A stretch of 64,000 bases of DNA from Syntrophotalea acetylenivorans. GTDB lineage: Bacteria; Desulfobacterota; Desulfuromonadia; Desulfuromonadales; Syntrophotaleaceae. The stretch spans positions 1,116,001-1,180,000 of the forward strand of contig NZ_CP015519.1 of the NCBI RefSeq assembly GCF_001887775.1, given 5' to 3'. The notes beneath the pieces are model-generated. The model was given only the letters and a program-made list of their open reading frames with translations. It did not search any database and had not been told where the DNA came from. The position numbers and the translations under genes were made by a program. Each line of letters begins with the position of its first letter. Positions within the stretch are counted from its first letter, which is position 1. Below, piece by piece: positions 1 to 64,000 of the stretch.

Positions 1-1298
1 CCGATCAAGGCGTAAATCGTAATAAAGAGGTTGTTGCCGAACATAATCCCGAGTAAGGCGGCAAAGATCAGAGAAAAAATCAATGCCACTTCGGAATTGA
101 GCACGATACGCACGAGCATTGCCCCCACTGCGAAAGGGAAGGCATAGTAATAGCTGGTTGAGCCGATATAGGGAAAAGCCGTTTCCATGGCCGCACAGAT
201 AAAAATGGCCAGTTTAATCAAGATAAACAGCCCGATAAAAACCATCACCAGAAAGAGCAGATCTCGGGTATTTGGCCGATACTTGCTGATATTGCGCTTG
301 GCATAGCGATGACCGGCAAACAGCAGTAACAAAATACCAATCAGCAATCCGGTACCGTTAAGTAGTCCGTGATGGCCTCCGCTGATACCACGCAGGGCCT
401 TCAGCTTGCGGATCTGATCTTCAGTGACCCGCTCCCCTTCCCGCACGACCATTTCACCTTTCTTTACCTGAAACAGCACCGGTTTAACCAGTTCGCGAGC
501 ACGGCTCCGTCGTTCTTCCGTCTCGCTCTGATTAAAGGTCAAATTGGGGCGCATCAAACCCTTCATCAGGTCAAACAACAGGTCCCTCTCGGCACCGGTC
601 CAATCGTTGTTCTGCTGCAGACGAGCGGCCAGCAGGTTGTGAGCATCACCGATACCGATCACCTGAGTAGCATCCTGCAGCGTCTTGTCCGTCTGACTGA
701 CAAGATCGCGAACCACGATGGCGCCGCCCCAACCTGACTCAAAGACCTGCTTGTTGCCAACGGTGAGGCGAGCCATGATCGGCGCCACCAATCGCTGCAA
801 TTGTACCTCAATGCCGGGTCGGGCGGTTAAACTCGCCATCAGCACAAGCTGATCGGCACTCAAACCGGCCAACGGCGCAAGGTCATTATCTTTGGTCGTC
901 CCTGCTTCATCGGGGCTTTTTTCCTGCACCGAGCCAGCTTGAGCCAATAGGGCCATCAGGCGCTCAGTCAGCTCAACAGCGGTACGCGGATCAAAGTCAT
1001 AAAGGGGCAAGATAGCTTGAGCTGCCGCCTCTCGTTTCTCTTCGGTCAGAGGCACATCAGGGACCAGCAAATCTCTTGGCGCCTTAATATCCCTGGACGC
1101 AACATCTCCTGGAGAATAATAGCCAGGAACGAAGCCCCCTTTAGGGATAATTATCACCGTTAAAAGCAGGGCCAGAACAACCATTAGCAAATAGCGCTGC
1201 TGATGCTCTGAAAATATTTCTTTAATAGAAGGATGCAGGACGAAGGAACGCTTGCCCTTGCGGGAAATGCCTTCCTGTTTGCGGTCGTTATTGGTCAT
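1..1298 (-). CDS. pgpH: 7TM-HD phosphodiesterase, PgpH type (5' part, continues past the left edge)
   Basis: The reading frame begins with ATG at 1298, overlaps the 3' end of phoH by 11 bases, and runs off the left edge, so about 432 codons are present. After a basic N-terminus there is one membrane segment, then a long extracytoplasmic region with alternating charged and hydrophobic stretches, and then several membrane helices. The last part reads [19 protein letters not shown] and [10 protein letters not shown], which is the 7TM block of 7TMR-HD proteins. Known members carry a C-terminal cytoplasmic HD domain that hydrolyses c-di-AMP; that domain would lie outside the window and is not seen. 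The order phoH then pgpH (usually followed by ybeY) is conserved in many bacteria and supports the call. The function is inferred from family and context. Confidence 0.85.
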
Positions 1299-2304
1299 TG
1301 GTCTTTCTAGAGTCGGAGACGCCGGATTGACGCTGCTCCGCGGCAGAAGAAGAACGCTGATAGGCCTTTACAATAGCCTGGACGATGGGATGCCGAACCA
1401 CGTCGCGATCAGTAAATTGAGTAAAACAGATCCCCTCGGTACCGCGCAGTACACGAGTAGCGTCGATCAGGCCCGAATTACGGGCAACCGGCAGATCGAT
1501 CTGGGTGATGTCTCCTGTGATAACGGCCCGGCTACCGAAGCCGAGTCGGGTCAGAAACATCTTCATCTGCTCTACAGTAGTATTCTGAGCTTCGTCAAGG
1601 ATGACAAAAGCATCGTTAAGGGTACGTCCGCGCATGAAAGCCAACGGTGCCACTTCAATGACTCCCTTATCGATCAGTTCCTGCCCCTTATCGTAATCCA
1701 TCATATCAAACAGAGCGTCATAGAGAGGCCGCAGGTAGGGATTGACCTTCTCCGCAATATCGCCGGGCAGAAAACCGAGCCGCTCGCCGGCCTCCACCGC
1801 CGGACGCACCAACACAATGCGGGCCACTTCCTTTTTAAGCAAAAAGGAGACTGCCATGGCCATCGCCAGGTAAGTCTTGCCGGTCCCTGCCGGACCGATA
1901 CCAAAAACAATATCGTTGCCGCGAATGGCATCGATATAGCTCTTTTGGGCCAGACTTTTCGGTGCAATACGCTTTTTCCGTGCGGAAACACCAATGGTGT
2001 CGAGGAAAATATCTCCGAGGCGCGCCCGAGAATCGGCGCTGAGAATCCGCACCGCATAATCAATATCGGTGGGATAGAGGGGATAGCCCTGGCGCAACAA
2101 GCCGTACAGCTCCCCCAGCAGTCGCTGGGTCAACTCGACCTGGGCGGGATCGCCCTGAATGGAAAGATCGAACCCCTTGGAGTTAATGGATACATCCAGG
2201 GTCTTTTCGATCTGCTTAAGATGTTTATTCGCTTGACCGAACAGGAGATTGGCCAGTTGCTGATCGTCGGCGCTAAAGCTCCCGCGGATAATTCCGTTAC
2301 TCAA
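1288..2304 (-). CDS. phoH: PhoH-family ATPase
   Basis: PhoH-like P-loop ATPase, probably linked to RNA metabolism. The Walker A motif GPAGTGKT lies at about residues 137-144 and the Walker B motif FVILDEAQN about 95 residues later. An N-terminal KH-like region precedes the ATPase core. The frame stays open upstream to an ATG at 2373, but those first 23 codons lie inside a dispersed hairpin repeat. The TTG at 2304 has an AAAGGA about 6 bases upstream and gives 338 residues, close to the family norm, so I prefer it. The gene overlaps pgpH downstream, indicating one transcript. The identity is secure; the start is less so. Confidence 0.9.
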
Positions 2305-2322
2305 AAAGGGTCCTTTTTTGAT

Positions 2323-2438
2323 GACGTCGCAAAAACTCAGCAACTGCTGCGTTGCAGCAATTGCTCTCGTCACTGCAGCGTACCTGGGTACGCCTCATCC
2401 CTCGACAATTGCGCGCCTTGCACTTTACATTTTTTCTT
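2323..2438. repeat. Dispersed hairpin repeat, copy A
   Basis: The block begins GACGTCGCAAAAACTC, continues with CTGCTGCGTTGCAGC, and ends near GCGCCTTGCAC. Between the ends sit nested inverted repeats: GCAATTG pairs with CAATTGC, and GCGTACC with GGTACGC. A second copy lies at 47938-48045 in the opposite orientation. It has the same ends but different, still self-complementary, arms. This copy abuts or covers the 5' end of phoH. It resembles REP or MITE-like intergenic elements; no transposase is present. Confidence 0.65.
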
Positions 2439-2444
2439 AGCCAT

Positions 2445-2576
2445 TCACCCTTTTTGCTTTCTTGGGAAAAGCATTTTTCCGGGCAAAGTTGCTGGCCTCT
2501 TCATAGCACTGCCACCGTGTAAAATCAATTCTTTTTGTACCTGAGCCGATACACCAGAAGGAAATTTTTCTTTCAT
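2445..2576 (-). CDS. Possible 43-residue small protein upstream of phoH
   Basis: The frame starts MKEKFPSGVS and ends FPRKQKG before TGA. An AGGA lies about 8 bases before the ATG at 2576. It sits directly upstream of the hairpin repeat and phoH on the same strand. The composition is basic, with no Cys and no membrane segment. I recognise no family. It could be a true small gene, a leader peptide for the phoH transcript, or a remnant cut short by the repeat. The RBS and the sensible composition are the only support. Confidence 0.35.
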   Translation of the reverse strand: MKEKFPSGVSAQVQKELILHGGSAMKRPATLPGKMLFPRKQKG

Positions 2577-2644
2577 TTTAGTTATCCTATGCTATATATA
2601 CGCACTTGTGTGGCCGCTGGCCGAAATAATTTTTCATTAAATAA

Positions 2645-3949
<1,305 letters not shown>

Positions 3950-3969
3950 ATCCTGCCGAAACGCACAAC

Positions 3970-4007
3970 AGGTCAAGGGACCGCAGCATGCTGCGGTCCC
4001 TTGACCT
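3970..4007. terminator. Perfect 38-base palindrome after eno
   Basis: Two 19-base arms meet without a spacer (left arm AGGTCAAGGGACCGCAGCA). It starts 21 bases after the eno stop. The RNA would form a very stable hairpin, but no T-run follows, so it may act as a 3' stabiliser or a non-canonical terminator. Confidence 0.6.
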
Positions 4008-4130
4008 GCCTTCAGAACTACCCCCTGCCCAATCACTTTTCCAAAAACAATATTGAATCCAGACGTTTCAGAGAAGGTGCGGTGTGACATCGACCTTGGC
4101 TCATAATCGACTGGCCACCAACCATAATGA

Positions 4131-4161
4131 AAGAGGACCAGACAAAAAGCCTGGCCCTCTC
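4131..4161 (-). terminator. Terminator-like hairpin after the small Cys-rich gene
   Basis: On the minus strand AGAGGGCCAG, a short loop, and CTGGTCCTCT form a stem with one mismatch, followed by TTCATT. It lies about 33 bases after the stop of the gene at 4194-4418. Confidence 0.5.
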
Positions 4162-4193
4162 AAAGATGCAAGTAAACTCACAAAAACATTCAA

Positions 4194-4418
4194 TCAGTGA
4201 AGCCTGATTGAGCTACAGATCAATTCAGGGCTTTCGGCAGTCCGGCCGCAGGTCGTGCAGGTAAATTCGGCCTTTTCTCTAATGCTGTCGCACATCGAGG
4301 ACGCATCGCCCGATGCACCGCAGTAAGAGTGCATGTTTTCAACCGAAACGGGAGAACAAAGATGGGTTTGCTCTTTGCTGACCACACCACATTTTCCGCA
4401 TTCGTACAGTTTGGTCAT
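4194..4418 (-). CDS. Small Cys-rich protein with internally repeated CxxCG-x8-[LI]C motif
   Basis: A 74-residue protein with eight Cys. The N-terminal CGKCGVVSKEQTHLC and the C-terminal CTTCGRTAESPELIC have identical spacing (C-x2-C-G-x8-[LI]-C). A shorter Cys pair lies between them. This looks like an internal duplication of a metal-binding knuckle, probably for zinc. AAAGGA is placed well upstream of the ATG. It appears to be transcribed alone. The same motif occurs in the small protein at 32770-32970. I do not know a function. Confidence 0.75.
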   Translation of the reverse strand: MTKLYECGKCGVVSKEQTHLCSPVSVENMHSYCGASGDASSMCDSIREKAEFTCTTCGRTAESPELICSSIRLH

Positions 4419-4620
4419 AGCTATATATCCTTTCTAGCCGTCAAAGGCATCCTTCTATCACGATAGTTAAATTCTACCATGACCGGTCTTTCCTTGTCGA
4501 TCCAGTGACATGGTGAATATATCAGGCAAAATCAATAGATGGATTGTTCACTCTCCTACGGTAATTGACGATGCCATAGGGCAGAAACTTCACCAGAACC
4601 TCTCCGCGATCCGAATCTGA

Positions 4621-5058
4621 CTAAGAAAACACTCCCGCAAGCCATTCAGCTTGTCTCTGCATGGGACCATCATCTAATTTCTGCCGAAATGCCCCACCCG
4701 CAGCGACAAATTTTCCTAGAGAGACAAGAGCATCCTTAAAGTCATCGACCATGGCGGGTGGTCCTTCGACATTCTCCAGAACTTTCTTGACCGATAATAA
4801 TTCTGATTGCCAATCCGCCCTACCCTGCTTACTGTAATCTTTGGGGAAATTTGCATAAAATTCATGCAGATTTGACCTCAGCAGCTCAAATATATTTTCG
4901 CTTAAGGACATTTTCCATTTCAGACCGTTCTCCATTGAGCGTACAATATGGCGTTCAGATATCTGATCGGGGCTTACATGTTCTGAAGCCACTAAATACA
5001 ACACATAGAACGGGCTCATGGCCAGTTGGCAAACGGTTTCTTCGGTAAGTTTTACCAT
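4621..5058 (-). CDS. Hypothetical helical protein, 145 residues
   Basis: I start it at ATG 5058 (MVKLTEETVCQLAMSP) because AAAGGA lies about 10 bases upstream. A longer frame to 5115 adds an unlikely N-terminus. The sequence is mostly amphipathic helix, with a hydrophobic stretch near residues 14-22 and no signal peptide, Cys motif or DNA-binding motif that I recognise. It stands alone between the small Cys-rich gene and the phosphate transporter. Confidence 0.6.
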   Translation of the reverse strand: MVKLTEETVCQLAMSPFYVLYLVASEHVSPDQISERHIVRSMENGLKWKMSLSENIFELLRSNLHEFYANFPKDYSKQGRADWQSELLSVKKVLENVEGPPAMVDDFKDALVSLGKFVAAGGAFRQKLDDGPMQRQAEWLAGVFS

Positions 5059-5489
5059 CGTCAAGCTATCCTTTCGACTACCGGTAATTGTCCAAACACA
5101 CCAGACATTCAGCAACTTTTTGAGTTTATAAACAGGTTAAAAGCAAGGACCAGTCCAGAATCACGTGGACAATTGTTAAAAATTTGAAATCGCCCCCTAA
5201 TACAAACCTAACAATTATCCTCTAAGAACATTTGGTTTTTTGTGTTGGCCATTATCATGCTGGAATCCGTCGAAGTTTCCAGTATTGTTTCCTTAGTTGG
5301 AAGTTAAAATCTGGCTGAACAGATACTGGCTATTCTCTTAATTTTTTCGCGGCAAGGAACCCACGGACCTGAGCCTGCTTTACAGTCGCCACAAACCACG
5401 GTTGTTTTCAGTCTGTGATTCTCTGAACTTCTTCTGGGACCAAGAGACTGAAAATACGTAACGAAGGCCGAAAGGACAGTACAAAAATC
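5059..5489. other. Intergenic region before the PiT transporter
   Basis: About 430 bases between divergent genes. AT-rich around 5120-5260, so it probably holds both promoters. I found no convincing gene, repeat or riboswitch. The only purine-rich RBS candidate for the transporter (AAAGGA near 5472) is unusually far from the ATG at 5490. Confidence 0.5.
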
Positions 5490-7739
5490 ATGAGCACTGA
5501 ACTTCTTCTAATCGGGGTCGGCATCCTCGCCGTAATCGCAATTCTGGATATTATGGTCGGGGTCAGCAATGATGCGGTAAACTTCCTTAATTCATCGATT
5601 GGTTCCCGGGTAGCACCCAGAGCAACCATCATGGTTATCGCCAGTTTCGGTATCATGGCCGGCGTAACTTTTTCTAGTGGCATGATGGAGGTAGCCCGCA
5701 AGGGAATTTTCCATCCTCAGTACTTTACCATGCCGGAATTACTCACAATTTTCCTGGCGGTAATGATCACAGACATTATTCTGCTAGACCTTTTCAATAC
5801 TTACGGCCTGCCCACTTCAACCACGGTCTCCGTGGTCTTTGAACTGCTCGGTGCCGCTGTAGCCGTGTCATTGCTTAAGATCATGCAGGCCGGCGAGAGC
5901 TTCGCCAGCATTGCCCAGTACATCAACTCGGCCAAGGCAATCACCATTATTATGGGGATTTTGCTCTCAGTTGCGATTTCATTTGTCCTGGGTGCTATCG
6001 TGCAGCTCCTGACCCGTCTACTCTTCACCTTTGATTACCAGAAGCGCCTCAAGCGCTACGGAGCTCTTTGGGGCGGTGTAGCAATGTCCTCCATCGCCTA
6101 TTTTATTCTGGTCAAAGGAGCCAAAGGCGCGTCCTTCATGACCAAGGAAAATTTGCTTTGGATCAAGAGCAACACTCCTCTGCTGCTTCTGATTATCTTT
6201 CTTGTTTCCGCTATCTTCCTGCAAATCTGGCAAATGCTGCGGTTTAACATTCTTAAACCGATTGTTCTGGTCGGCACCTTCGCTCTGGCTATGGCCTTTG
6301 CCGCCAACGACCTGGTCAACTTTATTGGCGTCCCTCTGGCCGGCTTCCAGGCCTTTAAAACCGCCACAGCAACAGCCAACCCCCTCACTGCGACCATGGG
6401 CGCCCTGGGCATGAAGGCTCAGGCGAACACCCTGTTCCTCCTGTTGGCCGGCGGTATCATGGTCCTGACCCTGTGGCTCTCGAAAAAAGCCCGCACGGTT
6501 ACCGAAACCGAGCTCAGCCTCAGTCAACAGGATGAGGGCAATGAACGTTTTGAATCGATCTTTCTCTCCCGGGCGCTGGTCCGCCTGGTGCTGCACATCT
6601 TTGAAACCGCCTGCCTGATCATCCCCAAAGGCCTGCGCAGCGTTATCAGCCACCGACTCGACACCCGTGCTGCTGCAGCCCATCTTGGGGGAGATGAGCG
6701 TCCCTCCTTCGACCTGCTGCGGGCCTCGGTCAACCTGATGGTCGCCAGTGCCGTTGTTTCCTATGCCACCTCCAACAAGCTGCCCCTTTCGACCACGTAT
6801 GTCACCTTCATGGTCGCCATGGGCAGCTCCTTTGCCGATCGGGCCTGGGGCCGGGATAGTGCCGTCTACCGTGTAACCGGCGTCCTCGCCGTCATCGGCG
6901 GCTGGTTCATGACAGCCATCATCGCCTTTACCTTTGCCGGCCTGTTTGCCACCATTATTTTTTACGGAAAAGGCTTTGGCGTTCTCTTCTTATTGGCCCT
7001 TGCCGGCAGCCTGATCTGGAATGCGCATCGCAAACACCGCAGCTTGTCCCAAGAGGCGGAAAAAGAAACGGTCTTTAACCTCAAGTCGATCGAAGATCCG
7101 CAGAAAAGTGTCGCGACGACCTTCGAACATATGGCCTTTTTGCTTAAAGAGATCCGCTTGTCCCTCGATTCGTCTCTGGATGGCCTCTTTCAGCAAAGTC
7201 CGGACCGCCTGCGAGCAGAGCGTAAAAGATTAAGCAAAATCCAGCAGTGGTCCAATATTATCAGTGCCAATGTTTTCAAGGCGATGCGCCTGCTTGACCA
7301 GAAAAATCTTGCGGTGACTCATAAATATCCTCAGACCGTTCGACGTCTGCAAAAGCTCACTGACGGGCATCGTGATATTGTGCTCCGCGCCTATACCCAT
7401 GTAGGCAATCATCACAAAGGACTACTTCCGGTACAGATAAAAGAACTGGAGCAGGTACGAGAACTGCTGGACCAAATCCTGCTCGAAGTGGAAGAAACCT
7501 TTAATCACAAACAGACCGCAAACCTCAGCCGACTTACGGCAAAAGATCGTCAATTGCGGGACCTCGCTGCCGAACTCAACATTAAACAGGTGGCACGAAT
7601 TCAGGACAGCGCCTCCAAAACGCGCTTGAGCATCCTTTATTATGCAATTGTCGGTAATGCGATGATGCTTTCCAAACAGAATCTGGAACTGCTGGAGATT
7701 TTCAATCTTTCCTTTGGAGAAATCGAGGAAACTCTCTAG
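5490..7739 (+). CDS. PiT-family phosphate permease fused to a PhoU-like domain
   Basis: An inner-membrane inorganic phosphate transporter of 749 residues, much longer than the usual 400-500. Both PiT signature repeats are present: GVSNDAVNFLNSSIGSR near residue 25 and AANDLVNFIGVPLAG near residue 270. About ten hydrophobic segments run to roughly residue 500. The last 230 residues are soluble and helical (KSVATTFEHMAFLLKEI onward) and resemble a PhoU-type helical bundle. Long PiT proteins of this kind occur in other bacteria. The tail may gate transport or sense phosphate; that is inference. It appears monocistronic with a strong terminator. Confidence 0.88.
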   Translation: MSTELLLIGVGILAVIAILDIMVGVSNDAVNFLNSSIGSRVAPRATIMVIASFGIMAGVTFSSGMMEVARKGIFHPQYFTMPELLTIFLAVMITDIILLDLFNTYGLPTSTTVSVVFELLGAAVAVSLLKIMQAGESFASIAQYINSAKAITIIMGILLSVAISFVLGAIVQLLTRLLFTFDYQKRLKRYGALWGGVAMSSIAYFILVKGAKGASFMTKENLLWIKSNTPLLLLIIFLVSAIFLQIWQMLRFNILKPIVLVGTFALAMAFAANDLVNFIGVPLAGFQAFKTATATANPLTATMGALGMKAQANTLFLLLAGGIMVLTLWLSKKARTVTETELSLSQQDEGNERFESIFLSRALVRLVLHIFETACLIIPKGLRSVISHRLDTRAAAAHLGGDERPSFDLLRASVNLMVASAVVSYATSNKLPLSTTYVTFMVAMGSSFADRAWGRDSAVYRVTGVLAVIGGWFMTAIIAFTFAGLFATIIFYGKGFGVLFLLALAGSLIWNAHRKHRSLSQEAEKETVFNLKSIEDPQKSVATTFEHMAFLLKEIRLSLDSSLDGLFQQSPDRLRAERKRLSKIQQWSNIISANVFKAMRLLDQKNLAVTHKYPQTVRRLQKLTDGHRDIVLRAYTHVGNHHKGLLPVQIKELEQVRELLDQILLEVEETFNHKQTANLSRLTAKDRQLRDLAAELNIKQVARIQDSASKTRLSILYYAIVGNAMMLSKQNLELLEIFNLSFGEIEETL

Positions 7740-7765
7740 AAAAGACCGAAAGCAAAGTTCTCTTA

Positions 7766-7813
7766 AAACTAAAACACCTCCGATCCAATACAGAATCGGA
7801 GGCGTTTTAGTTT
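7766..7813. terminator. Strong bidirectional-type terminator after the PiT gene
   Basis: AAACTAAAACACCTCCGAT pairs with ATCGGAGGCGTTTTAGTTT around a 10-base loop, with A- and T-rich flanks on both sides. It starts 26 bases after the stop. The 240 bases from here to the next gene hold no other clear feature. Confidence 0.85.
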
Positions 7814-8052
7814 GAGGTTTCCATATTTTCAAAAGTATTGCCCATTAGATTTTTTGCACCATCAAACCGACTCTGTGATAGAGTGCTAATCTAAAATTTT
7901 AGGTAGAGTTGCCCCGAACAAAAATGAAGAGTGATGAACAGGATCTCTAAAACTGTTGATCATCGATTTACCCCTAGCAAACTAGCGTTTCGGCGATAAA
8001 TAAAACCGGCTTAATGCACATTGTTTCCCGAACATGACCAGGAATATTTCCC

Positions 8053-9336
8053 ATGCCCAAGACTGCTGCCAGCATTGACTTTGATCCGCGGCTCAGGGAC
8101 AACCCACGCGTCCTGTTGCGCAAATTCCTTTGGACCGGTCTGCTGTGTCTGACCGCTGTTCTGTTGTTGGCAACCTATGGTGTTTATCGAGCCTACAGTT
8201 GGCGCCTCATTGAAAGCGCACATACCGAGGCAAAAGCCACCTGTCAGGTGCTGCTGGTCAAAGAGAAAAAACTGCTGATCGATATTAATGAAAAGGGCCA
8301 CGCTGAACTGAAACTAGAAGACTCCGAAAAGGCCAACTTTGGAAAACGCCTGCACAAATACTTTCAGCCTTTTGCCATTGATTTTATAAGAATCTGGGAT
8401 TTGCAACGCCGGGTGGTCGATCACACTGGAGATGAAAACAATACCAGGCAAACTGTTATTCCCCCGGCGCTGGATAAGTCCCTGGCAGGGGAAAGTTTCT
8501 CGTTTCTAGGCAAAGAAAGCGATATCGGTCTCGGGGGAAAGGATAGAGAAAAAGCGACAAACCAGGTAATCAGCTTTCTACCGATTTGGGGGAAAAACAA
8601 AGAGGTTCTGGGGGCTATCGAGATTCGGCGGAGCATCAAAAGCTACCGCGCAAAGATCCGCCGTGAAGTAGCCTTTTTTGCCCTATCGCTGGGAACAGCG
8701 CTCCTCGCTCTATTCGGCTGCGTTTATTTCCTGGTGGTCAAAGGCGCGAATCGCCTGACCCAAACCCAGCAGATCCTGCATTTATTAGCCACAACCGATC
8801 CCTTGACCGGCCTTTATAACCGCCGAGAAATCTTTGCAAGGGCCAGTGACATTTTTTCAAAAGAACAGGAAAGCAAGCCGCACAATACACTACTGAATTT
8901 TGGGCTTCTGATACTCGATTTTGATAATTTTAAAAGAATCAATGACACCTATGGTCATCCCATAGGCGACCGGATTCTGCAGGAGTTGGCAAGCCGCCTT
9001 CAAGCCGCTTTACGCCCCTACGACATTTTAGGGCGAGTAGGCGGCGAAGAGTTTATGGTCGTACTGCCAGAAAGCAACCTTGAGCAGTGTCAGGACATAG
9101 CGGAACGTTTATGCAAAACAGTGCGAGACAACCCCTTTGAAATAGACGGGTTGCTGGTTCGCGGTTCGATCAGTATCGGCGGAGCCACGGCCCACCCTCT
9201 GGACCGGGAATTGGAGGCCGTACTGCAAAGAGCCGATAAACGACTCTATCAGGCCAAAACCCGTGGCAAAGATCGCGCATCCTGGACCGATGATGCGGTA
9301 TGTAGCTCCCGCCTGTCGGAGCTGACAAATATTTAG
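8053..9336 (+). CDS. Membrane diguanylate cyclase with extracytoplasmic sensor region
   Basis: Makes c-di-GMP from two GTP. The 427-residue protein has membrane segments near residues 24-46 and 203-226, enclosing an extracytoplasmic region of about 155 residues that presumably senses a signal. The GGDEF domain carries GGEEF at 330-334. The inhibitory RPYD sits exactly five residues before it, so product feedback is likely. A C-terminal tail with Cys follows YQAKTRGKDRA. AGGAAT precedes the ATG. No neighbour shares its strand closely. The ligand is unknown. Confidence 0.9.
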   Translation: MPKTAASIDFDPRLRDNPRVLLRKFLWTGLLCLTAVLLLATYGVYRAYSWRLIESAHTEAKATCQVLLVKEKKLLIDINEKGHAELKLEDSEKANFGKRLHKYFQPFAIDFIRIWDLQRRVVDHTGDENNTRQTVIPPALDKSLAGESFSFLGKESDIGLGGKDREKATNQVISFLPIWGKNKEVLGAIEIRRSIKSYRAKIRREVAFFALSLGTALLALFGCVYFLVVKGANRLTQTQQILHLLATTDPLTGLYNRREIFARASDIFSKEQESKPHNTLLNFGLLILDFDNFKRINDTYGHPIGDRILQELASRLQAALRPYDILGRVGGEEFMVVLPESNLEQCQDIAERLCKTVRDNPFEIDGLLVRGSISIGGATAHPLDRELEAVLQRADKRLYQAKTRGKDRASWTDDAVCSSRLSELTNI

Positions 9337-9476
9337 CAGTGAAAACTGCAACCGAAAGCACCGCTCTGTCAACCGCAACTTCCGCACATGCGTAAAAACT
9401 TACAGTGATTGGCGCCCATCCAGACAGCACCATCCTGCAAAATCCGCAGGCAAAAGTGATCCAGCTGGTATGCCTC

Positions 9477-10838
9477 TTAATTAGTAAGAGACTGAATAGG
9501 CGCAGGAATTCTACCGCCCCGGGCAATAAAGTCCTCAGAACTGAAGTTATGCACCGGCATCACCGGAGCACTGCCGAGCAGGCCGCCAAACTCCACCATA
9601 TCCCCTTCTTCAGTTCCAGGTGCAGGGATTATGCGAACGGCTGTAGTTTTCTTGTTAATCATGCCGATCGCCATCTCGTCGGCGATAATCGCGGACAGAG
9701 TCGCCGCTGAAGTATCGCCGGGCACGGCAATCATATCGAGGCCGACGGAACAGACACAGGTCATGGCCTCGAGCTTGTCCAACGAAAGGGAACCCCGCTG
9801 TACGGCACGAATCATACCCTGATCCTCGCTCACGGGAATGAATGCTCCGCTCAAACCGCCTACAGAAGATGAGGCCATGGCGCCCCCCTTTTTGACCGCA
9901 TCGTTCAGCAGAGCCAGAGCAGCGGTCGTACCATGGGTCCCGCAGCTTTCCAATCCCATGGCTTCCAATATCGCCGCCACGCTGTCGCCGACGGCCGGGG
10001 TCGGTGCCAATGACAGATCGAGAACCCCGAATTGGGCGTTGAGCCGGCGGGCTACCTCCTTGCCGACCATCTCGCCCATACGGGTGATTTTGAAGGCGGT
10101 CTTCTTGATACATTCGGCGATATCGCCAAAAGTCGGATTATCCAAGGCGCGAACCGCCGCATTGACCACGCCGGGGCCACTGACCCCGACATTGATGACA
10201 CAGTCCGGTTCGCCGACGCCATGAAAAGCACCGGCCATAAAGGGATTATCTTCAGGAGCGTTGGCAAAAATGACGAGCTTGGCGCAACCGATGCCTTTAC
10301 GATCGCCGGTCAATTCCGCAGCCTGCTTGATAGTCCGTCCCATCATAGCCACGGCATCCATATTAATACCGGCCTTGGTGGTAGCCACATTTACTGAAGC
10401 GCAAACTTTTTCCGTCGAAGCCAGTGCCTTGGGAATGGAATTGATCAGATTCAAGTCGCCGTGGGTCATGCCCTTCTGTACCAGGGCACTGAAACCGCCG
10501 ATAAAATCAACGCCTATTTCCTGTGCCACACGATCAAGGGTCTCAGCTACAGAACTGTAGTCATCGGTCTCGCAACTCTCCGCGGCAATGGCGATAGGGG
10601 TCACGGAAATCCGCTTGTTAATCACCGGAATGCCGTAAAGGCTTTCGATCTCTTCGGTCGTCTGGACCAGCTTCTCAGCGCAGCTCAGAATTCGGTTATA
10701 GACATTCTTGTTGAACACCTTGATATCTGGATGGCTGCAGCCACGCAGGCTGATGCCCATGGTGACAGTACGGATATCAAGGTGCTGATGGGAAACCATG
10801 TTGATGGTTTCAAGGATCTCTTCAGGATGGATAAGCAT
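9477..10838 (-). CDS. UPF0210 (DUF711, 'PFL family') protein
   Basis: A 453-residue conserved cytoplasmic protein. The N-terminus [20 protein letters not shown] and the Gly-rich segments ([43 protein letters not shown]) match the UPF0210 family. The family shows structural similarity to pyruvate formate-lyase-like barrels, but no activity is established. It follows the UPF0237 ACT protein by 11 bases, a pairing conserved in many bacteria and archaea, so the two probably act together, perhaps with the ACT protein as ligand sensor. Confidence 0.92.
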
Positions 10839-10849
10839 GGCCGACCTCC

Positions 10850-11128
10850 TCAGATCCTGTGCATGAAGCGGAATGCATCTTCATGCTGAACATTGATTTC
10901 GACACCCAAGTCCTTACCGATGGCGGACATAGCTGCCTGAAAAGCTGCCAGATCAAACTCCTCTGCCTCAACCTCGGCAAGCATAATCATGGTAAACAGA
11001 TCGCTCATAGTAGTCTGGCGAATATCGGCGATATTGACACTGTGTTCGGCCATCACCCGGGTCACCCCCGCGACAATACCTACCCTGTCCATACCGATAA
11101 CCGTAATAACAAAACGACTTGCTGACAT
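10850..11128 (-). CDS. UPF0237 ACT-domain protein
   Basis: A 92-residue protein made of essentially one ACT domain ([20 protein letters not shown]). ACT domains bind amino acids or similar small ligands. Two ATGs are possible. The one at 11128 has AAGGA about 6 bases upstream, while the one at 11134 falls directly on that Shine-Dalgarno, so 11128 is chosen. It is first in a two-gene unit with the UPF0210 gene. Confidence 0.92.
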
Positions 11129-11542
11129 GTTCATTCCTTTTCTAGCTGATATAGCTGTATTAAAAGCCTGATAAGCGAAAGAGTCTATTACTTGATGTGC
11201 TAACTGCAGTCCAACAGAACGGGACAGTTATCCCTTATCCAGTCCTTCACTAATCATTTCAAAGATTTGTCATCACCCAGGACAAGCAACAAGGCAACGC
11301 TCAGGAGTTGCCAGCGGGCAAATGATTCAATGTATAAGCTGTTAGCCAATGCTGACGAAGATTAAACACATTGAGGCGCCCTGTCAACCGCCCACACACC
11401 CTGACAGCAGAAGTGCATATTTCGGTTCAGGCGGAAAGAGATCGAATCGTGTCGCGGAGGTTGGCATCAGGATCATGCGCGGAGGGGAAAAGACAACGGA
11501 CGCCCCGTTGACTACCAGGGCGTCCCGATCAAAAAGACGAAC
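11129..11542. other. Intergenic region upstream of UPF0237 and downstream of cytochrome b
   Basis: About 410 bases between two leftward units. It should contain the promoter of the ACT/UPF0210 pair. A short hairpin GGCAAC...GTTGCC lies at 11293-11312. The terminator of the cytochrome unit is listed separately. Open frames here lack RBS and family resemblance; I see no gene. Confidence 0.5.
11484..11526 (-). terminator. Terminator after the cytochrome b gene
   Basis: On the minus strand GGGACGCCC and GGGCGTCC pair around an 11-base loop, followed by GTTGTCTTTTCCCC. It begins about 17 bases after the cytochrome b stop. Confidence 0.7.
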
Positions 11543-12148
11543 TTAATCACCGCCCGCGATATTCTCATAGCCAGTAAACATGGCCTTCAGATGCGAGCCG
11601 AGGGTGTGGCCGGTAGTGATCATGTAGACATGAACTATCAGATACACAAGAAAGGCAAATGCGCCAATGGTGTGCAAAACCGCTACGGTGGAAAGGGTCC
11701 AATTCCAACCGAATTGGGGCCAGCGATTATAGTAATAATAAATAAACCCCGTCACCATCTGAAAGGGGACCAGAAGCGAAACGATACCAAGGTAGGTGAT
11801 ACGCTGCAATGGATTGTGTTTGACCCTCTCCGACTTGGGCACGGGATGAGCCTCGCCACGAAAAATTCCAGAGGTGTAGTAACGGATAACTTCGAACATT
11901 TTGGAAAATGTAGGCACGTAGTGCTTCCATTCACCGGTGGTAACGATCCAGAAGACAATGAAGGCATAAAGAACCAGCCAGGCCCAGGCACATAGGTTAT
12001 GTACAGCGAAAGCGGTCTCGAAACCCAAAAGCCGATAAACGCCATGAACTTCAAAACCGGTGACAATCAGCAGCAGGATAAGCATGCCCTGCATCCAGTG
12101 CCAAAAACGCTCAAAGCGGGTATAGAGATATAGTTTAGATATGGTCAT
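11543..12148 (-). CDS. Membrane cytochrome b partner of the octaheme cytochrome
   Basis: A 201-residue integral membrane protein with four main hydrophobic segments and His residues in or near them (FERFWHWMQGML, AVHNLCAWAWLVLY, VLHTIGAFAFLVYLIVHVYM). This is the pattern of b-type cytochromes that bind two haems and exchange electrons with quinones. It lies 9 bases after the octaheme cytochrome gene, so the pair most likely links the quinone pool to the periplasmic cytochrome. It is close to the cytochrome b561 / thiosulfate-reductase cytochrome B group. Confidence 0.85.
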   Translation of the reverse strand: MTISKLYLYTRFERFWHWMQGMLILLLIVTGFEVHGVYRLLGFETAFAVHNLCAWAWLVLYAFIVFWIVTTGEWKHYVPTFSKMFEVIRYYTSGIFRGEAHPVPKSERVKHNPLQRITYLGIVSLLVPFQMVTGFIYYYYNRWPQFGWNWTLSTVAVLHTIGAFAFLVYLIVHVYMITTGHTLGSHLKAMFTGYENIAGGD

Positions 12149-12157
12149 GGCAGCCCC

Positions 12158-13813
12158 CTACTCCCTTTTCTTTCCTGAAACCAACCGCATCAAACCGTGG
12201 CCGGCCACACCCAGCAACGCAAACGCCACCGCCAGCCAGCCGATGGTGTCTACCAGGGGTTGCCGGTCTCGCCCGGGCATGTAAAAACCGCTCAAAGTGG
12301 CAAGTCGCCCCTGCTCCGCATGGCAATCGACGCACTGCAAAGAGTTTTCAGCCGGAGCCACCATGTGAGTAATGGGATAATGGTATTCGGTCTCGACAAA
12401 TCCATATTCGCCGCTGTAATCCAGCTTTGCCGCCTGCATACCGGCAGCAATAGCCTGGTTCCAGTCGTAGCTCTTCCAATAGGCGGACTGATCCTTACCG
12501 AACAGGTGCGGAACGGCCATCGTACTGTTGCCCTTATCGTAGGGTTGCTTACCCCGATGTACCTTAAAAGGCGTAATCCGGGAATCGGCATCGTCTTTAT
12601 CACCCAGCACCCGATTGAGTTTGACTACCCGGGTGGCGTCGATCGTGTCCGTTAACAGCAGATAGTCCATGCGACCGTTGTACCAGAAATATTCCGGAAC
12701 AACATCCTTCTCCCAGACGAAGCTGCCCTTTTTGGTATCGTAGGAAGGTTTGCCTGATTCCCCCTTGACCTTATAGGGCTTGCCGTTTTTCTTACGCCCG
12801 GCCTGGGACCAGTCCCATTGCATCTTGGTCGGGATAACCCGGGCAAAGGCCGGGATATGACAGGTCTGACAGGCCACCTTATCCGTATGGTCGTTGGCCT
12901 TATGACCCGACCTGTGAGGTTTTTCCGTGTGGCAGGATTCGCAGGAGATAAGTTTGACCAGGTCGTCCTCGATCAGGCTTTTGCGTTCGGTAAAGGCCGG
13001 CTGTTTGTAGGTGCGGCCGGAGATAAAATGAGCCTCTGTTGTGTGGCAGCGCTGACAGTTAAAATTACTACCCTCGGCGTTCATATGCACATCAAGGTCA
13101 CGGCTGGGATTGAACAGGGAGGAATCGAGATCACCATGTTTGACTGCGTCTCCGCCGCCGCCAAAGAAATGGCAAACTCCACAGTTTTCACGGGAAGGCC
13201 GACCGACGGAAGCAGAAATAAGTCGATAATCCGGCGGCACAAATGTCTTTTTGCCGAATTTAGTCGCTTCCTTTACCGGGTAACCGGCCTTGGTAGGAAA
13301 TTTTTTATAAGTACCCGTCCGTTCATGGCAAACCAGGCAATCCACCTTTTCTTCGCTGCTAAAGTCGAAGGAGGCATCCTTCCAGCCATAACCCACATGA
13401 CAGGAAGTACAGCGCGGTTCATTGGAGTGGATGGAAATACAAAAGTTATTAAGCGTCAGGCCATTCTTGCCCATCAGCCCTTCTCCGTCAGCAGGGTCTT
13501 TCCAGGTCCAATGAATGGTCTGATGGACCTGGTGGGCGGCCTCGTTATGACAGGAGAGACAGGCTTTTGTAACCTCTTCCGGCGATTTGAATTCCTGCTG
13601 CAATATAGGGTGGGCGCTATGATCGGCCGTCACCCAGCGAACCGGTTTAGAAGAGACTTGGCGAGCCTTGACCCGACCAAGAGCCACACCACCGTCTTCG
13701 GCTTTATCCACGGCTGCTTGCATCCCGGCAGGAAATAAACCAACTGCAAGCAGGCAAAAAACCAGAGGCAAGAAGCCCCAACTCCCCATCCTTCGCCAGA
13801 ATTTATTTCGCAT
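12158..13813 (-). CDS. Octaheme c-type cytochrome, tetrathionate-reductase (OTR) family
   Basis: A periplasmic multihaem cytochrome of 551 residues with eight CxxCH sites: CLSCH, CTSCH, CLVCH, CGVCH, CQRCH, CESCH, CQTCH and CVDCH. GGGGAGG lies 5 bases before the ATG at 13813, so the longer frame to 13855 is rejected. A signal peptide follows (MRNKFWRRMG plus a hydrophobic core ending AGMQAA). The C-terminus has a membrane anchor (IGWLAVAFALLGVAGHGL) with a basic tail. Known OTR reduces tetrathionate in vitro, and also nitrite and hydroxylamine. The physiological substrate here cannot be told from sequence. The cytochrome b gene follows in the same operon. Confidence 0.9.
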   Translation of the reverse strand: MRNKFWRRMGSWGFLPLVFCLLAVGLFPAGMQAAVDKAEDGGVALGRVKARQVSSKPVRWVTADHSAHPILQQEFKSPEEVTKACLSCHNEAAHQVHQTIHWTWKDPADGEGLMGKNGLTLNNFCISIHSNEPRCTSCHVGYGWKDASFDFSSEEKVDCLVCHERTGTYKKFPTKAGYPVKEATKFGKKTFVPPDYRLISASVGRPSRENCGVCHFFGGGGDAVKHGDLDSSLFNPSRDLDVHMNAEGSNFNCQRCHTTEAHFISGRTYKQPAFTERKSLIEDDLVKLISCESCHTEKPHRSGHKANDHTDKVACQTCHIPAFARVIPTKMQWDWSQAGRKKNGKPYKVKGESGKPSYDTKKGSFVWEKDVVPEYFWYNGRMDYLLLTDTIDATRVVKLNRVLGDKDDADSRITPFKVHRGKQPYDKGNSTMAVPHLFGKDQSAYWKSYDWNQAIAAGMQAAKLDYSGEYGFVETEYHYPITHMVAPAENSLQCVDCHAEQGRLATLSGFYMPGRDRQPLVDTIGWLAVAFALLGVAGHGLMRLVSGKKRE

Positions 13814-14134
13814 GCAACCTCCCCAGACTCTGCAACAGGTTCTCAAGCAGTGCACTTGCTGACCGACAACATCGTGGAGTCGAGTCTATCAGCCTTTTGT
13901 GAGTTCAGACAACAAAAAACACAGTTGTTTTTGCGGTTATTACAAGGGCAATTTACAAAAGAAATCATAAACGTGTATTGTATCAATGCCCCATATTTTA
14001 TTAATGTATAACCAGACTGACAGACGAGATTGGTCAAGAGATATCGAACATTTTAGATACAAGGGTACGAATTTGCAAAAAAAGGCCCCACTCTCACACT
14101 CAGCCGCGTCCAGTCGGCAACAGGAGGTTCTTCA
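13814..14134. other. Divergent intergenic region, octaheme cytochrome / gloA
   Basis: About 320 bases, AT-rich at 13900-14090, and should hold both promoters. A 64-codon open frame on the minus strand (13843-14037) has no clear RBS and looks accidental. No riboswitch or repeat was recognised. Confidence 0.5.
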
Positions 14135-14515
14135 ATGAAATACGATATGATTCACACCTGTATTCGGGTCATGGACCTGAAAAAATCGGAACAATTCTAC
14201 CAACAAGCCTTTGGCTTCGAAATCTCCCGACGAAAAGACTTCCCCGACTACAAATTCACCCTCTCCTATCTGCGTAGCCCCGGTGGCCAATTTGAACTAG
14301 AGTTGACCTGGAACCACGACCAAACCGAACCCTATGAAATAGGTAACGGCTATTCCCATCTGGCTGTGGGTGTCAAAGACCTTGAGACTTCTCACAAACG
14401 CCACGAAGCGCAAGGTTTCAACCCCAAGCCTCTCAAAGGGTTGGCGGGCGGTGAAGCGAAATTTTATTTTATTGCCGACCCTGACGGTTATCTGGTCGAA
14501 GTAGTTAGAACCTGA
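14135..14515 (+). CDS. gloA: Lactoylglutathione lyase (glyoxalase I)
   Basis: A 126-residue VOC-fold metalloenzyme that isomerises the methylglyoxal-thiol hemithioacetal. Metal ligands are visible at the expected places: His in MIHTCIRV, Glu in FELELTW, His in YSHLAVGV, and Glu in YLVEVV. AGGAGG is well placed before the ATG. It is monocistronic with a terminator. Whether the thiol here is glutathione or another low-molecular-weight thiol is not visible. Confidence 0.93.
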   Translation: MKYDMIHTCIRVMDLKKSEQFYQQAFGFEISRRKDFPDYKFTLSYLRSPGGQFELELTWNHDQTEPYEIGNGYSHLAVGVKDLETSHKRHEAQGFNPKPLKGLAGGEAKFYFIADPDGYLVEVVRT

Positions 14516-14544
14516 CTATACCTTCAGACCGACGCACAAAAAAA

Positions 14545-14581
14545 AAGGGCGAGACCGGTAAACGGCTCGCCCTGCGTTTTC
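14545..14581 (+). terminator. Terminator after gloA
   Basis: GGGCGAGACCG and CGGCTCGCCC form a stem around GTAAA, preceded by an A-run and followed by TGCGTTTT. It may also serve the leftward gene opposite. Confidence 0.75.
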
Positions 14582-14754
14582 AATTTATAATTTTACCAAT
14601 CCCCCGATTCTGTTTTATGGCAAACAGAGCCGGGATCAATTACCCCTTCAGCGGCTTCACTGCTGGGCAAAAGCATTCATGTTTCTAAAGGCTGGTTGTA
14701 GCGCGGCGATTCAAATGATCGCTCAAACCCTGTCTCTGAAACGGACTGCCCCCC

Positions 14755-15096
14755 CTAGGCTTTCTTCACAAACTCCGACTTCAACTTCATCGCACCGATA
14801 CCATCGATTTTGCAGTCGATGTCGTGATCACCATCCACCAGTCGGATATTTCTTACCTTGGTCCCCACCTTAACAACTGCCGAGGATCCCTTAACTTTGA
14901 GGTCCTTGATCACCGTCACGGCGTCGCCATCTTTAAGCTCATTGCCGTGAGCATCCCGAATTACCTTTTCGGTTTCTTCCGTTTCGGCAACACTATCTTT
15001 CAGCCACTCGTGGCCACATTCCGGACAGATGTACATCTCCCGATCCTCGTAGGTATATTCGGAACCACACTTTGCACAACTGGGAAAATCACTCAT
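14755..15096 (-). CDS. yjdM: PhnA/YjdM-type zinc-ribbon protein
   Basis: A 113-residue protein with an N-terminal zinc ribbon (CAKCG and CPECG) followed by the KOW-like PhnA domain ([34 protein letters not shown]). The length and both domains match the family historically called PhnA. The phosphonate link is weak and the function is not firmly established. GGAGGAGG lies before the ATG. No phosphonate genes are nearby. Confidence 0.93.
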
Positions 15097-15793
15097 TCAA
15101 AAACCTCCTCCACGGAAAGGCTGCCAGCCTTCTGCAACTTTTTCATAAAAAACCGACCTGCGGCTTCATAAATGAGCGACTGCACACTGCAACGGTCTAA
15201 ACAAATTGCTGGCCAAATTAAGGATACTGGAATCTTGTATTTGAAAAATTGATCTAGAATATAGTGCCGTAGTTATTCCTTGTCATCATAAATATCATTT
15301 TGGAAACATTGAACAGCCGGCGCGGAGAAGAAGAGAACCTCAAAAAGGATACTCTGAGACCGGGGAATATTGGCAAGGGAACTAAGAGAGCCAACGCCCA
15401 ATTCTGTCAGAATTGCAGAGCAACAAAGTTGAACCACATGCTTTCCAGAATACCTCAAGCGAGATCTACGCTCCTTCAGGACCATCCACCTCCTTGAGCG
15501 CCACCATCACCTGTGGACATCTTCTTATCAAACGGTAAAATTTATACACAATCGATAAACCGTGGGCAATCGGACTAAGATTTTCTCTTCCGCTAAACCC
15601 CGGTCGAGGCTCCCATAATGTGTCTTCCCTCTTACTCCTGCCCGGTGCCGGCCAGGTTGGTCAATGACGTTACATACGCACCATCGATAAAACCGGAAAA
15701 AGCTTCAAATAGTCCGCCAGGTAAGTCCGAAGATTTAAAAAGTTTTAGCATTCAGATAGGTTTAAGCGCTTAAGACAACATGGGGATTACGCC
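15097..15793. other. Gene-poor region upstream of the dual-TIR gene
   Basis: About 700 bases. Short open frames near 15270-15500 on both strands lack RBS and family resemblance. I see no tRNA, integrase or clear repeat. It separates the PhnA gene from the AT-rich TIR gene and probably carries the TIR promoter. It may be the left edge of inserted DNA. Confidence 0.45.
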
Positions 15794-16858
15794 ATGAAAG
15801 TTTTTCTTAGTTGGTCTGGACAAAGGGCGCGGGCTCTCGCCGAAGTGCTCAGAGATTGGCTTCCGGAGGTTCTGCAGGCTGTACAACCCTGGTTATCACC
15901 CGAAGACATCCCCTTAGGACCCCATTGGGCTTCTGAAATTGCGCACAGGCTCGAGAATGCTGATGCCGGCATCATTTGTCTTACGCAAGAAAATGTCCAT
16001 CCACGATGGCTAAGATTTGAAGCTGAGGCGTTATCTTCAAGCTTGACGGCACCTCTCAGCATCTATGCTCTTGATCTCATCCCCGCCGATATCGGTGGAC
16101 CTCTATCTCCGTTTCAATGTGCCATAGCAAAGAAAGAAAGTACCTATAGATTGATCGATTCCCTGAATACACTTTCAGGGAAATATATGATGACCGAAGA
16201 AAACTTAAAAAGGGTTTTTGAAATTCAATGGCCTGTTCTTGAAGACCTATTACGATCAGTTTCAGAATTAAAAACAGAAGAGAAAGATAATAAAAAACAC
16301 AAGTCATTCGAGGAAAAATTAGACGAAGCTCTTGACTTGCTCCATTCTCTCTGTGCCTCTAATAGCCCAACATCGACCCAATCGGGGCGTAGCCAAACGT
16401 TGCGACCAAAAATATTCCATTCTCAACCAAGGGTTTTTGTTAGCTCTTCAATCGAAGGTCTTCATATTGCCGAGACCATTCAAGCCGATTTAGAAGCCAT
16501 TGCAGAATGCACAATATGGACCCAGGAGATTTCAAGCGAAAACTTTGAAAATATTGTAAATATCGCAGCTGACTTTGATTACGCCATTATTGTGCTCACA
16601 GTTGATGACATCCTGATTAAAAATGAAACCGAAAGACTTGGACCAAGAGATAATATCGTCTTTGAACTTGGGCTATTCACGGGAACCTTAGGAAGAGCCC
16701 ATACTTTCATGGTTCTATGTAAGGACGATCCGATACACCTCCCATCGGACTTAGTCGGTGTTACGGTTGCGATGTATTCAAGACGATCTGCCGACAATCT
16801 AAAGACTGCCCTCGACCCGGTTTGTATCCAAATTAAACGGGCAATGGGCGTTGCATAG
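15794..16858 (+). CDS. Dual-TIR protein: N-terminal TIR plus C-terminal CAP12/PycTIR-type TIR
   Basis: A 354-residue protein with two different TIR-fold domains. Residues 1-125 are a bacterial TIR domain opening MKVFLSWSGQRARALAEVL. Its candidate catalytic Glu is in RWLRFEAEAL. Residues 160-210 form a charged linker (KTEEKDNKKHKSFEEK). Residues 213-350 match the TIR type found in CBASS Cap12 and Pycsar effectors: RVFVSSSIEGLHIAETIQ, FDYAIIVLTVDD, and RDNIVFELGLFTGTLGR with its Glu. Such domains usually cleave NAD or bind nucleotides in phage defence. No cyclase or sensor gene adjoins, so the function is inferred. The gene is AT-rich and stands alone, suggesting horizontal transfer. GGGGA lies 8 bases before the ATG. 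Confidence 0.82.
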   Translation: MKVFLSWSGQRARALAEVLRDWLPEVLQAVQPWLSPEDIPLGPHWASEIAHRLENADAGIICLTQENVHPRWLRFEAEALSSSLTAPLSIYALDLIPADIGGPLSPFQCAIAKKESTYRLIDSLNTLSGKYMMTEENLKRVFEIQWPVLEDLLRSVSELKTEEKDNKKHKSFEEKLDEALDLLHSLCASNSPTSTQSGRSQTLRPKIFHSQPRVFVSSSIEGLHIAETIQADLEAIAECTIWTQEISSENFENIVNIAADFDYAIIVLTVDDILIKNETERLGPRDNIVFELGLFTGTLGRAHTFMVLCKDDPIHLPSDLVGVTVAMYSRRSADNLKTALDPVCIQIKRAMGVA

Positions 16859-16922
16859 ACAAACTGTTTATGAGTATATGCTCAATAAAAACAGCCGTAA
16901 ACCTGCCGGGAACTATCGTTTC

Positions 16923-19265
16923 TTAATTTTCCCTATCCGGAACCATCCCTACCCGCACTGATCGATGATCGGCCCGACCATGATCATCGACCACTCTCAC
17001 GGTAAAGCTGCCGCTGACCGGTGACCAGAAAAAGGTTTCTCCCGCTTTGGACGTGCCGACAAACCTATCGTCAACAAACCAGTACAGCTGTCGTACATCT
17101 CCATCGGCCACAGCACTGAAAGGGATTTGTTCCCTATCCAGGGTTTCACTACGCAAGCGATATTCGATATGAGCTGTCGGTGACTGGATCAGGGGTGGCG
17201 TTCCGCTTCTGCTTTGGGTATCAAGATCGCAATCTTCATCAAAAACCGGCGGATTTTTCAGAGACAAACCGGCTTGGCGGAAGATGCTCCGTAGATCGGA
17301 GGGCCAAAATTCAAAGACGCGCAGTTCGGTTCGGCCCGGTATCGGCCTGCAAGTTCTTAAGCCGCTCTGCTTGTCCACGGAAACAGCCCGATGAATAGTC
17401 GAGACTTTAATCGGAGAGACCCCGGGGATGAACCAGGACTCGCTGGTACGGGGGCAGTACCGACCCGGCAGATCGCCGGTGTCTGCGCACATGGCGACTT
17501 TCTCTAAATTAAGCAGACCGGGCTTAAGGCGGCCGATGGCCTGCCAGGGCTGGCCGTGGCTAAGGCTAGTAAAGATCTCGAACAACAAAGGTCCGGCGGC
17601 CTTGCGCCCGGTAAAGGCACGATTGCCGGTGCCGTCGAAGTTGCCAATCCACACTGCCACCACATAGGGGCCGGAAATGCCGACTGCCCAGGCATCACGA
17701 AAGGCGTGGGAGGTGCCGGTCTTCCAGGCAACCTGCAGACCACTTCTGTTCTGGCCGGGAAGCAATGTCCGCACCCCTGACGGATTATCACGCAGGATAT
17801 CCAGAACCAGAAAACAAGCTTCGGGACTCAGCGATGCTGGCACCTCCGCCGCCGCTGGCGCATCCGTCAGGAATCGCAACGGTTGCATCTGGCCGCCATT
17901 AGCCAGCATGGCGTAGAGCTTGAGCAAATCGAGCATGGTCAATTCAACGCCGCCGAGACCCAGGGCCAAACCGTAATAGCTTTCATCCTGTAGCTTCGCG
18001 ACCCCGGCGGCTTGGAGCAGTTCGTAAAGCCCCGGCTTGGCCAATTGAGACTGCAGGGCGGCAGCCGGCACATTGCGGCTGGCAATAAGGGCGTCTCGGG
18101 CCAACATGGGGCCAAGGAATGCCTGGTCGTAATTTTCCGGAGCGAAGCCTCCATATCGATGCGGAGAATCCTTGAGCATGGTCATGGGGTGGATCAACCC
18201 CTGATCCATAGCCAGGGCATAGACAAAGGGCTTTAGGGTCGATCCGGGGGAACGAAGAGCGTTGCAGCCATTGACCTGGCCGTCAATGGACGTATTCCAG
18301 AAATCCGCCGAGCCGACCAGAGCCACTACCTCCATGGTCCGATAATCGAGGATGGCCACAGACGCGTTGGTAATGCCGAACTTTTTTCTCCGGTCTACAT
18401 AATTGGCCACCCTCTGCTCAACCAAGCGCTGTAGGTCTCTATCGATAGTTGTTTCAATACGCCCCTGCTGGGTCGTGGATAATTGCTGGTCAAGCTCAGC
18501 AATCAAATGGGGAGCGCGAAAGGGTAATTTTTCCGGCGGGCGAACCTGCAAAGGCAAATCAAAGAAGGATTGCATCCGAACCGCCTCGGGATGCCGGGCT
18601 TTCCAGCGTTGAAACAATAAGTCGCGAGCGACCTTGAGGGCGGCGAACCCTTGAGTCGTAGTGGGGTTACGTTTGACGGGGTTCTGCGGAATAACACACA
18701 GACTCAAGGCTTCTGGCAGGCTCAAATCCCTGGCGGGCTTATCAAAATAGATCCGGCTGGCCGCTTCGATTCCCTCGATATTCCGGCCATAGGGGGCGAG
18801 ATTGAGATAAGCCTCGAAGATCTGGTCTTTGCTGTAATGGCGGGACAACTGCAGGGCGCGCAGGATTTGCACCAGCTTGCCGGAAAGACTACGGGTCTGC
18901 AGGCGCCAGCGCAGCCGTGCCACCTGCATAGTGATGGTCGAGGCGCCGACCGGGCGCTCCCTTGTTACATAACTGCTCCAGAACGCCCGCAGCAGTGCCT
19001 GGAAATCGACTCCGAAATGGCGGTAATAGTCCTGGTCTTCGTAAAGCAGGGTAGCTTCCCGCAACTCCGGGGCAACCTCACTCAGCGGAGCCTGCAGGCG
19101 GTAGCGATCATCCCCGGCCAGGGTGAGGCGCAACAAGCGACCTTGGCGATCGAGGAAAGCCCGTGAGGTCGTCTCAGAATTCAACAACTGCGGCTTAGGA
19201 ATGGCAAAAATAATGGCCGAGACCACCAGCACGACGAGCACGACTGACCGCAAAATTCTTTTCAT
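16923..19265 (-). CDS. pbpC: Penicillin-binding protein 1C
   Basis: A bifunctional class A PBP of about 780 residues. After one N-terminal membrane segment comes the GT51 glycosyltransferase domain with YEDQDYYRHFGVD and GASTITMQVARL. The transpeptidase domain follows with the active-site SxxK in SPGSTLKPF, SRN, and KTGTSHAFRDAW. A C-terminal beta domain typical of PBP1C ends the protein. A TTG two codons upstream (19271) also starts the frame; the ATG at 19265 is preferred, with a weak RBS. The upstream gene is the alpha-2-macroglobulin homologue, a conserved pairing. Confidence 0.95.
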   Translation of the reverse strand: MKRILRSVVLVVLVVSAIIFAIPKPQLLNSETTSRAFLDRQGRLLRLTLAGDDRYRLQAPLSEVAPELREATLLYEDQDYYRHFGVDFQALLRAFWSSYVTRERPVGASTITMQVARLRWRLQTRSLSGKLVQILRALQLSRHYSKDQIFEAYLNLAPYGRNIEGIEAASRIYFDKPARDLSLPEALSLCVIPQNPVKRNPTTTQGFAALKVARDLLFQRWKARHPEAVRMQSFFDLPLQVRPPEKLPFRAPHLIAELDQQLSTTQQGRIETTIDRDLQRLVEQRVANYVDRRKKFGITNASVAILDYRTMEVVALVGSADFWNTSIDGQVNGCNALRSPGSTLKPFVYALAMDQGLIHPMTMLKDSPHRYGGFAPENYDQAFLGPMLARDALIASRNVPAAALQSQLAKPGLYELLQAAGVAKLQDESYYGLALGLGGVELTMLDLLKLYAMLANGGQMQPLRFLTDAPAAAEVPASLSPEACFLVLDILRDNPSGVRTLLPGQNRSGLQVAWKTGTSHAFRDAWAVGISGPYVVAVWIGNFDGTGNRAFTGRKAAGPLLFEIFTSLSHGQPWQAIGRLKPGLLNLEKVAMCADTGDLPGRYCPRTSESWFIPGVSPIKVSTIHRAVSVDKQSGLRTCRPIPGRTELRVFEFWPSDLRSIFRQAGLSLKNPPVFDEDCDLDTQSRSGTPPLIQSPTAHIEYRLRSETLDREQIPFSAVADGDVRQLYWFVDDRFVGTSKAGETFFWSPVSGSFTVRVVDDHGRADHRSVRVGMVPDREN

Positions 19266-19287
19266 TGACAAAAACCCAAAGGACCTG

Positions 19288-19392
19288 TCTCACGCAAAGC
19301 CGCAAAGCCGCCAAGGAGACCTTAAACTAATTCCTGACCCATGATTTCTTGACCCTGAAGTGCCCTTCTTTGCGTCTTTGCGACTTAAGTGA
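19288..19392. repeat. Dispersed palindromic repeat of the CGCAAAG type
   Basis: The left arm TCACGCAAAGCCGCAAAGC with CCAAGG pairs with the right arm TTCTTTGCGTCTTTGCG and GTGA, across about 60 bases. Palindromes built on GCAAAGACGCAAAG are spread through many bacterial genomes. It sits between the A2M stop and the pbpC start, so it lies inside the presumed operon. Confidence 0.6.
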
Positions 19393-19443
19393 GCATCAGC
19401 GAACGGGCGTGAACAAAGTAGTTGAATTTCAGGTTTTGACAAA

Positions 19444-22400
19444 TCACGATCCTCCAGGAGCCGACGGCGCAACGCTGAACGTACCGGAAACTCCGGAGGC
19501 CCGCACCGCCCTATCGTACATGGCTTCGGCCCATGGCGGCGGAATGATGAACTCTCCGGCACTGGTCACCTTGGCCCGGTAGCTCAATTCCCTCACCGAA
19601 GAATCAAAGAAACCATAGAAAACCACCCGGTCTTCCCGGACGTCTACATAGTCGGCGCGCCAACCATCCACATCACGGGGTACTGAATCGCGAACCACCT
19701 CAAAACCACCAGGAAGCAAATCAATGACCGCAACGTTGGAAACTGCTTCCTCAAGGGCTCGGACCCGCAGACGCACTGTAACCTCCTGGCCCTGTTCCAG
19801 CTCATCCACCGGACTACCGTCCCGGTCGAGAAAATCACGGCTGATTTCCAACTTTTCGCGAACCGTAGCAGGCGGCAACTCCCGGTCGAAGCCTGCCTGC
19901 GACAGCAGATAAAATAACGGACCATCAGCAGAAACCAGTATTTTGGCGGCATCGGTTGCGAAATTGGTCTGCGGCAAGGGCTTTGCCTCAGCCACCAGTT
20001 CCCGCTCGTCTCCGCTACGACCAAGGGCGCTAAAACGAATCGTTTCATCACCCGACGAAGAATCGCCCAACTGACCGTAAGCCCCCAGGGCCAGAATGGT
20101 GTAAGCGGCAGAGATGGTATTATAGCGACCGCGAAATACTGGCTCGACGAAGTTCAACAGGACTTCCCCATCGAGCTGTGCCGCCCGCTGGGGAAAATGT
20201 CTGGCCAGCAAATAGACAAACTGGGCGTCGCGGGTCAAGGTCGAATGGAACACACCCTCCCCCTTGCCTGCAGTATTTCCTGGACGGTAACGACCAATCA
20301 GTTGCTCCGCATCGTCCCGCTTTTGTAACAAAGCATAGGCACTGGCCATGTAAGAAGCCGCCAGATCCTGCCGCCAAACCTTTCCATGGTGCTCTTCCAA
20401 CCAGCCCTGCAAGCTGACCAGATGATTGGTAGTCACCTCGGCCATGCGGGTCAACAGATAAATGGCGTAGGCCCGCACCCGGGCCTGCTCAAGGCTATCG
20501 GGGGTTTGACCAACATAGTTCCGCAGATAGTCTTGTCCTCTACCCATCAACTCTTCAGGAACGGCATAGCCAAGCTCCTTCGCCTCAAGGAGAAAATGTA
20601 GTACGTAGACGGAGGGAAATTCAGCCACCTCGCTACCACCCGGCCAGAAACAGAAGCCTCCATTGGCCAGTTGGCGCTCCCGCAGCTTGGCAATAAGGGT
20701 GGCAAAGCGCTGCTGGCTGTCGGCGGCGTGAGGTGCGAAGGCCGGATGGCTCATCAACCCGACCAGCGGAAAGACCTGGCTAACCACCTGCTCGGTGCAG
20801 CCGTGGGGAAAATGCTCCAGATAGGAGGACAGGCCGTCAATGAGCACCAACGGACTGCTGGATGCCATCACCCGCTGTTCAGCAAGATTAGAAAAGAGGA
20901 GACGCGGCACCACCAGACGGGCCTTGCCATTTTTGGCGAAACCGCTGCTCAACGTGGCGGAGTAAGGAATCGACGGACGGATGCTCAGGGTCGCCCGCCG
21001 CGCAGCCTTTTCCTGACCAGAGGTGACAATGAAATTAACCTGGGCCGCGCCGAGCTTGTCCTTGGCCTTGCATTGGAAGTGCACGGTCTTTTCGCTGCCT
21101 TCACTGATGGTCAGCTGCCTTTCATTACCCCCTATAACCCCCAGATGCTCCGAAGGTTCAATCCGTATCGTTACTGGTGCGTTATCGCCAGAGCCTTCCA
21201 GGATGTTACTGATGCTCGCCGAAGCCCGGAAGCTGTCGCCAGGCGCGGCCTGGGTCAAAAGACTGGGGGTGATCACAAAGGGGCCGCGGACCAGACTGGA
21301 ACTTTCCGCCACGCCAATGGCCTCATCTCCCACCGCAACGGCCATAATCCGCAAGGTACCGGAAAAAGAGTCGGGCACGGTGAAGTCGACAGTGCGTCTG
21401 TCGCTATCGGCATCGATAATACCCGACCAGAAGACGGCCGGTTTTTCCAAAGTGCGGGCAAAGGGATTGAGATTGGCGGCCAGAGCTTTACGCATGCTGG
21501 CTTCTGCCATACCGCCTCCACTGGCGGAGAGCTTACGAATGATATCGAATTCGGGCAGGATCAAATCGAGCATCTGTAAAGTATCGACCTGCAAGGCCCG
21601 TTTTTGTAGAAAATGGTTCAAAGGCTGCGGCGTTCGATAACCCGCCACCTGCAAGATACCCTCGTCAACCGCGAACAGGACCATTCGCGCCGATCGAGAC
21701 GCACTATAAGCGATCTCCAGTTTCTCGCCAGGACGTACCCGGGGAGCCGCCTCGATATTGAGCTCGATGACCCGCTGACTGCGGTCAATAGTGAACGGCG
21801 CTACGGCGTAGCTAAGTGGGCTGGTAAAGATCTCCTTGGAACTGGCATCACGGACAAAGGTCACATTGACGTAGGCATTCCCTTCAAGACCCTTGGGAAT
21901 GGCGATGCTCTGCATGCTGCTGGTGGTATCGGTAGAGAACCATTTCCAGGCATGCACCCGATCGCTTTCGATGGTGATCAGACCACTACCCATGTAGGGA
22001 GCGGTAATGTTCATCTCTACCGTATCCCCTGCTTTGTAGTCCTTGCGATCTAACTTAAGGTCGAGTTCGGCATTCTTTTCCAATTGACCCAGCAGGTTGC
22101 CATGACCGACCACGGTAAAACGCACCCTGGCCAGTTTAAGGCCCTGAGGGTCTAGCAACTCCCAGAGGTAGCTGCCGGGCTGAGCCGTAGGCAGTTGATA
22201 GCGACTGCCAGAGGCGCCTATGGCAAAATTCTCGGTCTGCAACTCCTGTTCTTTTTCTACGGACTGGTAAGCGTAGGTGCCGTTGGGTTGCTGCACCAGA
22301 GTCGAGACAGTACGAATTTCCGTCAATCGCGCCTGCAATCCTTCTAAAGCCTGGGCCTTGAGTTCCGGGTCTATGGCGATCAATTCGACAAAGCGTTCCG

Positions 22401-25233
22401 CATTCTGGTTGATATAGTCCAGCGACCCGTCGCTTTTGGTACCGACCAGTGTCTTCAAAGGGGAGAGCAACAAACTGTTACGGGCCGTGACGCTGCGCCC
22501 GCCGCCAGGTTCGAAACCTTCACTGGTCAAGGTCAGCAAATAGGTTCCCTGCGCAAAACGTTCAAGGGGCAGATTAAACTCCACCTGGCCCTGCTCATCG
22601 GTAATTTTAGCGGGCAATTCTTCGCTGACGTCCAAAGTCGGCTGCTCCGGATCGTACCAAGGATCGATAAAAGTAAAGTCCCGGTACTCCTTGAACCGGA
22701 AACGGGCACTGCGTACGTTCATCAAGGCGGTCACCTTGCGACTCTGGGCTGGAGTTCCGAACAGGTTGTGCAATCGCACTTGCGCAGTGAGTTGTCCGGC
22801 ACTGCTCCATCCCAAATCCTTGACCCCGACCACTGTGCTCTGAATCTTCAAGGTGTCGGGTTGAAATTCCTCGACCCGAAAATCGCCCGAGCCGATCAGA
22901 CGGTCCCGGTATTTGTCATCACGCACCAGGTAGAGAGCGACCTGATAGCTGCCCGTCTCGGAAACGGGTTGAGTGGCATAAGCGTATTCGAAAAAACCTT
23001 TCGGTGGCAGGTTAAGCCGCTTACTGGCCACCTCATGCCCTCGCGGATTGCGGATTGCGACCTCCACCGGAATCCCTTCGATATTATTCAAGGGCTCGGA
23101 TTTTACAATACAACCGAGGTTAACCAATTCTCCGGGTCTATAGATGCCCCGATCGCTGAACAGAAAGGCCCCTAAACTTTCCCCGTTTTTCTCTCCATCC
23201 CACTGCCGACTGTGCACACCGTCGACTTCAAAACGAGACAGATTCAAACGTCGGGATGAGCGTTCAAAGGGGATAAAGGCCATATCGTTAACCGTTTTAA
23301 CCACATACACAGTGGGCGCCTGCTCGTTGGAAAACCCGCTGGTTACGGGGAAGGATACATGCCCCTCAGCATCGGTGGTACGCGTCAATAAAGGCAAACC
23401 GTTGCGGCCCTGCAGGATGACCTTCGCCCCGGCCACCGGTCGGCCGTTTGCAATGGACTGAACAAAAACCTCGTGACTTTGATCGGCATTATCCTTAACC
23501 AACAGGCCGAGATCGGTCACCAGAATCAACCGTTTATCGCTGATCCAACCCATGGAGCGCTTGTTTTCTTTATCCCAGCCGCTGACCTCGAGAAAAAACA
23601 GACCGAAGTGGTCCCTGCCGGCAGGCAAGTGGGCGCTTAGATCGACCGATGCATAATTGGCCTGTTTGGGATGCAAGGGCTTCAAATCGACGATCTGCTC
23701 GGCATAGGTAACGACGTTATCCTGATCGAATCGATAGTGTTGAAATTGGGGATCGCGCAGATCACCTCGGGTCTGGCTGATCAGGTGCTGCAGCTGGCCC
23801 GGCAAAACCTTGCCGATGCGCACCCGAAAAGCCTGCAACCCGCGGCAGAGCAATCCCAGCTGATGAGCTCCGGTCAAAGAAAGCAGAGCTCCGTCTGCGG
23901 CAAGGCGAATCTCCTGAGGGTAACGGGGAGTCCTGACCAGGGTGTCGTAAAAAGACTTATGAACGAAACCGCCCAAAGAGGTCAGGTCCGGCTTGAGACG
24001 CAGATAGAGATGGCGGTTCGGCGGCACGTCGAGAGGAACGTGATACTCCCGGGCAAAACCGAGCTCTGTTTCAAGAGGGGAAACTTCCAGAGGAGTAGCC
24101 TGAGCAAGAATCGCTTCCGTCACCTCTCGAGGGCTACGCCAACGGCGGTTTTTCCGTTGCGAATTGCGTGGCGGCAACAGCCAGATTTGCAGCTTATCCG
24201 CTAGTTCTGCTTCGGCAATATCGTCAGTGAAACGCAGGGTCAGCATCTGCTGCGGTTCATCTTGCGGATTGCGGACGATATCCGTTGAGACATTGTCCAC
24301 TTTCAGAAAACTGCCGAGGTCGGGAATCAACAGTTGCTGCGAGGCTTCCTGCCTGGATGGCGCTCCACCGATACGGTCGGTCACGCCGGGCTTGATGCTC
24401 AGCCGCAGATAATTGGAATGCTCAGGCAATTGCAGCGGCACACTCTTTACATAGGCTTCGCGACGGTTTTTATCGAAGCTGACAGTGAAATCGACAGCAG
24501 CCGGAGGGGTCTCCATCCCTTCGTCGGAAGGGCGCATGGACATGGTTAGCTGTTGTTGAAGGCTCTGTTCGTTTACAGGGTGAGAAAACCGCAAGGTCGT
24601 CACGGCTTGTCGAATCTTGCGGTCCCTGGGGTTCTGATAAAACTCCAGAGGCTCAAGGTCAATACGTAAGGGGGGCGTTTGGAACTCGTAACGCCTGCTG
24701 CTGAGTCGGATCTCTGGAACAAAGGGCTGTTTGCCGAAGCGGATGCGAAACCGGGTACCGGCCGGCCATTCTTGTGTGGGGACAAAAACCAGATCCCGGT
24801 CCCCTTCCCAACTCCAGTGCCCCGCCATCTGCGGATCGAGGCGAATCCCCTGGTCAACCTGCTGATTGACCAGGTCGAGGCGCGCCATCGAGGGGATTTC
24901 ATCGGGCACTTCCTGCTGTGAGCCTGCCGCAGCCTTGTCATAAACAAAGCGAATCCGCAGAGGATCGGGCTGCGAATGTTCAACGTTGGGGGTCACCCCC
25001 GGCGCCTCAATTTCTGCGATCAGGGCTGGATGTTTGGGAAGTCGTTGGTAAATACCATATCCGGCAAAGGATCCGAATACCAGTGCCAATTCAAGAATCA
25101 GCCAAATCCAGAATCGCCCCGGACGTTCTCTGCGTAATCGTCCTAATGATTTAACCCAGGGTGGCGGCGCCCAGAACAGAGAACCGAAGAGATTTTGCAG
25201 TAAACGGCCAACAACACCGAGGAAATTTGCCAT
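19444..25233 (-). CDS. Bacterial alpha-2-macroglobulin (YfhM-like)
   Basis: A 1929-residue periplasmic protease trap. The N-terminus has a membrane anchor after a basic stretch (RFWIWLILELALVFGSF), rather than the lipobox of the E. coli protein. Repeated beta-sandwich macroglobulin regions fill the first 1100 residues. The thioester motif CTEQ occurs in HFPHGCTEQVVSQVF near residue 1478, so a covalent trap is expected. A C-terminal receptor-like beta domain follows. Known homologues are encoded next to PBP1C, as here, and are thought to protect the envelope from foreign proteases during wall repair. Confidence 0.95.
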   Translation of the reverse strand: MANFLGVVGRLLQNLFGSLFWAPPPWVKSLGRLRRERPGRFWIWLILELALVFGSFAGYGIYQRLPKHPALIAEIEAPGVTPNVEHSQPDPLRIRFVYDKAAAGSQQEVPDEIPSMARLDLVNQQVDQGIRLDPQMAGHWSWEGDRDLVFVPTQEWPAGTRFRIRFGKQPFVPEIRLSSRRYEFQTPPLRIDLEPLEFYQNPRDRKIRQAVTTLRFSHPVNEQSLQQQLTMSMRPSDEGMETPPAAVDFTVSFDKNRREAYVKSVPLQLPEHSNYLRLSIKPGVTDRIGGAPSRQEASQQLLIPDLGSFLKVDNVSTDIVRNPQDEPQQMLTLRFTDDIAEAELADKLQIWLLPPRNSQRKNRRWRSPREVTEAILAQATPLEVSPLETELGFAREYHVPLDVPPNRHLYLRLKPDLTSLGGFVHKSFYDTLVRTPRYPQEIRLAADGALLSLTGAHQLGLLCRGLQAFRVRIGKVLPGQLQHLISQTRGDLRDPQFQHYRFDQDNVVTYAEQIVDLKPLHPKQANYASVDLSAHLPAGRDHFGLFFLEVSGWDKENKRSMGWISDKRLILVTDLGLLVKDNADQSHEVFVQSIANGRPVAGAKVILQGRNGLPLLTRTTDAEGHVSFPVTSGFSNEQAPTVYVVKTVNDMAFIPFERSSRRLNLSRFEVDGVHSRQWDGEKNGESLGAFLFSDRGIYRPGELVNLGCIVKSEPLNNIEGIPVEVAIRNPRGHEVASKRLNLPPKGFFEYAYATQPVSETGSYQVALYLVRDDKYRDRLIGSGDFRVEEFQPDTLKIQSTVVGVKDLGWSSAGQLTAQVRLHNLFGTPAQSRKVTALMNVRSARFRFKEYRDFTFIDPWYDPEQPTLDVSEELPAKITDEQGQVEFNLPLERFAQGTYLLTLTSEGFEPGGGRSVTARNSLLLSPLKTLVGTKSDGSLDYINQNAERFVELIAIDPELKAQALEGLQARLTEIRTVSTLVQQPNGTYAYQSVEKEQELQTENFAIGASGSRYQLPTAQPGSYLWELLDPQGLKLARVRFTVVGHGNLLGQLEKNAELDLKLDRKDYKAGDTVEMNITAPYMGSGLITIESDRVHAWKWFSTDTTSSMQSIAIPKGLEGNAYVNVTFVRDASSKEIFTSPLSYAVAPFTIDRSQRVIELNIEAAPRVRPGEKLEIAYSASRSARMVLFAVDEGILQVAGYRTPQPLNHFLQKRALQVDTLQMLDLILPEFDIIRKLSASGGGMAEASMRKALAANLNPFARTLEKPAVFWSGIIDADSDRRTVDFTVPDSFSGTLRIMAVAVGDEAIGVAESSSLVRGPFVITPSLLTQAAPGDSFRASASISNILEGSGDNAPVTIRIEPSEHLGVIGGNERQLTISEGSEKTVHFQCKAKDKLGAAQVNFIVTSGQEKAARRATLSIRPSIPYSATLSSGFAKNGKARLVVPRLLFSNLAEQRVMASSSPLVLIDGLSSYLEHFPHGCTEQVVSQVFPLVGLMSHPAFAPHAADSQQRFATLIAKLRERQLANGGFCFWPGGSEVAEFPSVYVLHFLLEAKELGYAVPEELMGRGQDYLRNYVGQTPDSLEQARVRAYAIYLLTRMAEVTTNHLVSLQGWLEEHHGKVWRQDLAASYMASAYALLQKRDDAEQLIGRYRPGNTAGKGEGVFHSTLTRDAQFVYLLARHFPQRAAQLDGEVLLNFVEPVFRGRYNTISAAYTILALGAYGQLGDSSSGDETIRFSALGRSGDERELVAEAKPLPQTNFATDAAKILVSADGPLFYLLSQAGFDRELPPATVREKLEISRDFLDRDGSPVDELEQGQEVTVRLRVRALEEAVSNVAVIDLLPGGFEVVRDSVPRDVDGWRADYVDVREDRVVFYGFFDSSVRELSYRAKVTSAGEFIIPPPWAEAMYDRAVRASGVSGTFSVAPSAPGGS

Positions 25234-25368
25234 CCTTTCCCATCCTTATATTGCCAACAGTGAGCTTAACTTAAAAGGCGGCAGGAAACCGCACATTAAA
25301 TTTTATCTATCCAGCCATCCTACGTGGATTGGTCGCCGAGATCAACGATTCTAAAAACAACTCTCAAT

Positions 25369-27279
25369 TCATCCTTCGGCCTCAGGCTGATCCTCCGCAG
25401 CTGAAGACTCAACCGGCAGCGATATTCCGGCAGAGATTAAAATGGCATCGACACTTCCACCATCCAGGACCTCTTCTTCCAGCAACGCCTCTGCCAAGTT
25501 ATTGAGCGCCTCCCGATGAGCGACCACAAGGCGGTCAGCTCGCTCCTCGGCACTCTTGACGATCTTTTCGATTTCCTGGTCGATAATCCAGGTCATCTGT
25601 TCACTGAAGGTCTTGCTCGTGGCAAGCTTGCGGCCCAGAAAAGGGTGCTCTTCGCCGCGATCAAAGGTCATTGGCCCGATCTTGTCGCTCATGCCCCACT
25701 GACAAACCATCTTTTCCGCCAACTCACTGGCTTGCTTCAGGTCCTGCTCGGCGCCAGTGGAGTATTCGCCGAAGGTCGCCTTTTCCGCAGCCCGCCCGGC
25801 CAGGCTAACAACGATACGGGTCATCAGGTAAGAACGGGGATAGTGGTAGCGGTCGTTTACAGGCAATTGCTGAGTAACGCCGAGCGCGCGACCCCGGGGA
25901 ATAATGGAAACCTTGTGCACCGGATCGGCTCCGGGAGAGAGTTTGGCCAGCAGGGCGTGTCCGGCCTCGTGATAGGCGGTGATGCGCTTTTCCTGATCCG
26001 TCAACACCAGCTTGCGTTCGGCGCCGAGCAATACGCGATCTTTGGCCTTCTCGAAATGGATCATAGCGACCTGCTCGGCATCCTCCCGAGCGGCCAAAAG
26101 CGCCGCCTCGTTAGCCAGATTCTCAAGGTCGGCGCCGCACATGCCAGGCGTAGCCCGGGCGATAACCCGCAAGTCAGCATCCTCAGCCAGCGGCATCCGC
26201 CGGGTATGAACTTCCAATATCGCTTCGCGAGCCCTCCAGTCAGGCCGCCCCAGCACCACTTGACGGTCAAAACGGCCGGGACGGAGGAGCGCCGTATCGA
26301 GTACGTCGGGCCGATTGGTGGCCGACATGACGATAACTTCTTCGTGGGATTCGAAACCGTCCATTTCCGACAACAATTGATTGAGGGTCTGCTCCCGTTC
26401 ATCGTTGCCGCCGCCAAGGCCGGTTCCCCGGGAACGGCCGACAGCATCGAGTTCATCAATAAAAATAATACTCGGCGCACTTTTTTTTGCGGTGTTGAAC
26501 AGGTCACGGACCCGGCTGGCCCCGACCCCGACAAACATTTCGATAAACTGGGAGGCTGAAATAGAGAAAAACGCTACCCCCGCTTCCCCGGCCACGGCAC
26601 GGGCCACCAGGGTCTTGCCGGTACCCGGTGGCCCGACCAATAACACCCCACGGGGCACTTTGCCGCCGATTTTGGCAAATTTCTTGGGGTTCCTCAGATA
26701 TTCGACGATTTCCAACAACTCTTCTTTGACTTCATCAAGCCCTGCCACATCCTTGAAAGTGACGTGAGATCGCTGCTGCAGATAGAGCCGGGCACCCGAC
26801 TTGGAGAAACCTCCCATCAGCCCTCCACCAGGTCCCGGACGATTGCGCAAGCCCTTGAGGATGAACCACCAGACGCCGATGATCAGCAGCCAGGGCAAAA
26901 TATAGACCAGAGCCGTACTCCAGGGCGAGGGCTGCTCTTCTTGCCGGGCTTGAATCTCTACATCATGCATCTCAAGTGCAGGGAGCAGTTCCGGGTCGGG
27001 GATAGGAGGGACAACGGTCTTGAATTTCAAATATCCCGTCTCTGTAGCCACGGTACCGGTGGCCTCGACCACTACCGCTTCACGAAACTCTCCGCTCATC
27101 TCTTGTCCCTGGAACACCAGTTTCCCTATATTGTCTTGCTTGAGCTCAGCCTTGAAGCGGCTATAACTAATATTGGCCACCGGCTCCTGACGCTTAGGTG
27201 CCATGGCTAAATAGAGATAGTTGAAGAAGGCCACGATCGCCACCAGAACCACCATCTGGCGCCAGAAATTCTTATTCAT
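25369..27279 (-). CDS. ftsH: ATP-dependent zinc metalloprotease FtsH
   Basis: A 636-residue membrane AAA protease that degrades misfolded membrane proteins and some regulators. There are membrane segments near residues 8-26 and 122-141 with a periplasmic domain between. Walker A GPPGTGKT is at 216-223 and Walker [10 protein letters not shown] at about 271. The second region of homology is [19 protein letters not shown]. The zinc site HEAGH is at 437-441. The C-terminus is short and acidic. It stands alone, 135 bases from the A2M gene. Confidence 0.97.
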
Positions 27280-27516
27280 AGCAACTAATCCGATCTAATG
27301 GGTATTTACAGGAACGCCCATGAGTGAATATCTGCATTCTTCTAATTAAATCAGTTACAATTATAACAATGGACCGTGACTTGGCAACCGTGTCACCCCT
27401 GTTGGGAAGCCCGTTTAAAGTGTGCCGGCAGTTGCCTTTACCAACCAATTCTGCTAGAGTCGCGCTCCATCTTCTACAGGTTTCCCGGTAGCAATAATTT
27501 TGGCGAGGACCGCTCT

Positions 27517-28626
27517 ATGTTTAAATTCGATCTGCTCAACACCGATAACTCCTGCGCCGCTCGTCGCGGTCGGCTTACTACCCCCCATGGGGTTATCGAA
27601 ACACCGATCTTCATGCCCGTCGGCACCCACGGCGCGTTAAAAGCCATGACACCGGCGCAGGTTGAAGAGACCGGCGCCCAGATTATCCTCTCCAACACCT
27701 ACCATCTGCATCTCTCTCCCGGTGAAGGGCTGGTGGAGAAAGCCGGCGGCCTGCACCGCTTTATGAACTGGCAAGGACCGATCCTGACCGACAGTGGCGG
27801 TTTTCAGGTCTTTTCTCTGCCCAAAAAGCGCATTACCGAGACTGGGGTCTTTTTCCGCCACGAAAACACCGGAGAAGAGATCTTTCTCGGACCGCAAGAA
27901 GCGATGCAGATTCAAAACACCCTGGGGGCCGATATCATTATGGCCTTTGACGAATGCATCCCCTTCCCTGCCACTCACGATTACGCCTCCAAGTCGATTC
28001 GCAAAACCCTGCGCTGGGCCGAAGAATGTATCAAACATCAAGCCCGTAAGGACCAGGCTCTGTTCGGTATCGTTCAAGGGGGAATCTACGAAGACCTGCG
28101 CCAGGAATGCGCCAGGATCATGAGCGACATGGACTTTCCCGGGTATGCCGTCGGCGGCGTCAGCGTCGGCGAGGGACTGGAGTTGCTGAAAAAGGTCGTT
28201 GACTACACCGCCCCCATGCTGCCGGTACATAAACCACGCTATCTGATGGGAGTCGGGCTGCCCGAAGATATTCTCGAAAGTGTTGAACGAGGTATGGACA
28301 TGTTCGACTGCGTGATTCCGACCCGCTACGCCCGCAGTGCCACTCTCTTTACCAAACGGGGTAAAATTCGCCTGACCAACCGTCGCTACCGCCGGGACTT
28401 TTTTCCCGTCGACCCGTCCTGCGACTGCTACTGCTGCCGTAATTTCAGCCGCGCTTATTTACACCACCTGTTCCGCTCCAACGAAATTCTTTCTGCTACT
28501 CTGGCGGCAATTCACAATGTACACTTTTATCTGAATATGATGAGCCAGGCGCGTCAGGCCATCGAACAGAACGACTTCAAAGCTTTTAAAACCGAGTTTC
28601 TTGGTGAGTATCTCTCCGGGAATTGA
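27517..28626 (+). CDS. tgt: Queuine/preQ1 tRNA-guanine transglycosylase
   Basis: Exchanges guanine-34 for preQ1 in tRNAs with GUN anticodons. It has 369 residues from the ATG at 27517, which has GAGGA 8 bases upstream; a longer frame from 27376 is not used. The catalytic Asp is in LTDSGGFQVFSL. The nucleophile region is MFDCVIPTRYARSATLFT, and the zinc site is CDCYCC plus a downstream His. The stop overlaps the TTG of the next gene, suggesting coupling. Confidence 0.97.
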   Translation: MFKFDLLNTDNSCAARRGRLTTPHGVIETPIFMPVGTHGALKAMTPAQVEETGAQIILSNTYHLHLSPGEGLVEKAGGLHRFMNWQGPILTDSGGFQVFSLPKKRITETGVFFRHENTGEEIFLGPQEAMQIQNTLGADIIMAFDECIPFPATHDYASKSIRKTLRWAEECIKHQARKDQALFGIVQGGIYEDLRQECARIMSDMDFPGYAVGGVSVGEGLELLKKVVDYTAPMLPVHKPRYLMGVGLPEDILESVERGMDMFDCVIPTRYARSATLFTKRGKIRLTNRRYRRDFFPVDPSCDCYCCRNFSRAYLHHLFRSNEILSATLAAIHNVHFYLNMMSQARQAIEQNDFKAFKTEFLGEYLSGN

Positions 28627-29456
28627 CCAATGGTCAGGAACCGGCTAATAATGATGCCATGAACATCGAAGCGAACGATGGACAACTGACGGCCGAACTG
28701 GCCCGCCGTCTGCACCGGGCCCTGTCGGCCGATAAGGGTCAGCTTTACAACTGCCTGCAAGACCCTGCTCCCGAAGTACTAAGGGCCACGCTGCGAAACC
28801 CCGGGCTGCGGGAAGAACATCTGTTGGTGCTCTTAAAAAGGCAGGACCTGCCGGAAGATCTGCTCAAAGCTATCTATCAGCTCGACCAAACCGGGGCCAG
28901 CCGCCAACTCAAACTGGCACTGGTTAAAAATCCGGCGACACCTGCCCCCATTGTCCAAACCTTGCTGCCCCACTTGCACCTCTTCGAATTGGTCGACCTC
29001 TGTTTTCTGCCTTCGGTTACAGCCGATCAACGGTTGGCTGCCGAACGTAATATTCTACTTCGATTAGAATCCGAACCTCTGGGGAACTGCATCACCCTGG
29101 CCAGGCGCGGCACCGCTACGCTGGTCGGTGAACTGCTCATCAAGGGAGAGCCGCGCCTGATGGAGCCCTGTTTGAGCAATCCAAGACTTAAAGAGGCCGC
29201 CATCGCCCGTTTCCTGCGGGGACCGAAGGCAACGGCGGAAACCATCTCGATCATTGCCCGTCATCCTCGTTGGAAAAATCGGCCCAACCTTCGCCAATCG
29301 ATACTGCGCCACCGCCAGACGCCCCTTGTCTGGTTTACCCTGTGGTTGCCGAAATTACCGAAACGCGACTTGCGGACCTTGTTGCTGTCTCGCCAGCCAA
29401 CCTCGGCCCAACAGGCCCTGATCAATAATGAACTGAAACGACGCCAAAAAGGATGA
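28623..29456 (+). CDS. Hypothetical helical-repeat protein coupled to tgt
   Basis: A 277-residue all-helical, Leu-rich protein with degenerate repeats about 30-40 residues long (EVLRATLRNPGLREEHLLVL, LKLALVKNPATPAPIVQTLL, LMEPCLSNPRLKEAAIARFL). The pattern resembles leucine-rich variant or HEAT-like solenoids that bind partners. The start is uncertain. The TTG at 28623 overlaps the tgt stop, and an ATG at 28659 is possible. No catalytic motif, signal peptide or Cys cluster is seen. The function is unknown. Confidence 0.8.
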   Translation: MTNGQEPANNDAMNIEANDGQLTAELARRLHRALSADKGQLYNCLQDPAPEVLRATLRNPGLREEHLLVLLKRQDLPEDLLKAIYQLDQTGASRQLKLALVKNPATPAPIVQTLLPHLHLFELVDLCFLPSVTADQRLAAERNILLRLESEPLGNCITLARRGTATLVGELLIKGEPRLMEPCLSNPRLKEAAIARFLRGPKATAETISIIARHPRWKNRPNLRQSILRHRQTPLVWFTLWLPKLPKRDLRTLLLSRQPTSAQQALINNELKRRQKG

Positions 29457-29680
29457 CACTGACCAGCCCGGCAACTGCAGAAATTTTAATGGGGCCAAAT
29501 TTTCATCTTCCGTTACATCACTGTAATATGCTAAATTATTGCGTTTAAAGAATCGAGACACCGGCAACACAGGGCTAAACAATCGATACCGCCCAATCAA
29601 AAGGCGGCAAATCTTCCTTAACAAAATAAAGTTTCCGCCTTAAACAGGGCGGCAACCCTTTCATAAAAATAATCATAATC

Positions 29681-30058
29681 ATGATAACTCTGTTGATTGT
29701 TGACGACTCACCAATTGCCCGGCAAATTCTCAAAAAATGCCTGCCCAAAGAGGATAATTATTCAATTATCGAAGCGTGCAACGGTCAAGAGGCATTGGAG
29801 AAGTTCCGCCAATTTCGTCCTGAAATCACTTTCATGGACATGACCATGCCGGTCATGGACGGCTTTCAGGCTATTGCCGAAATCAAAAAGCTCGATCCGC
29901 AAGCCATTATCATTGCCGCCACAGCCGATGTGCAAAAAAAGGCCAAGCAACGCATCGCCGACCTTGGCGCCCTGATGCATCTGCCCAAACCCGCATCTCC
30001 AAAAGCAGTCAGAGATGCCCTCGCCAAGGCCGAACAAGCCCTTCGGGAACAGATCTAA
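29681..30058 (+). CDS. Single-domain CheY-like response regulator
   Basis: A 125-residue receiver domain: acidic pair in LLIVDDSPIARQIL, phospho-acceptor Asp in ITFMDMTMPVMDG, switch Thr in IIAATAD, and conserved Lys in MHLPKPASPKAV. It is followed after 10 bases by a CheC phosphatase and then a diguanylate cyclase, so its phosphorylated state is probably read by, or cleared within, this three-gene unit. It is not next to CheA or flagellar genes. Confidence 0.93.
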   Translation: MITLLIVDDSPIARQILKKCLPKEDNYSIIEACNGQEALEKFRQFRPEITFMDMTMPVMDGFQAIAEIKKLDPQAIIIAATADVQKKAKQRIADLGALMHLPKPASPKAVRDALAKAEQALREQI

Positions 30059-30068
30059 GGAAGAGATG

Positions 30069-30704
30069 ATGGCAGACGTTCAATTTTCCAACCTGGAAAA
30101 AGATATCCTGCAGGAGCTGATGAATATCGGCTTCGGGCAGGCAGCGGCGGATCTGGCCCAAGTCATCGATCTATCCATCGAGCTCAGCGTCCCCGACATT
30201 CAACTCTTTAAAGCCTCTGATCTGCGTGATCATATTGCCAATGAGGTTGATAGCGAAACAGAGTTCAGTTTGGTCGAACAGTACTTCCTTGGCAAATTCA
30301 AGGGAATTGCGCTGCTGGTCTTTCCGGCCAAAGCCGGCAAACAACTGGTTTCCCTTTTCGGGTTGCAGGACCAGCGCAACGCACCATCGGAACGCCTTGA
30401 ACTACTGGAAAAAGAGGCCATGATAGAGGTCGGCAACATCCTCATCGGGGCCTGCGTCGGCAAAATCACCGAACTACTCAACGATGTGGTCATCTATTCA
30501 CCGCCGCGGGTCATGATTCAGGATGTGTGCAACAGCACCTTGCCGAAAAACCTGTTTGATCCCGACAGCATGGCGATTTCCATGAAAACCGTCTTCCATT
30601 TCGAGCAACAGGAAATCAGCGGTCAGCTATTTTTGATTGCCAACCACGAATCCATCTCCTGGCTTAAAACCGCCTTGCATGCATTCATGGAGCAGTACGA
30701 ATGA
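30069..30704 (+). CDS. CheC-type chemotaxis phosphatase
   Basis: About 211 residues. Two copies of the CheC active-site pattern are visible, E-x2-N in ILQELMNIGFGQAAADLA and EKEAMIEVGNILIGACVGKI. Known CheC proteins dephosphorylate CheY-P, often stimulated by CheD, which is absent here. Two adjacent ATGs (30066, 30069) follow AAGGA; the second has the better spacing. The stop overlaps the next ATG (ATGA), so translation is coupled to the cyclase. Confidence 0.9.
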   Translation: MADVQFSNLEKDILQELMNIGFGQAAADLAQVIDLSIELSVPDIQLFKASDLRDHIANEVDSETEFSLVEQYFLGKFKGIALLVFPAKAGKQLVSLFGLQDQRNAPSERLELLEKEAMIEVGNILIGACVGKITELLNDVVIYSPPRVMIQDVCNSTLPKNLFDPDSMAISMKTVFHFEQQEISGQLFLIANHESISWLKTALHAFMEQYE

Positions 30705-31600
30705 TCTTCAACCAGATTTCCGATATGATCAACATGGGTTTGGTGGTCATCGACGAGGACCTGAAGGTCCACTTCTGGAACCGCTGGATGGCCTTGCATA
30801 GTGGCATCGAGCCTGAAAAGATTGTTGGACAAAACCTGTTTGACTTCTTCCCAAACCTCAACGATCCCAAGTTTTTACGCAACTGCCGGTCGGTCTTTGC
30901 CTTTGGCAATTTTGCCTTCTTCTCCCAAAAGCTCCACCGTTACCTGTTCCCCTTTCTTCCCGCCTACAGTGATAAGGCGCGTTTCGATTATATGCAGCAG
31001 AGTTGCACCATGGGACCGATTAGGGATGAAGAGAAAAATATTCGCTACATCTTTTTATCGGTAAATGATGTGACCGAGGTGGTCAACTACGAGGAACAGT
31101 TGATCGAAATGAACCGGAAGGATGTATTGACCGGCATCTTTAACCGCCGTTTTTTTGCTCAGAAAATTCAGGAAGAGTTCGTTCGAAGCCGCCGCCACAA
31201 TCGCCCCCTCAGCCTGATTATGATCGATATCGACCATTTCAAACTGATAAACGACCGTTACGGGCACCAGGTCGGCGACGAGGCACTCAAAGCCTTTTCC
31301 ACCAGAGTGCTGAAGCGGATTCGCAAAACCGATGTATTCGCCCGTTATGGAGGTGAAGAATTTGCTTGCCTGTTGCCTGAAACCAGCGGTTCTTCGGCCC
31401 TGGTTCTGGCTCAAGACCTTTGCCGCATTATTGCCGAGGAAAACTGGATCTGTCGTGATGTGAAGTTGCAGATGACCATCAGCATCGGTATTGCTGAAAG
31501 GCAGCCGGACATGGCGGATAGCGACGCACTACTTAAAAAGGCTGACGACGCCCTGTATGAGGCAAAATCCGGCCGCAATCAAGCCATTTTGTACGACTAG
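30701..31600 (+). CDS. PAS-GGDEF diguanylate cyclase
   Basis: A cytoplasmic cyclase of 299 residues. Residues 1-125 form a PAS domain (MGLVVIDEDLKVHFWNRWMA). The GGDEF domain follows, with RYGGEEF at about 215-221 and the inhibitory RKTD five residues before GGEEF. It has no membrane segment. It is the third gene of a unit with a receiver and a CheC phosphatase. The natural reading is that the receiver regulates the cyclase while CheC resets it; this is inference. Confidence 0.92.
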   Translation: MIFNQISDMINMGLVVIDEDLKVHFWNRWMALHSGIEPEKIVGQNLFDFFPNLNDPKFLRNCRSVFAFGNFAFFSQKLHRYLFPFLPAYSDKARFDYMQQSCTMGPIRDEEKNIRYIFLSVNDVTEVVNYEEQLIEMNRKDVLTGIFNRRFFAQKIQEEFVRSRRHNRPLSLIMIDIDHFKLINDRYGHQVGDEALKAFSTRVLKRIRKTDVFARYGGEEFACLLPETSGSSALVLAQDLCRIIAEENWICRDVKLQMTISIGIAERQPDMADSDALLKKADDALYEAKSGRNQAILYD

Positions 31601-31615
31601 AAACTGCGTTCTTAT

Positions 31616-32734
31616 TTATTCATCAAAGCGACCCAGCAAACGTTCGGTGGCGGCCGCCAACAGGGACTCCGCCTGTTCCATTGCCGTCTCTATGTTCATG
31701 CCCCTTGTCATTACCGGCTCGCACAGTGCCAGACCGACCTCCCTGCAACGGCCAGCCTCTAGCAACATCCGCCCGGACAATACAGCCACTTTGACCGATT
31801 GACTTTGTGCCAGTCGCGTTACCTCACCGACCACCTTACCCTGCAAAGACTGTTCATCGAGGCAACCTTCACCGGTAATCACCCAATCTGCAGCCTCTAG
31901 CTCTTTTTCAAGACCAACCAGACCCATAACTTTATGGGCTCCGGAAACCAATTGTGCATCGAAAAAAGCTCGGGCACCGAACCCGAATCCGCCGGCGGCC
32001 CCATCACCAGGCACATCATAAAATGGAAGCCCCAACTGACTCGCGACCAACTCGGCTATGTGCTGCAGGCCCTCTTCCAACTCTGCTACCATCACCTGAT
32101 CCGCACCTTTTTGCGGCCCGAATACCCGTGCCGCTCCCTCCGGCCCCAACAGAGGGTTACGCACATCACACCATACTTCCATCGGCGGCAGATCCCCTTT
32201 GGGCCTCTGTAGTTGAGCTATCCGACAAAGCCCCCCGCCACCGAGCGGCACCTCTTTCCCCTTGTCGTCAAGAAAGCGCCAACCGAGAGCACGCGCCGCT
32301 CCGGTCCCGGCATCGACGGTAGCGCTACCGCCCAAAGTCAGGATAATCCGTTTGGCGCCGGCCTTAACTGCAGCGGCAAGAAGTTGCCCAGCACCGTAAC
32401 TGGTAGTCAACAGGGGATTGCGCTGGGTGTTATCCAACAGGGTCAGACCACTGGCGCGGGCCATTTCGACCACGGCGATATCCCCAGGCAACCAACCGTA
32501 GGAGGAAGTGAAACGCATCGTTGAAAGAGGGCCCATGACCTTCTCAACAACCTGCCATCGCCCACGGCAACTCTCTACCAGGGTCGCTGCCGTACCCTCG
32601 CCGCCATCCGCCAGCGGCAGGCTCACTACCTGCCACCCCGGTTTTATGGCTCGCAGCTTGTCGGCCACCACACGGCAAGCGGTTTTTGCCGACAAGCTGC
32701 CCTTAAAGGAATCGAAAGCAAGGATAATCTTCAC
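31616..32734 (-). CDS. Glycerate 2-kinase
   Basis: Phosphorylates glycerate, as in the GarK/GlxK family. It starts VKIILAFDSFKGSLSA with the family's N-terminal signature. The GTP/ATP and substrate regions PLADGGEGTAATL, LTLGGSATVDAGTG and GDGAAGGFGFG are conserved. GTG at 32734 (GGA 6 bases upstream) fits the family N-terminus; a GTG at 32761 adds nine unlikely residues. About 372 residues, the usual size. It lies 35 bases after the small Cys-protein gene, so the two may be cotranscribed. Confidence 0.92.
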   Translation of the reverse strand: MKIILAFDSFKGSLSAKTACRVVADKLRAIKPGWQVVSLPLADGGEGTAATLVESCRGRWQVVEKVMGPLSTMRFTSSYGWLPGDIAVVEMARASGLTLLDNTQRNPLLTTSYGAGQLLAAAVKAGAKRIILTLGGSATVDAGTGAARALGWRFLDDKGKEVPLGGGGLCRIAQLQRPKGDLPPMEVWCDVRNPLLGPEGAARVFGPQKGADQVMVAELEEGLQHIAELVASQLGLPFYDVPGDGAAGGFGFGARAFFDAQLVSGAHKVMGLVGLEKELEAADWVITGEGCLDEQSLQGKVVGEVTRLAQSQSVKVAVLSGRMLLEAGRCREVGLALCEPVMTRGMNIETAMEQAESLLAAATERLLGRFDE

Positions 32735-32769
32735 CGGATTTCCATTGTTAGCGTGCCTCACACCAAGCT

Positions 32770-32970
32770 TTAGGACTTCTGAGCGATCACCTTGGCGACA
32801 ATATCAAACACTTCCTGCTCTTCGATCCAGAGGACAAAACCGTTTCCATCCTCATCGCTACCACAAAGATACCCGGCTCCATCGGGCTGTCCTCCGCAGG
32901 TTTTGCAGGAAGCATGGACTTCCAGGGGATGGTTTTTATCCATTTTCATAATAATTTGTTTTTGCGACAT
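32770..32970 (-). CDS. Small protein with CxxCG-x8-LC motif
   Basis: A 66-residue protein starting MSQKQIIMKMDKNHP, chosen because AAAAGGAGG lies 4 bases before the ATG at 32970. The middle carries CKTCGGQPDGAGYLCG, the same C-x2-C-G-x8-L-C spacing seen twice in the small protein at 4194-4418. An acidic stretch and a hydrophobic C-terminal helix (EEQEVFDIVAKVIAQ) follow. Probably metal binding; the function is unknown. Confidence 0.75.
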   Translation of the reverse strand: MSQKQIIMKMDKNHPLEVHASCKTCGGQPDGAGYLCGSDEDGNGFVLWIEEQEVFDIVAKVIAQKS

Positions 32971-33104
32971 ATATCCTCCTTTTAAATAGTTGTTCAATGC
33001 TGCGCGGCCAACAGAAACCTAACCTATAGCAAATGCCTGAAATCGGCAGGCGCAGCTTAATCTGGAAAACAATCAACAATTGTGTGGCACACCCCATAAG
33101 TGTG

Positions 33105-33135
33105 GCAGGAGAAAGTGGGGCATGCCCCATCCTGC
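33105..33135. repeat. Hairpin with TGGGGCATGCCCCA core
   Basis: GCAGGA and TCCTGC flank the perfect 14-base palindrome TGGGGCATGCCCCA, with five unpaired bases on the left. It could be a protein-binding operator or an RNA hairpin. No gene reads directly into it. Confidence 0.4.
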
Positions 33136-33314
33136 AAAAGCACAAAACATCCAAAATTTTCTCTATTTTTCAGTAGGTTACAAACATGCAATGAAATAGC
33201 TCTCAATTTCCTAGTGTTTTACTTGCATACAAAACAAATGCTCCCAATAATTTCAGATACTTGTTTTCTCACTGAGAATTTTGCTCCAACGTCTCGCCTA
33301 TACTGATTTGAATC

Positions 33315-33330
33315 TGGCATAACAATTGCC
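33315..33330 (+). promoter_or_regulatory. Sigma-54-like promoter for the chemoreceptor gene
   Basis: TGGCATAACAATTGCC matches the consensus TGGCAC-N5-TTGCW at the invariant GG and GC positions and in spacing. It lies about 215 bases upstream of the chemoreceptor ATG. Flagellar and chemotaxis genes in this group are often sigma-54 dependent. Confidence 0.5.
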
Positions 33331-33543
33331 AATTGTATCTCACCAAGCAGACGCTACCAAGAGGTACTCCGCGTCCGCTAAGCAGAACACAAACGACCGG
33401 AATCGTTACAGCAGGATGGTTGGAACACCTAAATTATCAGCTGGAAAAACCTGCATGTCATCAAGAGTTAGTTCAAAAATCTAGAGGCCTGCGCTCTGGA
33501 CTATAAAGCTTCAACACTCGGATATTAACCTCAGGAGAGACGA

Positions 33544-35628
33544 ATGATCAAATTGAAATTGCGAGCTCAGATACTGTTACCGACCCTGTTGGCTGTAGTT
33601 ATCGGCATGACCGTCGCTACCCTCTTATCCTATCAGGCCTCTAAGAAAGCCCTGCATAGTAACATAAAAGACCAGATGCAGCAGACAACTGTAGCACTAA
33701 GCAAACAAATCGACAACTGGGTCGCCGACCTTGCAAGTGATATTAAATCTCTGGCCGGCCAGAACGCGATGCGCGCCTCCCTTGAGCAAACCGATGAAAC
33801 AACCAAGACGGCCAACCATATTCTTCAGGAAATGGCTAAAGAATACGGTAATTATGAATTACTGGCTATTGCTGGTCAGGATGGAACAATCGTCGCCGCC
33901 TCAGAGCAACGCTACGTTGGCGAGCTGAAAATCGCGGATCGTGGTTATTTTCGAGCAGCCCTCGGCGGCGTAGCCACAATATCTGAAGCAATTAAAAGTA
34001 AGGTAAGTGGCGATCCGGCCTTCGTCATCGCAATCCCCGTTGAACTTAACGGCCAAATCCAAGGGGTCTGTATCGGTGTCGTCAACCTGCCCCATTTCGC
34101 AAATGCGTTTATCAAACAGGTAAAGGTGGGTAACAAAGGTTATGCGTATCTTATAGACAGCAAAGGACGCTTCCTCTCTCACCCCAAGGCAGAGCTTATC
34201 CTGGACCGTTCCCTCAGTGAATTCGACTGGGGCAAAGAGGTCTTGAATGAAAAACAGGGGTTCAAACAATACCCCTGGGAGGGCAAGGAGAAAATTGTAG
34301 CCTTTGAATCGGTTGATAAAACAGGTTGGATTATTGCCGTCGGCGCTGAACTGGATGACATCTTCTCCTCTGTAACCAACATCCGCAACACAAGTCTGTT
34401 AGTTGCCCTACTGACTTTGGTGGCGGTAGGCACAGTCGTTTTCTTTATTGCACGCCGAATTGTTGGCGCTATCCAAGCCGGGGTCAAATTCGCCGAAACC
34501 ATCAAATTGGGCGATACCAGTCAGCGCATGGAATTACAACGCGAGGACGAAATCGGCCAACTGGCCGAGTCACTCAACCAGATGGCAGAAGGACTGGCTG
34601 CGAATGCAGAACTGGCACAGGAAATAGCTGCCGGCAACCTCAATGTCGAAGTCAAGCTGGCTTCGGAGCGGGATCAGTTCGGAAAGGCATTCCAAAAAAT
34701 GGTCGCCCAGCTCAATGAAGTATTGGGTCATATCCAGGTATCCGGAGAGCAGATCGCGAGCGGCTCCGTTCAAGTGTCGGACGCTAGCCAGAGTCTCTCC
34801 CAAGGAGCGACCGAATCCGCCGCTTCTCTGGAAGAAATCAGCGCATCTATGACTGAAATGAGTTCCCAGACAACTCTCAACGCCGACAACGCCAAACAGG
34901 CAGACCAACTCGCCAACCAAGCTCGCGACGCGGGCGAACAAGGTAATAAGCAGATGGCAGAGATGGTGAATGCAATGACGGAAATCAACGAATCGAGCCA
35001 GAGCATCTCTAAGATCATTCGGGTTATCGATGAAATTGCATTTCAAACTAACCTGTTGGCTCTCAACGCTGCCGTGGAAGCAGCACGAGCTGGTCAGCAT
35101 GGAAAAGGCTTTGCCGTTGTTGCAGAGGAAGTCCGAAATCTGGCCGCCCGCAGCGCCAAAGCAGCCAGGGAAACCGCAGAACTCATCGAGGGTTCGGTGG
35201 CTAAAGCTGAAAATGGTACCCAGATCGCCCATGGCACAGCCAGCGCACTGGAAGAAATTGTGGGCAGCGTAGCCAAGGTCTCCGATCTGATCGGTGAAAT
35301 TTCCGCGGCCTCCAGCGAACAAGCCGAAGGCATTTCCCAAGTCACCCAGGCCCTTGGCCAGATAGACCAGGTAACCCAGACCAACACTGCCAACGCTGAA
35401 GAGAGTGCTGCGGCAGCAGAGGAATTGGCCAGCCAGGCCGACATCCTGAAACAAATGCTAGGCCGTTTCGCCCTGGCATCAGGTGCTGTTTCAAGGGGTG
35501 TAAGCCGCTCAGACGCCGCCCTCCCTGCTCCCTCTAAGCAATTGGACGTAAAATCGGTTGGGATCAGACCCAAACAACTTCCAGAAACCATGATCGCTCT
35601 TGACGACGCTGAATTCGGTCGGTATTAA
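33544..35628 (+). CDS. Methyl-accepting chemotaxis protein with Cache-type sensor
   Basis: A 694-residue chemoreceptor. Membrane segments near residues 10-30 and 280-300 enclose a periplasmic Cache-like domain ([40 protein letters not shown]). HAMP follows (about 300-355, ending QLAESLNQM). The cytoplasmic signalling helix has its hairpin tip [20 protein letters not shown] near 497-516. The C-terminus ends DDAEFGRY without the NWETF-type CheR tether. AGGAGAG precedes the ATG. A strong terminator follows. The ligand is unknown. Confidence 0.95.
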
Positions 35629-35654
35629 TCAGGAGGTTTAGAATTACCCCATCA

Positions 35655-35700
35655 ATAAACACCCCCCCACCGGGATCGATCCCGGTGGGGGGTGTTTATC
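35655..35700 (+). terminator. Terminator after the chemoreceptor gene
   Basis: ATAAACACC plus C-run and ACCGGGATC pair with GATCCCGGT plus G-run and GGTGTTTAT, nearly perfect over more than 20 bases, about 27 bases after the stop. It also faces the HDOD-GGDEF gene. Confidence 0.8.
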
Positions 35701-35729
35701 CAATCTGGCATAATCTACGAGAAAAAAAG

Positions 35730-37301
35730 TCAGACTTCGACAATTTGAATTCGGTTACGCCCGGCCCGTTTCGCCTCATAAATCGCCTTGTCAGCTGCCC
35801 CAAGCATGGTCATTTTATCGACCTGAGGGTTCTTACCCTTAAAGGTAGCCCCCCCCACGCTGATAGTCACCTGCAACTGGACCTGATCAATGGGAATGAA
35901 CATATCCTCAATACCAAGGCGAATTCTCTCGGCAAAAACCTCAAGACCCTCCCTGCCTGTCTCCGGCATAATGACGGCGAATTCATCACCGCCGTAACGG
36001 ACAACGATATCGGAGCTACGCATAATCTGCACTATCTGCTCAGCCACCCGACGCAGTACCGCATCGCCGGCCAGATGGCCGAAATTATCGTTGGTCTCCT
36101 TGAAATGATCTATATCGAAAAACAACAGTGACAGATTATGCTCATAACGTTTGGTTCGTTCTAACTCCTTATCCATTTCTTCTTGAAAGTAGCGATTATT
36201 GAAAAGACCTGTTAAATCATCGCGATAAGCCAATTCGCGGTATTTTTTGTTCGCGTCGATCAGCTTGCCGACATATTTACTTGACTCCTCTTTCGCCTGT
36301 TTCAGATCCATGACCAGCTGTTCGTAGCTGCAATTGAGCTTGCCAAGTTCCTGATTGGCCTCCTGCAACATCTCTGAAAGGGGCCTGATCTCGCTGCAAG
36401 AAACATCAAAAAGGCTTAATACTTCATTGGAACGAGTGGCAACCGCATCGAGCAGCTCTTTGATCTCCTTTTCAGATAAGCCGTAATCTTCGCTAAGGGT
36501 CTGGTAAACACCGGCTATAGTGGTTCTGCCCTGGCTGCTGTGGTAGACAGCGGAAATCTTGCTGGCCAGGCTCAGAATACCGACGGCAACCCGGTGACGC
36601 TCCGGAGCACAAGACTCTCGATGATGATAAAACAACGGAAGGTAGATACTTTCCGGCAAACCCCACCCTTGGAGCAATGAACCGCCCAATTCGGCATGAC
36701 ACAAGCCCATGAGCTGCCGCTCGACAATATGTCCAGGCGCCTCGCTGCTATTCTTCAGCGCCATGACTTCCATATAGGAATCGGTATAATAGTGAAAAAA
36801 CACCAGGACACCAATGTCCTGAAGCAGACCACTAACGAAAATATCGTCACTATCATAATCTGCTAACGGAGCCAGCATCTTGGCGGCTACCGCCGCCGAA
36901 ACAGACCGTTTCCAGAAATATTCGAAATCGAAAAAACTTGTTGAATCACCGTGTAATTTTTGAACGATGATGAAGGACAAGGCGATGTTCTTTAAAGAAT
37001 TGATGCCGAGGATCGATAAGGCGGTTTCGATACTCTTCACCCGGCCGCCGAAGCCGTACATGGGGGAATTAGTGACCTTCAGCAGTTTGGCGGTTAGGGA
37101 GGGGTCGGCGGAAATAATCTTGCCCAACTCGGCAAAACAACTGTCATCATTCTGCACCGCCTCAAGGATGTGCATTGCAATATTCGGCGGAGAAGGGAGC
37201 TCTATCTTCTGCTGGATCAGCGACTGCACCTCTCTAATTGTCCGCACCTTTTGACTGGCATCGTCTGCCATGCCGTCGGCTGAACTATATTGTTCTGGCA
37301 T
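35730..37301 (-). CDS. HDOD-GGDEF signalling protein
   Basis: A 523-residue cytoplasmic fusion. Residues 20-230 are an HDOD domain (LPSPPNIAMHILEAVQND, SADPSLTAKLLKVTNSPMYG, VSGLLQDIGVLVFFHYY). HDOD is a phosphodiesterase-like fold usually without catalytic residues. A helical linker (about 290-350) leads to a GGDEF domain with RYGGDEF near 435-441 and the inhibitory RSSD five residues before it. It is probably an active diguanylate cyclase controlled by the HDOD part. Transcribed alone. Confidence 0.92.
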   Translation of the reverse strand: MPEQYSSADGMADDASQKVRTIREVQSLIQQKIELPSPPNIAMHILEAVQNDDSCFAELGKIISADPSLTAKLLKVTNSPMYGFGGRVKSIETALSILGINSLKNIALSFIIVQKLHGDSTSFFDFEYFWKRSVSAAVAAKMLAPLADYDSDDIFVSGLLQDIGVLVFFHYYTDSYMEVMALKNSSEAPGHIVERQLMGLCHAELGGSLLQGWGLPESIYLPLFYHHRESCAPERHRVAVGILSLASKISAVYHSSQGRTTIAGVYQTLSEDYGLSEKEIKELLDAVATRSNEVLSLFDVSCSEIRPLSEMLQEANQELGKLNCSYEQLVMDLKQAKEESSKYVGKLIDANKKYRELAYRDDLTGLFNNRYFQEEMDKELERTKRYEHNLSLLFFDIDHFKETNDNFGHLAGDAVLRRVAEQIVQIMRSSDIVVRYGGDEFAVIMPETGREGLEVFAERIRLGIEDMFIPIDQVQLQVTISVGGATFKGKNPQVDKMTMLGAADKAIYEAKRAGRNRIQIVEV

Positions 37302-37546
37302 AAATCCTTGCCTCCCGGCTCGAAAATGGAAAGGCCATTGTCATGTCTGCTTTCCTGATCGACAGAGATAGGTGACCATCCTGACAGACGACCTGAAAAT
37401 TGGCTAGCTTGCCATCCATCCTGGGCAAAAAACACATTATCGAACTTGCGAAAAAAGCGGTTCTATTCGCTTCGCGTACCCGCAAATATGTACAATGTTA
37501 AATCAATTCCAGCTACCTGATTATTACGCCGCAACTACAGCAAACC

Positions 37547-38311
37547 CTAATCCATGGCAACAACCCAACAATTGTTGAAACCATGACCTTCGATGGAGAG
37601 TCTCGCTGACTCTGCAGCATCCAGAGAAGCGTATTTACCTACCCGCACACGAAAGAAATCATTCCCGTTAACCTGGCTGCGATAGACACTGGCAGCCCCG
37701 AACCGGCTGCGTAATTCTTCCGCAAGCCGTTGAGCGTTGGCGCCGGAACTGAAAGAAGCGACCTGCACAGCATAGCTGCTCACCGGATTTCTAGCGATAG
37801 AGCGATAAACGGTTCGACCGCCGGCGTCCTGTTCTGGGTATCTCAAAGCCACGATCTTCACCGGAGCGGTACCGGGACCGACGACACCAAGCTTATTCGC
37901 CGCAGAGTAGGAGAGGTCTATGATACGTCCCTGAACAAAGGGGCCGCGATCATTAATCCGCACCACGGTCTGTCTTCCGTTGGCTAGGTTGTGCACGCGA
38001 ACACAGGTGCCGAGAGGCAGGGTTTTGTGAGCCGCGGTCATGGCGTACATATTATAAATCTCACCATTACTGGTTTTGCGGCCGTGAAATTTACGACCAT
38101 ACCAGCTGGCAAGACCCTCTTGAACAAAACCGTGGTGGCTGGCGAGGGGCTGGTAACGCTGACCGTTGACTGTGTAAGGTTTCTGGTGGGGTTTTAATCC
38201 GGCGGTGGCGGGACTGTCCAGTACTCGGGTTTGATAACCGCCACCGCAAGCAGTGAGTAGCAGCAAAACACAAACGACTGGTACAGCTTTGAATTTTTGC
38301 ATTCGGGCCAT
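37547..38311 (-). CDS. rlpA: RlpA-like septal lytic transglycosylase lipoprotein
   Basis: A 254-residue outer-membrane-type lipoprotein: MARMQKF, hydrophobic core, and lipobox LLTAC-GGG. The double-psi beta-barrel domain contains GLASWYGRKFHGRKTSNGE, AAHKTLPLGTCVRVHNL and RINDRGPFVQGRIIDLS. A SPOR domain follows (YAVQVASFSSGANAQRLAEE) that binds denuded septal peptidoglycan. ATG 38311 is chosen because AGGGA lies about 7 bases upstream. It follows the PfkB kinase gene by 61 bases. Confidence 0.93.
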   Translation of the reverse strand: MARMQKFKAVPVVCVLLLLTACGGGYQTRVLDSPATAGLKPHQKPYTVNGQRYQPLASHHGFVQEGLASWYGRKFHGRKTSNGEIYNMYAMTAAHKTLPLGTCVRVHNLANGRQTVVRINDRGPFVQGRIIDLSYSAANKLGVVGPGTAPVKIVALRYPEQDAGGRTVYRSIARNPVSSYAVQVASFSSGANAQRLAEELRSRFGAASVYRSQVNGNDFFRVRVGKYASLDAAESARLSIEGHGFNNCWVVAMD

Positions 38312-38372
38312 GGTAATCCCTATATTTTTAAGCACTCGTTTTCATATCGGAAACAGCCAGATTTCGAAGTAT

Positions 38373-39281
38373 CTAGCGACTAAGAAAATCCTCCACCGCA
38401 AGCAAGGTTGGAATAGCCGTTCGACCACCCAAAGCAGTCGACTTGATAGCGGCACAGGCTGCGGAGAAGCGTACCGTTCGGAGTAAAGACCAGTTTTGCA
38501 ACAACCCAAACAGATACCCGCCGTGGAATACATCGCCGCAACCGGTGGTATCAACAGATTTCACAGAAAACGCGGGCAGATGAAAGCTCTCGCCATCCCG
38601 ACTTTGGGTATGGCTGCCCGCTTCGCCGTTAGTAACGGTTGCAGCCTGACAACCGAAGCCCAACAACACCGGCAATATTTCCTGCACCGGCCTTCCAGGA
38701 ACCCAATGCTCTGCGAATCGGCCGGAGACGACCAAATGATCGATCAGTGGCAATAATTCTTCGATTCCAGGGCGCCAACTACCACCATCGAGCACCGTAA
38801 TCACACCATTTGCTCTTGCCAATCGAGCAGCGGCCAAGGCCGCGGCAGGGTGGGATCCATCCAAATGCAGCAAACGGCTGCTGCAGATCATTTCCGCTGG
38901 CAGATCGTCCTCGATCAACGGCCGACAACTTCCGCGATGGCAAAAGATTGTGCGCCGGCCACCATCCTGTTCAACGGCGACAAAGGAAAACTGACTGCTG
39001 GCGCCCGATTCGACCAGCAGGTGTCGGCAATCAACCTTTTCCCTCTCTAACCCCCTGGCGATCCTGCGACCAAAATCGTCGTCTCCGACGCAGCCAAGAA
39101 AAACACCGGGGACACCGAGACGAGCAAGGGTCACCAGGGCAGTAGCTACCGGGCCGCCTCCTTGAATGAGAACTTTGTCGAGATCGCACTTGCTGTCTAC
39201 GGGAGGATACTGGCCCAGACTGCCGAGAATGTCGAGAGAGCACTGTCCCAGTCCGACTACCATATTTTTTGGTTTATCCAC
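38373..39281 (-). CDS. PfkB-family carbohydrate kinase
   Basis: A 302-residue ribokinase-fold kinase. The N-terminal GGGPVATALVTLARLG and the C-terminal signature DTTGCGDVFHGGYLFGLL, with the catalytic Asp in TGCGD, are clear. The substrate cannot be assigned; neighbours (accA, rlpA) do not help. The start is GTG at 39281, with ATG 39263 as an alternative. It lies 22 bases after accA and probably shares its transcript. Confidence 0.9.
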   Translation of the reverse strand: MDKPKNMVVGLGQCSLDILGSLGQYPPVDSKCDLDKVLIQGGGPVATALVTLARLGVPGVFLGCVGDDDFGRRIARGLEREKVDCRHLLVESGASSQFSFVAVEQDGGRRTIFCHRGSCRPLIEDDLPAEMICSSRLLHLDGSHPAAALAAARLARANGVITVLDGGSWRPGIEELLPLIDHLVVSGRFAEHWVPGRPVQEILPVLLGFGCQAATVTNGEAGSHTQSRDGESFHLPAFSVKSVDTTGCGDVFHGGYLFGLLQNWSLLRTVRFSAACAAIKSTALGGRTAIPTLLAVEDFLSR

Positions 39282-39303
39282 AAGGATCTCTACGGAAACT
39301 ATC

Positions 39304-40257
39304 TTATTCCTCGATAAAACTCATAGCTCGCAGCTTTTCATAACGCTGCTCTTTTAATTCTTCCGGCGAAAGTTGTTTGAGTTCGTCAAGGTGCTTTTTA
39401 AGATAGGCCTTGACCTGCATTGCAGCCGCTTGATGGTCACTGTGGGCACCGCCGAGAGGCTCAGGGATCACATCATCGATGATGCAGCCAAGTTTATCAA
39501 TATCGCGAGCTGTCAACTTCAAAGCCTCAGCTGCCAAGTCACCCTTGGTCCCATCCTTCCACAAGATGGCGGCGCAGCCTTCCGGTGAAATGACTGAATA
39601 GACCGAGTATTCCATCATCAACACACGATTGCCGACAGCAATGGCCAGTGCGCCACCCGACCCGCCTTCACCGGTGACCGTAACGATAATCGGCACACTA
39701 AGGGCTGCCATCTCACGCAGATTGCGGGCAATAGCCTCGGCCTGTCCCCGCTCTTCGGCACCGATACCGGGAAAAGCTCCGGGCGTATCGACAAATGTGA
39801 AAATCGGTAAACCGAATTGTTCGGCCATATTCATCACTCGCAAGGCCTTGCGATAGCCTTCGGGGTTGGGCATAGCGAAATTCCGCAGTACCTTTTCCTT
39901 GGTGTCCCGCCCCTTCTGGTGACCGATGATGGCGCAGGGCTCGCCGTCAAAACGAGCAAAGCCGCAAACCAAAGCCGGATCGTCACGATAGAGACGATCA
40001 CCGTGCACCTCAAACCAATCGGTAAAAACATGCTCGACAAAATCGAGAGTAAAGGGACGATTGACGTGGCGGGCCAACTGGGTCTGTTGCCACCGGTTGA
40101 GATTGGAGAAAATTTCCTTGCGCAGTTTCTCCGCCTTCTTCTCAAGCTTCTGGATGTCGTTGGAAAAATTAACCTGATCGGTGGAATACTCGCGCAGTTC
40201 ACAGATTTTGCGTTCCAGTTCAACCAGGGGTTTTTCAAAATCGAGATAGAATTCCAT
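39304..40257 (-). CDS. accA: Acetyl-CoA carboxylase carboxyltransferase alpha subunit
   Basis: A 317-residue subunit that transfers the carboxyl group from biotin to acetyl-CoA in fatty-acid synthesis, as a complex with AccD (not in the window). It starts [15 protein letters not shown] after AGGAG; the longer frame to 40356 is not used. The biotin-binding core [19 protein letters not shown] and [11 protein letters not shown] are conserved. It follows dnaE on the same strand, a common arrangement. Confidence 0.97.
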
Positions 40258-40448
40258 CAGAATCTCCTGACTGCCTCGCATCGAGACGGCAGATTTAAAA
40301 CCTAGCAGGCTAGGTGAAAACGGCCTTGGAACACTTGGAAGGATGGCCGTAATCACACAAAATATTTATTATTCATCAACTTTACTAACGAATGAAGTCA
40401 AATCCTCGCCGAGTCTCATTTTTTTAGCAGCAAAATATAGGCCACAAA

Positions 40449-43400
40449 CTACTCGAAGGTAACCACATTATAGCCGAACAACCGTTCAGCCTCTTCCATT
40501 ATTTCATCACTGGCAGACACCAGCAGATCATCGGGAAGCCTGAGCAGCGTCTCGCTGCGGTTAGGGATCAACAACCGGACCATGGCCCGGCACTTTCCAC
40601 GGTGTCGTGCCACAATATCCCGCAACCCCCGCAGTTGATCGCTGTCAAGGCCGGTAGTATTCAGGCGGAAATTGACTCGCGTGGTCTGTTGCAAATTAAC
40701 GTCCTGCAGAGCAACAATTTTTTGAGCCATGAGCTTGCATGTCTCTTCGCCAACATCAAGGGTACCGGAGACCAGCAGCGGCGCTTCGCCTCTCAGCAGT
40801 TCCGCTGAAGCTTGATAGACCTCCGGGAAAACCACCATCTCAACAAATCCGCTCAGATCCTCAAGGGTGACAAAGGCCATGCGGTCGCCCTTTTTTGTCA
40901 TCAACTCCTTCAGCCCGGCAACCATCCCGCCGACCTGAACTTCCTCCTTATCGGCCCGTTCCGGCAAGCCGGCGGTATCGCAACTGGCAAAGCGTTTCAA
41001 GGTGTCGACATAACGATCCAGAGGATGACCGGTGATATAGAAGCCGAGGGCTTCTTTTTCAAAGCCGAGCAACACTTTCTCAGGCCATTCCTCCATGTCC
41101 GGCAACTGACCATAACCGTTACCGCGATGGGAAACAAGTTCTTCGGTACCGAAGAGCGATTCCTGACCTTCTGCCTTCTCTCGCTGGACCTTCTGTCCAA
41201 CCTCCATCGCGTCTTCCAGAACCTCCAGATACTGGGCACGCTTGCCCCCCAGAGAGTCGAAAGCACCGCATTTAATCAGCGCGTCTGCCACCTTTTTGTT
41301 GACCTTGCGCAAATCAGCTCGTTCACAGAAATCGTTCAAGGTGCTAAAGGGTTCTTCCTGGCGGCTCTCCATAATGGCTTCGACGGCCGCGCCGCCGACC
41401 CCCTTGACCGCACCGAGTCCGAATCGGATTGCTTTATCGTGCACGGTAAAGGAACGACTCGAGGCATTAATATCGGGGGGCAGCACCTCGATGCCCATAG
41501 AGCGCACCTCGTTGATGTTCTTGATGACTTTGTCGGTGTTCTCCATATCCTCGGTGAGCAAGGCGGCCATGAATTCTACAGGATAATGGGCCTTGAGATA
41601 GGCAGTATGGTACGCCACCAGAGCGTAAGCAGCCGAGTGAGATTTATTGAAGCCATAGGCTGCGAACTTCTCCATCAGATCGAAGACCGCCTCGGCCTTC
41701 TTCAGGTCGAGGTTGTTCTCCTTGGCACCGGCCATGAAGAGGTCTTTTTGCTTGGCCATCTCTTCGGGCTTCTTCTTACCCATGGCCCGACGCAGCAAGT
41801 CGGCCCCACCGAGACTGTAGTTGGCCAACACCTGCCCGATGAGCATAACCTGTTCCTGGTAGACGATAACCCCGTAGGTATCTTTGAGGATCGGCTCAAG
41901 CTGGGGAAAGTCGTAGGTGATTTCCTTCTTGCCGTGCTTCCGCAGGATAAAATCATCAACCATTCCCGAGCCGAGGGGCCCGGGGCGATAGAGGGCACAG
42001 GCGGCGATGATATCTTCAAAGCAGCTCGGCTTAAGCTTGACCAGCATCTCCTTCATACCCGAGGACTCGAGCTGAAAAACACCGGTGGTATTGCCGGAGG
42101 ACAGCAGACGGTAGGTCTCTTCGTCATCGTCGCGCACCAGCTGAAGATCGAAATCGGGGTCCCTCCCCTCACGGATCAGGCGCACCGCATTGTCGATAAC
42201 GGTCAGAGTCTTGAGTCCGAGAAAATCGAACTTGACCAACCCGATCTGTTCGACGAACTTCATGGTGAACTGGGTTACCTGACCACCGGATTTAGGATCG
42301 GTATAGAGAGGCAGATATTCGGGCAGAGCGTTGGGCGTCACCACCACCCCGGCAGCATGAGTCGAGGCATGACGGGTCAACCCTTCAAGAGCCAGGGCAA
42401 CTTCCAGCAGCTTGGCTACCTGCGGCTCTTTGTCGGCCAGCTCCTTGAGTTTCGGCTCCTGTTCCAGCGCCTCCTTCAAAGTGATATTGAGTACCGCCGG
42501 CACCAGCTTGGCGATCTTGTCCACATCGCCGTAGGGCATATTGAGGGCACGACCGACGTCCCGCACCACCCCTTTGGCCATCATGGTACCAAAGGTGATG
42601 ATCTGGGCGACGTTGGCCTCGCCGTACTTCTGACGGACGTAGTTAATGACCTCTTCACGGCCGTAAATACAGAAATCGACGTCGATATCGGGCATCGACA
42701 CCCGTTCCGGGTTGAGGAATCGCTCAAAGAGCAGGTTGTAGGGCATGGGGTCGATATCGGTAATGCGGATGGCATAGGCCACCAGGCTGCCCGCGGCACT
42801 GCCGCGGCCGGGACCGACCGGTATCCCATTGTCTTTGGCCCAGTTAATGAAATCGGCGACGATCAGAAAATAGCCGGGGAACCCCATGGAGCGGATGCAG
42901 TCCAGCTCAATCTCGAGGCGCTCGCGGTACTCCTGCTCTTTTTCGGCGGAGAAATCCGCTCGAATCCGGCGAATCTCCTCCAGTCGCTCATCGAGCCCCT
43001 TGCGAGAATCTTCAGCCAGAACCTCGTCAAGGGTCTTTTCCTGAGGCTTTTCGTATTGCGGAAAGTGATAGGTGTCGAAATCGAGTTCCAGGTTACAGCG
43101 CTCGGCGATGGCCAAGGTATTGCTCAAGGCCTCGGGCACCTCCTTGAACATAGCGGCCATTTCTTCGGGAGATTTGACGTAAAACTCTTCGTTGGGAAAG
43201 CGCATCCGGTTGGGATCGTCCATGGTCTTGCCGGTCTGAATGGACAGCAATACCTCATGGGCGTAGGCATCTTCCCGGGTCAGATAGTGGCAGTCGTTGG
43301 TAGCCACCAACGGAAGGCTGAGTTCCCTGGAGAGCTCGATAAGTCCCTTATTAGCCACATCCTGCTCGGTGAGGAAGTTTTCCTGCAATTCGAGATAAAG

Positions 43401-43922
43401 ACGGTCCCCGTCGAAAATCCGGGCCATTTCCTCAGTGCGGCGCTTGGCCTCGGCCATCTTGCCTTGATTGATCAAGGATGGAATCTCACCGCCGAGACAG
43501 GCGGTCATGCCGATCAAGCCTTCATGGTGCTCTGCCAGCAGTTGCCAGTCGATACGGGGCTTGTAGTAGAAGCCTTCGCGATAAGCTGCCGACACCAGGT
43601 GGCAGAGATTGCGGTAGCCCGTCAGGTTCTGGCACAGCAGCATGAAATGGTGAGATGCTTCGGAAGAGCCCCGGGCATTGGTTTTATCAAAACGGGAACC
43701 GGGCGCCACATAGACTTCGCAACCGAGAATCGGTTTGATACCTGCCGCTTTGGCCTTGCTGTAAAATTCGACGGCGCCAAACATGTTGCCGTGATCGGTT
43801 ACGGCCAGAGCGGGCATCTGGCAGGCCACGGCACGCTTAACCAGGTCTCCGATTTTAATGGCACCATCGAGAAGACTGTATTGACTGTGAAGATGTAAAT
43901 GTACGAAACCGGGAGGGGTCAT
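40449..43922 (-). CDS. dnaE: DNA polymerase III alpha subunit
   Basis: The replicative polymerase, 1157 residues, DnaE1 type. The N-terminal PHP domain begins FVHLHLHSQYSLLDGA. The polymerase core contains GPGRGSAAGSLVAYA and the catalytic Asp pair in PDIDVDF. The tail has the helix-hairpin-helix region, the OB fold (VQVGGMVAGLKELMTKKGDR) and the tau-binding end. Full length and intact. Confidence 0.98.
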   Translation of the reverse strand: MTPPGFVHLHLHSQYSLLDGAIKIGDLVKRAVACQMPALAVTDHGNMFGAVEFYSKAKAAGIKPILGCEVYVAPGSRFDKTNARGSSEASHHFMLLCQNLTGYRNLCHLVSAAYREGFYYKPRIDWQLLAEHHEGLIGMTACLGGEIPSLINQGKMAEAKRRTEEMARIFDGDRLYLELQENFLTEQDVANKGLIELSRELSLPLVATNDCHYLTREDAYAHEVLLSIQTGKTMDDPNRMRFPNEEFYVKSPEEMAAMFKEVPEALSNTLAIAERCNLELDFDTYHFPQYEKPQEKTLDEVLAEDSRKGLDERLEEIRRIRADFSAEKEQEYRERLEIELDCIRSMGFPGYFLIVADFINWAKDNGIPVGPGRGSAAGSLVAYAIRITDIDPMPYNLLFERFLNPERVSMPDIDVDFCIYGREEVINYVRQKYGEANVAQIITFGTMMAKGVVRDVGRALNMPYGDVDKIAKLVPAVLNITLKEALEQEPKLKELADKEPQVAKLLEVALALEGLTRHASTHAAGVVVTPNALPEYLPLYTDPKSGGQVTQFTMKFVEQIGLVKFDFLGLKTLTVIDNAVRLIREGRDPDFDLQLVRDDDEETYRLLSSGNTTGVFQLESSGMKEMLVKLKPSCFEDIIAACALYRPGPLGSGMVDDFILRKHGKKEITYDFPQLEPILKDTYGVIVYQEQVMLIGQVLANYSLGGADLLRRAMGKKKPEEMAKQKDLFMAGAKENNLDLKKAEAVFDLMEKFAAYGFNKSHSAAYALVAYHTAYLKAHYPVEFMAALLTEDMENTDKVIKNINEVRSMGIEVLPPDINASSRSFTVHDKAIRFGLGAVKGVGGAAVEAIMESRQEEPFSTLNDFCERADLRKVNKKVADALIKCGAFDSLGGKRAQYLEVLEDAMEVGQKVQREKAEGQESLFGTEELVSHRGNGYGQLPDMEEWPEKVLLGFEKEALGFYITGHPLDRYVDTLKRFASCDTAGLPERADKEEVQVGGMVAGLKELMTKKGDRMAFVTLEDLSGFVEMVVFPEVYQASAELLRGEAPLLVSGTLDVGEETCKLMAQKIVALQDVNLQQTTRVNFRLNTTGLDSDQLRGLRDIVARHRGKCRAMVRLLIPNRSETLLRLPDDLLVSASDEIMEEAERLFGYNVVTFE

Positions 43923-43981
43923 TTATATGTCCAGCACAAGGTGTCAGGAACGTAGCCACCTGACAGAAACCGGGCTTAAAT

Positions 43982-44025
43982 AAAAAAACCGATATCGGCG
44001 GACGCTATGGCGTATCGATAACCGG
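43982..44025 (-). terminator. Probable terminator after maf
   Basis: On the minus strand a nested hairpin (CCG/CGG, TATCG/CGATA, ACGC/GCGT) ends in a run of seven T. It lies about 100 bases after the maf stop and 60 bases before the dnaE start. Confidence 0.55.
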
Positions 44026-44125
44026 CTCTCTGAAATATGGTGGGGATTTTACCACCGACAAGATGGAGGGTCAACTGCAAGCCGCCTAATACTACGGCCT
44101 TTTAACCCCATGATTTGACAAACGG

Positions 44126-44710
44126 TCAAACAAGAACCCGAACACCAAAATGAGCTAGAAAATCAACAGTTTTGATCAACGGCAAGCCGATCAAGGTTGT
44201 ATAATCATCGCCCTCCATCCTCTCCATGAGACTGATGCCAAGCCCTTCGATCTTAAAGGAACCGGCACAATCAAAGGGTTGCTCCCGTTCAAGGTAAGCA
44301 TGGATTTGTTCAGAGGAAAGCTTGCGCAAGGTCACCGAATAGGTATCATAATCGGTCAGTCCCTCACCACTGGCGGCATCATAGATACTGATCCCAGTGT
44401 AAAAAGTGTGCGTCTTGCCAACCATCTCCCGCAGTTGGGCGGCCGCCTGCGGCAGCCCTCCGGGTTTACCGTGGATGAATCCGCGGGGGTCGGCAAACAC
44501 TTGGTCAGAGCCAAGAATCAGGGCATCAGGGTACTTTTCCGCCAGGCTTTTGGCTTTATGGGCTGCGAGATGCTTAACCAGCAATTCTGGAGCCACCTGT
44601 TGATCGATCTGCTCTTCGTAGAGGGGCGGCGCCACATGGAAGGGGATACCCAACTGTCGCAACAACTGTAGACGATAGGGGCTGGTTGACGCTAAAACTA
44701 CCGTTCTCAT
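44126..44710 (-). CDS. maf: Maf-like nucleotide pyrophosphatase (YceF type)
   Basis: A 194-residue house-cleaning enzyme that hydrolyses modified or non-canonical nucleoside triphosphates. The N-terminal VVLASTSPYRLQLLRQLGI, the catalytic region LILGSDQVFADPRG, the KPGG loop, and FKIEGLGISLMERMEGDDYT near the C-terminus fit the family. The SDQV and KPGG motifs look closer to the YceF (m7GTP) branch than to the dTTP/UTP branch. It is followed by a terminator. Confidence 0.93.
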   Translation of the reverse strand: MRTVVLASTSPYRLQLLRQLGIPFHVAPPLYEEQIDQQVAPELLVKHLAAHKAKSLAEKYPDALILGSDQVFADPRGFIHGKPGGLPQAAAQLREMVGKTHTFYTGISIYDAASGEGLTDYDTYSVTLRKLSSEQIHAYLEREQPFDCAGSFKIEGLGISLMERMEGDDYTTLIGLPLIKTVDFLAHFGVRVLV

Positions 44711-44799
44711 AGCTCATATCCCTTTCCGTTTAAATCGCTTCATTCTACCTGCAGACGGTCGGGAAATGCAATGATTACCAGCTCAAACATGAAAGTGCA

Positions 44800-45192
44800 T
44801 CAAGCGACCGCGCGCCAACAAGGCTCACCGGAAGCGATCAGGCCGTGACCGGCATTTGCAGCATAATGGGGAACCGTCGGTTTGGGTTCTGTTTCACCAC
44901 CAAAAGGACTCTTTCGTTCAGGCGAGTCCAGAGCCTGATAAAGAGCAGCGCAAACCTGATCGCGCCCGACCCGGTCGAAAAATGCCTGTAACCCGGCACG
45001 GTCGAACCATTCGTCGGCAAAGGTCACCCCTTGTCGATCCCCGACTTCCACCGCAACCTCTCCTTCGTACCACCCATCACCTAAAATGCCGGAAACAACC
45101 CGGGTGGGTGCTCCAGACCAACTCTCTTCCTGATGATGGATCACAAAATAAGGGCTGGCGGCCACTTCCTGCTCGAGACACAAGACGATCAT
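44800..45192 (-). CDS. Hypothetical protein, 130 residues
   Basis: Begins MIVLCLEQEVAASPYFVIH with AAAGGAG 6 bases before the ATG, so translation is likely. It is acidic with two Cys and several Trp, and has no membrane segment or known motif. It lies between maf and the WYL regulator, 89 bases from maf, and may share the maf transcript. I do not recognise a family. Confidence 0.6.
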   Translation of the reverse strand: MIVLCLEQEVAASPYFVIHHQEESWSGAPTRVVSGILGDGWYEGEVAVEVGDRQGVTFADEWFDRAGLQAFFDRVGRDQVCAALYQALDSPERKSPFGGETEPKPTVPHYAANAGHGLIASGEPCWRAVA

Positions 45193-45268
45193 GATGAACT
45201 CCTTTGCTGAGGGATTACCTTCAGAAAGGAGTCTAGAACTGGTCCGTGACAGATTATGTCACAATCAA

Positions 45269-46297
45269 TTAGTCAGCAGTATTTTCAATCGCCAGAGCCT
45301 GCCGCAAACCATGAAGAAAGTTTTCCCGCAAGAAAGGCGGTTCCAAAACTTGAACATGAGGCAAAAAAGAATAAAGCCAGGCGAGAATTTCCTTTTCACC
45401 CCCCGCATGCAAAGTCAGAATCAAAGAGCCATCGGCCTGCTCTTCGATCCCTTGACTGCCGTGCCAAATCCGCTCTCGCACCAGATGCGCCACCGCGTTA
45501 GCAAATCTCACCCGAATCAACTGTGGCTCGTCGGCGACCAGACCAAAGGCGTCACCGGTCAGATGATCGATAGAGAAATCCTCCGGCAGATCAAAACGTT
45601 CTTCACCCACCAGGACCGTCTCAATACGGTCAACCAGAAACAGCCGCAGGTCTTGTCGATTATGCGCGTAACCGCCCAGATACAGAGAGTCCTTGTAAAA
45701 CAGCAAGGTGTAGGGATCAAAAGGATAATCTGCGGCCTTGCGCTGGGCGGGAGCATAACGAATCGTACAACGCAATTGAAAAAGCAGGGCGCGACGCAGC
45801 TCATCTAGGACCTGGCGCTTGCCACTGTAGTCTCGCAGGCCTTGAAAGCGGGGAGTCACGGCCTCTGCGAGGCGCTCCAGATGGGCCACGCTACGGGGAG
45901 GAAGGCTGGCACGAATTCGGCCGAAAACAGCATCCAGATCATCTTGAAAGGGAGTGCCTCGCAAAAAGGCCAGCTGTCCTCGGCAGAGAAACAGGGTCAT
46001 CAGTTCGGGCAGAGAAAAAGTAATGGGGGGGATTTTACTGAAGCCGGTCAGGAAGGAGTAGAGAATACTGCCATCACCGCCGGCTTCCTTGGTCAGGGGA
46101 TAGCCGGCTTCTTCGATAGCCTGCAGATCGCGATAGACGGTGCGGCGAGTAACGCCACACTCCTCGGCCAGTTCCGCCACAGTGGCTCCATGACGGGCTT
46201 CCAGCAATCGAATAAGGTCGTGCAGCCGGGCCGCCTGGCTGTATTTTTTGGCCGGTTTGCCCGGCCGGTTGCGGCCGCTATCATTGCCGAAAGCCAC
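45269..46297 (-). CDS. HTH-WYL transcriptional regulator
   Basis: A 342-residue cytoplasmic regulator. The N-terminal helix-turn-helix (ATVAELAEECGVTRRTVYRD) is of the HTH_11/DeoR type. The middle holds a WYL domain (LFYKDSLYLGGYAHNRQDLR), and a C-terminal WCX-like region follows (ILTLHAGGEKEILAWLYSF). WYL domains bind nucleic acid or nucleotide ligands and often regulate defence or DNA-damage genes. The GTG at 46297 lies 6 bases after the guaA stop, so it appears to be in the guaBA transcript. Targets unknown. Confidence 0.9.
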   Translation of the reverse strand: MAFGNDSGRNRPGKPAKKYSQAARLHDLIRLLEARHGATVAELAEECGVTRRTVYRDLQAIEEAGYPLTKEAGGDGSILYSFLTGFSKIPPITFSLPELMTLFLCRGQLAFLRGTPFQDDLDAVFGRIRASLPPRSVAHLERLAEAVTPRFQGLRDYSGKRQVLDELRRALLFQLRCTIRYAPAQRKAADYPFDPYTLLFYKDSLYLGGYAHNRQDLRLFLVDRIETVLVGEERFDLPEDFSIDHLTGDAFGLVADEPQLIRVRFANAVAHLVRERIWHGSQGIEEQADGSLILTLHAGGEKEILAWLYSFLPHVQVLEPPFLRENFLHGLRQALAIENTAD

Positions 46298-46303
46298 CGG
46301 TGG

Positions 46304-47866
46304 TTATTCCCACTCGATGGTCGCCGGCGGCTTGCTGGAGATATCGTAAGTTACCCGATTGACACCCTTGACCTCGTTGATAATGCGGCCGCTGATATGA
46401 GCCAGTTCGGCATAGGGTAGTGGGTACCAGCCGGCAGTCATGAAGTCCTTGGTCTCCACCGCCCGCAGGGCAATAACATATTCGTAAGTCCGGCCATCAC
46501 CCATAACCCCGACGCTCTTGACCGGCAGGAAGACGGCGAAGGCCTGGCTGATTTTATCGTAATGACCGGTACGATAGAGCTCTTCGATATAAATGGCGTC
46601 GGCTCTGCGCAGAATATCGGCGTATTCCTTCTTAACCTCGCCCAGAATACGTACACCCAGTCCCGGCCCGGGAAAAGGATGGCGCCAGACCATTGCATGG
46701 GGCAGGCCCATCTCCTCGCCAACGGCCCGCACCTCATCCTTGAACAGTTCGCGTAGAGGCTCAAGCAGGGACAATTTCATGTAGTCGGGCAAACCGCCGA
46801 CATTATGGTGGCTCTTAATATTATGGGCTTTGCCGGTCTTGGCCCCGGCCGACTCGATAACGTCGGGATAGATCGTGCCCTGAGCCAGCCACTTGGCGTC
46901 GCTGAGCTTGGCCGCCTCTTCCTCGAAGATATCGACAAACAGTCCGCCGATAATCTTGCGCTTCTTCTCCGGATCGCTGACTCCCGCCAGACCATCCAGG
47001 AAGCGCTGTTCGGCATCGACCCGAATGACATTGACCCCCATATTCTCAGCGAAGGTGTCCATGACCTGATCGCCTTCGCCCAGACGCAGCAGCCCGTTAT
47101 CGACAAAAACGCAGATCAGCTGGTCGCCAATGGCTCGATGAATAAGGGTTGCCGCCACCGACGAATCGACACCACCGGACAAACCGAGAATCACCTTGTC
47201 GGTGCCGACCTGTTCACGTATGCGAATCACGGCATCCTCAATAATCTGGCCCGGAGTCCACTGCCCGCTGCAGTCGCAGATTTGCCGGACGAATCGGTCG
47301 ATGAGTAGTTCGCCACGAGGTGTGTGGTTCACCTCGGGATGGAACTGTACGCCATAGAGGTTACGGGCCACATTTTGAATAGCGCAGACCGGCGCGTTAG
47401 CGGTACCGGCCACTACTTCGAAGTTGCCCGGCACCTTCTCAACATGATCACCGTGACTCATCCACACCGGACTCTTGCCTTCAACGAAAAAACCGTCGAA
47501 CAAGGGACCGGGAGTGCCCTGGGCTTGAAGCTCGGCATGGCCGTACTCGCGTTTACCGGCAGGCACCACCTCACCGCCAAAGTGGCAACTCATGAGCTGC
47601 ATGCCGTAACAGATGCCGAGCACCGGCACGCCGAGTTCGAAAAGCTCCTCTGCAATGGCCGGAGCCCCTTCATCGTAAACGGATTTCGGACCGCCGGAGA
47701 GGATGATGCCCTTGGGAGCGAACGCCTTGATCTCGTCCAGCGCCATGTCGTAGGGATGTAGTTCGCAATAGACATGGGCTTCGCGCACGCGGCGGGCGAT
47801 CAGCTGAGTGTACTGGGAACCGAAATCGAGGATGAGTATCTTTTCGCTATGGATATCCTGAGACAT
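46304..47866 (-). CDS. guaA: GMP synthase (glutamine-hydrolysing)
   Basis: Converts XMP to GMP. It has 520 residues from the ATG at 47866 (GGAG upstream). The class I amidotransferase domain carries the nucleophile in [10 protein letters not shown] and the His-Glu pair in [11 protein letters not shown]. The ATP pyrophosphatase domain has the PP-loop [15 protein letters not shown]. The C-terminal dimerisation domain ends KPPATIEWE. It lies downstream of guaB, separated by a hairpin repeat. Confidence 0.98.
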
Positions 47867-47937
47867 GCGCTCTCCGTTGGCAGCGGGTATGGCTTTTATA
47901 CCAATAATGTTTCGAAAAAAGTAATAGCTGAGCAAAA

Positions 47938-48045
47938 ACTTCGCCCGGCAAGGCGTAGCGTTTTTTCAGGGGTGAAGACATACATCAGCATGTCGAAGTC
48001 CTGAAAAACCGCTGCAACGCAGCAGGGGGGAGTTTTGCGACGCTA
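47938..48045. repeat. Dispersed hairpin repeat, copy B, between guaB and guaA
   Basis: It shares CAAGGCG, CGCTGCAACGCAGCAG and GAGTTTTGCGACG with copy A at 2323-2438, in the opposite orientation. The internal arms differ: here GTTTTTTCAGG pairs with CCTGAAAAAC, and GACAT with ATGTC. It abuts the guaB stop codon. No flanking transposase. Confidence 0.65.
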
Positions 48046-48046
48046 T

Positions 48047-49546
<1,500 letters not shown>

Positions 49547-49629
49547 TTAGTCGAGCATATTAAAAAAATGGACCGGTAGCGTCAAGCCAAAAAGCTGGCC
49601 AATCAGACGCTAAATTTGTGTCTTGAAAA

Positions 49630-50697
49630 TCAGTTTGGGATAAAGCCTTTGGCTTCAGCGATTCGCGGCATCAAAGCCGTCAACAGGCGGATCGTATAAT
49701 CGATATCAGCCAGAGACAGCACCTCCACCGGCGAATGCATATAACGCAAGGGCACCTGAATCAAGGCGGCAGCGACCCCGGCCCGGTTAAGCTGGATGAC
49801 GTTGGCGTCCGTACCGGTACCCCGTGGCGCTCCCATCAACTGGTAGGGAATCTGCTCTTCCCGGGCAGTGGCCAGCAGCAGGTCGAACAGGGCCGGGTTG
49901 ATATTCGCACCCCGGGAGATGATCGGCCCCTGCCCCACGACAAATTCCCCTATATCCTTTTTTTCAACACCTGGAAAGTCGGTGGCAAAACCGACATCGA
50001 TGGCGATGCCCACATCGGGATCGACACCGTAGGCACTGGTGGTCGCCCCGCGCAATCCGACTTCTTCTTGCACCGTGGTTACACCATGCAGGTCCACGGG
50101 CACGGAACCCCGTCGTTTTACTTCCTTGAGCACCTGGCAAACGATAAAAGCGCCCATTTTATCGTCAAAAGCCCTGGAGGCGACCAAATCCCCCTGTAAT
50201 CGTTCGATGCCCACGGCAAAGGTTGCAGGATCTCCAACGGCGACCAGCTTTTTAGCCTCCTCGGCATTGGCGCAACCGATATCGATAAATTGCTGATTGA
50301 GCTTGACTACCGTCTCCCGGTCCTTGGCTTCCATCAGATGGATCGGCTTCTTGCCAACCACCCCCAGCACCGGCCCGCCGGCACCATGAACATGAACCCG
50401 CTGTCCCGGTACCAGGTGAGCGTCGATACCACCGATGGGAGCAAAATAAAGGAACCCGTTTTCGTCGATGTAACGTACCATGAAACCGATTTCGTCGCAG
50501 TGGCCAGCGAGCATAACCCGCGGTGCGCCGGCGGGACCAGGCAAGCGGGCGATGACGTTACCCATGACATCCGTGCGCAGCTCATCGGTCACAGTGCCCA
50601 TCTCGCGACGGCAAATACGTTGAGCCGGTTGTTCAAAACCGGAGGGGCTCGGTGTTTCAACCAGTTCTTTTAAAAGGGCGAAATCCTGTTCGTTCAT
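49630..50697 (-). CDS. M42-family metallopeptidase
   Basis: A 355-residue cytoplasmic aminopeptidase of the M42 family (the FrvX/YsdC/glutamyl aminopeptidase group), normally a dodecameric zinc or cobalt enzyme. Metal and catalytic residues are visible in LAGHCDEIGFM, SRAFDDKMGAF, TVQEEVGLRGA, GIAIDVGFATD and the C-terminal MHSPVEVLSL. AAGGA lies before the ATG. The substrate preference is not predictable. Probably cotranscribed with the PHP gene upstream. Confidence 0.93.
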   Translation of the reverse strand: MNEQDFALLKELVETPSPSGFEQPAQRICRREMGTVTDELRTDVMGNVIARLPGPAGAPRVMLAGHCDEIGFMVRYIDENGFLYFAPIGGIDAHLVPGQRVHVHGAGGPVLGVVGKKPIHLMEAKDRETVVKLNQQFIDIGCANAEEAKKLVAVGDPATFAVGIERLQGDLVASRAFDDKMGAFIVCQVLKEVKRRGSVPVDLHGVTTVQEEVGLRGATTSAYGVDPDVGIAIDVGFATDFPGVEKKDIGEFVVGQGPIISRGANINPALFDLLLATAREEQIPYQLMGAPRGTGTDANVIQLNRAGVAAALIQVPLRYMHSPVEVLSLADIDYTIRLLTALMPRIAEAKGFIPN

Positions 50698-50816
50698 GGC
50701 AGTTGTTCCTTCATATGGACGGGGCGAACGACTGCTGCCGACCGCCCGTAAGTAATAGTATTACCGGCCTGCAATCTGAACGAATCCGACCGGGGATGAA
50801 TGCTACGAAAAGCCTG

Positions 50817-51467
50817 TCAGGCAACCAGACGCTGCAGCAGGCTTTCGGCATTCTTTCGCAAATCCTCGAATTGGGCCTCGGTCAACCCGGCACCGAGGGC
50901 GATACGCCGGGCCTGAACCAAAGGGGTCAAATCCCCCGGCGCGTGGCTGTCGGTGTTGAGCACCAGGGGCGCTCCGCCAGCCAGGGCCAGGCGGGCAACA
51001 TGGCCGTTACTCAGCGAATGACCACGGCGGGTGGTCAGTTCCAGGCAGATGCCCCGTTCAGCAGCCAGGCGGACCTCTTCTTCAGTAATCAATCCAGGAT
51101 GCGCGAGGATATCGATATCGGCCTCCAGAGCGGCCCGGTTGGTCCCCTCGGCAACGGGCTCGCTGAGAGTTTCACCGTGGCAGAGAACCAACTTGGCCCC
51201 CAGGGACCGTGCTTCCCTGGCGGCGGCGGCAATGTCCGCGGGCGGAATATGCGTGAGCTCGATACCGGGCACCACGGTCAATCCCCAGGCGCGCCCCAGA
51301 TCATCAGCCACCCGCACCAGGCGAGGAATAATCAAGTCCATATTGGACCGATCACCATGATCGGTCAGACCGATGGCCCGATAACCGGCCACCGCTGCAC
51401 GGCGGGTAAGCTCGGCAGGGATCAGTTCACCGTCGCTGAAAATCGTATGAGTATGCAAATCGATCAT
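50817..51467 (-). CDS. PHP-domain phosphoesterase
   Basis: A 216-residue single PHP domain with the metal-binding motifs MIDLHTHTIFSDGE, GLTDHGDRSN, DILAHPGLI and NTDSHAPGDL. Relatives include histidinol phosphatase and small phosphoesterases or nucleases; the substrate is not clear. It lies between miaB and the M42 peptidase on one strand, 44 bases after miaB. Confidence 0.9.
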   Translation of the reverse strand: MIDLHTHTIFSDGELIPAELTRRAAVAGYRAIGLTDHGDRSNMDLIIPRLVRVADDLGRAWGLTVVPGIELTHIPPADIAAAAREARSLGAKLVLCHGETLSEPVAEGTNRAALEADIDILAHPGLITEEEVRLAAERGICLELTTRRGHSLSNGHVARLALAGGAPLVLNTDSHAPGDLTPLVQARRIALGAGLTEAQFEDLRKNAESLLQRLVA

Positions 51468-51511
51468 AACGAAACCTTGGGTTGAAGGTTACAGATTGAA
51501 AACCACCGAGA

Positions 51512-52855
51512 CTAACTCGCCGCACTGCCCTCACTCTCAACGACACCGATGTGAGAATTGCGCTGTGCCTCGATCAGCCGTACCGGCACAATACGGCCGA
51601 CCAGGCTGGCATCAGCCTTAAAATTAACAATCCGGTTCCAGCTGGTACGGCCGAACAGCTGACCACCCCCTTGACGGCTTTCGCCTTCAACCAGCACCGG
51701 CAATACTTTACCGACATCCTCCTCATGGAAACGACGGGTGATCTCTTCCTGCAAGGCGAGCATGCGATCAAAACGCTGTTGCTTGATCTCGGCCGGCGTA
51801 TCATCCGTCAATTCTGCGGCGGCGGTGCCTTCCCGGGGAGAAAATATAAAAGAATAGATTTCGGCGAACTGCGCCCGACGCAGCAGGTCAAGAGTCTGTT
51901 CGAAATCATCTTCATCCTCACCGGGAAATCCCACGATCACATCGGAGGTCAGACGAATTTCCGGACAGGCCCGGCGTAATTGTTCCACCTTGTTCAAATA
52001 CTGGTCGCGGCTATAACCACGTCCCATAGCTTCCAGAATACGGTCCGAACCGGCCTGGACCGGCAGATGCAGATGTTTGCACAACTTGTCGAGACTTCCG
52101 AAGCACTCAATAAGATCGTCTGAAAGATCCTTGGGGTGCGAAGTAATAAATCGCAGTCGCTGCAAACCTGGCAGGTCATGGACCTGTCGTAACAGCTCGG
52201 CAAAGGAGATTTCCTCCCCTTCTTTCACGCCGAAGGAATTAACATTCTGGCCGACCAGGGTAATTTCCGCAGTTCCCTGGTCGATCAGGGAGCGAACTTC
52301 AGCCAGCACCTCAGCGCTGGGCCGACTGACTTCCCGCCCCCGCACATAAGGCACAATGCAATAGGCGCAAAAATTATCGCAGCCCTGCACAATTGTGACG
52401 AAACGGCTGATCTCCCGACTCGGTCGACGAGCGGGAAAAAGCTGCCGTCGCTGTTCTTCATCGAGAAAATCGACCAACAGACCACGGCCCAGCTTGGCTT
52501 CAGCATTCTGAACCAATTCAGCCAAGCGATGAACGTTGTGAGTACCAAACACGAAGTCGAGATAGGGAACCTTCTTGAGCATACGCTCCCCTTCGTGTTG
52601 GGCTACGCAACCACCAACGGCCAAAATAAGGTTCGGGTTCCGCTCTTTGAGAGGTTTGAAGCTGCCGAGATGGCCATAAACCTTACGTTCGGCCTTCGCC
52701 CGAATGGAGCAGGTGTTCAGCAGAATCAGGTCGGCGTTTTCAGCGGCATCGGTCTGGCCATAACCAAGTCCCTGAAGAATTTCCACCATCTGTTCCGAAT
52801 CGACCACGTTCATCTGACAGCCGAAGGTTTCCAGATAAAAATATTTTTCCGTCAT
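51512..52855 (-). CDS. miaB: tRNA-2-methylthio-N6-dimethylallyladenosine synthase
   Basis: A radical-SAM methylthiotransferase of 447 residues acting on tRNA A37. The N-terminal UPF0004 domain begins KYFYLETFGCQMNVVDSEQ, with its auxiliary cluster Cys also in NTCSIR and GGCVAQ. The radical SAM motif is CDNFCAYC. The C-terminal TRAM domain ends before EAQRNSHIGV. The start MTEKYFY at 52855 fits the family; the longer frame to 52978 does not. Confidence 0.97.
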   Translation of the reverse strand: MTEKYFYLETFGCQMNVVDSEQMVEILQGLGYGQTDAAENADLILLNTCSIRAKAERKVYGHLGSFKPLKERNPNLILAVGGCVAQHEGERMLKKVPYLDFVFGTHNVHRLAELVQNAEAKLGRGLLVDFLDEEQRRQLFPARRPSREISRFVTIVQGCDNFCAYCIVPYVRGREVSRPSAEVLAEVRSLIDQGTAEITLVGQNVNSFGVKEGEEISFAELLRQVHDLPGLQRLRFITSHPKDLSDDLIECFGSLDKLCKHLHLPVQAGSDRILEAMGRGYSRDQYLNKVEQLRRACPEIRLTSDVIVGFPGEDEDDFEQTLDLLRRAQFAEIYSFIFSPREGTAAAELTDDTPAEIKQQRFDRMLALQEEITRRFHEEDVGKVLPVLVEGESRQGGGQLFGRTSWNRIVNFKADASLVGRIVPVRLIEAQRNSHIGVVESEGSAAS

Positions 52856-53020
52856 TCGTTGTTTACCATCACTTGATATACAAAAGGACCCGATGCACCG
52901 CAATCGGTCCATGGGAGCCCAGTTAATTATCGATATAGAAAGGGGCGTTAGAGGTAGCCATGCAATGGATCTTGCCACGGCAGGTTAATCAGGAATTGTA
53001 GTCAATGCAGGGGCGAAAAG

Positions 53021-53554
53021 TCAAACATCTTCCACCGCTCCGCCAATGCCAGCTGCGCTTCTCGAATCCGCTTCCACATGAGGAGGAAGTAACCGCAGAA
53101 GCAGGTGGGGATATTCAAGGCAATACAGGGTCATGCGCTGGCCGCTACCGAGCACTTTTACTGTTGCCAACGCCTCGCCTAGGACTTGTTGTTCAACCTC
53201 TTGGATTTCCTCCAAAGAGAAAACCTGCTGTCGGCGGCCTGAAATACCAAAAGCAGCCACCAATCGACGGTCAGTCATCATATAAAAGACATGTTCCCAT
53301 TCCATACGGGCCCAGACAAGATGGCCGACACCAACCCACAAACCCACCATGAGTGCTGCCCGTCCCCACCACTGAGCGACGACGGCATCCACCGGCAACG
53401 GACCGCGGATCTGCAGAAAAAACAATATCACCGCCAGTCCCACTGCAGCTATCAAAGACCAACGCCAGTTACGAAAGGTGTAGGCGCGCGGAGCTGGGCG
53501 ACCTTGCCAGACAATCCGCTCCTCCCCCTCTAACAGATTGCTCCAGCGGTTCAT
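53021..53554 (-). CDS. PH-like domain membrane protein
   Basis: A 177-residue protein with two membrane segments (SLIAAVGLAVILFFLQ and AALMVGLWVGVGHLVWA) after the motif LLEGEERIVWQGRPAPRAY. A bacterial PH-like domain follows (YMMTDRRLVAAFGISGRRQ). The GEE.....GRP and TDRR signatures are typical of small bPH membrane proteins of unknown role. Its ATG overlaps the stop of the M48 protease gene (ATGA), so the two are translationally coupled. Confidence 0.78.
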   Translation of the reverse strand: MNRWSNLLEGEERIVWQGRPAPRAYTFRNWRWSLIAAVGLAVILFFLQIRGPLPVDAVVAQWWGRAALMVGLWVGVGHLVWARMEWEHVFYMMTDRRLVAAFGISGRRQQVFSLEEIQEVEQQVLGEALATVKVLGSGQRMTLYCLEYPHLLLRLLPPHVEADSRSAAGIGGAVEDV

Positions 53555-54861
53555 GGAGTTTCCAGTTCCTTCAGGCGCTCGGCGGCGGCCTTCCCCAGTC
53601 GGCCATCAGGAGAAGCCTTGACCACGGCTCGGTACATTTCTACGGCCTGACCAATCTGATGATTCCCCTCATAGGCGCTAGCCAGGAGATAGCCCCCCTG
53701 CAAGGTCGGCAACAGGGCCATACTGGCTTCCAGTTCCCGCACCGCCCGCGGATAATTTTCCTGTTCAAACAGCAGGTAGCCCAACCCCATCCGGGATCGA
53801 TAGTACTGTCCGTCAAGCTGCACCGCCCGACTCAAATGCTGCTGACCAGCGGTCAGGTCATCGGCCTTGAGATAAGCAGTACCCAAAGCCGTTAAAATAA
53901 GCGGCTGGTCGGGAGCCGCGGTGGCCGCCTGCAAATAGACGGCGATAGCCCGGGGCAACTGGCCCTGCTCCTCGAGCTTTCGCGCCTGATCATATAATGC
54001 GTACCCCTGCTGCGTCTGCCTCAGTCCGGCAACAGACCGGGCAAAAGCTTGTTGGTTCAACACATAATCAGGATTGCCGATGGTCAACGCATGGCGTTCG
54101 GCAACATAATCCTTAAGATCCAGCATTCGCTCTTTAGAAAAGGGGTGGGTCCGAAATAATCCCGCCAACCACAGGGGCTCGGCACCCCGCTCAACCTTAC
54201 GATAAAAGTATTCTTGAAGCTGCACCGCCCCTTGAGGATCATAACCTGCCTGAACCAGGTAATCGACACCGAGGCGATCGGACTCCCGCTCCTGCTCGCG
54301 GCTATAGGTATTTTCCAGCAATCCGGCAGCCAGTTGCCCCGCCTGCTGAGCCGCCACACCATAGCTGCCCTGCCCCGTCGCACCACCTAACACAGCCATA
54401 CCGAGCCCGAGCAGAGAACCGCGCTGCATAGCCTGCACAGAATGGCGGGCTGTAACATGACCCAACTCATGACCGAGCACCGCCGCCAGCTGCGCTTCGT
54501 TTTCAAGCGCGGCCACCAAACCGCGCGAGATGGCGACAAAGCCTCCCGGCAAGGCAAAAGCATTTGGAGCCGAATCGTTGACCACCTTGAACTGATAGGG
54601 CAAATCGGGCCGCTGGCTGAGCTGGGCCATTCTGATCCCAACCTGATGGACATATTCGCTCAGTTGCGGATCACCATACACGCCACCCATCTGCTGCAAT
54701 GCCCGGGGGAAAGCCTGCTGACCAAGGCTGATTTCTTCGCTGGTCGACACTTGAAACAGTGCCAACTCCTGTCGCCCCGTAACCGGATTCGCCGCACAAC
54801 CACCCAACAATCCCAGCAACAAAAAGACCCCTGCAACTCGAACACTGAAACTATCTGCCAT
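53551..54861 (-). CDS. BepA-like M48 metalloprotease lipoprotein with TPR repeats
   Basis: A 436-residue periplasmic protein. It has a lipoprotein signal (FLLLGLLGGC) with AAGGAGG before the ATG. The M48 zinc site is HELGHVTARH, with a downstream Glu in REQERESDRLG. TPR repeats occupy the C-terminal 150 residues (AIAVYLQAATAAPDQPLILT, YRSRMGLGYLLFEQENYPRA). Architecture and length match BepA, which handles misassembled outer-membrane proteins such as LptD. It is cotranscribed with the PH-like membrane protein. Confidence 0.9.
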   Translation of the reverse strand: MADSFSVRVAGVFLLLGLLGGCAANPVTGRQELALFQVSTSEEISLGQQAFPRALQQMGGVYGDPQLSEYVHQVGIRMAQLSQRPDLPYQFKVVNDSAPNAFALPGGFVAISRGLVAALENEAQLAAVLGHELGHVTARHSVQAMQRGSLLGLGMAVLGGATGQGSYGVAAQQAGQLAAGLLENTYSREQERESDRLGVDYLVQAGYDPQGAVQLQEYFYRKVERGAEPLWLAGLFRTHPFSKERMLDLKDYVAERHALTIGNPDYVLNQQAFARSVAGLRQTQQGYALYDQARKLEEQGQLPRAIAVYLQAATAAPDQPLILTALGTAYLKADDLTAGQQHLSRAVQLDGQYYRSRMGLGYLLFEQENYPRAVRELEASMALLPTLQGGYLLASAYEGNHQIGQAVEMYRAVVKASPDGRLGKAAAERLKELETP

Positions 54862-55066
54862 GAAGCCTCCTTCAATATAGGCGCAGTTTTCCCCAATGAA
54901 TTAAGCGTTTTAATGTACTGAATTCATCTTAAGGCTCCCCGGCCAATATCGCAAGACGCTTTCTATAAAAGATTTCACTAGCTATTGGCCCTGAGTTCAT
55001 ATAAGATCGATGGGTTTTGGAACAGGATAATCGGAACATAAATTTTGACAGGAGAAACACCCTCTT

Positions 55067-56878
55067 ATGCCGCAGAACATTCGCAACATCGCCATTATCG
55101 CCCACGTCGACCATGGCAAGACCACCCTGGTCGACGCCATGCTCAGACAGTCGGGGATTTTTCGCGACAATCAAACCATTACAGAACGCATCATGGACAG
55201 CAATGACCTCGAAAAAGAGCGAGGCATTACCATTCTATCCAAGAACCTCTCTATCTCGCATGGGGACCTGAAAATCAATGTTGTTGACACTCCGGGCCAC
55301 GCTGACTTCGGCGGCGAAGTGGAACGCGTTCTAAAAATGGTCGACTCGGTACTGCTGCTGGTGGATGCCTTTGACGGCCCCATGCCCCAGACCCGTTTCG
55401 TACTGAAAAAATCCCTTGACCTGGGCCATCAACCGATCGTGGTCATCAATAAAATCGACCGCCCTGGAGCTCGCCCGGAACAGGTGGTGGATATGGTTTT
55501 CGATCTGTTTTGCGAACTCAATGCCGATGAACAACAGCTCGACTTCCCCATTGTTTACACCAATGCCAAAGCCGGTCACGCGACCCTCGACCCGAAGGCA
55601 CCGAAGGATAATCTCGAGGATCTGTTCCAGCTTATTGGCAACGAGGTTTCGCCCCCCAAAGTCGACCCGGAGGCCCCCTTTCAGATGCTGGTGACCAGTA
55701 TCGCCTACAACGATTACCTGGGCCGCATCGCTACCGGCAAGATATCCAACGGTCGAGTCAGCGCCGGGCAGACCATCGCGGTGGTTAAAAAAGATGGCCA
55801 GGTGACCAAGGGGCGGATTTCCAAGCTGATCGGCTTCGATGGACTACAACAGATAGAGATTCAGGAAGCGGTCGCCGGTGACATCATCTGCATCGCCGGA
55901 TTTGAAGACGTCGGCATCAGCGAGACCTTTGCCGACGCCGAACATCCCGTCGCCCTGCCCTATGTAGCTATCGACGAACCGACCCTGTCCATGAACTTCA
56001 TGGTCAACAGCTCCCCCTTTGCAGGACAGGAAGGCAAATACGTCACCTCCCGTGTCATTCGCGAACGATTGCAAAAAGAACTACGGACCAACGTATCGCT
56101 GCGGGTCGAAGATACGGACAACACCGACACCTTCAAGGTTTCCGGGCGAGGCGAACTGCACTTGTCGATTTTGATTGAGAACATGCGCCGGGAAGGCTTC
56201 GAACTGGCGGTCTCCAAGCCGGAAGTCATTTTGCGGGACATCGACGGTGTCAGCTGCGAACCGATGGAGTTTCTGACCATTGACGTTCCTGAGGAGCACC
56301 AGGGAACCGTCATCGAAAAACTTGGCACGCGCAAAGCGGAAATGGTGGCCATGCACCCCATGGACGGCATCAATCGTCTGGAATTCATCATTCCGGCCCG
56401 AGGCCTGATCGGCTTCCGCACCGAGTTCCTTACCGACACCCGTGGTACCGGCGTCATGAACCACACCTTCCATGAATACGGCCCCTTCAAAGGCGCCATT
56501 CCCGGCCGCAAGAACGGCGTTCTGCTCGCCCTGGAAAGTGGCGAAACGGTTGCCTATTCCCTGTTCAGCCTGCAGGAGCGAGGCATCCTCTTTGTCAACG
56601 CCGGCGTAAAGGTCTACGAAGGAATGATCATCGGTGAAAATGCCAAGCAGAACGATCTGGTTGTCAACGCCTGCAAAGGCAAGAAACTGACTAACGTCCG
56701 CGCCTCAGGCAGCGACGAAGCTATTCGCATCACAACCCCGCGCACTCTCAGTCTTGAGCAAGCCCTGGAGTATATCGACGAAGACGAATTGGTCGAAATC
56801 ACGCCAACATCTATTCGATTGCGGAAAAAATACCTTGACGCCAACGAGCGGAAACGATACGAAAAGACTCGGGGCTAA
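55067..56878 (+). CDS. typA: Ribosome-associated GTPase TypA/BipA
   Basis: A 603-residue translational GTPase. G1 is [14 protein letters not shown]2 is in [11 protein letters not shown]3 is [12 protein letters not shown], and G4 is [11 protein letters not shown]. Domains III and V and the BipA-specific C-terminus follow ([18 protein letters not shown]). It acts in ribosome assembly and stress adaptation. AGGAG lies upstream of the ATG with long spacing. A terminator follows. Confidence 0.97.
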
Positions 56879-56887
56879 CCGCGTCCT

Positions 56888-56926
56888 TCAACCGGCCGGT
56901 CTCGTTATGAGCCGGCCGGTTTTTCA
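56888..56926 (+). terminator. Terminator after typA
   Basis: AACCGGCCGG and CCGGCCGGTT pair around an 11-base loop, with TTTTTC directly after. It lies about 10 bases past the stop. Confidence 0.85.
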
Positions 56927-56979
56927 ATGGTTCCCTGGTTAGTTTGCGAAAAGACCCCAAACCTCTATCAGGATGCCTC

Positions 56980-57543
56980 ATGGGCACAGCATTAACCAAA
57001 CAGGAACAGACCGTACTCCTCGGCATAGCCCGGGAAGCCATTACCAGCCACCTGCGCATGGGCAAGTTGATTGAACCGGAGTGCAAGGAAGAATCACTCA
57101 ACCAGCAGAGGGGTTGCTTTGTAACCTTGTCCCAAGAAGGCCAGTTGCGGGGCTGCCTCGGCACCTTCACTTCGGATCGGCCACTTTGCAGAGAGGTTGC
57201 CATCATGGCCGTCGCCGCTGCAACGGAAGATCCCCGCTTTTATCCCATGCGAATAGAGGATCTCGACAGTTTTTCTGTTGAGATTTCAGTTCTCTCCCCT
57301 CTGCTCAAAACAAACGAACCGAGCGATATCGTTGTCGGACTGCACGGCATCTACCTTGAAAAAGATGGGCAAAGGGGCGTTCTATTGCCCCAGGTTGCCG
57401 TGGAGCAGAAATGGGATCGTGAACGCTTTTTGCAACACACTTGCCACAAAGCCGGCCTGCCCAAGGATGCATGGCAGGCCGAAGATTGTGACATTTATCT
57501 CTTTACCGCCCAGATAATGAAAGAAACTTGTTCTCATCGTTAG
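56980..57543 (+). CDS. amrA: AMMECR1-domain protein (AmmeMemoRadiSam system protein A)
   Basis: A 187-residue AMMECR1-domain protein with the hallmark LRGCLGTF and the flanking RGCFVTLSQEGQ. It starts at ATG 56980, where AGGA lies 6 bases upstream. In many genomes AmrA is encoded with a Memo protein (AmrB) and a radical-SAM enzyme (AmrS); neither is in this window. The biochemical role is not established. Confidence 0.9.
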   Translation: MGTALTKQEQTVLLGIAREAITSHLRMGKLIEPECKEESLNQQRGCFVTLSQEGQLRGCLGTFTSDRPLCREVAIMAVAAATEDPRFYPMRIEDLDSFSVEISVLSPLLKTNEPSDIVVGLHGIYLEKDGQRGVLLPQVAVEQKWDRERFLQHTCHKAGLPKDAWQAEDCDIYLFTAQIMKETCSHR

Positions 57544-57643
57544 CGCCCCAATGAACGCATTGAGAAACTCAAAGTGCCTTGCTGATCAGGCATTATGATA
57601 TAGTGTTGAAGTAAATTGCAGGTATTCACCGGAGCGTGGTTCA

Positions 57644-58084
57644 ATGAACATTGCCAAAGACCTGGGAAGCTTGATCTCGGGGCTGTTCGCCCCTCAAGCA
57701 TCATCCCCGGCCCAAACACTTGAACAAGGTGGCACAAGCCGCTCCCGCACTTTAACTCGGGAACAGGCTGGCAACCGGGAAAAAATAGGGGTACTGCAGG
57801 ACAGTGACCGCCTTACCCTCTCCAGCGAATCTATTTCTCTTGCCAATGACTCACGAGATAAAGCAACAAACGCTTTAGCCTCCGCTACCCACTCTCCTGC
57901 CCAACAACCCTCCGAGCGGTTGGCACTTCCTTACTCCCCGTCAGCAACCAGTTCCACCTCACAACAAACCCACGAAGAGTCGCCCACTACTCGACACCTG
58001 GTCCGCGCCATCTACGGCAGCAAAGATTCGCTGAACACCAATGAGGCTGCTGCCCTCCCGACCCGTATCGACTTTCACGCCTAA
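57644..58084 (+). CDS. Hypothetical Ser/Thr-rich protein, 146 residues
   Basis: Starts MNIAKDLGSLISGLFAP and continues with a long low-complexity Ser/Thr/Gln/Pro middle, so it is probably disordered. Two more ordered patches are SDRLTLSSESISLAN and the C-terminal HLVRAIYGSKDSLN...PTRIDF. The first faintly recalls the DK/RVxLSxxA patch of the anti-sigma factor FlgM, but the rest does not. GGAG precedes the ATG. It lies upstream of a sigma-54-controlled cyclase and may belong to motility. Not recognised. Confidence 0.55.
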   Translation: MNIAKDLGSLISGLFAPQASSPAQTLEQGGTSRSRTLTREQAGNREKIGVLQDSDRLTLSSESISLANDSRDKATNALASATHSPAQQPSERLALPYSPSATSSTSQQTHEESPTTRHLVRAIYGSKDSLNTNEAAALPTRIDFHA

Positions 58085-58422
58085 TCCCCCCTTCCTCACC
58101 AGACGAAGCCCAGTCATTTCTTTGACCAAGGGTTAATTTGACCCCAAAAGACAAACCGGGAACAGGTGTTAAAACGCTTACAGTCAATATTTTGGCCCGA
58201 TCTACCCTTGATTCCAAAATCAGACCAGAGGCAACACTGCGCGACTAACACCCTTGTTTATATAGCTTTTTCAAAGAGCCCACTTCCTGAAACACTTGCA
58301 TAAACAGTCCCGTTCCAGTTGGCATTGTCTTTGCTGTTTAACTTTGATGTTTAAGAATGTCGAGAAAAGCGTAACAAACTGCTATATAAATTCCACATGC
58401 TTTCATCATGAGGGTTGTATCA
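58085..58422. other. Intergenic region upstream of the pseudo-receiver cyclase
   Basis: About 340 bases. It contains the sigma-54-like promoter at 58320-58335 and presumably upstream activator sites in the AT-rich stretch before it. No gene or repeat was recognised. Confidence 0.55.
58320..58335 (+). promoter_or_regulatory. Sigma-54 promoter
   Basis: TGGCATTGTCTTTGCT matches TGGCAC-N5-TTGCW in spacing and at every core position but one. It lies 88 bases before the cyclase ATG. A sigma-54 activator gene lies just downstream at 59768. Confidence 0.65.
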
Positions 58423-59454
58423 ATGGAAAATGTTGTCATGATCGTTAGTCCGTCTAATAGTGGGGCAAGCCAAATTGCGAGCACTGTTATGGCTACCGGG
58501 CTTTTCAAACATGCCATCCATTGTACTACTGATCAACAGACAGCTGAGGCGCTGGAGCAACGCATTGACATTGTTTGTTGCCCTTACCCGAGCGTCGCTT
58601 CAGAGTTGTCCTCCTTATTACTCAAGCTAGGGGAACGTGACGAATGGCGCGATATACCCCTGCTGCTTTTTAGCCAATCCAACCTTCAAAAGAACCGTAT
58701 CAAGGCCTTGGAACTTGGTGCTAGTGACTGCCTCTCCCTCGATCAATCTTGCCGAGAAGCTGCTGTACAAATTGGCTGGCACCTCAACAACAAGCATCGC
58801 ATTGAACTCTTACGGCGCTCGGAAGCGAATCTCGCACGCAAAGCGGTAACAGATAGCTTGACAGGGCTCTTCAACCGGGGCTATTTCGATGCGGACCTGG
58901 AGCAAAAAACAATTCTTGCCCATCGAACCGGCAGACCATTGACCTTGCTTCTTGCAGATCTTGATCATTTCAAAACTGTCAACGATAACTACGGCCATCT
59001 GGCCGGGGATCAAGTCCTGCAAAGTTTTGCCGAACTGTTAAAAAAATCAGGCCGAAAGTCGGATATCGTTTGCCGCTATGGAGGCGAAGAATTTGCCGTA
59101 ATATTACCGGAATGCGACTCCGACCAAGCTTTTTTTGCCGCCGAACGCTTGCGAAAAAACGTATCCCGGCACGATTTTGGTTGCCCCCTTACTGTGAGCA
59201 TCGGCCTCGCGTCCACTACCATGAACTGCCGGTATAGTTCCTCACAATTACTAGAACATGCCGACCTTGCCCTTTATAGTGCCAAAGACAGGGGACGCAA
59301 TCGTACTGAAATTTTCCCAACGCCCCTTCTCAAGGACCTGTCGGCAACAAAGCACCTTTCCCATCGCCCCATCTCCAAAGTCTCCAGCTTCCCTCAAGCA
59401 CTTCGCCGTTCGATTGCTGCCTTGCGTAAAGCCGCCAGATATTCTTTTGGCTAG
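58423..59454 (+). CDS. Diguanylate cyclase with degenerate receiver domain
   Basis: A 343-residue soluble protein. Residues 1-125 have receiver-like alternation, but the usual key positions are lost. The acidic pair is replaced in MIVSPSNSG, the phospho-acceptor Asp by Pro in DIVCCPYPS, and the switch Lys in ASDCLSLD. The GGDEF domain has RYGGEEF and the inhibitory RKSD five residues before GGEEF, so cyclase activity is likely. A basic tail (LRRSIAALRKAARYSFG) ends it. AGGG lies 9 bases before ATG 58423; the ATG at 58408 has no RBS. Expression is probably sigma-54 dependent. Confidence 0.88.
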   Translation: MENVVMIVSPSNSGASQIASTVMATGLFKHAIHCTTDQQTAEALEQRIDIVCCPYPSVASELSSLLLKLGERDEWRDIPLLLFSQSNLQKNRIKALELGASDCLSLDQSCREAAVQIGWHLNNKHRIELLRRSEANLARKAVTDSLTGLFNRGYFDADLEQKTILAHRTGRPLTLLLADLDHFKTVNDNYGHLAGDQVLQSFAELLKKSGRKSDIVCRYGGEEFAVILPECDSDQAFFAAERLRKNVSRHDFGCPLTVSIGLASTTMNCRYSSSQLLEHADLALYSAKDRGRNRTEIFPTPLLKDLSATKHLSHRPISKVSSFPQALRRSIAALRKAARYSFG

Positions 59455-59767
59455 GGTGTTTCTAAAAAACCAGTCCATTCAGTTCCTGCATTAAAAGCTA
59501 AAACCTTGCCGTCATTTCCATTCCAGCTAACCGAGACTCTAATTTTTATCAGCGCAACCCTGTAGGCCTCCAAGAGACTTCTCCTGAACAATTTCGAGAG
59601 TTTTGGTGGAAAAATGTCTTTTTTCAGCGTGTAAGTTTTGTTAGGATAGCTCCCTGTTGCTAATTAAGTGTTATAGTTTCAAAATTGCTGATTTTGCTCA
59701 ACCAATTTTCAAGAGGGTTTACCCGCCATTTCAACAGACATCTCCTCATCCAACGGATAAGATCAAG
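59455..59767. other. Intergenic region upstream of the sigma-54 response regulator
   Basis: About 310 bases, AT-rich. A possible sigma-70 promoter (TTGTTA, 17 bases, TAATTA) lies near 59638-59666. No sigma-54 site, gene or repeat was recognised. Confidence 0.4.
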
Positions 59768-61204
59768 ATGCAAGATTCCCTAAGAAGCATTCTCCTGGTA
59801 AGCGGCGACAGCTCCAAGCGTGAAGATCTTGCAGTGCTGTTGCGAGACAGGAACGACTGCCTGGTGTTGGAAGCAAAGACTCCGGAGCAAGCCCTTGAAA
59901 TCGCCCAGAACGAAGAAATCAGCATTCTTTTTACGGACCTTTTTCTTCCCCAGAAAAAGGGCATCGAACTTTTAAAAAAGATCCATAACGCTAATCCCCA
60001 GGTTGTAGTCTTGGCAGGAGTCCCCGCTGAAAATCGCGAGGCCCAGGTTGAAGCGCTTAAAGCCGGGGCATTTTTTTGCATCAACACACCCTACAATCCT
60101 GAAGAGGCCGTCATCGCAACATCAAGAGCACTCACCCATTACGAACTGTTGACCGACGGCGAACAGCAGGGAAGCAAGATTCGCAAAACCGAAGGTTTTC
60201 ATGGCATTATCGGCAATTCGCCGAAAATGCAGCACCTTTTCAAATGTATTGAGCAAATTGCCAAAGAAGGAACTACTTCCGTTCTGATATTAGGCGAAAG
60301 CGGGACGGGCAAAGAACTGGTAGCGCGAGCCGTTCATGCCCATGGACCTCGTCGGGGCAAAAATTTCGTTCCGGTCAACTGTGCAGCAATTCCGGAAGAT
60401 CTTCTTGAAAGCGAACTGTTCGGATATGTCAAGGGAGCGTTTACCGGAGCGGCTCAGTCGAAGATGGGGCGCATTCAATACAGCAACGGCGGCACCCTGT
60501 TTCTAGACGAAATCGGTGATATGAAGCCGTCTCTGCAGGCAAAACTACTGCGGGTTATTCAGGAAAAGGAATTTGAACCGGTCGGTGGGATCAAACCGGT
60601 TCCGGTCGATGTACGCATCGTGGCCGCAACCCATCGCAATCTCGAACAAGCTGTTGAAGATGGCCTGTTCCGTGAGGATCTCTATTACCGTCTGAATGTG
60701 GTACCCATCACGATCCCACCGCTGCGAGACCGCAAAGAAGACGTGCCGCTTCTTATCGAACGCTTTATCGCCATCGCTAACCGCAACAAAAAGCAGGGAT
60801 TGAAAAGTTTTTCACCACCCGCTATCCAAGCGCTTCTCAGCTACCCATGGCCAGGCAATGTGCGAGAGTTGGAAAATCTGGTACAGAGGATGGCAATTTT
60901 CTGTGCGGGAAACAGCGTGGGTTTAAAGGATTTACCGGAAAAGTACCAACAGGGGAGAAAAGAAGACCCGCAGGAGAATGTGATCGATTTTTCTGATGAA
61001 CAGGTGGCTTTCAACAGCGAAGGAATCGACTTTAACTCCGCCGTGAGCCGTTTTGAGAGTAAGTTGATTCTCCATGCCCTGACCCTTACCGGCGGCAACA
61101 AGCGTGAAGCGGCTAAACTTCTCAACCTGAAACGAACCACTCTGATCGAGAAAATAAAACGCAAAAAAGAAGAGGACGACTCTCTAGCGGAACTGCTTTT
61201 CTGA
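59768..61204 (+). CDS. Sigma-54-dependent response regulator (REC-AAA-Fis)
   Basis: An NtrC-family activator of 478 residues from the ATG at 59768; the longer frame adds an unlikely leader. The receiver domain has its phospho-acceptor Asp in ILFTDLFLPQKKG. The AAA+ domain has Walker A GESGTGKE, the sigma-54 contact loop GAFTGA, and GTLFLDEIGDM. The C-terminal Fis helix-turn-helix is GGNKREAAKLLNLKRTTLIE. It resembles FlrC/FleR-type flagellar activators. No partner kinase adjoins. It may drive the promoters at 33315 and 58320; this is inference. Confidence 0.95.
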   Translation: MQDSLRSILLVSGDSSKREDLAVLLRDRNDCLVLEAKTPEQALEIAQNEEISILFTDLFLPQKKGIELLKKIHNANPQVVVLAGVPAENREAQVEALKAGAFFCINTPYNPEEAVIATSRALTHYELLTDGEQQGSKIRKTEGFHGIIGNSPKMQHLFKCIEQIAKEGTTSVLILGESGTGKELVARAVHAHGPRRGKNFVPVNCAAIPEDLLESELFGYVKGAFTGAAQSKMGRIQYSNGGTLFLDEIGDMKPSLQAKLLRVIQEKEFEPVGGIKPVPVDVRIVAATHRNLEQAVEDGLFREDLYYRLNVVPITIPPLRDRKEDVPLLIERFIAIANRNKKQGLKSFSPPAIQALLSYPWPGNVRELENLVQRMAIFCAGNSVGLKDLPEKYQQGRKEDPQENVIDFSDEQVAFNSEGIDFNSAVSRFESKLILHALTLTGGNKREAAKLLNLKRTTLIEKIKRKKEEDDSLAELLF

Positions 61205-61220
61205 TCGGCTTTACCTATTC

Positions 61221-62405
61221 TCAAACAGCAATACTCTGAGCCGCCTTGAAGTGGGCTTCAACTTTCTCAAGCACCTCTTCTTCACTCGCCGGGGTCACCA
61301 AAATATCACAGACCCCATACTTCACCGCCTTCAATACCTTGCTGCGAGTCCATTGACTGCCGGTTGCCATCAGGGGAACCGATTCGCCAAAGGCCGTGCG
61401 CACCTTAATCGCAACGGAAAAGCTCTGATCACCGATCTCGTCCATGGCCAAAACCAGCCCCTTGACCCTTCCGTTTAGGGACCTTGATAGATCATTGAAA
61501 TTTTCTTTGCGGTCGACCAGAGCTGAATTATAGCCATGATCATTGATCATGGAGTTAATCTCCTGGCCATAACTGCCATCGATGGCGACAACCAAAATAA
61601 CCGGTTCTGCCCCTTCAAGGTTCGGCTCCTCATCCATCGGGATCGGTTGTCCGGCCTGAACCGGTTTAGCTTCAGGAGTCGTCTCTACAGCGATGCCAGC
61701 CGAAGAAGAACTGTCCGGCGAAAGATCACCCAACAAAGCCGCAGCTTCTTCCGGGTTCACTAAACGGCCGGGGGCAGACTCGGAGACAGCAGGAGTTTCT
61801 TCACTGGCCTCTGCTTCCAAGTCCGGGGTCTCAGGAACCGATATTCCGAGCATCGCCGCCGGAAAGATCATTAACAGTTCATCGAGTTCCTGACCATCGA
61901 GAGTAACCGGATAGGCAGCCTTCAGATAGAGTCCCGGGGGAAAGGGTTCCGGCGAATCCATCTTGATTTTTGATGGCACGATAGATTCCAAGCCATCCAT
62001 CTTGAAGTGGAGCTTTTCCGGATAGAGCTCATCAAAGGCCGAGCACAACTCGCCGGAGACTATATTGGCAATTTCACCGAAGGAATCGGCTTCTTCTTCG
62101 CCAAAAATTTCCTTTTTGACCCGCTCCTCAAGTTCAGCCGGTGGCAGCATAATAAGGGTGCCACCCAGTTGAACCGCATCCTTGAGCCGGCAAAAAATAA
62201 AAATATCGCCCTCATGGTCACCACTGACGATCATGCGCACCATGACTTGCTTTTTACGAGTCTTGGCGAAAAATTCCTTTTTGGTCGTCAGGATAGTCGA
62301 TGGCGCAGGCAAAGTCAGTTCACAACCGAGCATGCCGCCAAGCCCCATTGCGATTTTGCTGCCTACGTCCTCGAGGACATCTGTAATGATCGGATCTATT
62401 TCCAT
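61221..62405 (-). CDS. CheC/FliY-like phosphatase domain with degenerate receiver
   Basis: A 394-residue fusion. The N-terminal 200 residues are CheC/FliY-like, with one active-site pattern in EADSFGEIANIVSGELCSAF. An acidic, Pro/Ser-rich linker (about 205-265) follows. The C-terminal 120 residues have receiver-like alternation (VILVVAIDGSYGQEINSM, VPLMATGSQW). The usual Lys is Thr in DILVTPAS and the phospho-acceptor position is not clearly Asp. It may dephosphorylate the neighbouring CheY. It is last in the leftward che-like cluster. Confidence 0.78.
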   Translation of the reverse strand: MEIDPIITDVLEDVGSKIAMGLGGMLGCELTLPAPSTILTTKKEFFAKTRKKQVMVRMIVSGDHEGDIFIFCRLKDAVQLGGTLIMLPPAELEERVKKEIFGEEEADSFGEIANIVSGELCSAFDELYPEKLHFKMDGLESIVPSKIKMDSPEPFPPGLYLKAAYPVTLDGQELDELLMIFPAAMLGISVPETPDLEAEASEETPAVSESAPGRLVNPEEAAALLGDLSPDSSSSAGIAVETTPEAKPVQAGQPIPMDEEPNLEGAEPVILVVAIDGSYGQEINSMINDHGYNSALVDRKENFNDLSRSLNGRVKGLVLAMDEIGDQSFSVAIKVRTAFGESVPLMATGSQWTRSKVLKAVKYGVCDILVTPASEEEVLEKVEAHFKAAQSIAV

Positions 62406-62547
62406 ACCCGCAACTCTATCAATTTATCCATGTGCATACAATGTGCTATTAGCACAACATGCCGAAGGACCGGGCTACCAGCCTCCAACAGGCAAGCAAA
62501 ACACCCTGTTTTCCTTGAAGCCGGCAAAAGTCCTTTAAAACAGCCGG

Positions 62548-62600
62548 GAATACAAACAGGGCCGAATCAGCTTCATCTCTGCTGAAACCAACCGGCCCTG
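62548..62600 (-). terminator. Terminator between the CheX gene and the CheC-like fusion gene
   Basis: CAGGGCCG and CGGCCCTG pair, with an inner TCAGC/GCTGA stem. On the minus strand the hairpin is followed by TTTGTATT. It lies about 37 bases after the cheX stop. Confidence 0.65.
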
Positions 62601-62636
62601 AGTTATCAGACACTAGAAAATTCGCCCACGGGACGG

Positions 62637-63092
62637 TTATTTCTGCAAATGGAACTCCACCAAAAAGCTTCCTCCCTCAATCGAAAAGGGCATACATGTC
62701 CCCTCGCTGTCGGTGAGGCAATCGATTTCATACTCTGCACCGCACACTACCGAAGGAATCGACAGCTTAAATTCCTGACCCTGTTCCGTCAAGTCGGACT
62801 TGATACTACCGGCCACCATATTGGCCAACTCGCCAATGGCATCTTTCACATCATCGTCCACTTCCGTTACTTCCATCATTAAGAAACTACTGGTAATGAC
62901 CAGCGCCGTAGGCTCAGGGAGGTGGATAGCCAGCATCCCCTTGCTGGCGCCCGCCATGCCGACAATGGCGGTAACAGAGTTTTCAAAATAATTGGATCTT
63001 TCGGTCAATGCCTCGCCAGGACTGGCTTCCATCATCAACATGGTCTGGAAGATTTCCTGGGTTGCCTGGCTAATACTGTTGCTCAAGTCCAC
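62637..63092 (-). CDS. cheX: CheX-type chemotaxis phosphatase
   Basis: A 151-residue CheX domain. The active-site helix is DDVKDAIGELANMVAGSIKS, with the E-x2-N pair used to attack CheY-P. It lies 14 bases after the cheY-like gene, so it probably clears that receiver. It shares the cluster with a second CheX-like gene and a CheC-like fusion. Confidence 0.9.
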   Translation of the reverse strand: MDLSNSISQATQEIFQTMLMMEASPGEALTERSNYFENSVTAIVGMAGASKGMLAIHLPEPTALVITSSFLMMEVTEVDDDVKDAIGELANMVAGSIKSDLTEQGQEFKLSIPSVVCGAEYEIDCLTDSEGTCMPFSIEGGSFLVEFHLQK

Positions 63093-63106
63093 AGATCAAC
63101 TCCTTA

Positions 63107-63478
63107 TCACAAAAGGCTCCCCAGGGTCTCCTGAATCTGGTCCGGGGTAAAAGGCTTTTTGATGCTACCGGCAGCGCCAAGGCTCCTGGCTTCATCAAGG
63201 ATATCCGCACCAGCTTCGGTGGTAATCATCACAACAGGAATGTCCTTGATCTTGTCATCGGTCTGCTTCTGCCGCAAAAACTCGATCCCGTCCATAACCG
63301 GCATATTGATGTCGCTGAGAATAATATCAACGGTTTCGCCAGCCAGAACATCAAGTGCAGCCTGCCCATCGCCGGCCTCCAGAATGGCATCGAAGTCGAG
63401 TCCAGCCTGCCGCAGCGAGCGAGTGACGATTTTTCTCATAGTGTTAGAATCATCAATGATAAGAACTTTTTTGCCCAT
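63107..63478 (-). CDS. CheY-like response regulator
   Basis: A 123-residue single receiver domain: VLIIDDSNTMRKIV, phospho-acceptor in ILSDINMPVMDGIEFL, switch Thr in VVMITTEAG, and Lys in GSIKKPFTPDQI. All catalytic positions are intact. It is flanked by CheX-type genes on the same strand. It probably carries a phosphoryl signal to a motor or another output. Confidence 0.95.
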   Translation of the reverse strand: MGKKVLIIDDSNTMRKIVTRSLRQAGLDFDAILEAGDGQAALDVLAGETVDIILSDINMPVMDGIEFLRQKQTDDKIKDIPVVMITTEAGADILDEARSLGAAGSIKKPFTPDQIQETLGSLL

Positions 63479-63539
63479 TATTTTCCCCTCTCAGATTGAC
63501 GGTTGGTAAAGATGTAACTCTAAAGCTCGTTAAAACCGT

Positions 63540-64000
63540 TCAGCTATCAAAAAACCCGTCCCCGGCCAAGACCAGAGAAAACAAATCGTTGTCTACTTGA
63601 TAATTCCAACGTTTCATTTCAAACGGACTGTCCTCTTGCCCATCGGTAATTTCCTCTGGCAGGCCCAGGCTGTAAGTTTGATCCCCGGGCAGATATGCGT
63701 TCAAGAAAAGCCCGGCAACCGTGTTGATTAGCTCACATACCATATCGAGCACCATCTGGTCGGAGATCTCTTCCTCGGGCATAATATAGACTGAAGATGC
63801 GATTTTTCGCAATAAAAGCTTAGGCATGCCAAGATAAAGCTCGCCCTGAATGGGGTCGTGAATCAACAACCTGCTGACTAATATCTCCTCTGCAGGATAG
63901 GTTTGCGCCCCTTCAGCTTCTAGTTCCACTTCCATAAAAGCCATATTCTCAAGGGTCGTGGACAAAGCGCTGAAAATATCCCGCTCCAGTTTTTCAGACA
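63540..64000 (-). CDS. CheX-like protein (start at or just past the right edge)
   Basis: About 153 residues are present. A TTG at 63965 opens a shorter frame, but the frame stays open to the edge. There a probable Met-Ser-Glu-Lys-Leu-Glu start lies at the final bases, needing one base outside the window. A CheX-like helix is DMVCELINTVAGLFLNAYLPG, with the E-x2-N pair. The tail is acidic. It is upstream of the cheY-like gene. It is divergent enough that a binding rather than phosphatase role is possible. Confidence 0.7.
   Translation of the reverse strand, partial: SEKLERDIFSALSTTLENMAFMEVELEAEGAQTYPAEEILVSRLLIHDPIQGELYLGMPKLLLRKIASSVYIMPEEEISDQMVLDMVCELINTVAGLFLNAYLPGDQTYSLGLPEEITDGQEDSPFEMKRWNYQVDNDLFSLVLAGDGFFDS

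Follow-up and report, generated by a model that had tools for sequence, protein, structure and literature searches.

In the Wsp system of Pseudomonas, the CheA-type kinase WspE acts on WspR, a response regulator of REC-GGDEF architecture, and systems built on CheC, CheD and CheY are known from Thermotoga maritima and Bacillus subtilis. In the Dif system of Myxococcus xanthus, DifE is the kinase, DifD a CheY homologue and DifG a CheC homologue, and the available excerpts of the report state that DifG speeds the dephosphorylation of DifD-P and that DifD is likely a phosphate sink (PMC4671073). For Pseudomonas syringae, the available text of a further report gives one response regulator with a CheC-like output per genome (PMC2222644). 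A full-text search of the open literature, covering titles and the starts of abstracts and with most subscription papers outside it, returned no description of a REC-CheC-PAS module, and none appears in the available parts of PMC2577667, PMC8235581, PMC2700814 (Geobacter, Desulfuromonas), PMC8789113 and PMC2222644. In its available part, PMC8235581 cites Muff and Ordal 2008 on CheC phosphatases beyond chemotaxis, which might mention related arrangements.

A receiver, CheC and PAS-GGDEF operon and its products

The window analyzed here is a 64,000-nucleotide stretch of the Syntrophotalea acetylenivorans genome (3.22 Mb, one contig). Three same-strand genes, encoding a receiver, a CheC-family protein and a PAS_4-GGDEF protein, fill positions 29681-31600. 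These and the other features discussed below are:

29681..30058, forward strand: REC, single-domain receiver, ATG to TAA, 125 aa (Pfam PF00072 Response_reg, E=2.6e-25)
29921..29935, forward strand: T-A-D-V-Q motif, residues 81-85 of the receiver, end of beta4; signature of CheC-linked receivers
30066..30704, forward strand: CheC-family protein, predicted CheY-P phosphatase, ATG to TGA, 212 aa (PF04509, E=2e-13)
30701..31600, forward strand: PAS_4-GGDEF protein, predicted diguanylate cyclase, 299 aa (GGDEF, E=6.9e-45; PAS_4, E=1.6e-8)
31322..31363, forward strand: cyclase motifs, I-site RxxD (residues 208-211) and active-site GGEEF (217-221)
33544..35628, forward strand: MCP, dCache_1-HAMP-MCPsignal (Pfam), 1.9 kb downstream of the operon
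62637..63092, reverse strand: CheX (Pfam CheX, E=6.5e-27), che cluster at the right end of the window
63107..63478, reverse strand: CheY-like receiver of the che cluster (REC profile match)

The tight spacing and ATGA overlap reported in an earlier note on this DNA hold at exact coordinates, with a 7-nt gap between the TAA of the receiver gene and the ATG of CheC and a 4-nt overlap between CheC and the PAS-GGDEF gene. Rfam returned zero matches over the whole window at gathering thresholds, so that control of the operon by a known RNA element was rejected, and we claim no promoter or terminator, the counts being 2 promoter-like sites against 2.1 in shuffled sequences and 5 terminator-like sites against 3.7 (sd 2.0). 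Upstream, following a tRNA-guanine transglycosylase gene, lies a gene for a 277-aa protein (28623-29456) that matches nothing in Pfam or NCBIfam at E 0.001. The MCP encoded downstream is a possible partner of the operon, and the sister locus L036 likewise has an MCP gene 1.0 kb downstream. An HDOD-GGDEF protein is encoded close to the operon (35730-37301), and at the loci L037, L040 and L041 an opposite-strand GGDEF gene lies downstream.

Residue conservation was examined for all three products. In the receiver, D8/D9, D53 and K103 are invariant across 34 aligned rows and T81 is present in the window sequence; the window protein thus carries the acidic pair, phospho-Asp, T/S and Lys of a phosphorylatable single-domain receiver, with D53 as the predicted phospho-acceptor. 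The nearest solved structures are the CheY proteins 6er7 and 1tmy, which likewise carry Gln at T+4.

The CheC protein scores 50.5 bits against PF04509 (cut-off 22) and matches CheC (1xkr) by profile at E=1.4e-21. Its predicted structure (pLDDT 81.5) has the CheC fold, the top PDB matches being T. maritima FliY, CheC and CheD-bound CheC (Foldseek matches 4hyn, 1xkr and 2f9z, E 1e-15 to 1.4e-14). Site 1 comprises D13/E17/N20 (30102-30125) and site 2 E121/N124 (30426-30437), and both ExxN motifs, which we take to be the active-site motif of CheC phosphatases, are kept, E17/N20 and E121/N124 being invariant in 58 sequences. A protein search found no second copy of the cassette CheC in the genome; the other PF04509 match, which just reaches the cut-off, comes from the che-cluster CheX.

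The GGDEF domain of the third protein scores 153 bits (PF00990), and R208, D211, G217, G218, E220 and F221 are invariant in 60 sequences. The protein also has the N and D of FKxxND and GHxxGD; taking GGEEF, RxxD, FKxxND and GHxxGD as the canonical diguanylate cyclase motifs, we predict from its sequence that it is a diguanylate cyclase. In the predicted structure (pLDDT 91.2, pTM 0.61), the GGDEF part matches 3ign, WspR and PleD. A hybrid cyclase making cGAMP was considered and rejected, as the window protein has the canonical Asp at what we presume to be the specificity residue of that class. The structure likewise gave no ligand class for the PAS domain, the top 50 Foldseek matches all being proteins of GGDEF or PAS-GGDEF type.

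Conservation and output domains of the cassette

To determine how widely this arrangement is kept, we mapped loci around CheC matches in related genomes. A CheC match of any kind was found in 69 of 118 relatives, and 30 loci from this search were inspected, most of the CheC matches at about 30% identity lying outside these 30. REC, CheC and PAS-GGDEF occur together in L001 (the window) to L018, and the REC-CheC-PAS triad recurs at about 30% identity in L019-L022 and L026. It is absent from the other 7 of the 30 (L023-L025 and L027-L030), where CheC matches of about 30% each lie behind a kinase gene, identified by Pfam as CheA in L023 and L025. A scan of named genomes then found 407 relatives, of which the best 80 were used. 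Once the window and duplicates (L001-L009, L011, L016, L017) and the seven loci without the triad had been dropped, 91 distinct loci were counted, which are related by descent, so that the counts are not of independent events.

REC adjoins CheC in 87 of the 91 loci by script, and in L047 as seen on its map; the remaining exceptions are L075, at a contig edge, and L111 and L112, in which a family CheC stands without a neighboring receiver or PAS gene. PAS-GGDEF lies beside REC and CheC in 68 of the 91 loci (downstream in 62, upstream in 6), a PAS-histidine kinase (PAS-HK) in 5 and a PAS-only protein in 4, with no PAS protein found in 14; contig ends are close by at L059, L075 and L081. The cassette spans the Desulfuromonadales, other Deltaproteobacteria, Nitrospirae and anammox MAGs. 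The three-gene order, whose conservation the earlier note had named as a check on its proposed circuit, is thus kept widely, with PAS-GGDEF moved upstream in 6/91 loci and no PAS gene in 14/91. The linkage of three genes in so many genomes makes chance adjacency unlikely, and its survival of reordering argues for function: receiver, CheC and PAS protein form a real, conserved signaling cassette.

The PAS domain is common to the third genes, but the output attached to it varies among GGDEF, histidine kinase, HD-GYP and PAS alone. Pfam identifies PAS-HisKA-HATPase proteins in L019, L020, L022, L065 and L069, and the third gene is again a PAS-HK in L199 and L203; PAS-only proteins with a tail are found in L079, L095, L100 and L104, and L171, L177 and L178 were mapped as PAS only. 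The PAS domains of the GGDEF, HK and PAS-only forms can be aligned, and G13, W26, N27, P51, L53, G69 and D123-V124-T125 do not vary over 23 rows. Position 79 is His in all 60 GGDEF forms compared, but Tyr in four aligned PAS-only forms. In a quickly built CheC tree (117 rows), approximate because of its long branches and including five pairs of identical rows that are probably the same genomes, the third-gene label changes at least 12 times, and GGDEF is the commonest form (84/117 rows). Direct fusion of the cassette REC or CheC to the PAS protein was not seen among the mapped loci. The c-di-GMP output predicted in the earlier note is therefore the most frequent one but is not fixed for the cassette at large, some third genes encoding a kinase, an HD-GYP protein or a PAS domain with no known output attached.

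Departures from the triad were also recorded. At L198, L202 and L205, REC-CheC with TADIQ is followed by a 446-460-aa gene lacking all the signaling profiles used, with no PAS gene. PAS-GGDEF fragments lie upstream of an intact REC-CheC beside cheA at L074:2877-3395 and L080:3092-3310, which suggests a decaying cyclase.

Receiver motif and chemosensory neighbors

Alignment of the cassette receivers revealed a short motif at the end of beta4, [ST][AS][DN][IV]Q, that is present in 87 of 87 family RECs and, among the 59 receivers examined of the 66 receiver matches in the window genome, in the cassette receiver alone; the pattern was defined after the alignment had been seen. A REC-only search of 395 genomes of the phylum was then mapped for its best 30 loci, which include the window and five loci probably from genomes already among the 91. 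CheC adjoins REC in all 25 motif-bearing loci of this set. The motif is lacking in L181, L183, L195, L196 and L197; L195 has TADTQ in its place and has CheC, no CheC was found nearby in L181, L196 and L197, and L183, which runs off the contig edge, was left out of the contrast. For the association of motif and CheC without L183, Fisher p is 0.001 (ignoring relatedness and with few CheC-less receivers), and p is 0.07 once L196 and L197, which carry a different CheY type (SALGQ), are removed as well. With L183 unjudgeable and these two of another type, the sharp contrast comes from L181 alone. Its receiver (L208:7178-7558) matches the family at E of about 1e-44 with CSSETN replacing the motif, and no CheC occurs in 9.1 kb, on a stretch that carries MCP, CheR and CheB, the last about 2 kb off. 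We infer that the motif may contact CheC.

Chemosensory genes lie at varying distances from the cassette. In the window genome, the single CheA (PF02895) is encoded about 36 kb past the end of the operon, beyond the window, in a che cluster with CheX, CheY, CheD, CheB and CheR beside flagellar genes that include the gene for FliG; the genome has one CheD, 34 kb from CheC. In the congener G002, the CheC, CheD, CheA and FliG matches fall on one contig with similar spacing. The CheA protein (855 aa, L034:7741-10308) has a cysteine-rich stretch near its N-terminus. Beside the che cluster, a 394-aa protein (61221-62405) with no Pfam match at E 0.001 appears by eye to be CheX/FliY-like at its N-terminus and receiver-like at its C-terminus.

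Labels for CheA, CheW, CheV-like, MCP, CheR, CheB and PAS genes at the mapped loci were assigned with custom profiles, some of them checked with Pfam. Most of the 91 loci have no CheA within the fetched flanks. A divergent cheA lies beside the cassette in 9/91, mostly together with cheW, as confirmed by Pfam for L083, L084 and L091; L022 was excluded from this count because the CheA profile cross-matched its PAS-HK. The nine loci belong to Syntrophaceae, Smithella or unplaced Deltaproteobacteria and form one clade of the CheC tree. In two draft genomes among them, G144 (L084) and G147 (L091), the searches found no CheA besides the cassette-adjacent one, and no FliG. Several loci of this Syntrophaceae/Smithella clade keep REC, CheC and CheA with PAS-GGDEF lost or fragmentary, so that the cyclase would not be the receiver's only role there. 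CheV-like CheW-REC genes lie near the cassette at two further loci (L065, L069).

The closest association was found in G342, a genome of the same phylum, in which the cassette forms the last genes of a CheA-CheW-MCP-CheR-CheB cluster and a REC-CheC fusion paralogue stands at the other flank. Its contig C70 (L213, 40000-56436) encodes the REC-CheC fusion, a PAS-PAS-HD-GYP protein carrying both HD and GYP motifs, a histidine kinase, two receiver proteins and CheA, followed on the same strand by CheW, MCP, PAS-HEAT, CheR, CheB, REC, CheC and PAS-PAS-GGDEF. The 914-aa protein between MCP and CheR is PAS by custom profile, whereas Pfam gives HEAT repeats and no PAS. The fusion and the shared motif together link REC to CheC.

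The earlier note's remark that no CheA or CheD is present is accurate inside the window, but the genome's only copies of both lie 34-36 kb downstream. The description of the operon as self-contained and outside chemotaxis loci therefore holds only in part and is not borne out as phrased, given that distance and the relatives whose cassettes adjoin cheA, lie near CheV-like genes or, in G342, close a che cluster.

Genome-wide searches for CheA, FliG and CheD covered 70, 66 and 67 genomes, respectively, a subset of those with the 91 loci. CheA (PF02895) was found in 68 of the 70, which carry the cassette or part of it, with no match in G088 (92% complete) and G141. CheD was found in 52 of the 67 and not in the other 15, some of them drafts, which speaks against CheD as an obligatory partner. 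Among genomes that carry all or part of the cassette, 62 of 66 have FliG, including 17 of 17 in the window's order; of the 80 genomes of that order lacking a close CheC match, 44 do (over cut-off; 47 at E 0.001); these counts are uncorrected for relatedness and the link to flagella they indicate is suggestive only. Because CheA and flagella occur widely in these groups, finding them together with the cassette is weak evidence.

Candidate mechanisms and described systems

The reading that we favor, at about an even chance, places the operon at the output end of a CheA chemosensory pathway, as a cassette with CheC as its off-switch. D53 of the stand-alone receiver would be phosphorylated by the one CheA of the genome, which belongs to the flagellar che cluster; once phosphorylated, the receiver would act on the PAS domain of the third protein and so alter how active the attached output domain is, which at the window is the GGDEF cyclase; and CheC would strip the phosphate and end the pulse. 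That CheC acts on the cassette receiver is very probable, CheA is likely the kinase for the receiver, and action of the receiver on PAS is fairly likely. Adjacency to cheA, CheV-like neighbors and the G342 cluster point to CheA as the phosphate source; counting against it, CheA is not adjacent in the window genome and adjacency is limited to one clade and one genome. The circuit of the earlier note, in which phosphoryl signaling sets c-di-GMP output and CheC resets it, is plausible, but the cassette looks like a companion of chemosensory systems, not a unit separate from them, and its place beside or within chemotaxis-type clusters in some relatives suggests that it links chemotaxis-like sensing with further decisions of the cell.

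According to the main rival, receiver and CheC would serve as a phosphate sink for CheA, as proposed for DifD and DifG, and PAS-GGDEF would merely be co-expressed and answer a signal of its own. The Myxococcus precedent, in the available excerpts (PMC4671073), and the Syntrophaceae/Smithella-type loci that still have REC-CheC next to cheA although PAS-GGDEF is lost or decayed speak for it, but a sink leaves unexplained why the same PAS family is linked on either side of REC-CheC while its outputs change, and at the window, CheY and CheC are not encoded with a CheA of their own, the kinase gene being about 36 kb away; we consider this reading unlikely. The PAS-HK third genes (5/91 loci, also L199 and L203), the lack of a CheA match in G088 and G141 and the many loci without CheA in the fetched flanks would fit an ordinary two-component circuit, driven by a histidine kinase elsewhere in the genome, with the chemosensory neighbors as later recruitments. 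Such a circuit, which we hold to be quite unlikely, sits poorly with the adjacency of cheA in one clade, the complete che cluster of G342, the CheV-like neighbors at L065 and L069 and the occurrence of the CheC-less sister REC near MCP, CheR and CheB in L208.

Because the PAS-HK variants have a kinase in the operon, the signal could also run the other way, the PAS protein being the sensor and its original kinase form phosphorylating the receiver, with GGDEF forms derived and the receiver and CheC answering other kinases. When the CheC tree is split at its midpoint, PAS-HK forms do fall in both halves; nevertheless, GGDEF, HD-GYP and PAS-only forms stay linked though not expected to phosphorylate the receiver, and the predominance of GGDEF on that tree likewise makes reverse flow decidedly improbable. 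Neutral co-location of three signaling genes, which has nothing in its favor beyond the usual prior for neighboring genes, is scarcely credible in view of a linkage conserved with reordered genes, the REC-CheC fusion and the shared motif.

Building on the output-cassette reading, we tentatively propose that REC-CheC-PAS is a plug-in, self-resetting phospho-switch that recognizes one PAS family and connects chemosensory arrays to interchangeable outputs, with TADxQ as the code that makes a receiver readable by CheC. Depending on the third protein, c-di-GMP would be made or broken, a second kinase started or another partner bound. If correct, this would give CheC a use outside flagellar adaptation and provide a second, modular route from chemosensory kinases to c-di-GMP, and the receivers that a CheC can reset may be recognizable by a short sequence signature. 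It makes two points testable, namely which receivers are served by CheC-type phosphatases and by what means a single-domain receiver acts in trans on an effector, and the GGDEF and HD-GYP arms around one CheA cluster in G342 offer a natural test case.

Compared with described systems, the cassette resembles Wsp in that a receiver and a GGDEF domain are expected to bring c-di-GMP under the control of a chemosensory kinase. Unlike in Wsp, the window receiver and cyclase are separate proteins, with PAS between them and CheC encoded alongside, receiver and GGDEF are likewise on separate genes in the cassettes mapped in relatives, and no CheA/CheW/MCP/CheR/CheB cluster adjoins the window cassette, whereas the G342 cassette has one. 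With Dif, as described in the available excerpts, it shares a CheY and CheC pair and would share a CheA-type kinase as the source and a role other than flagellar steering, but those excerpts describe no PAS-GGDEF partner for Dif (PMC4671073). The CheC fold and active-site residues, and a receiver closest to CheYs with Gln at T+4, recall the CheC/CheD/CheY systems of T. maritima and B. subtilis, from which the window CheC differs in lying away from CheD and the che cluster and in being paired with a cyclase. Finally, in contrast to response regulators with a CheC output, the window REC and CheC are separate genes followed by PAS-GGDEF; like them, the cassette treats receiver and CheC as one unit, as in the REC-CheC fusion of G342 beside PAS-PAS-HD-GYP.
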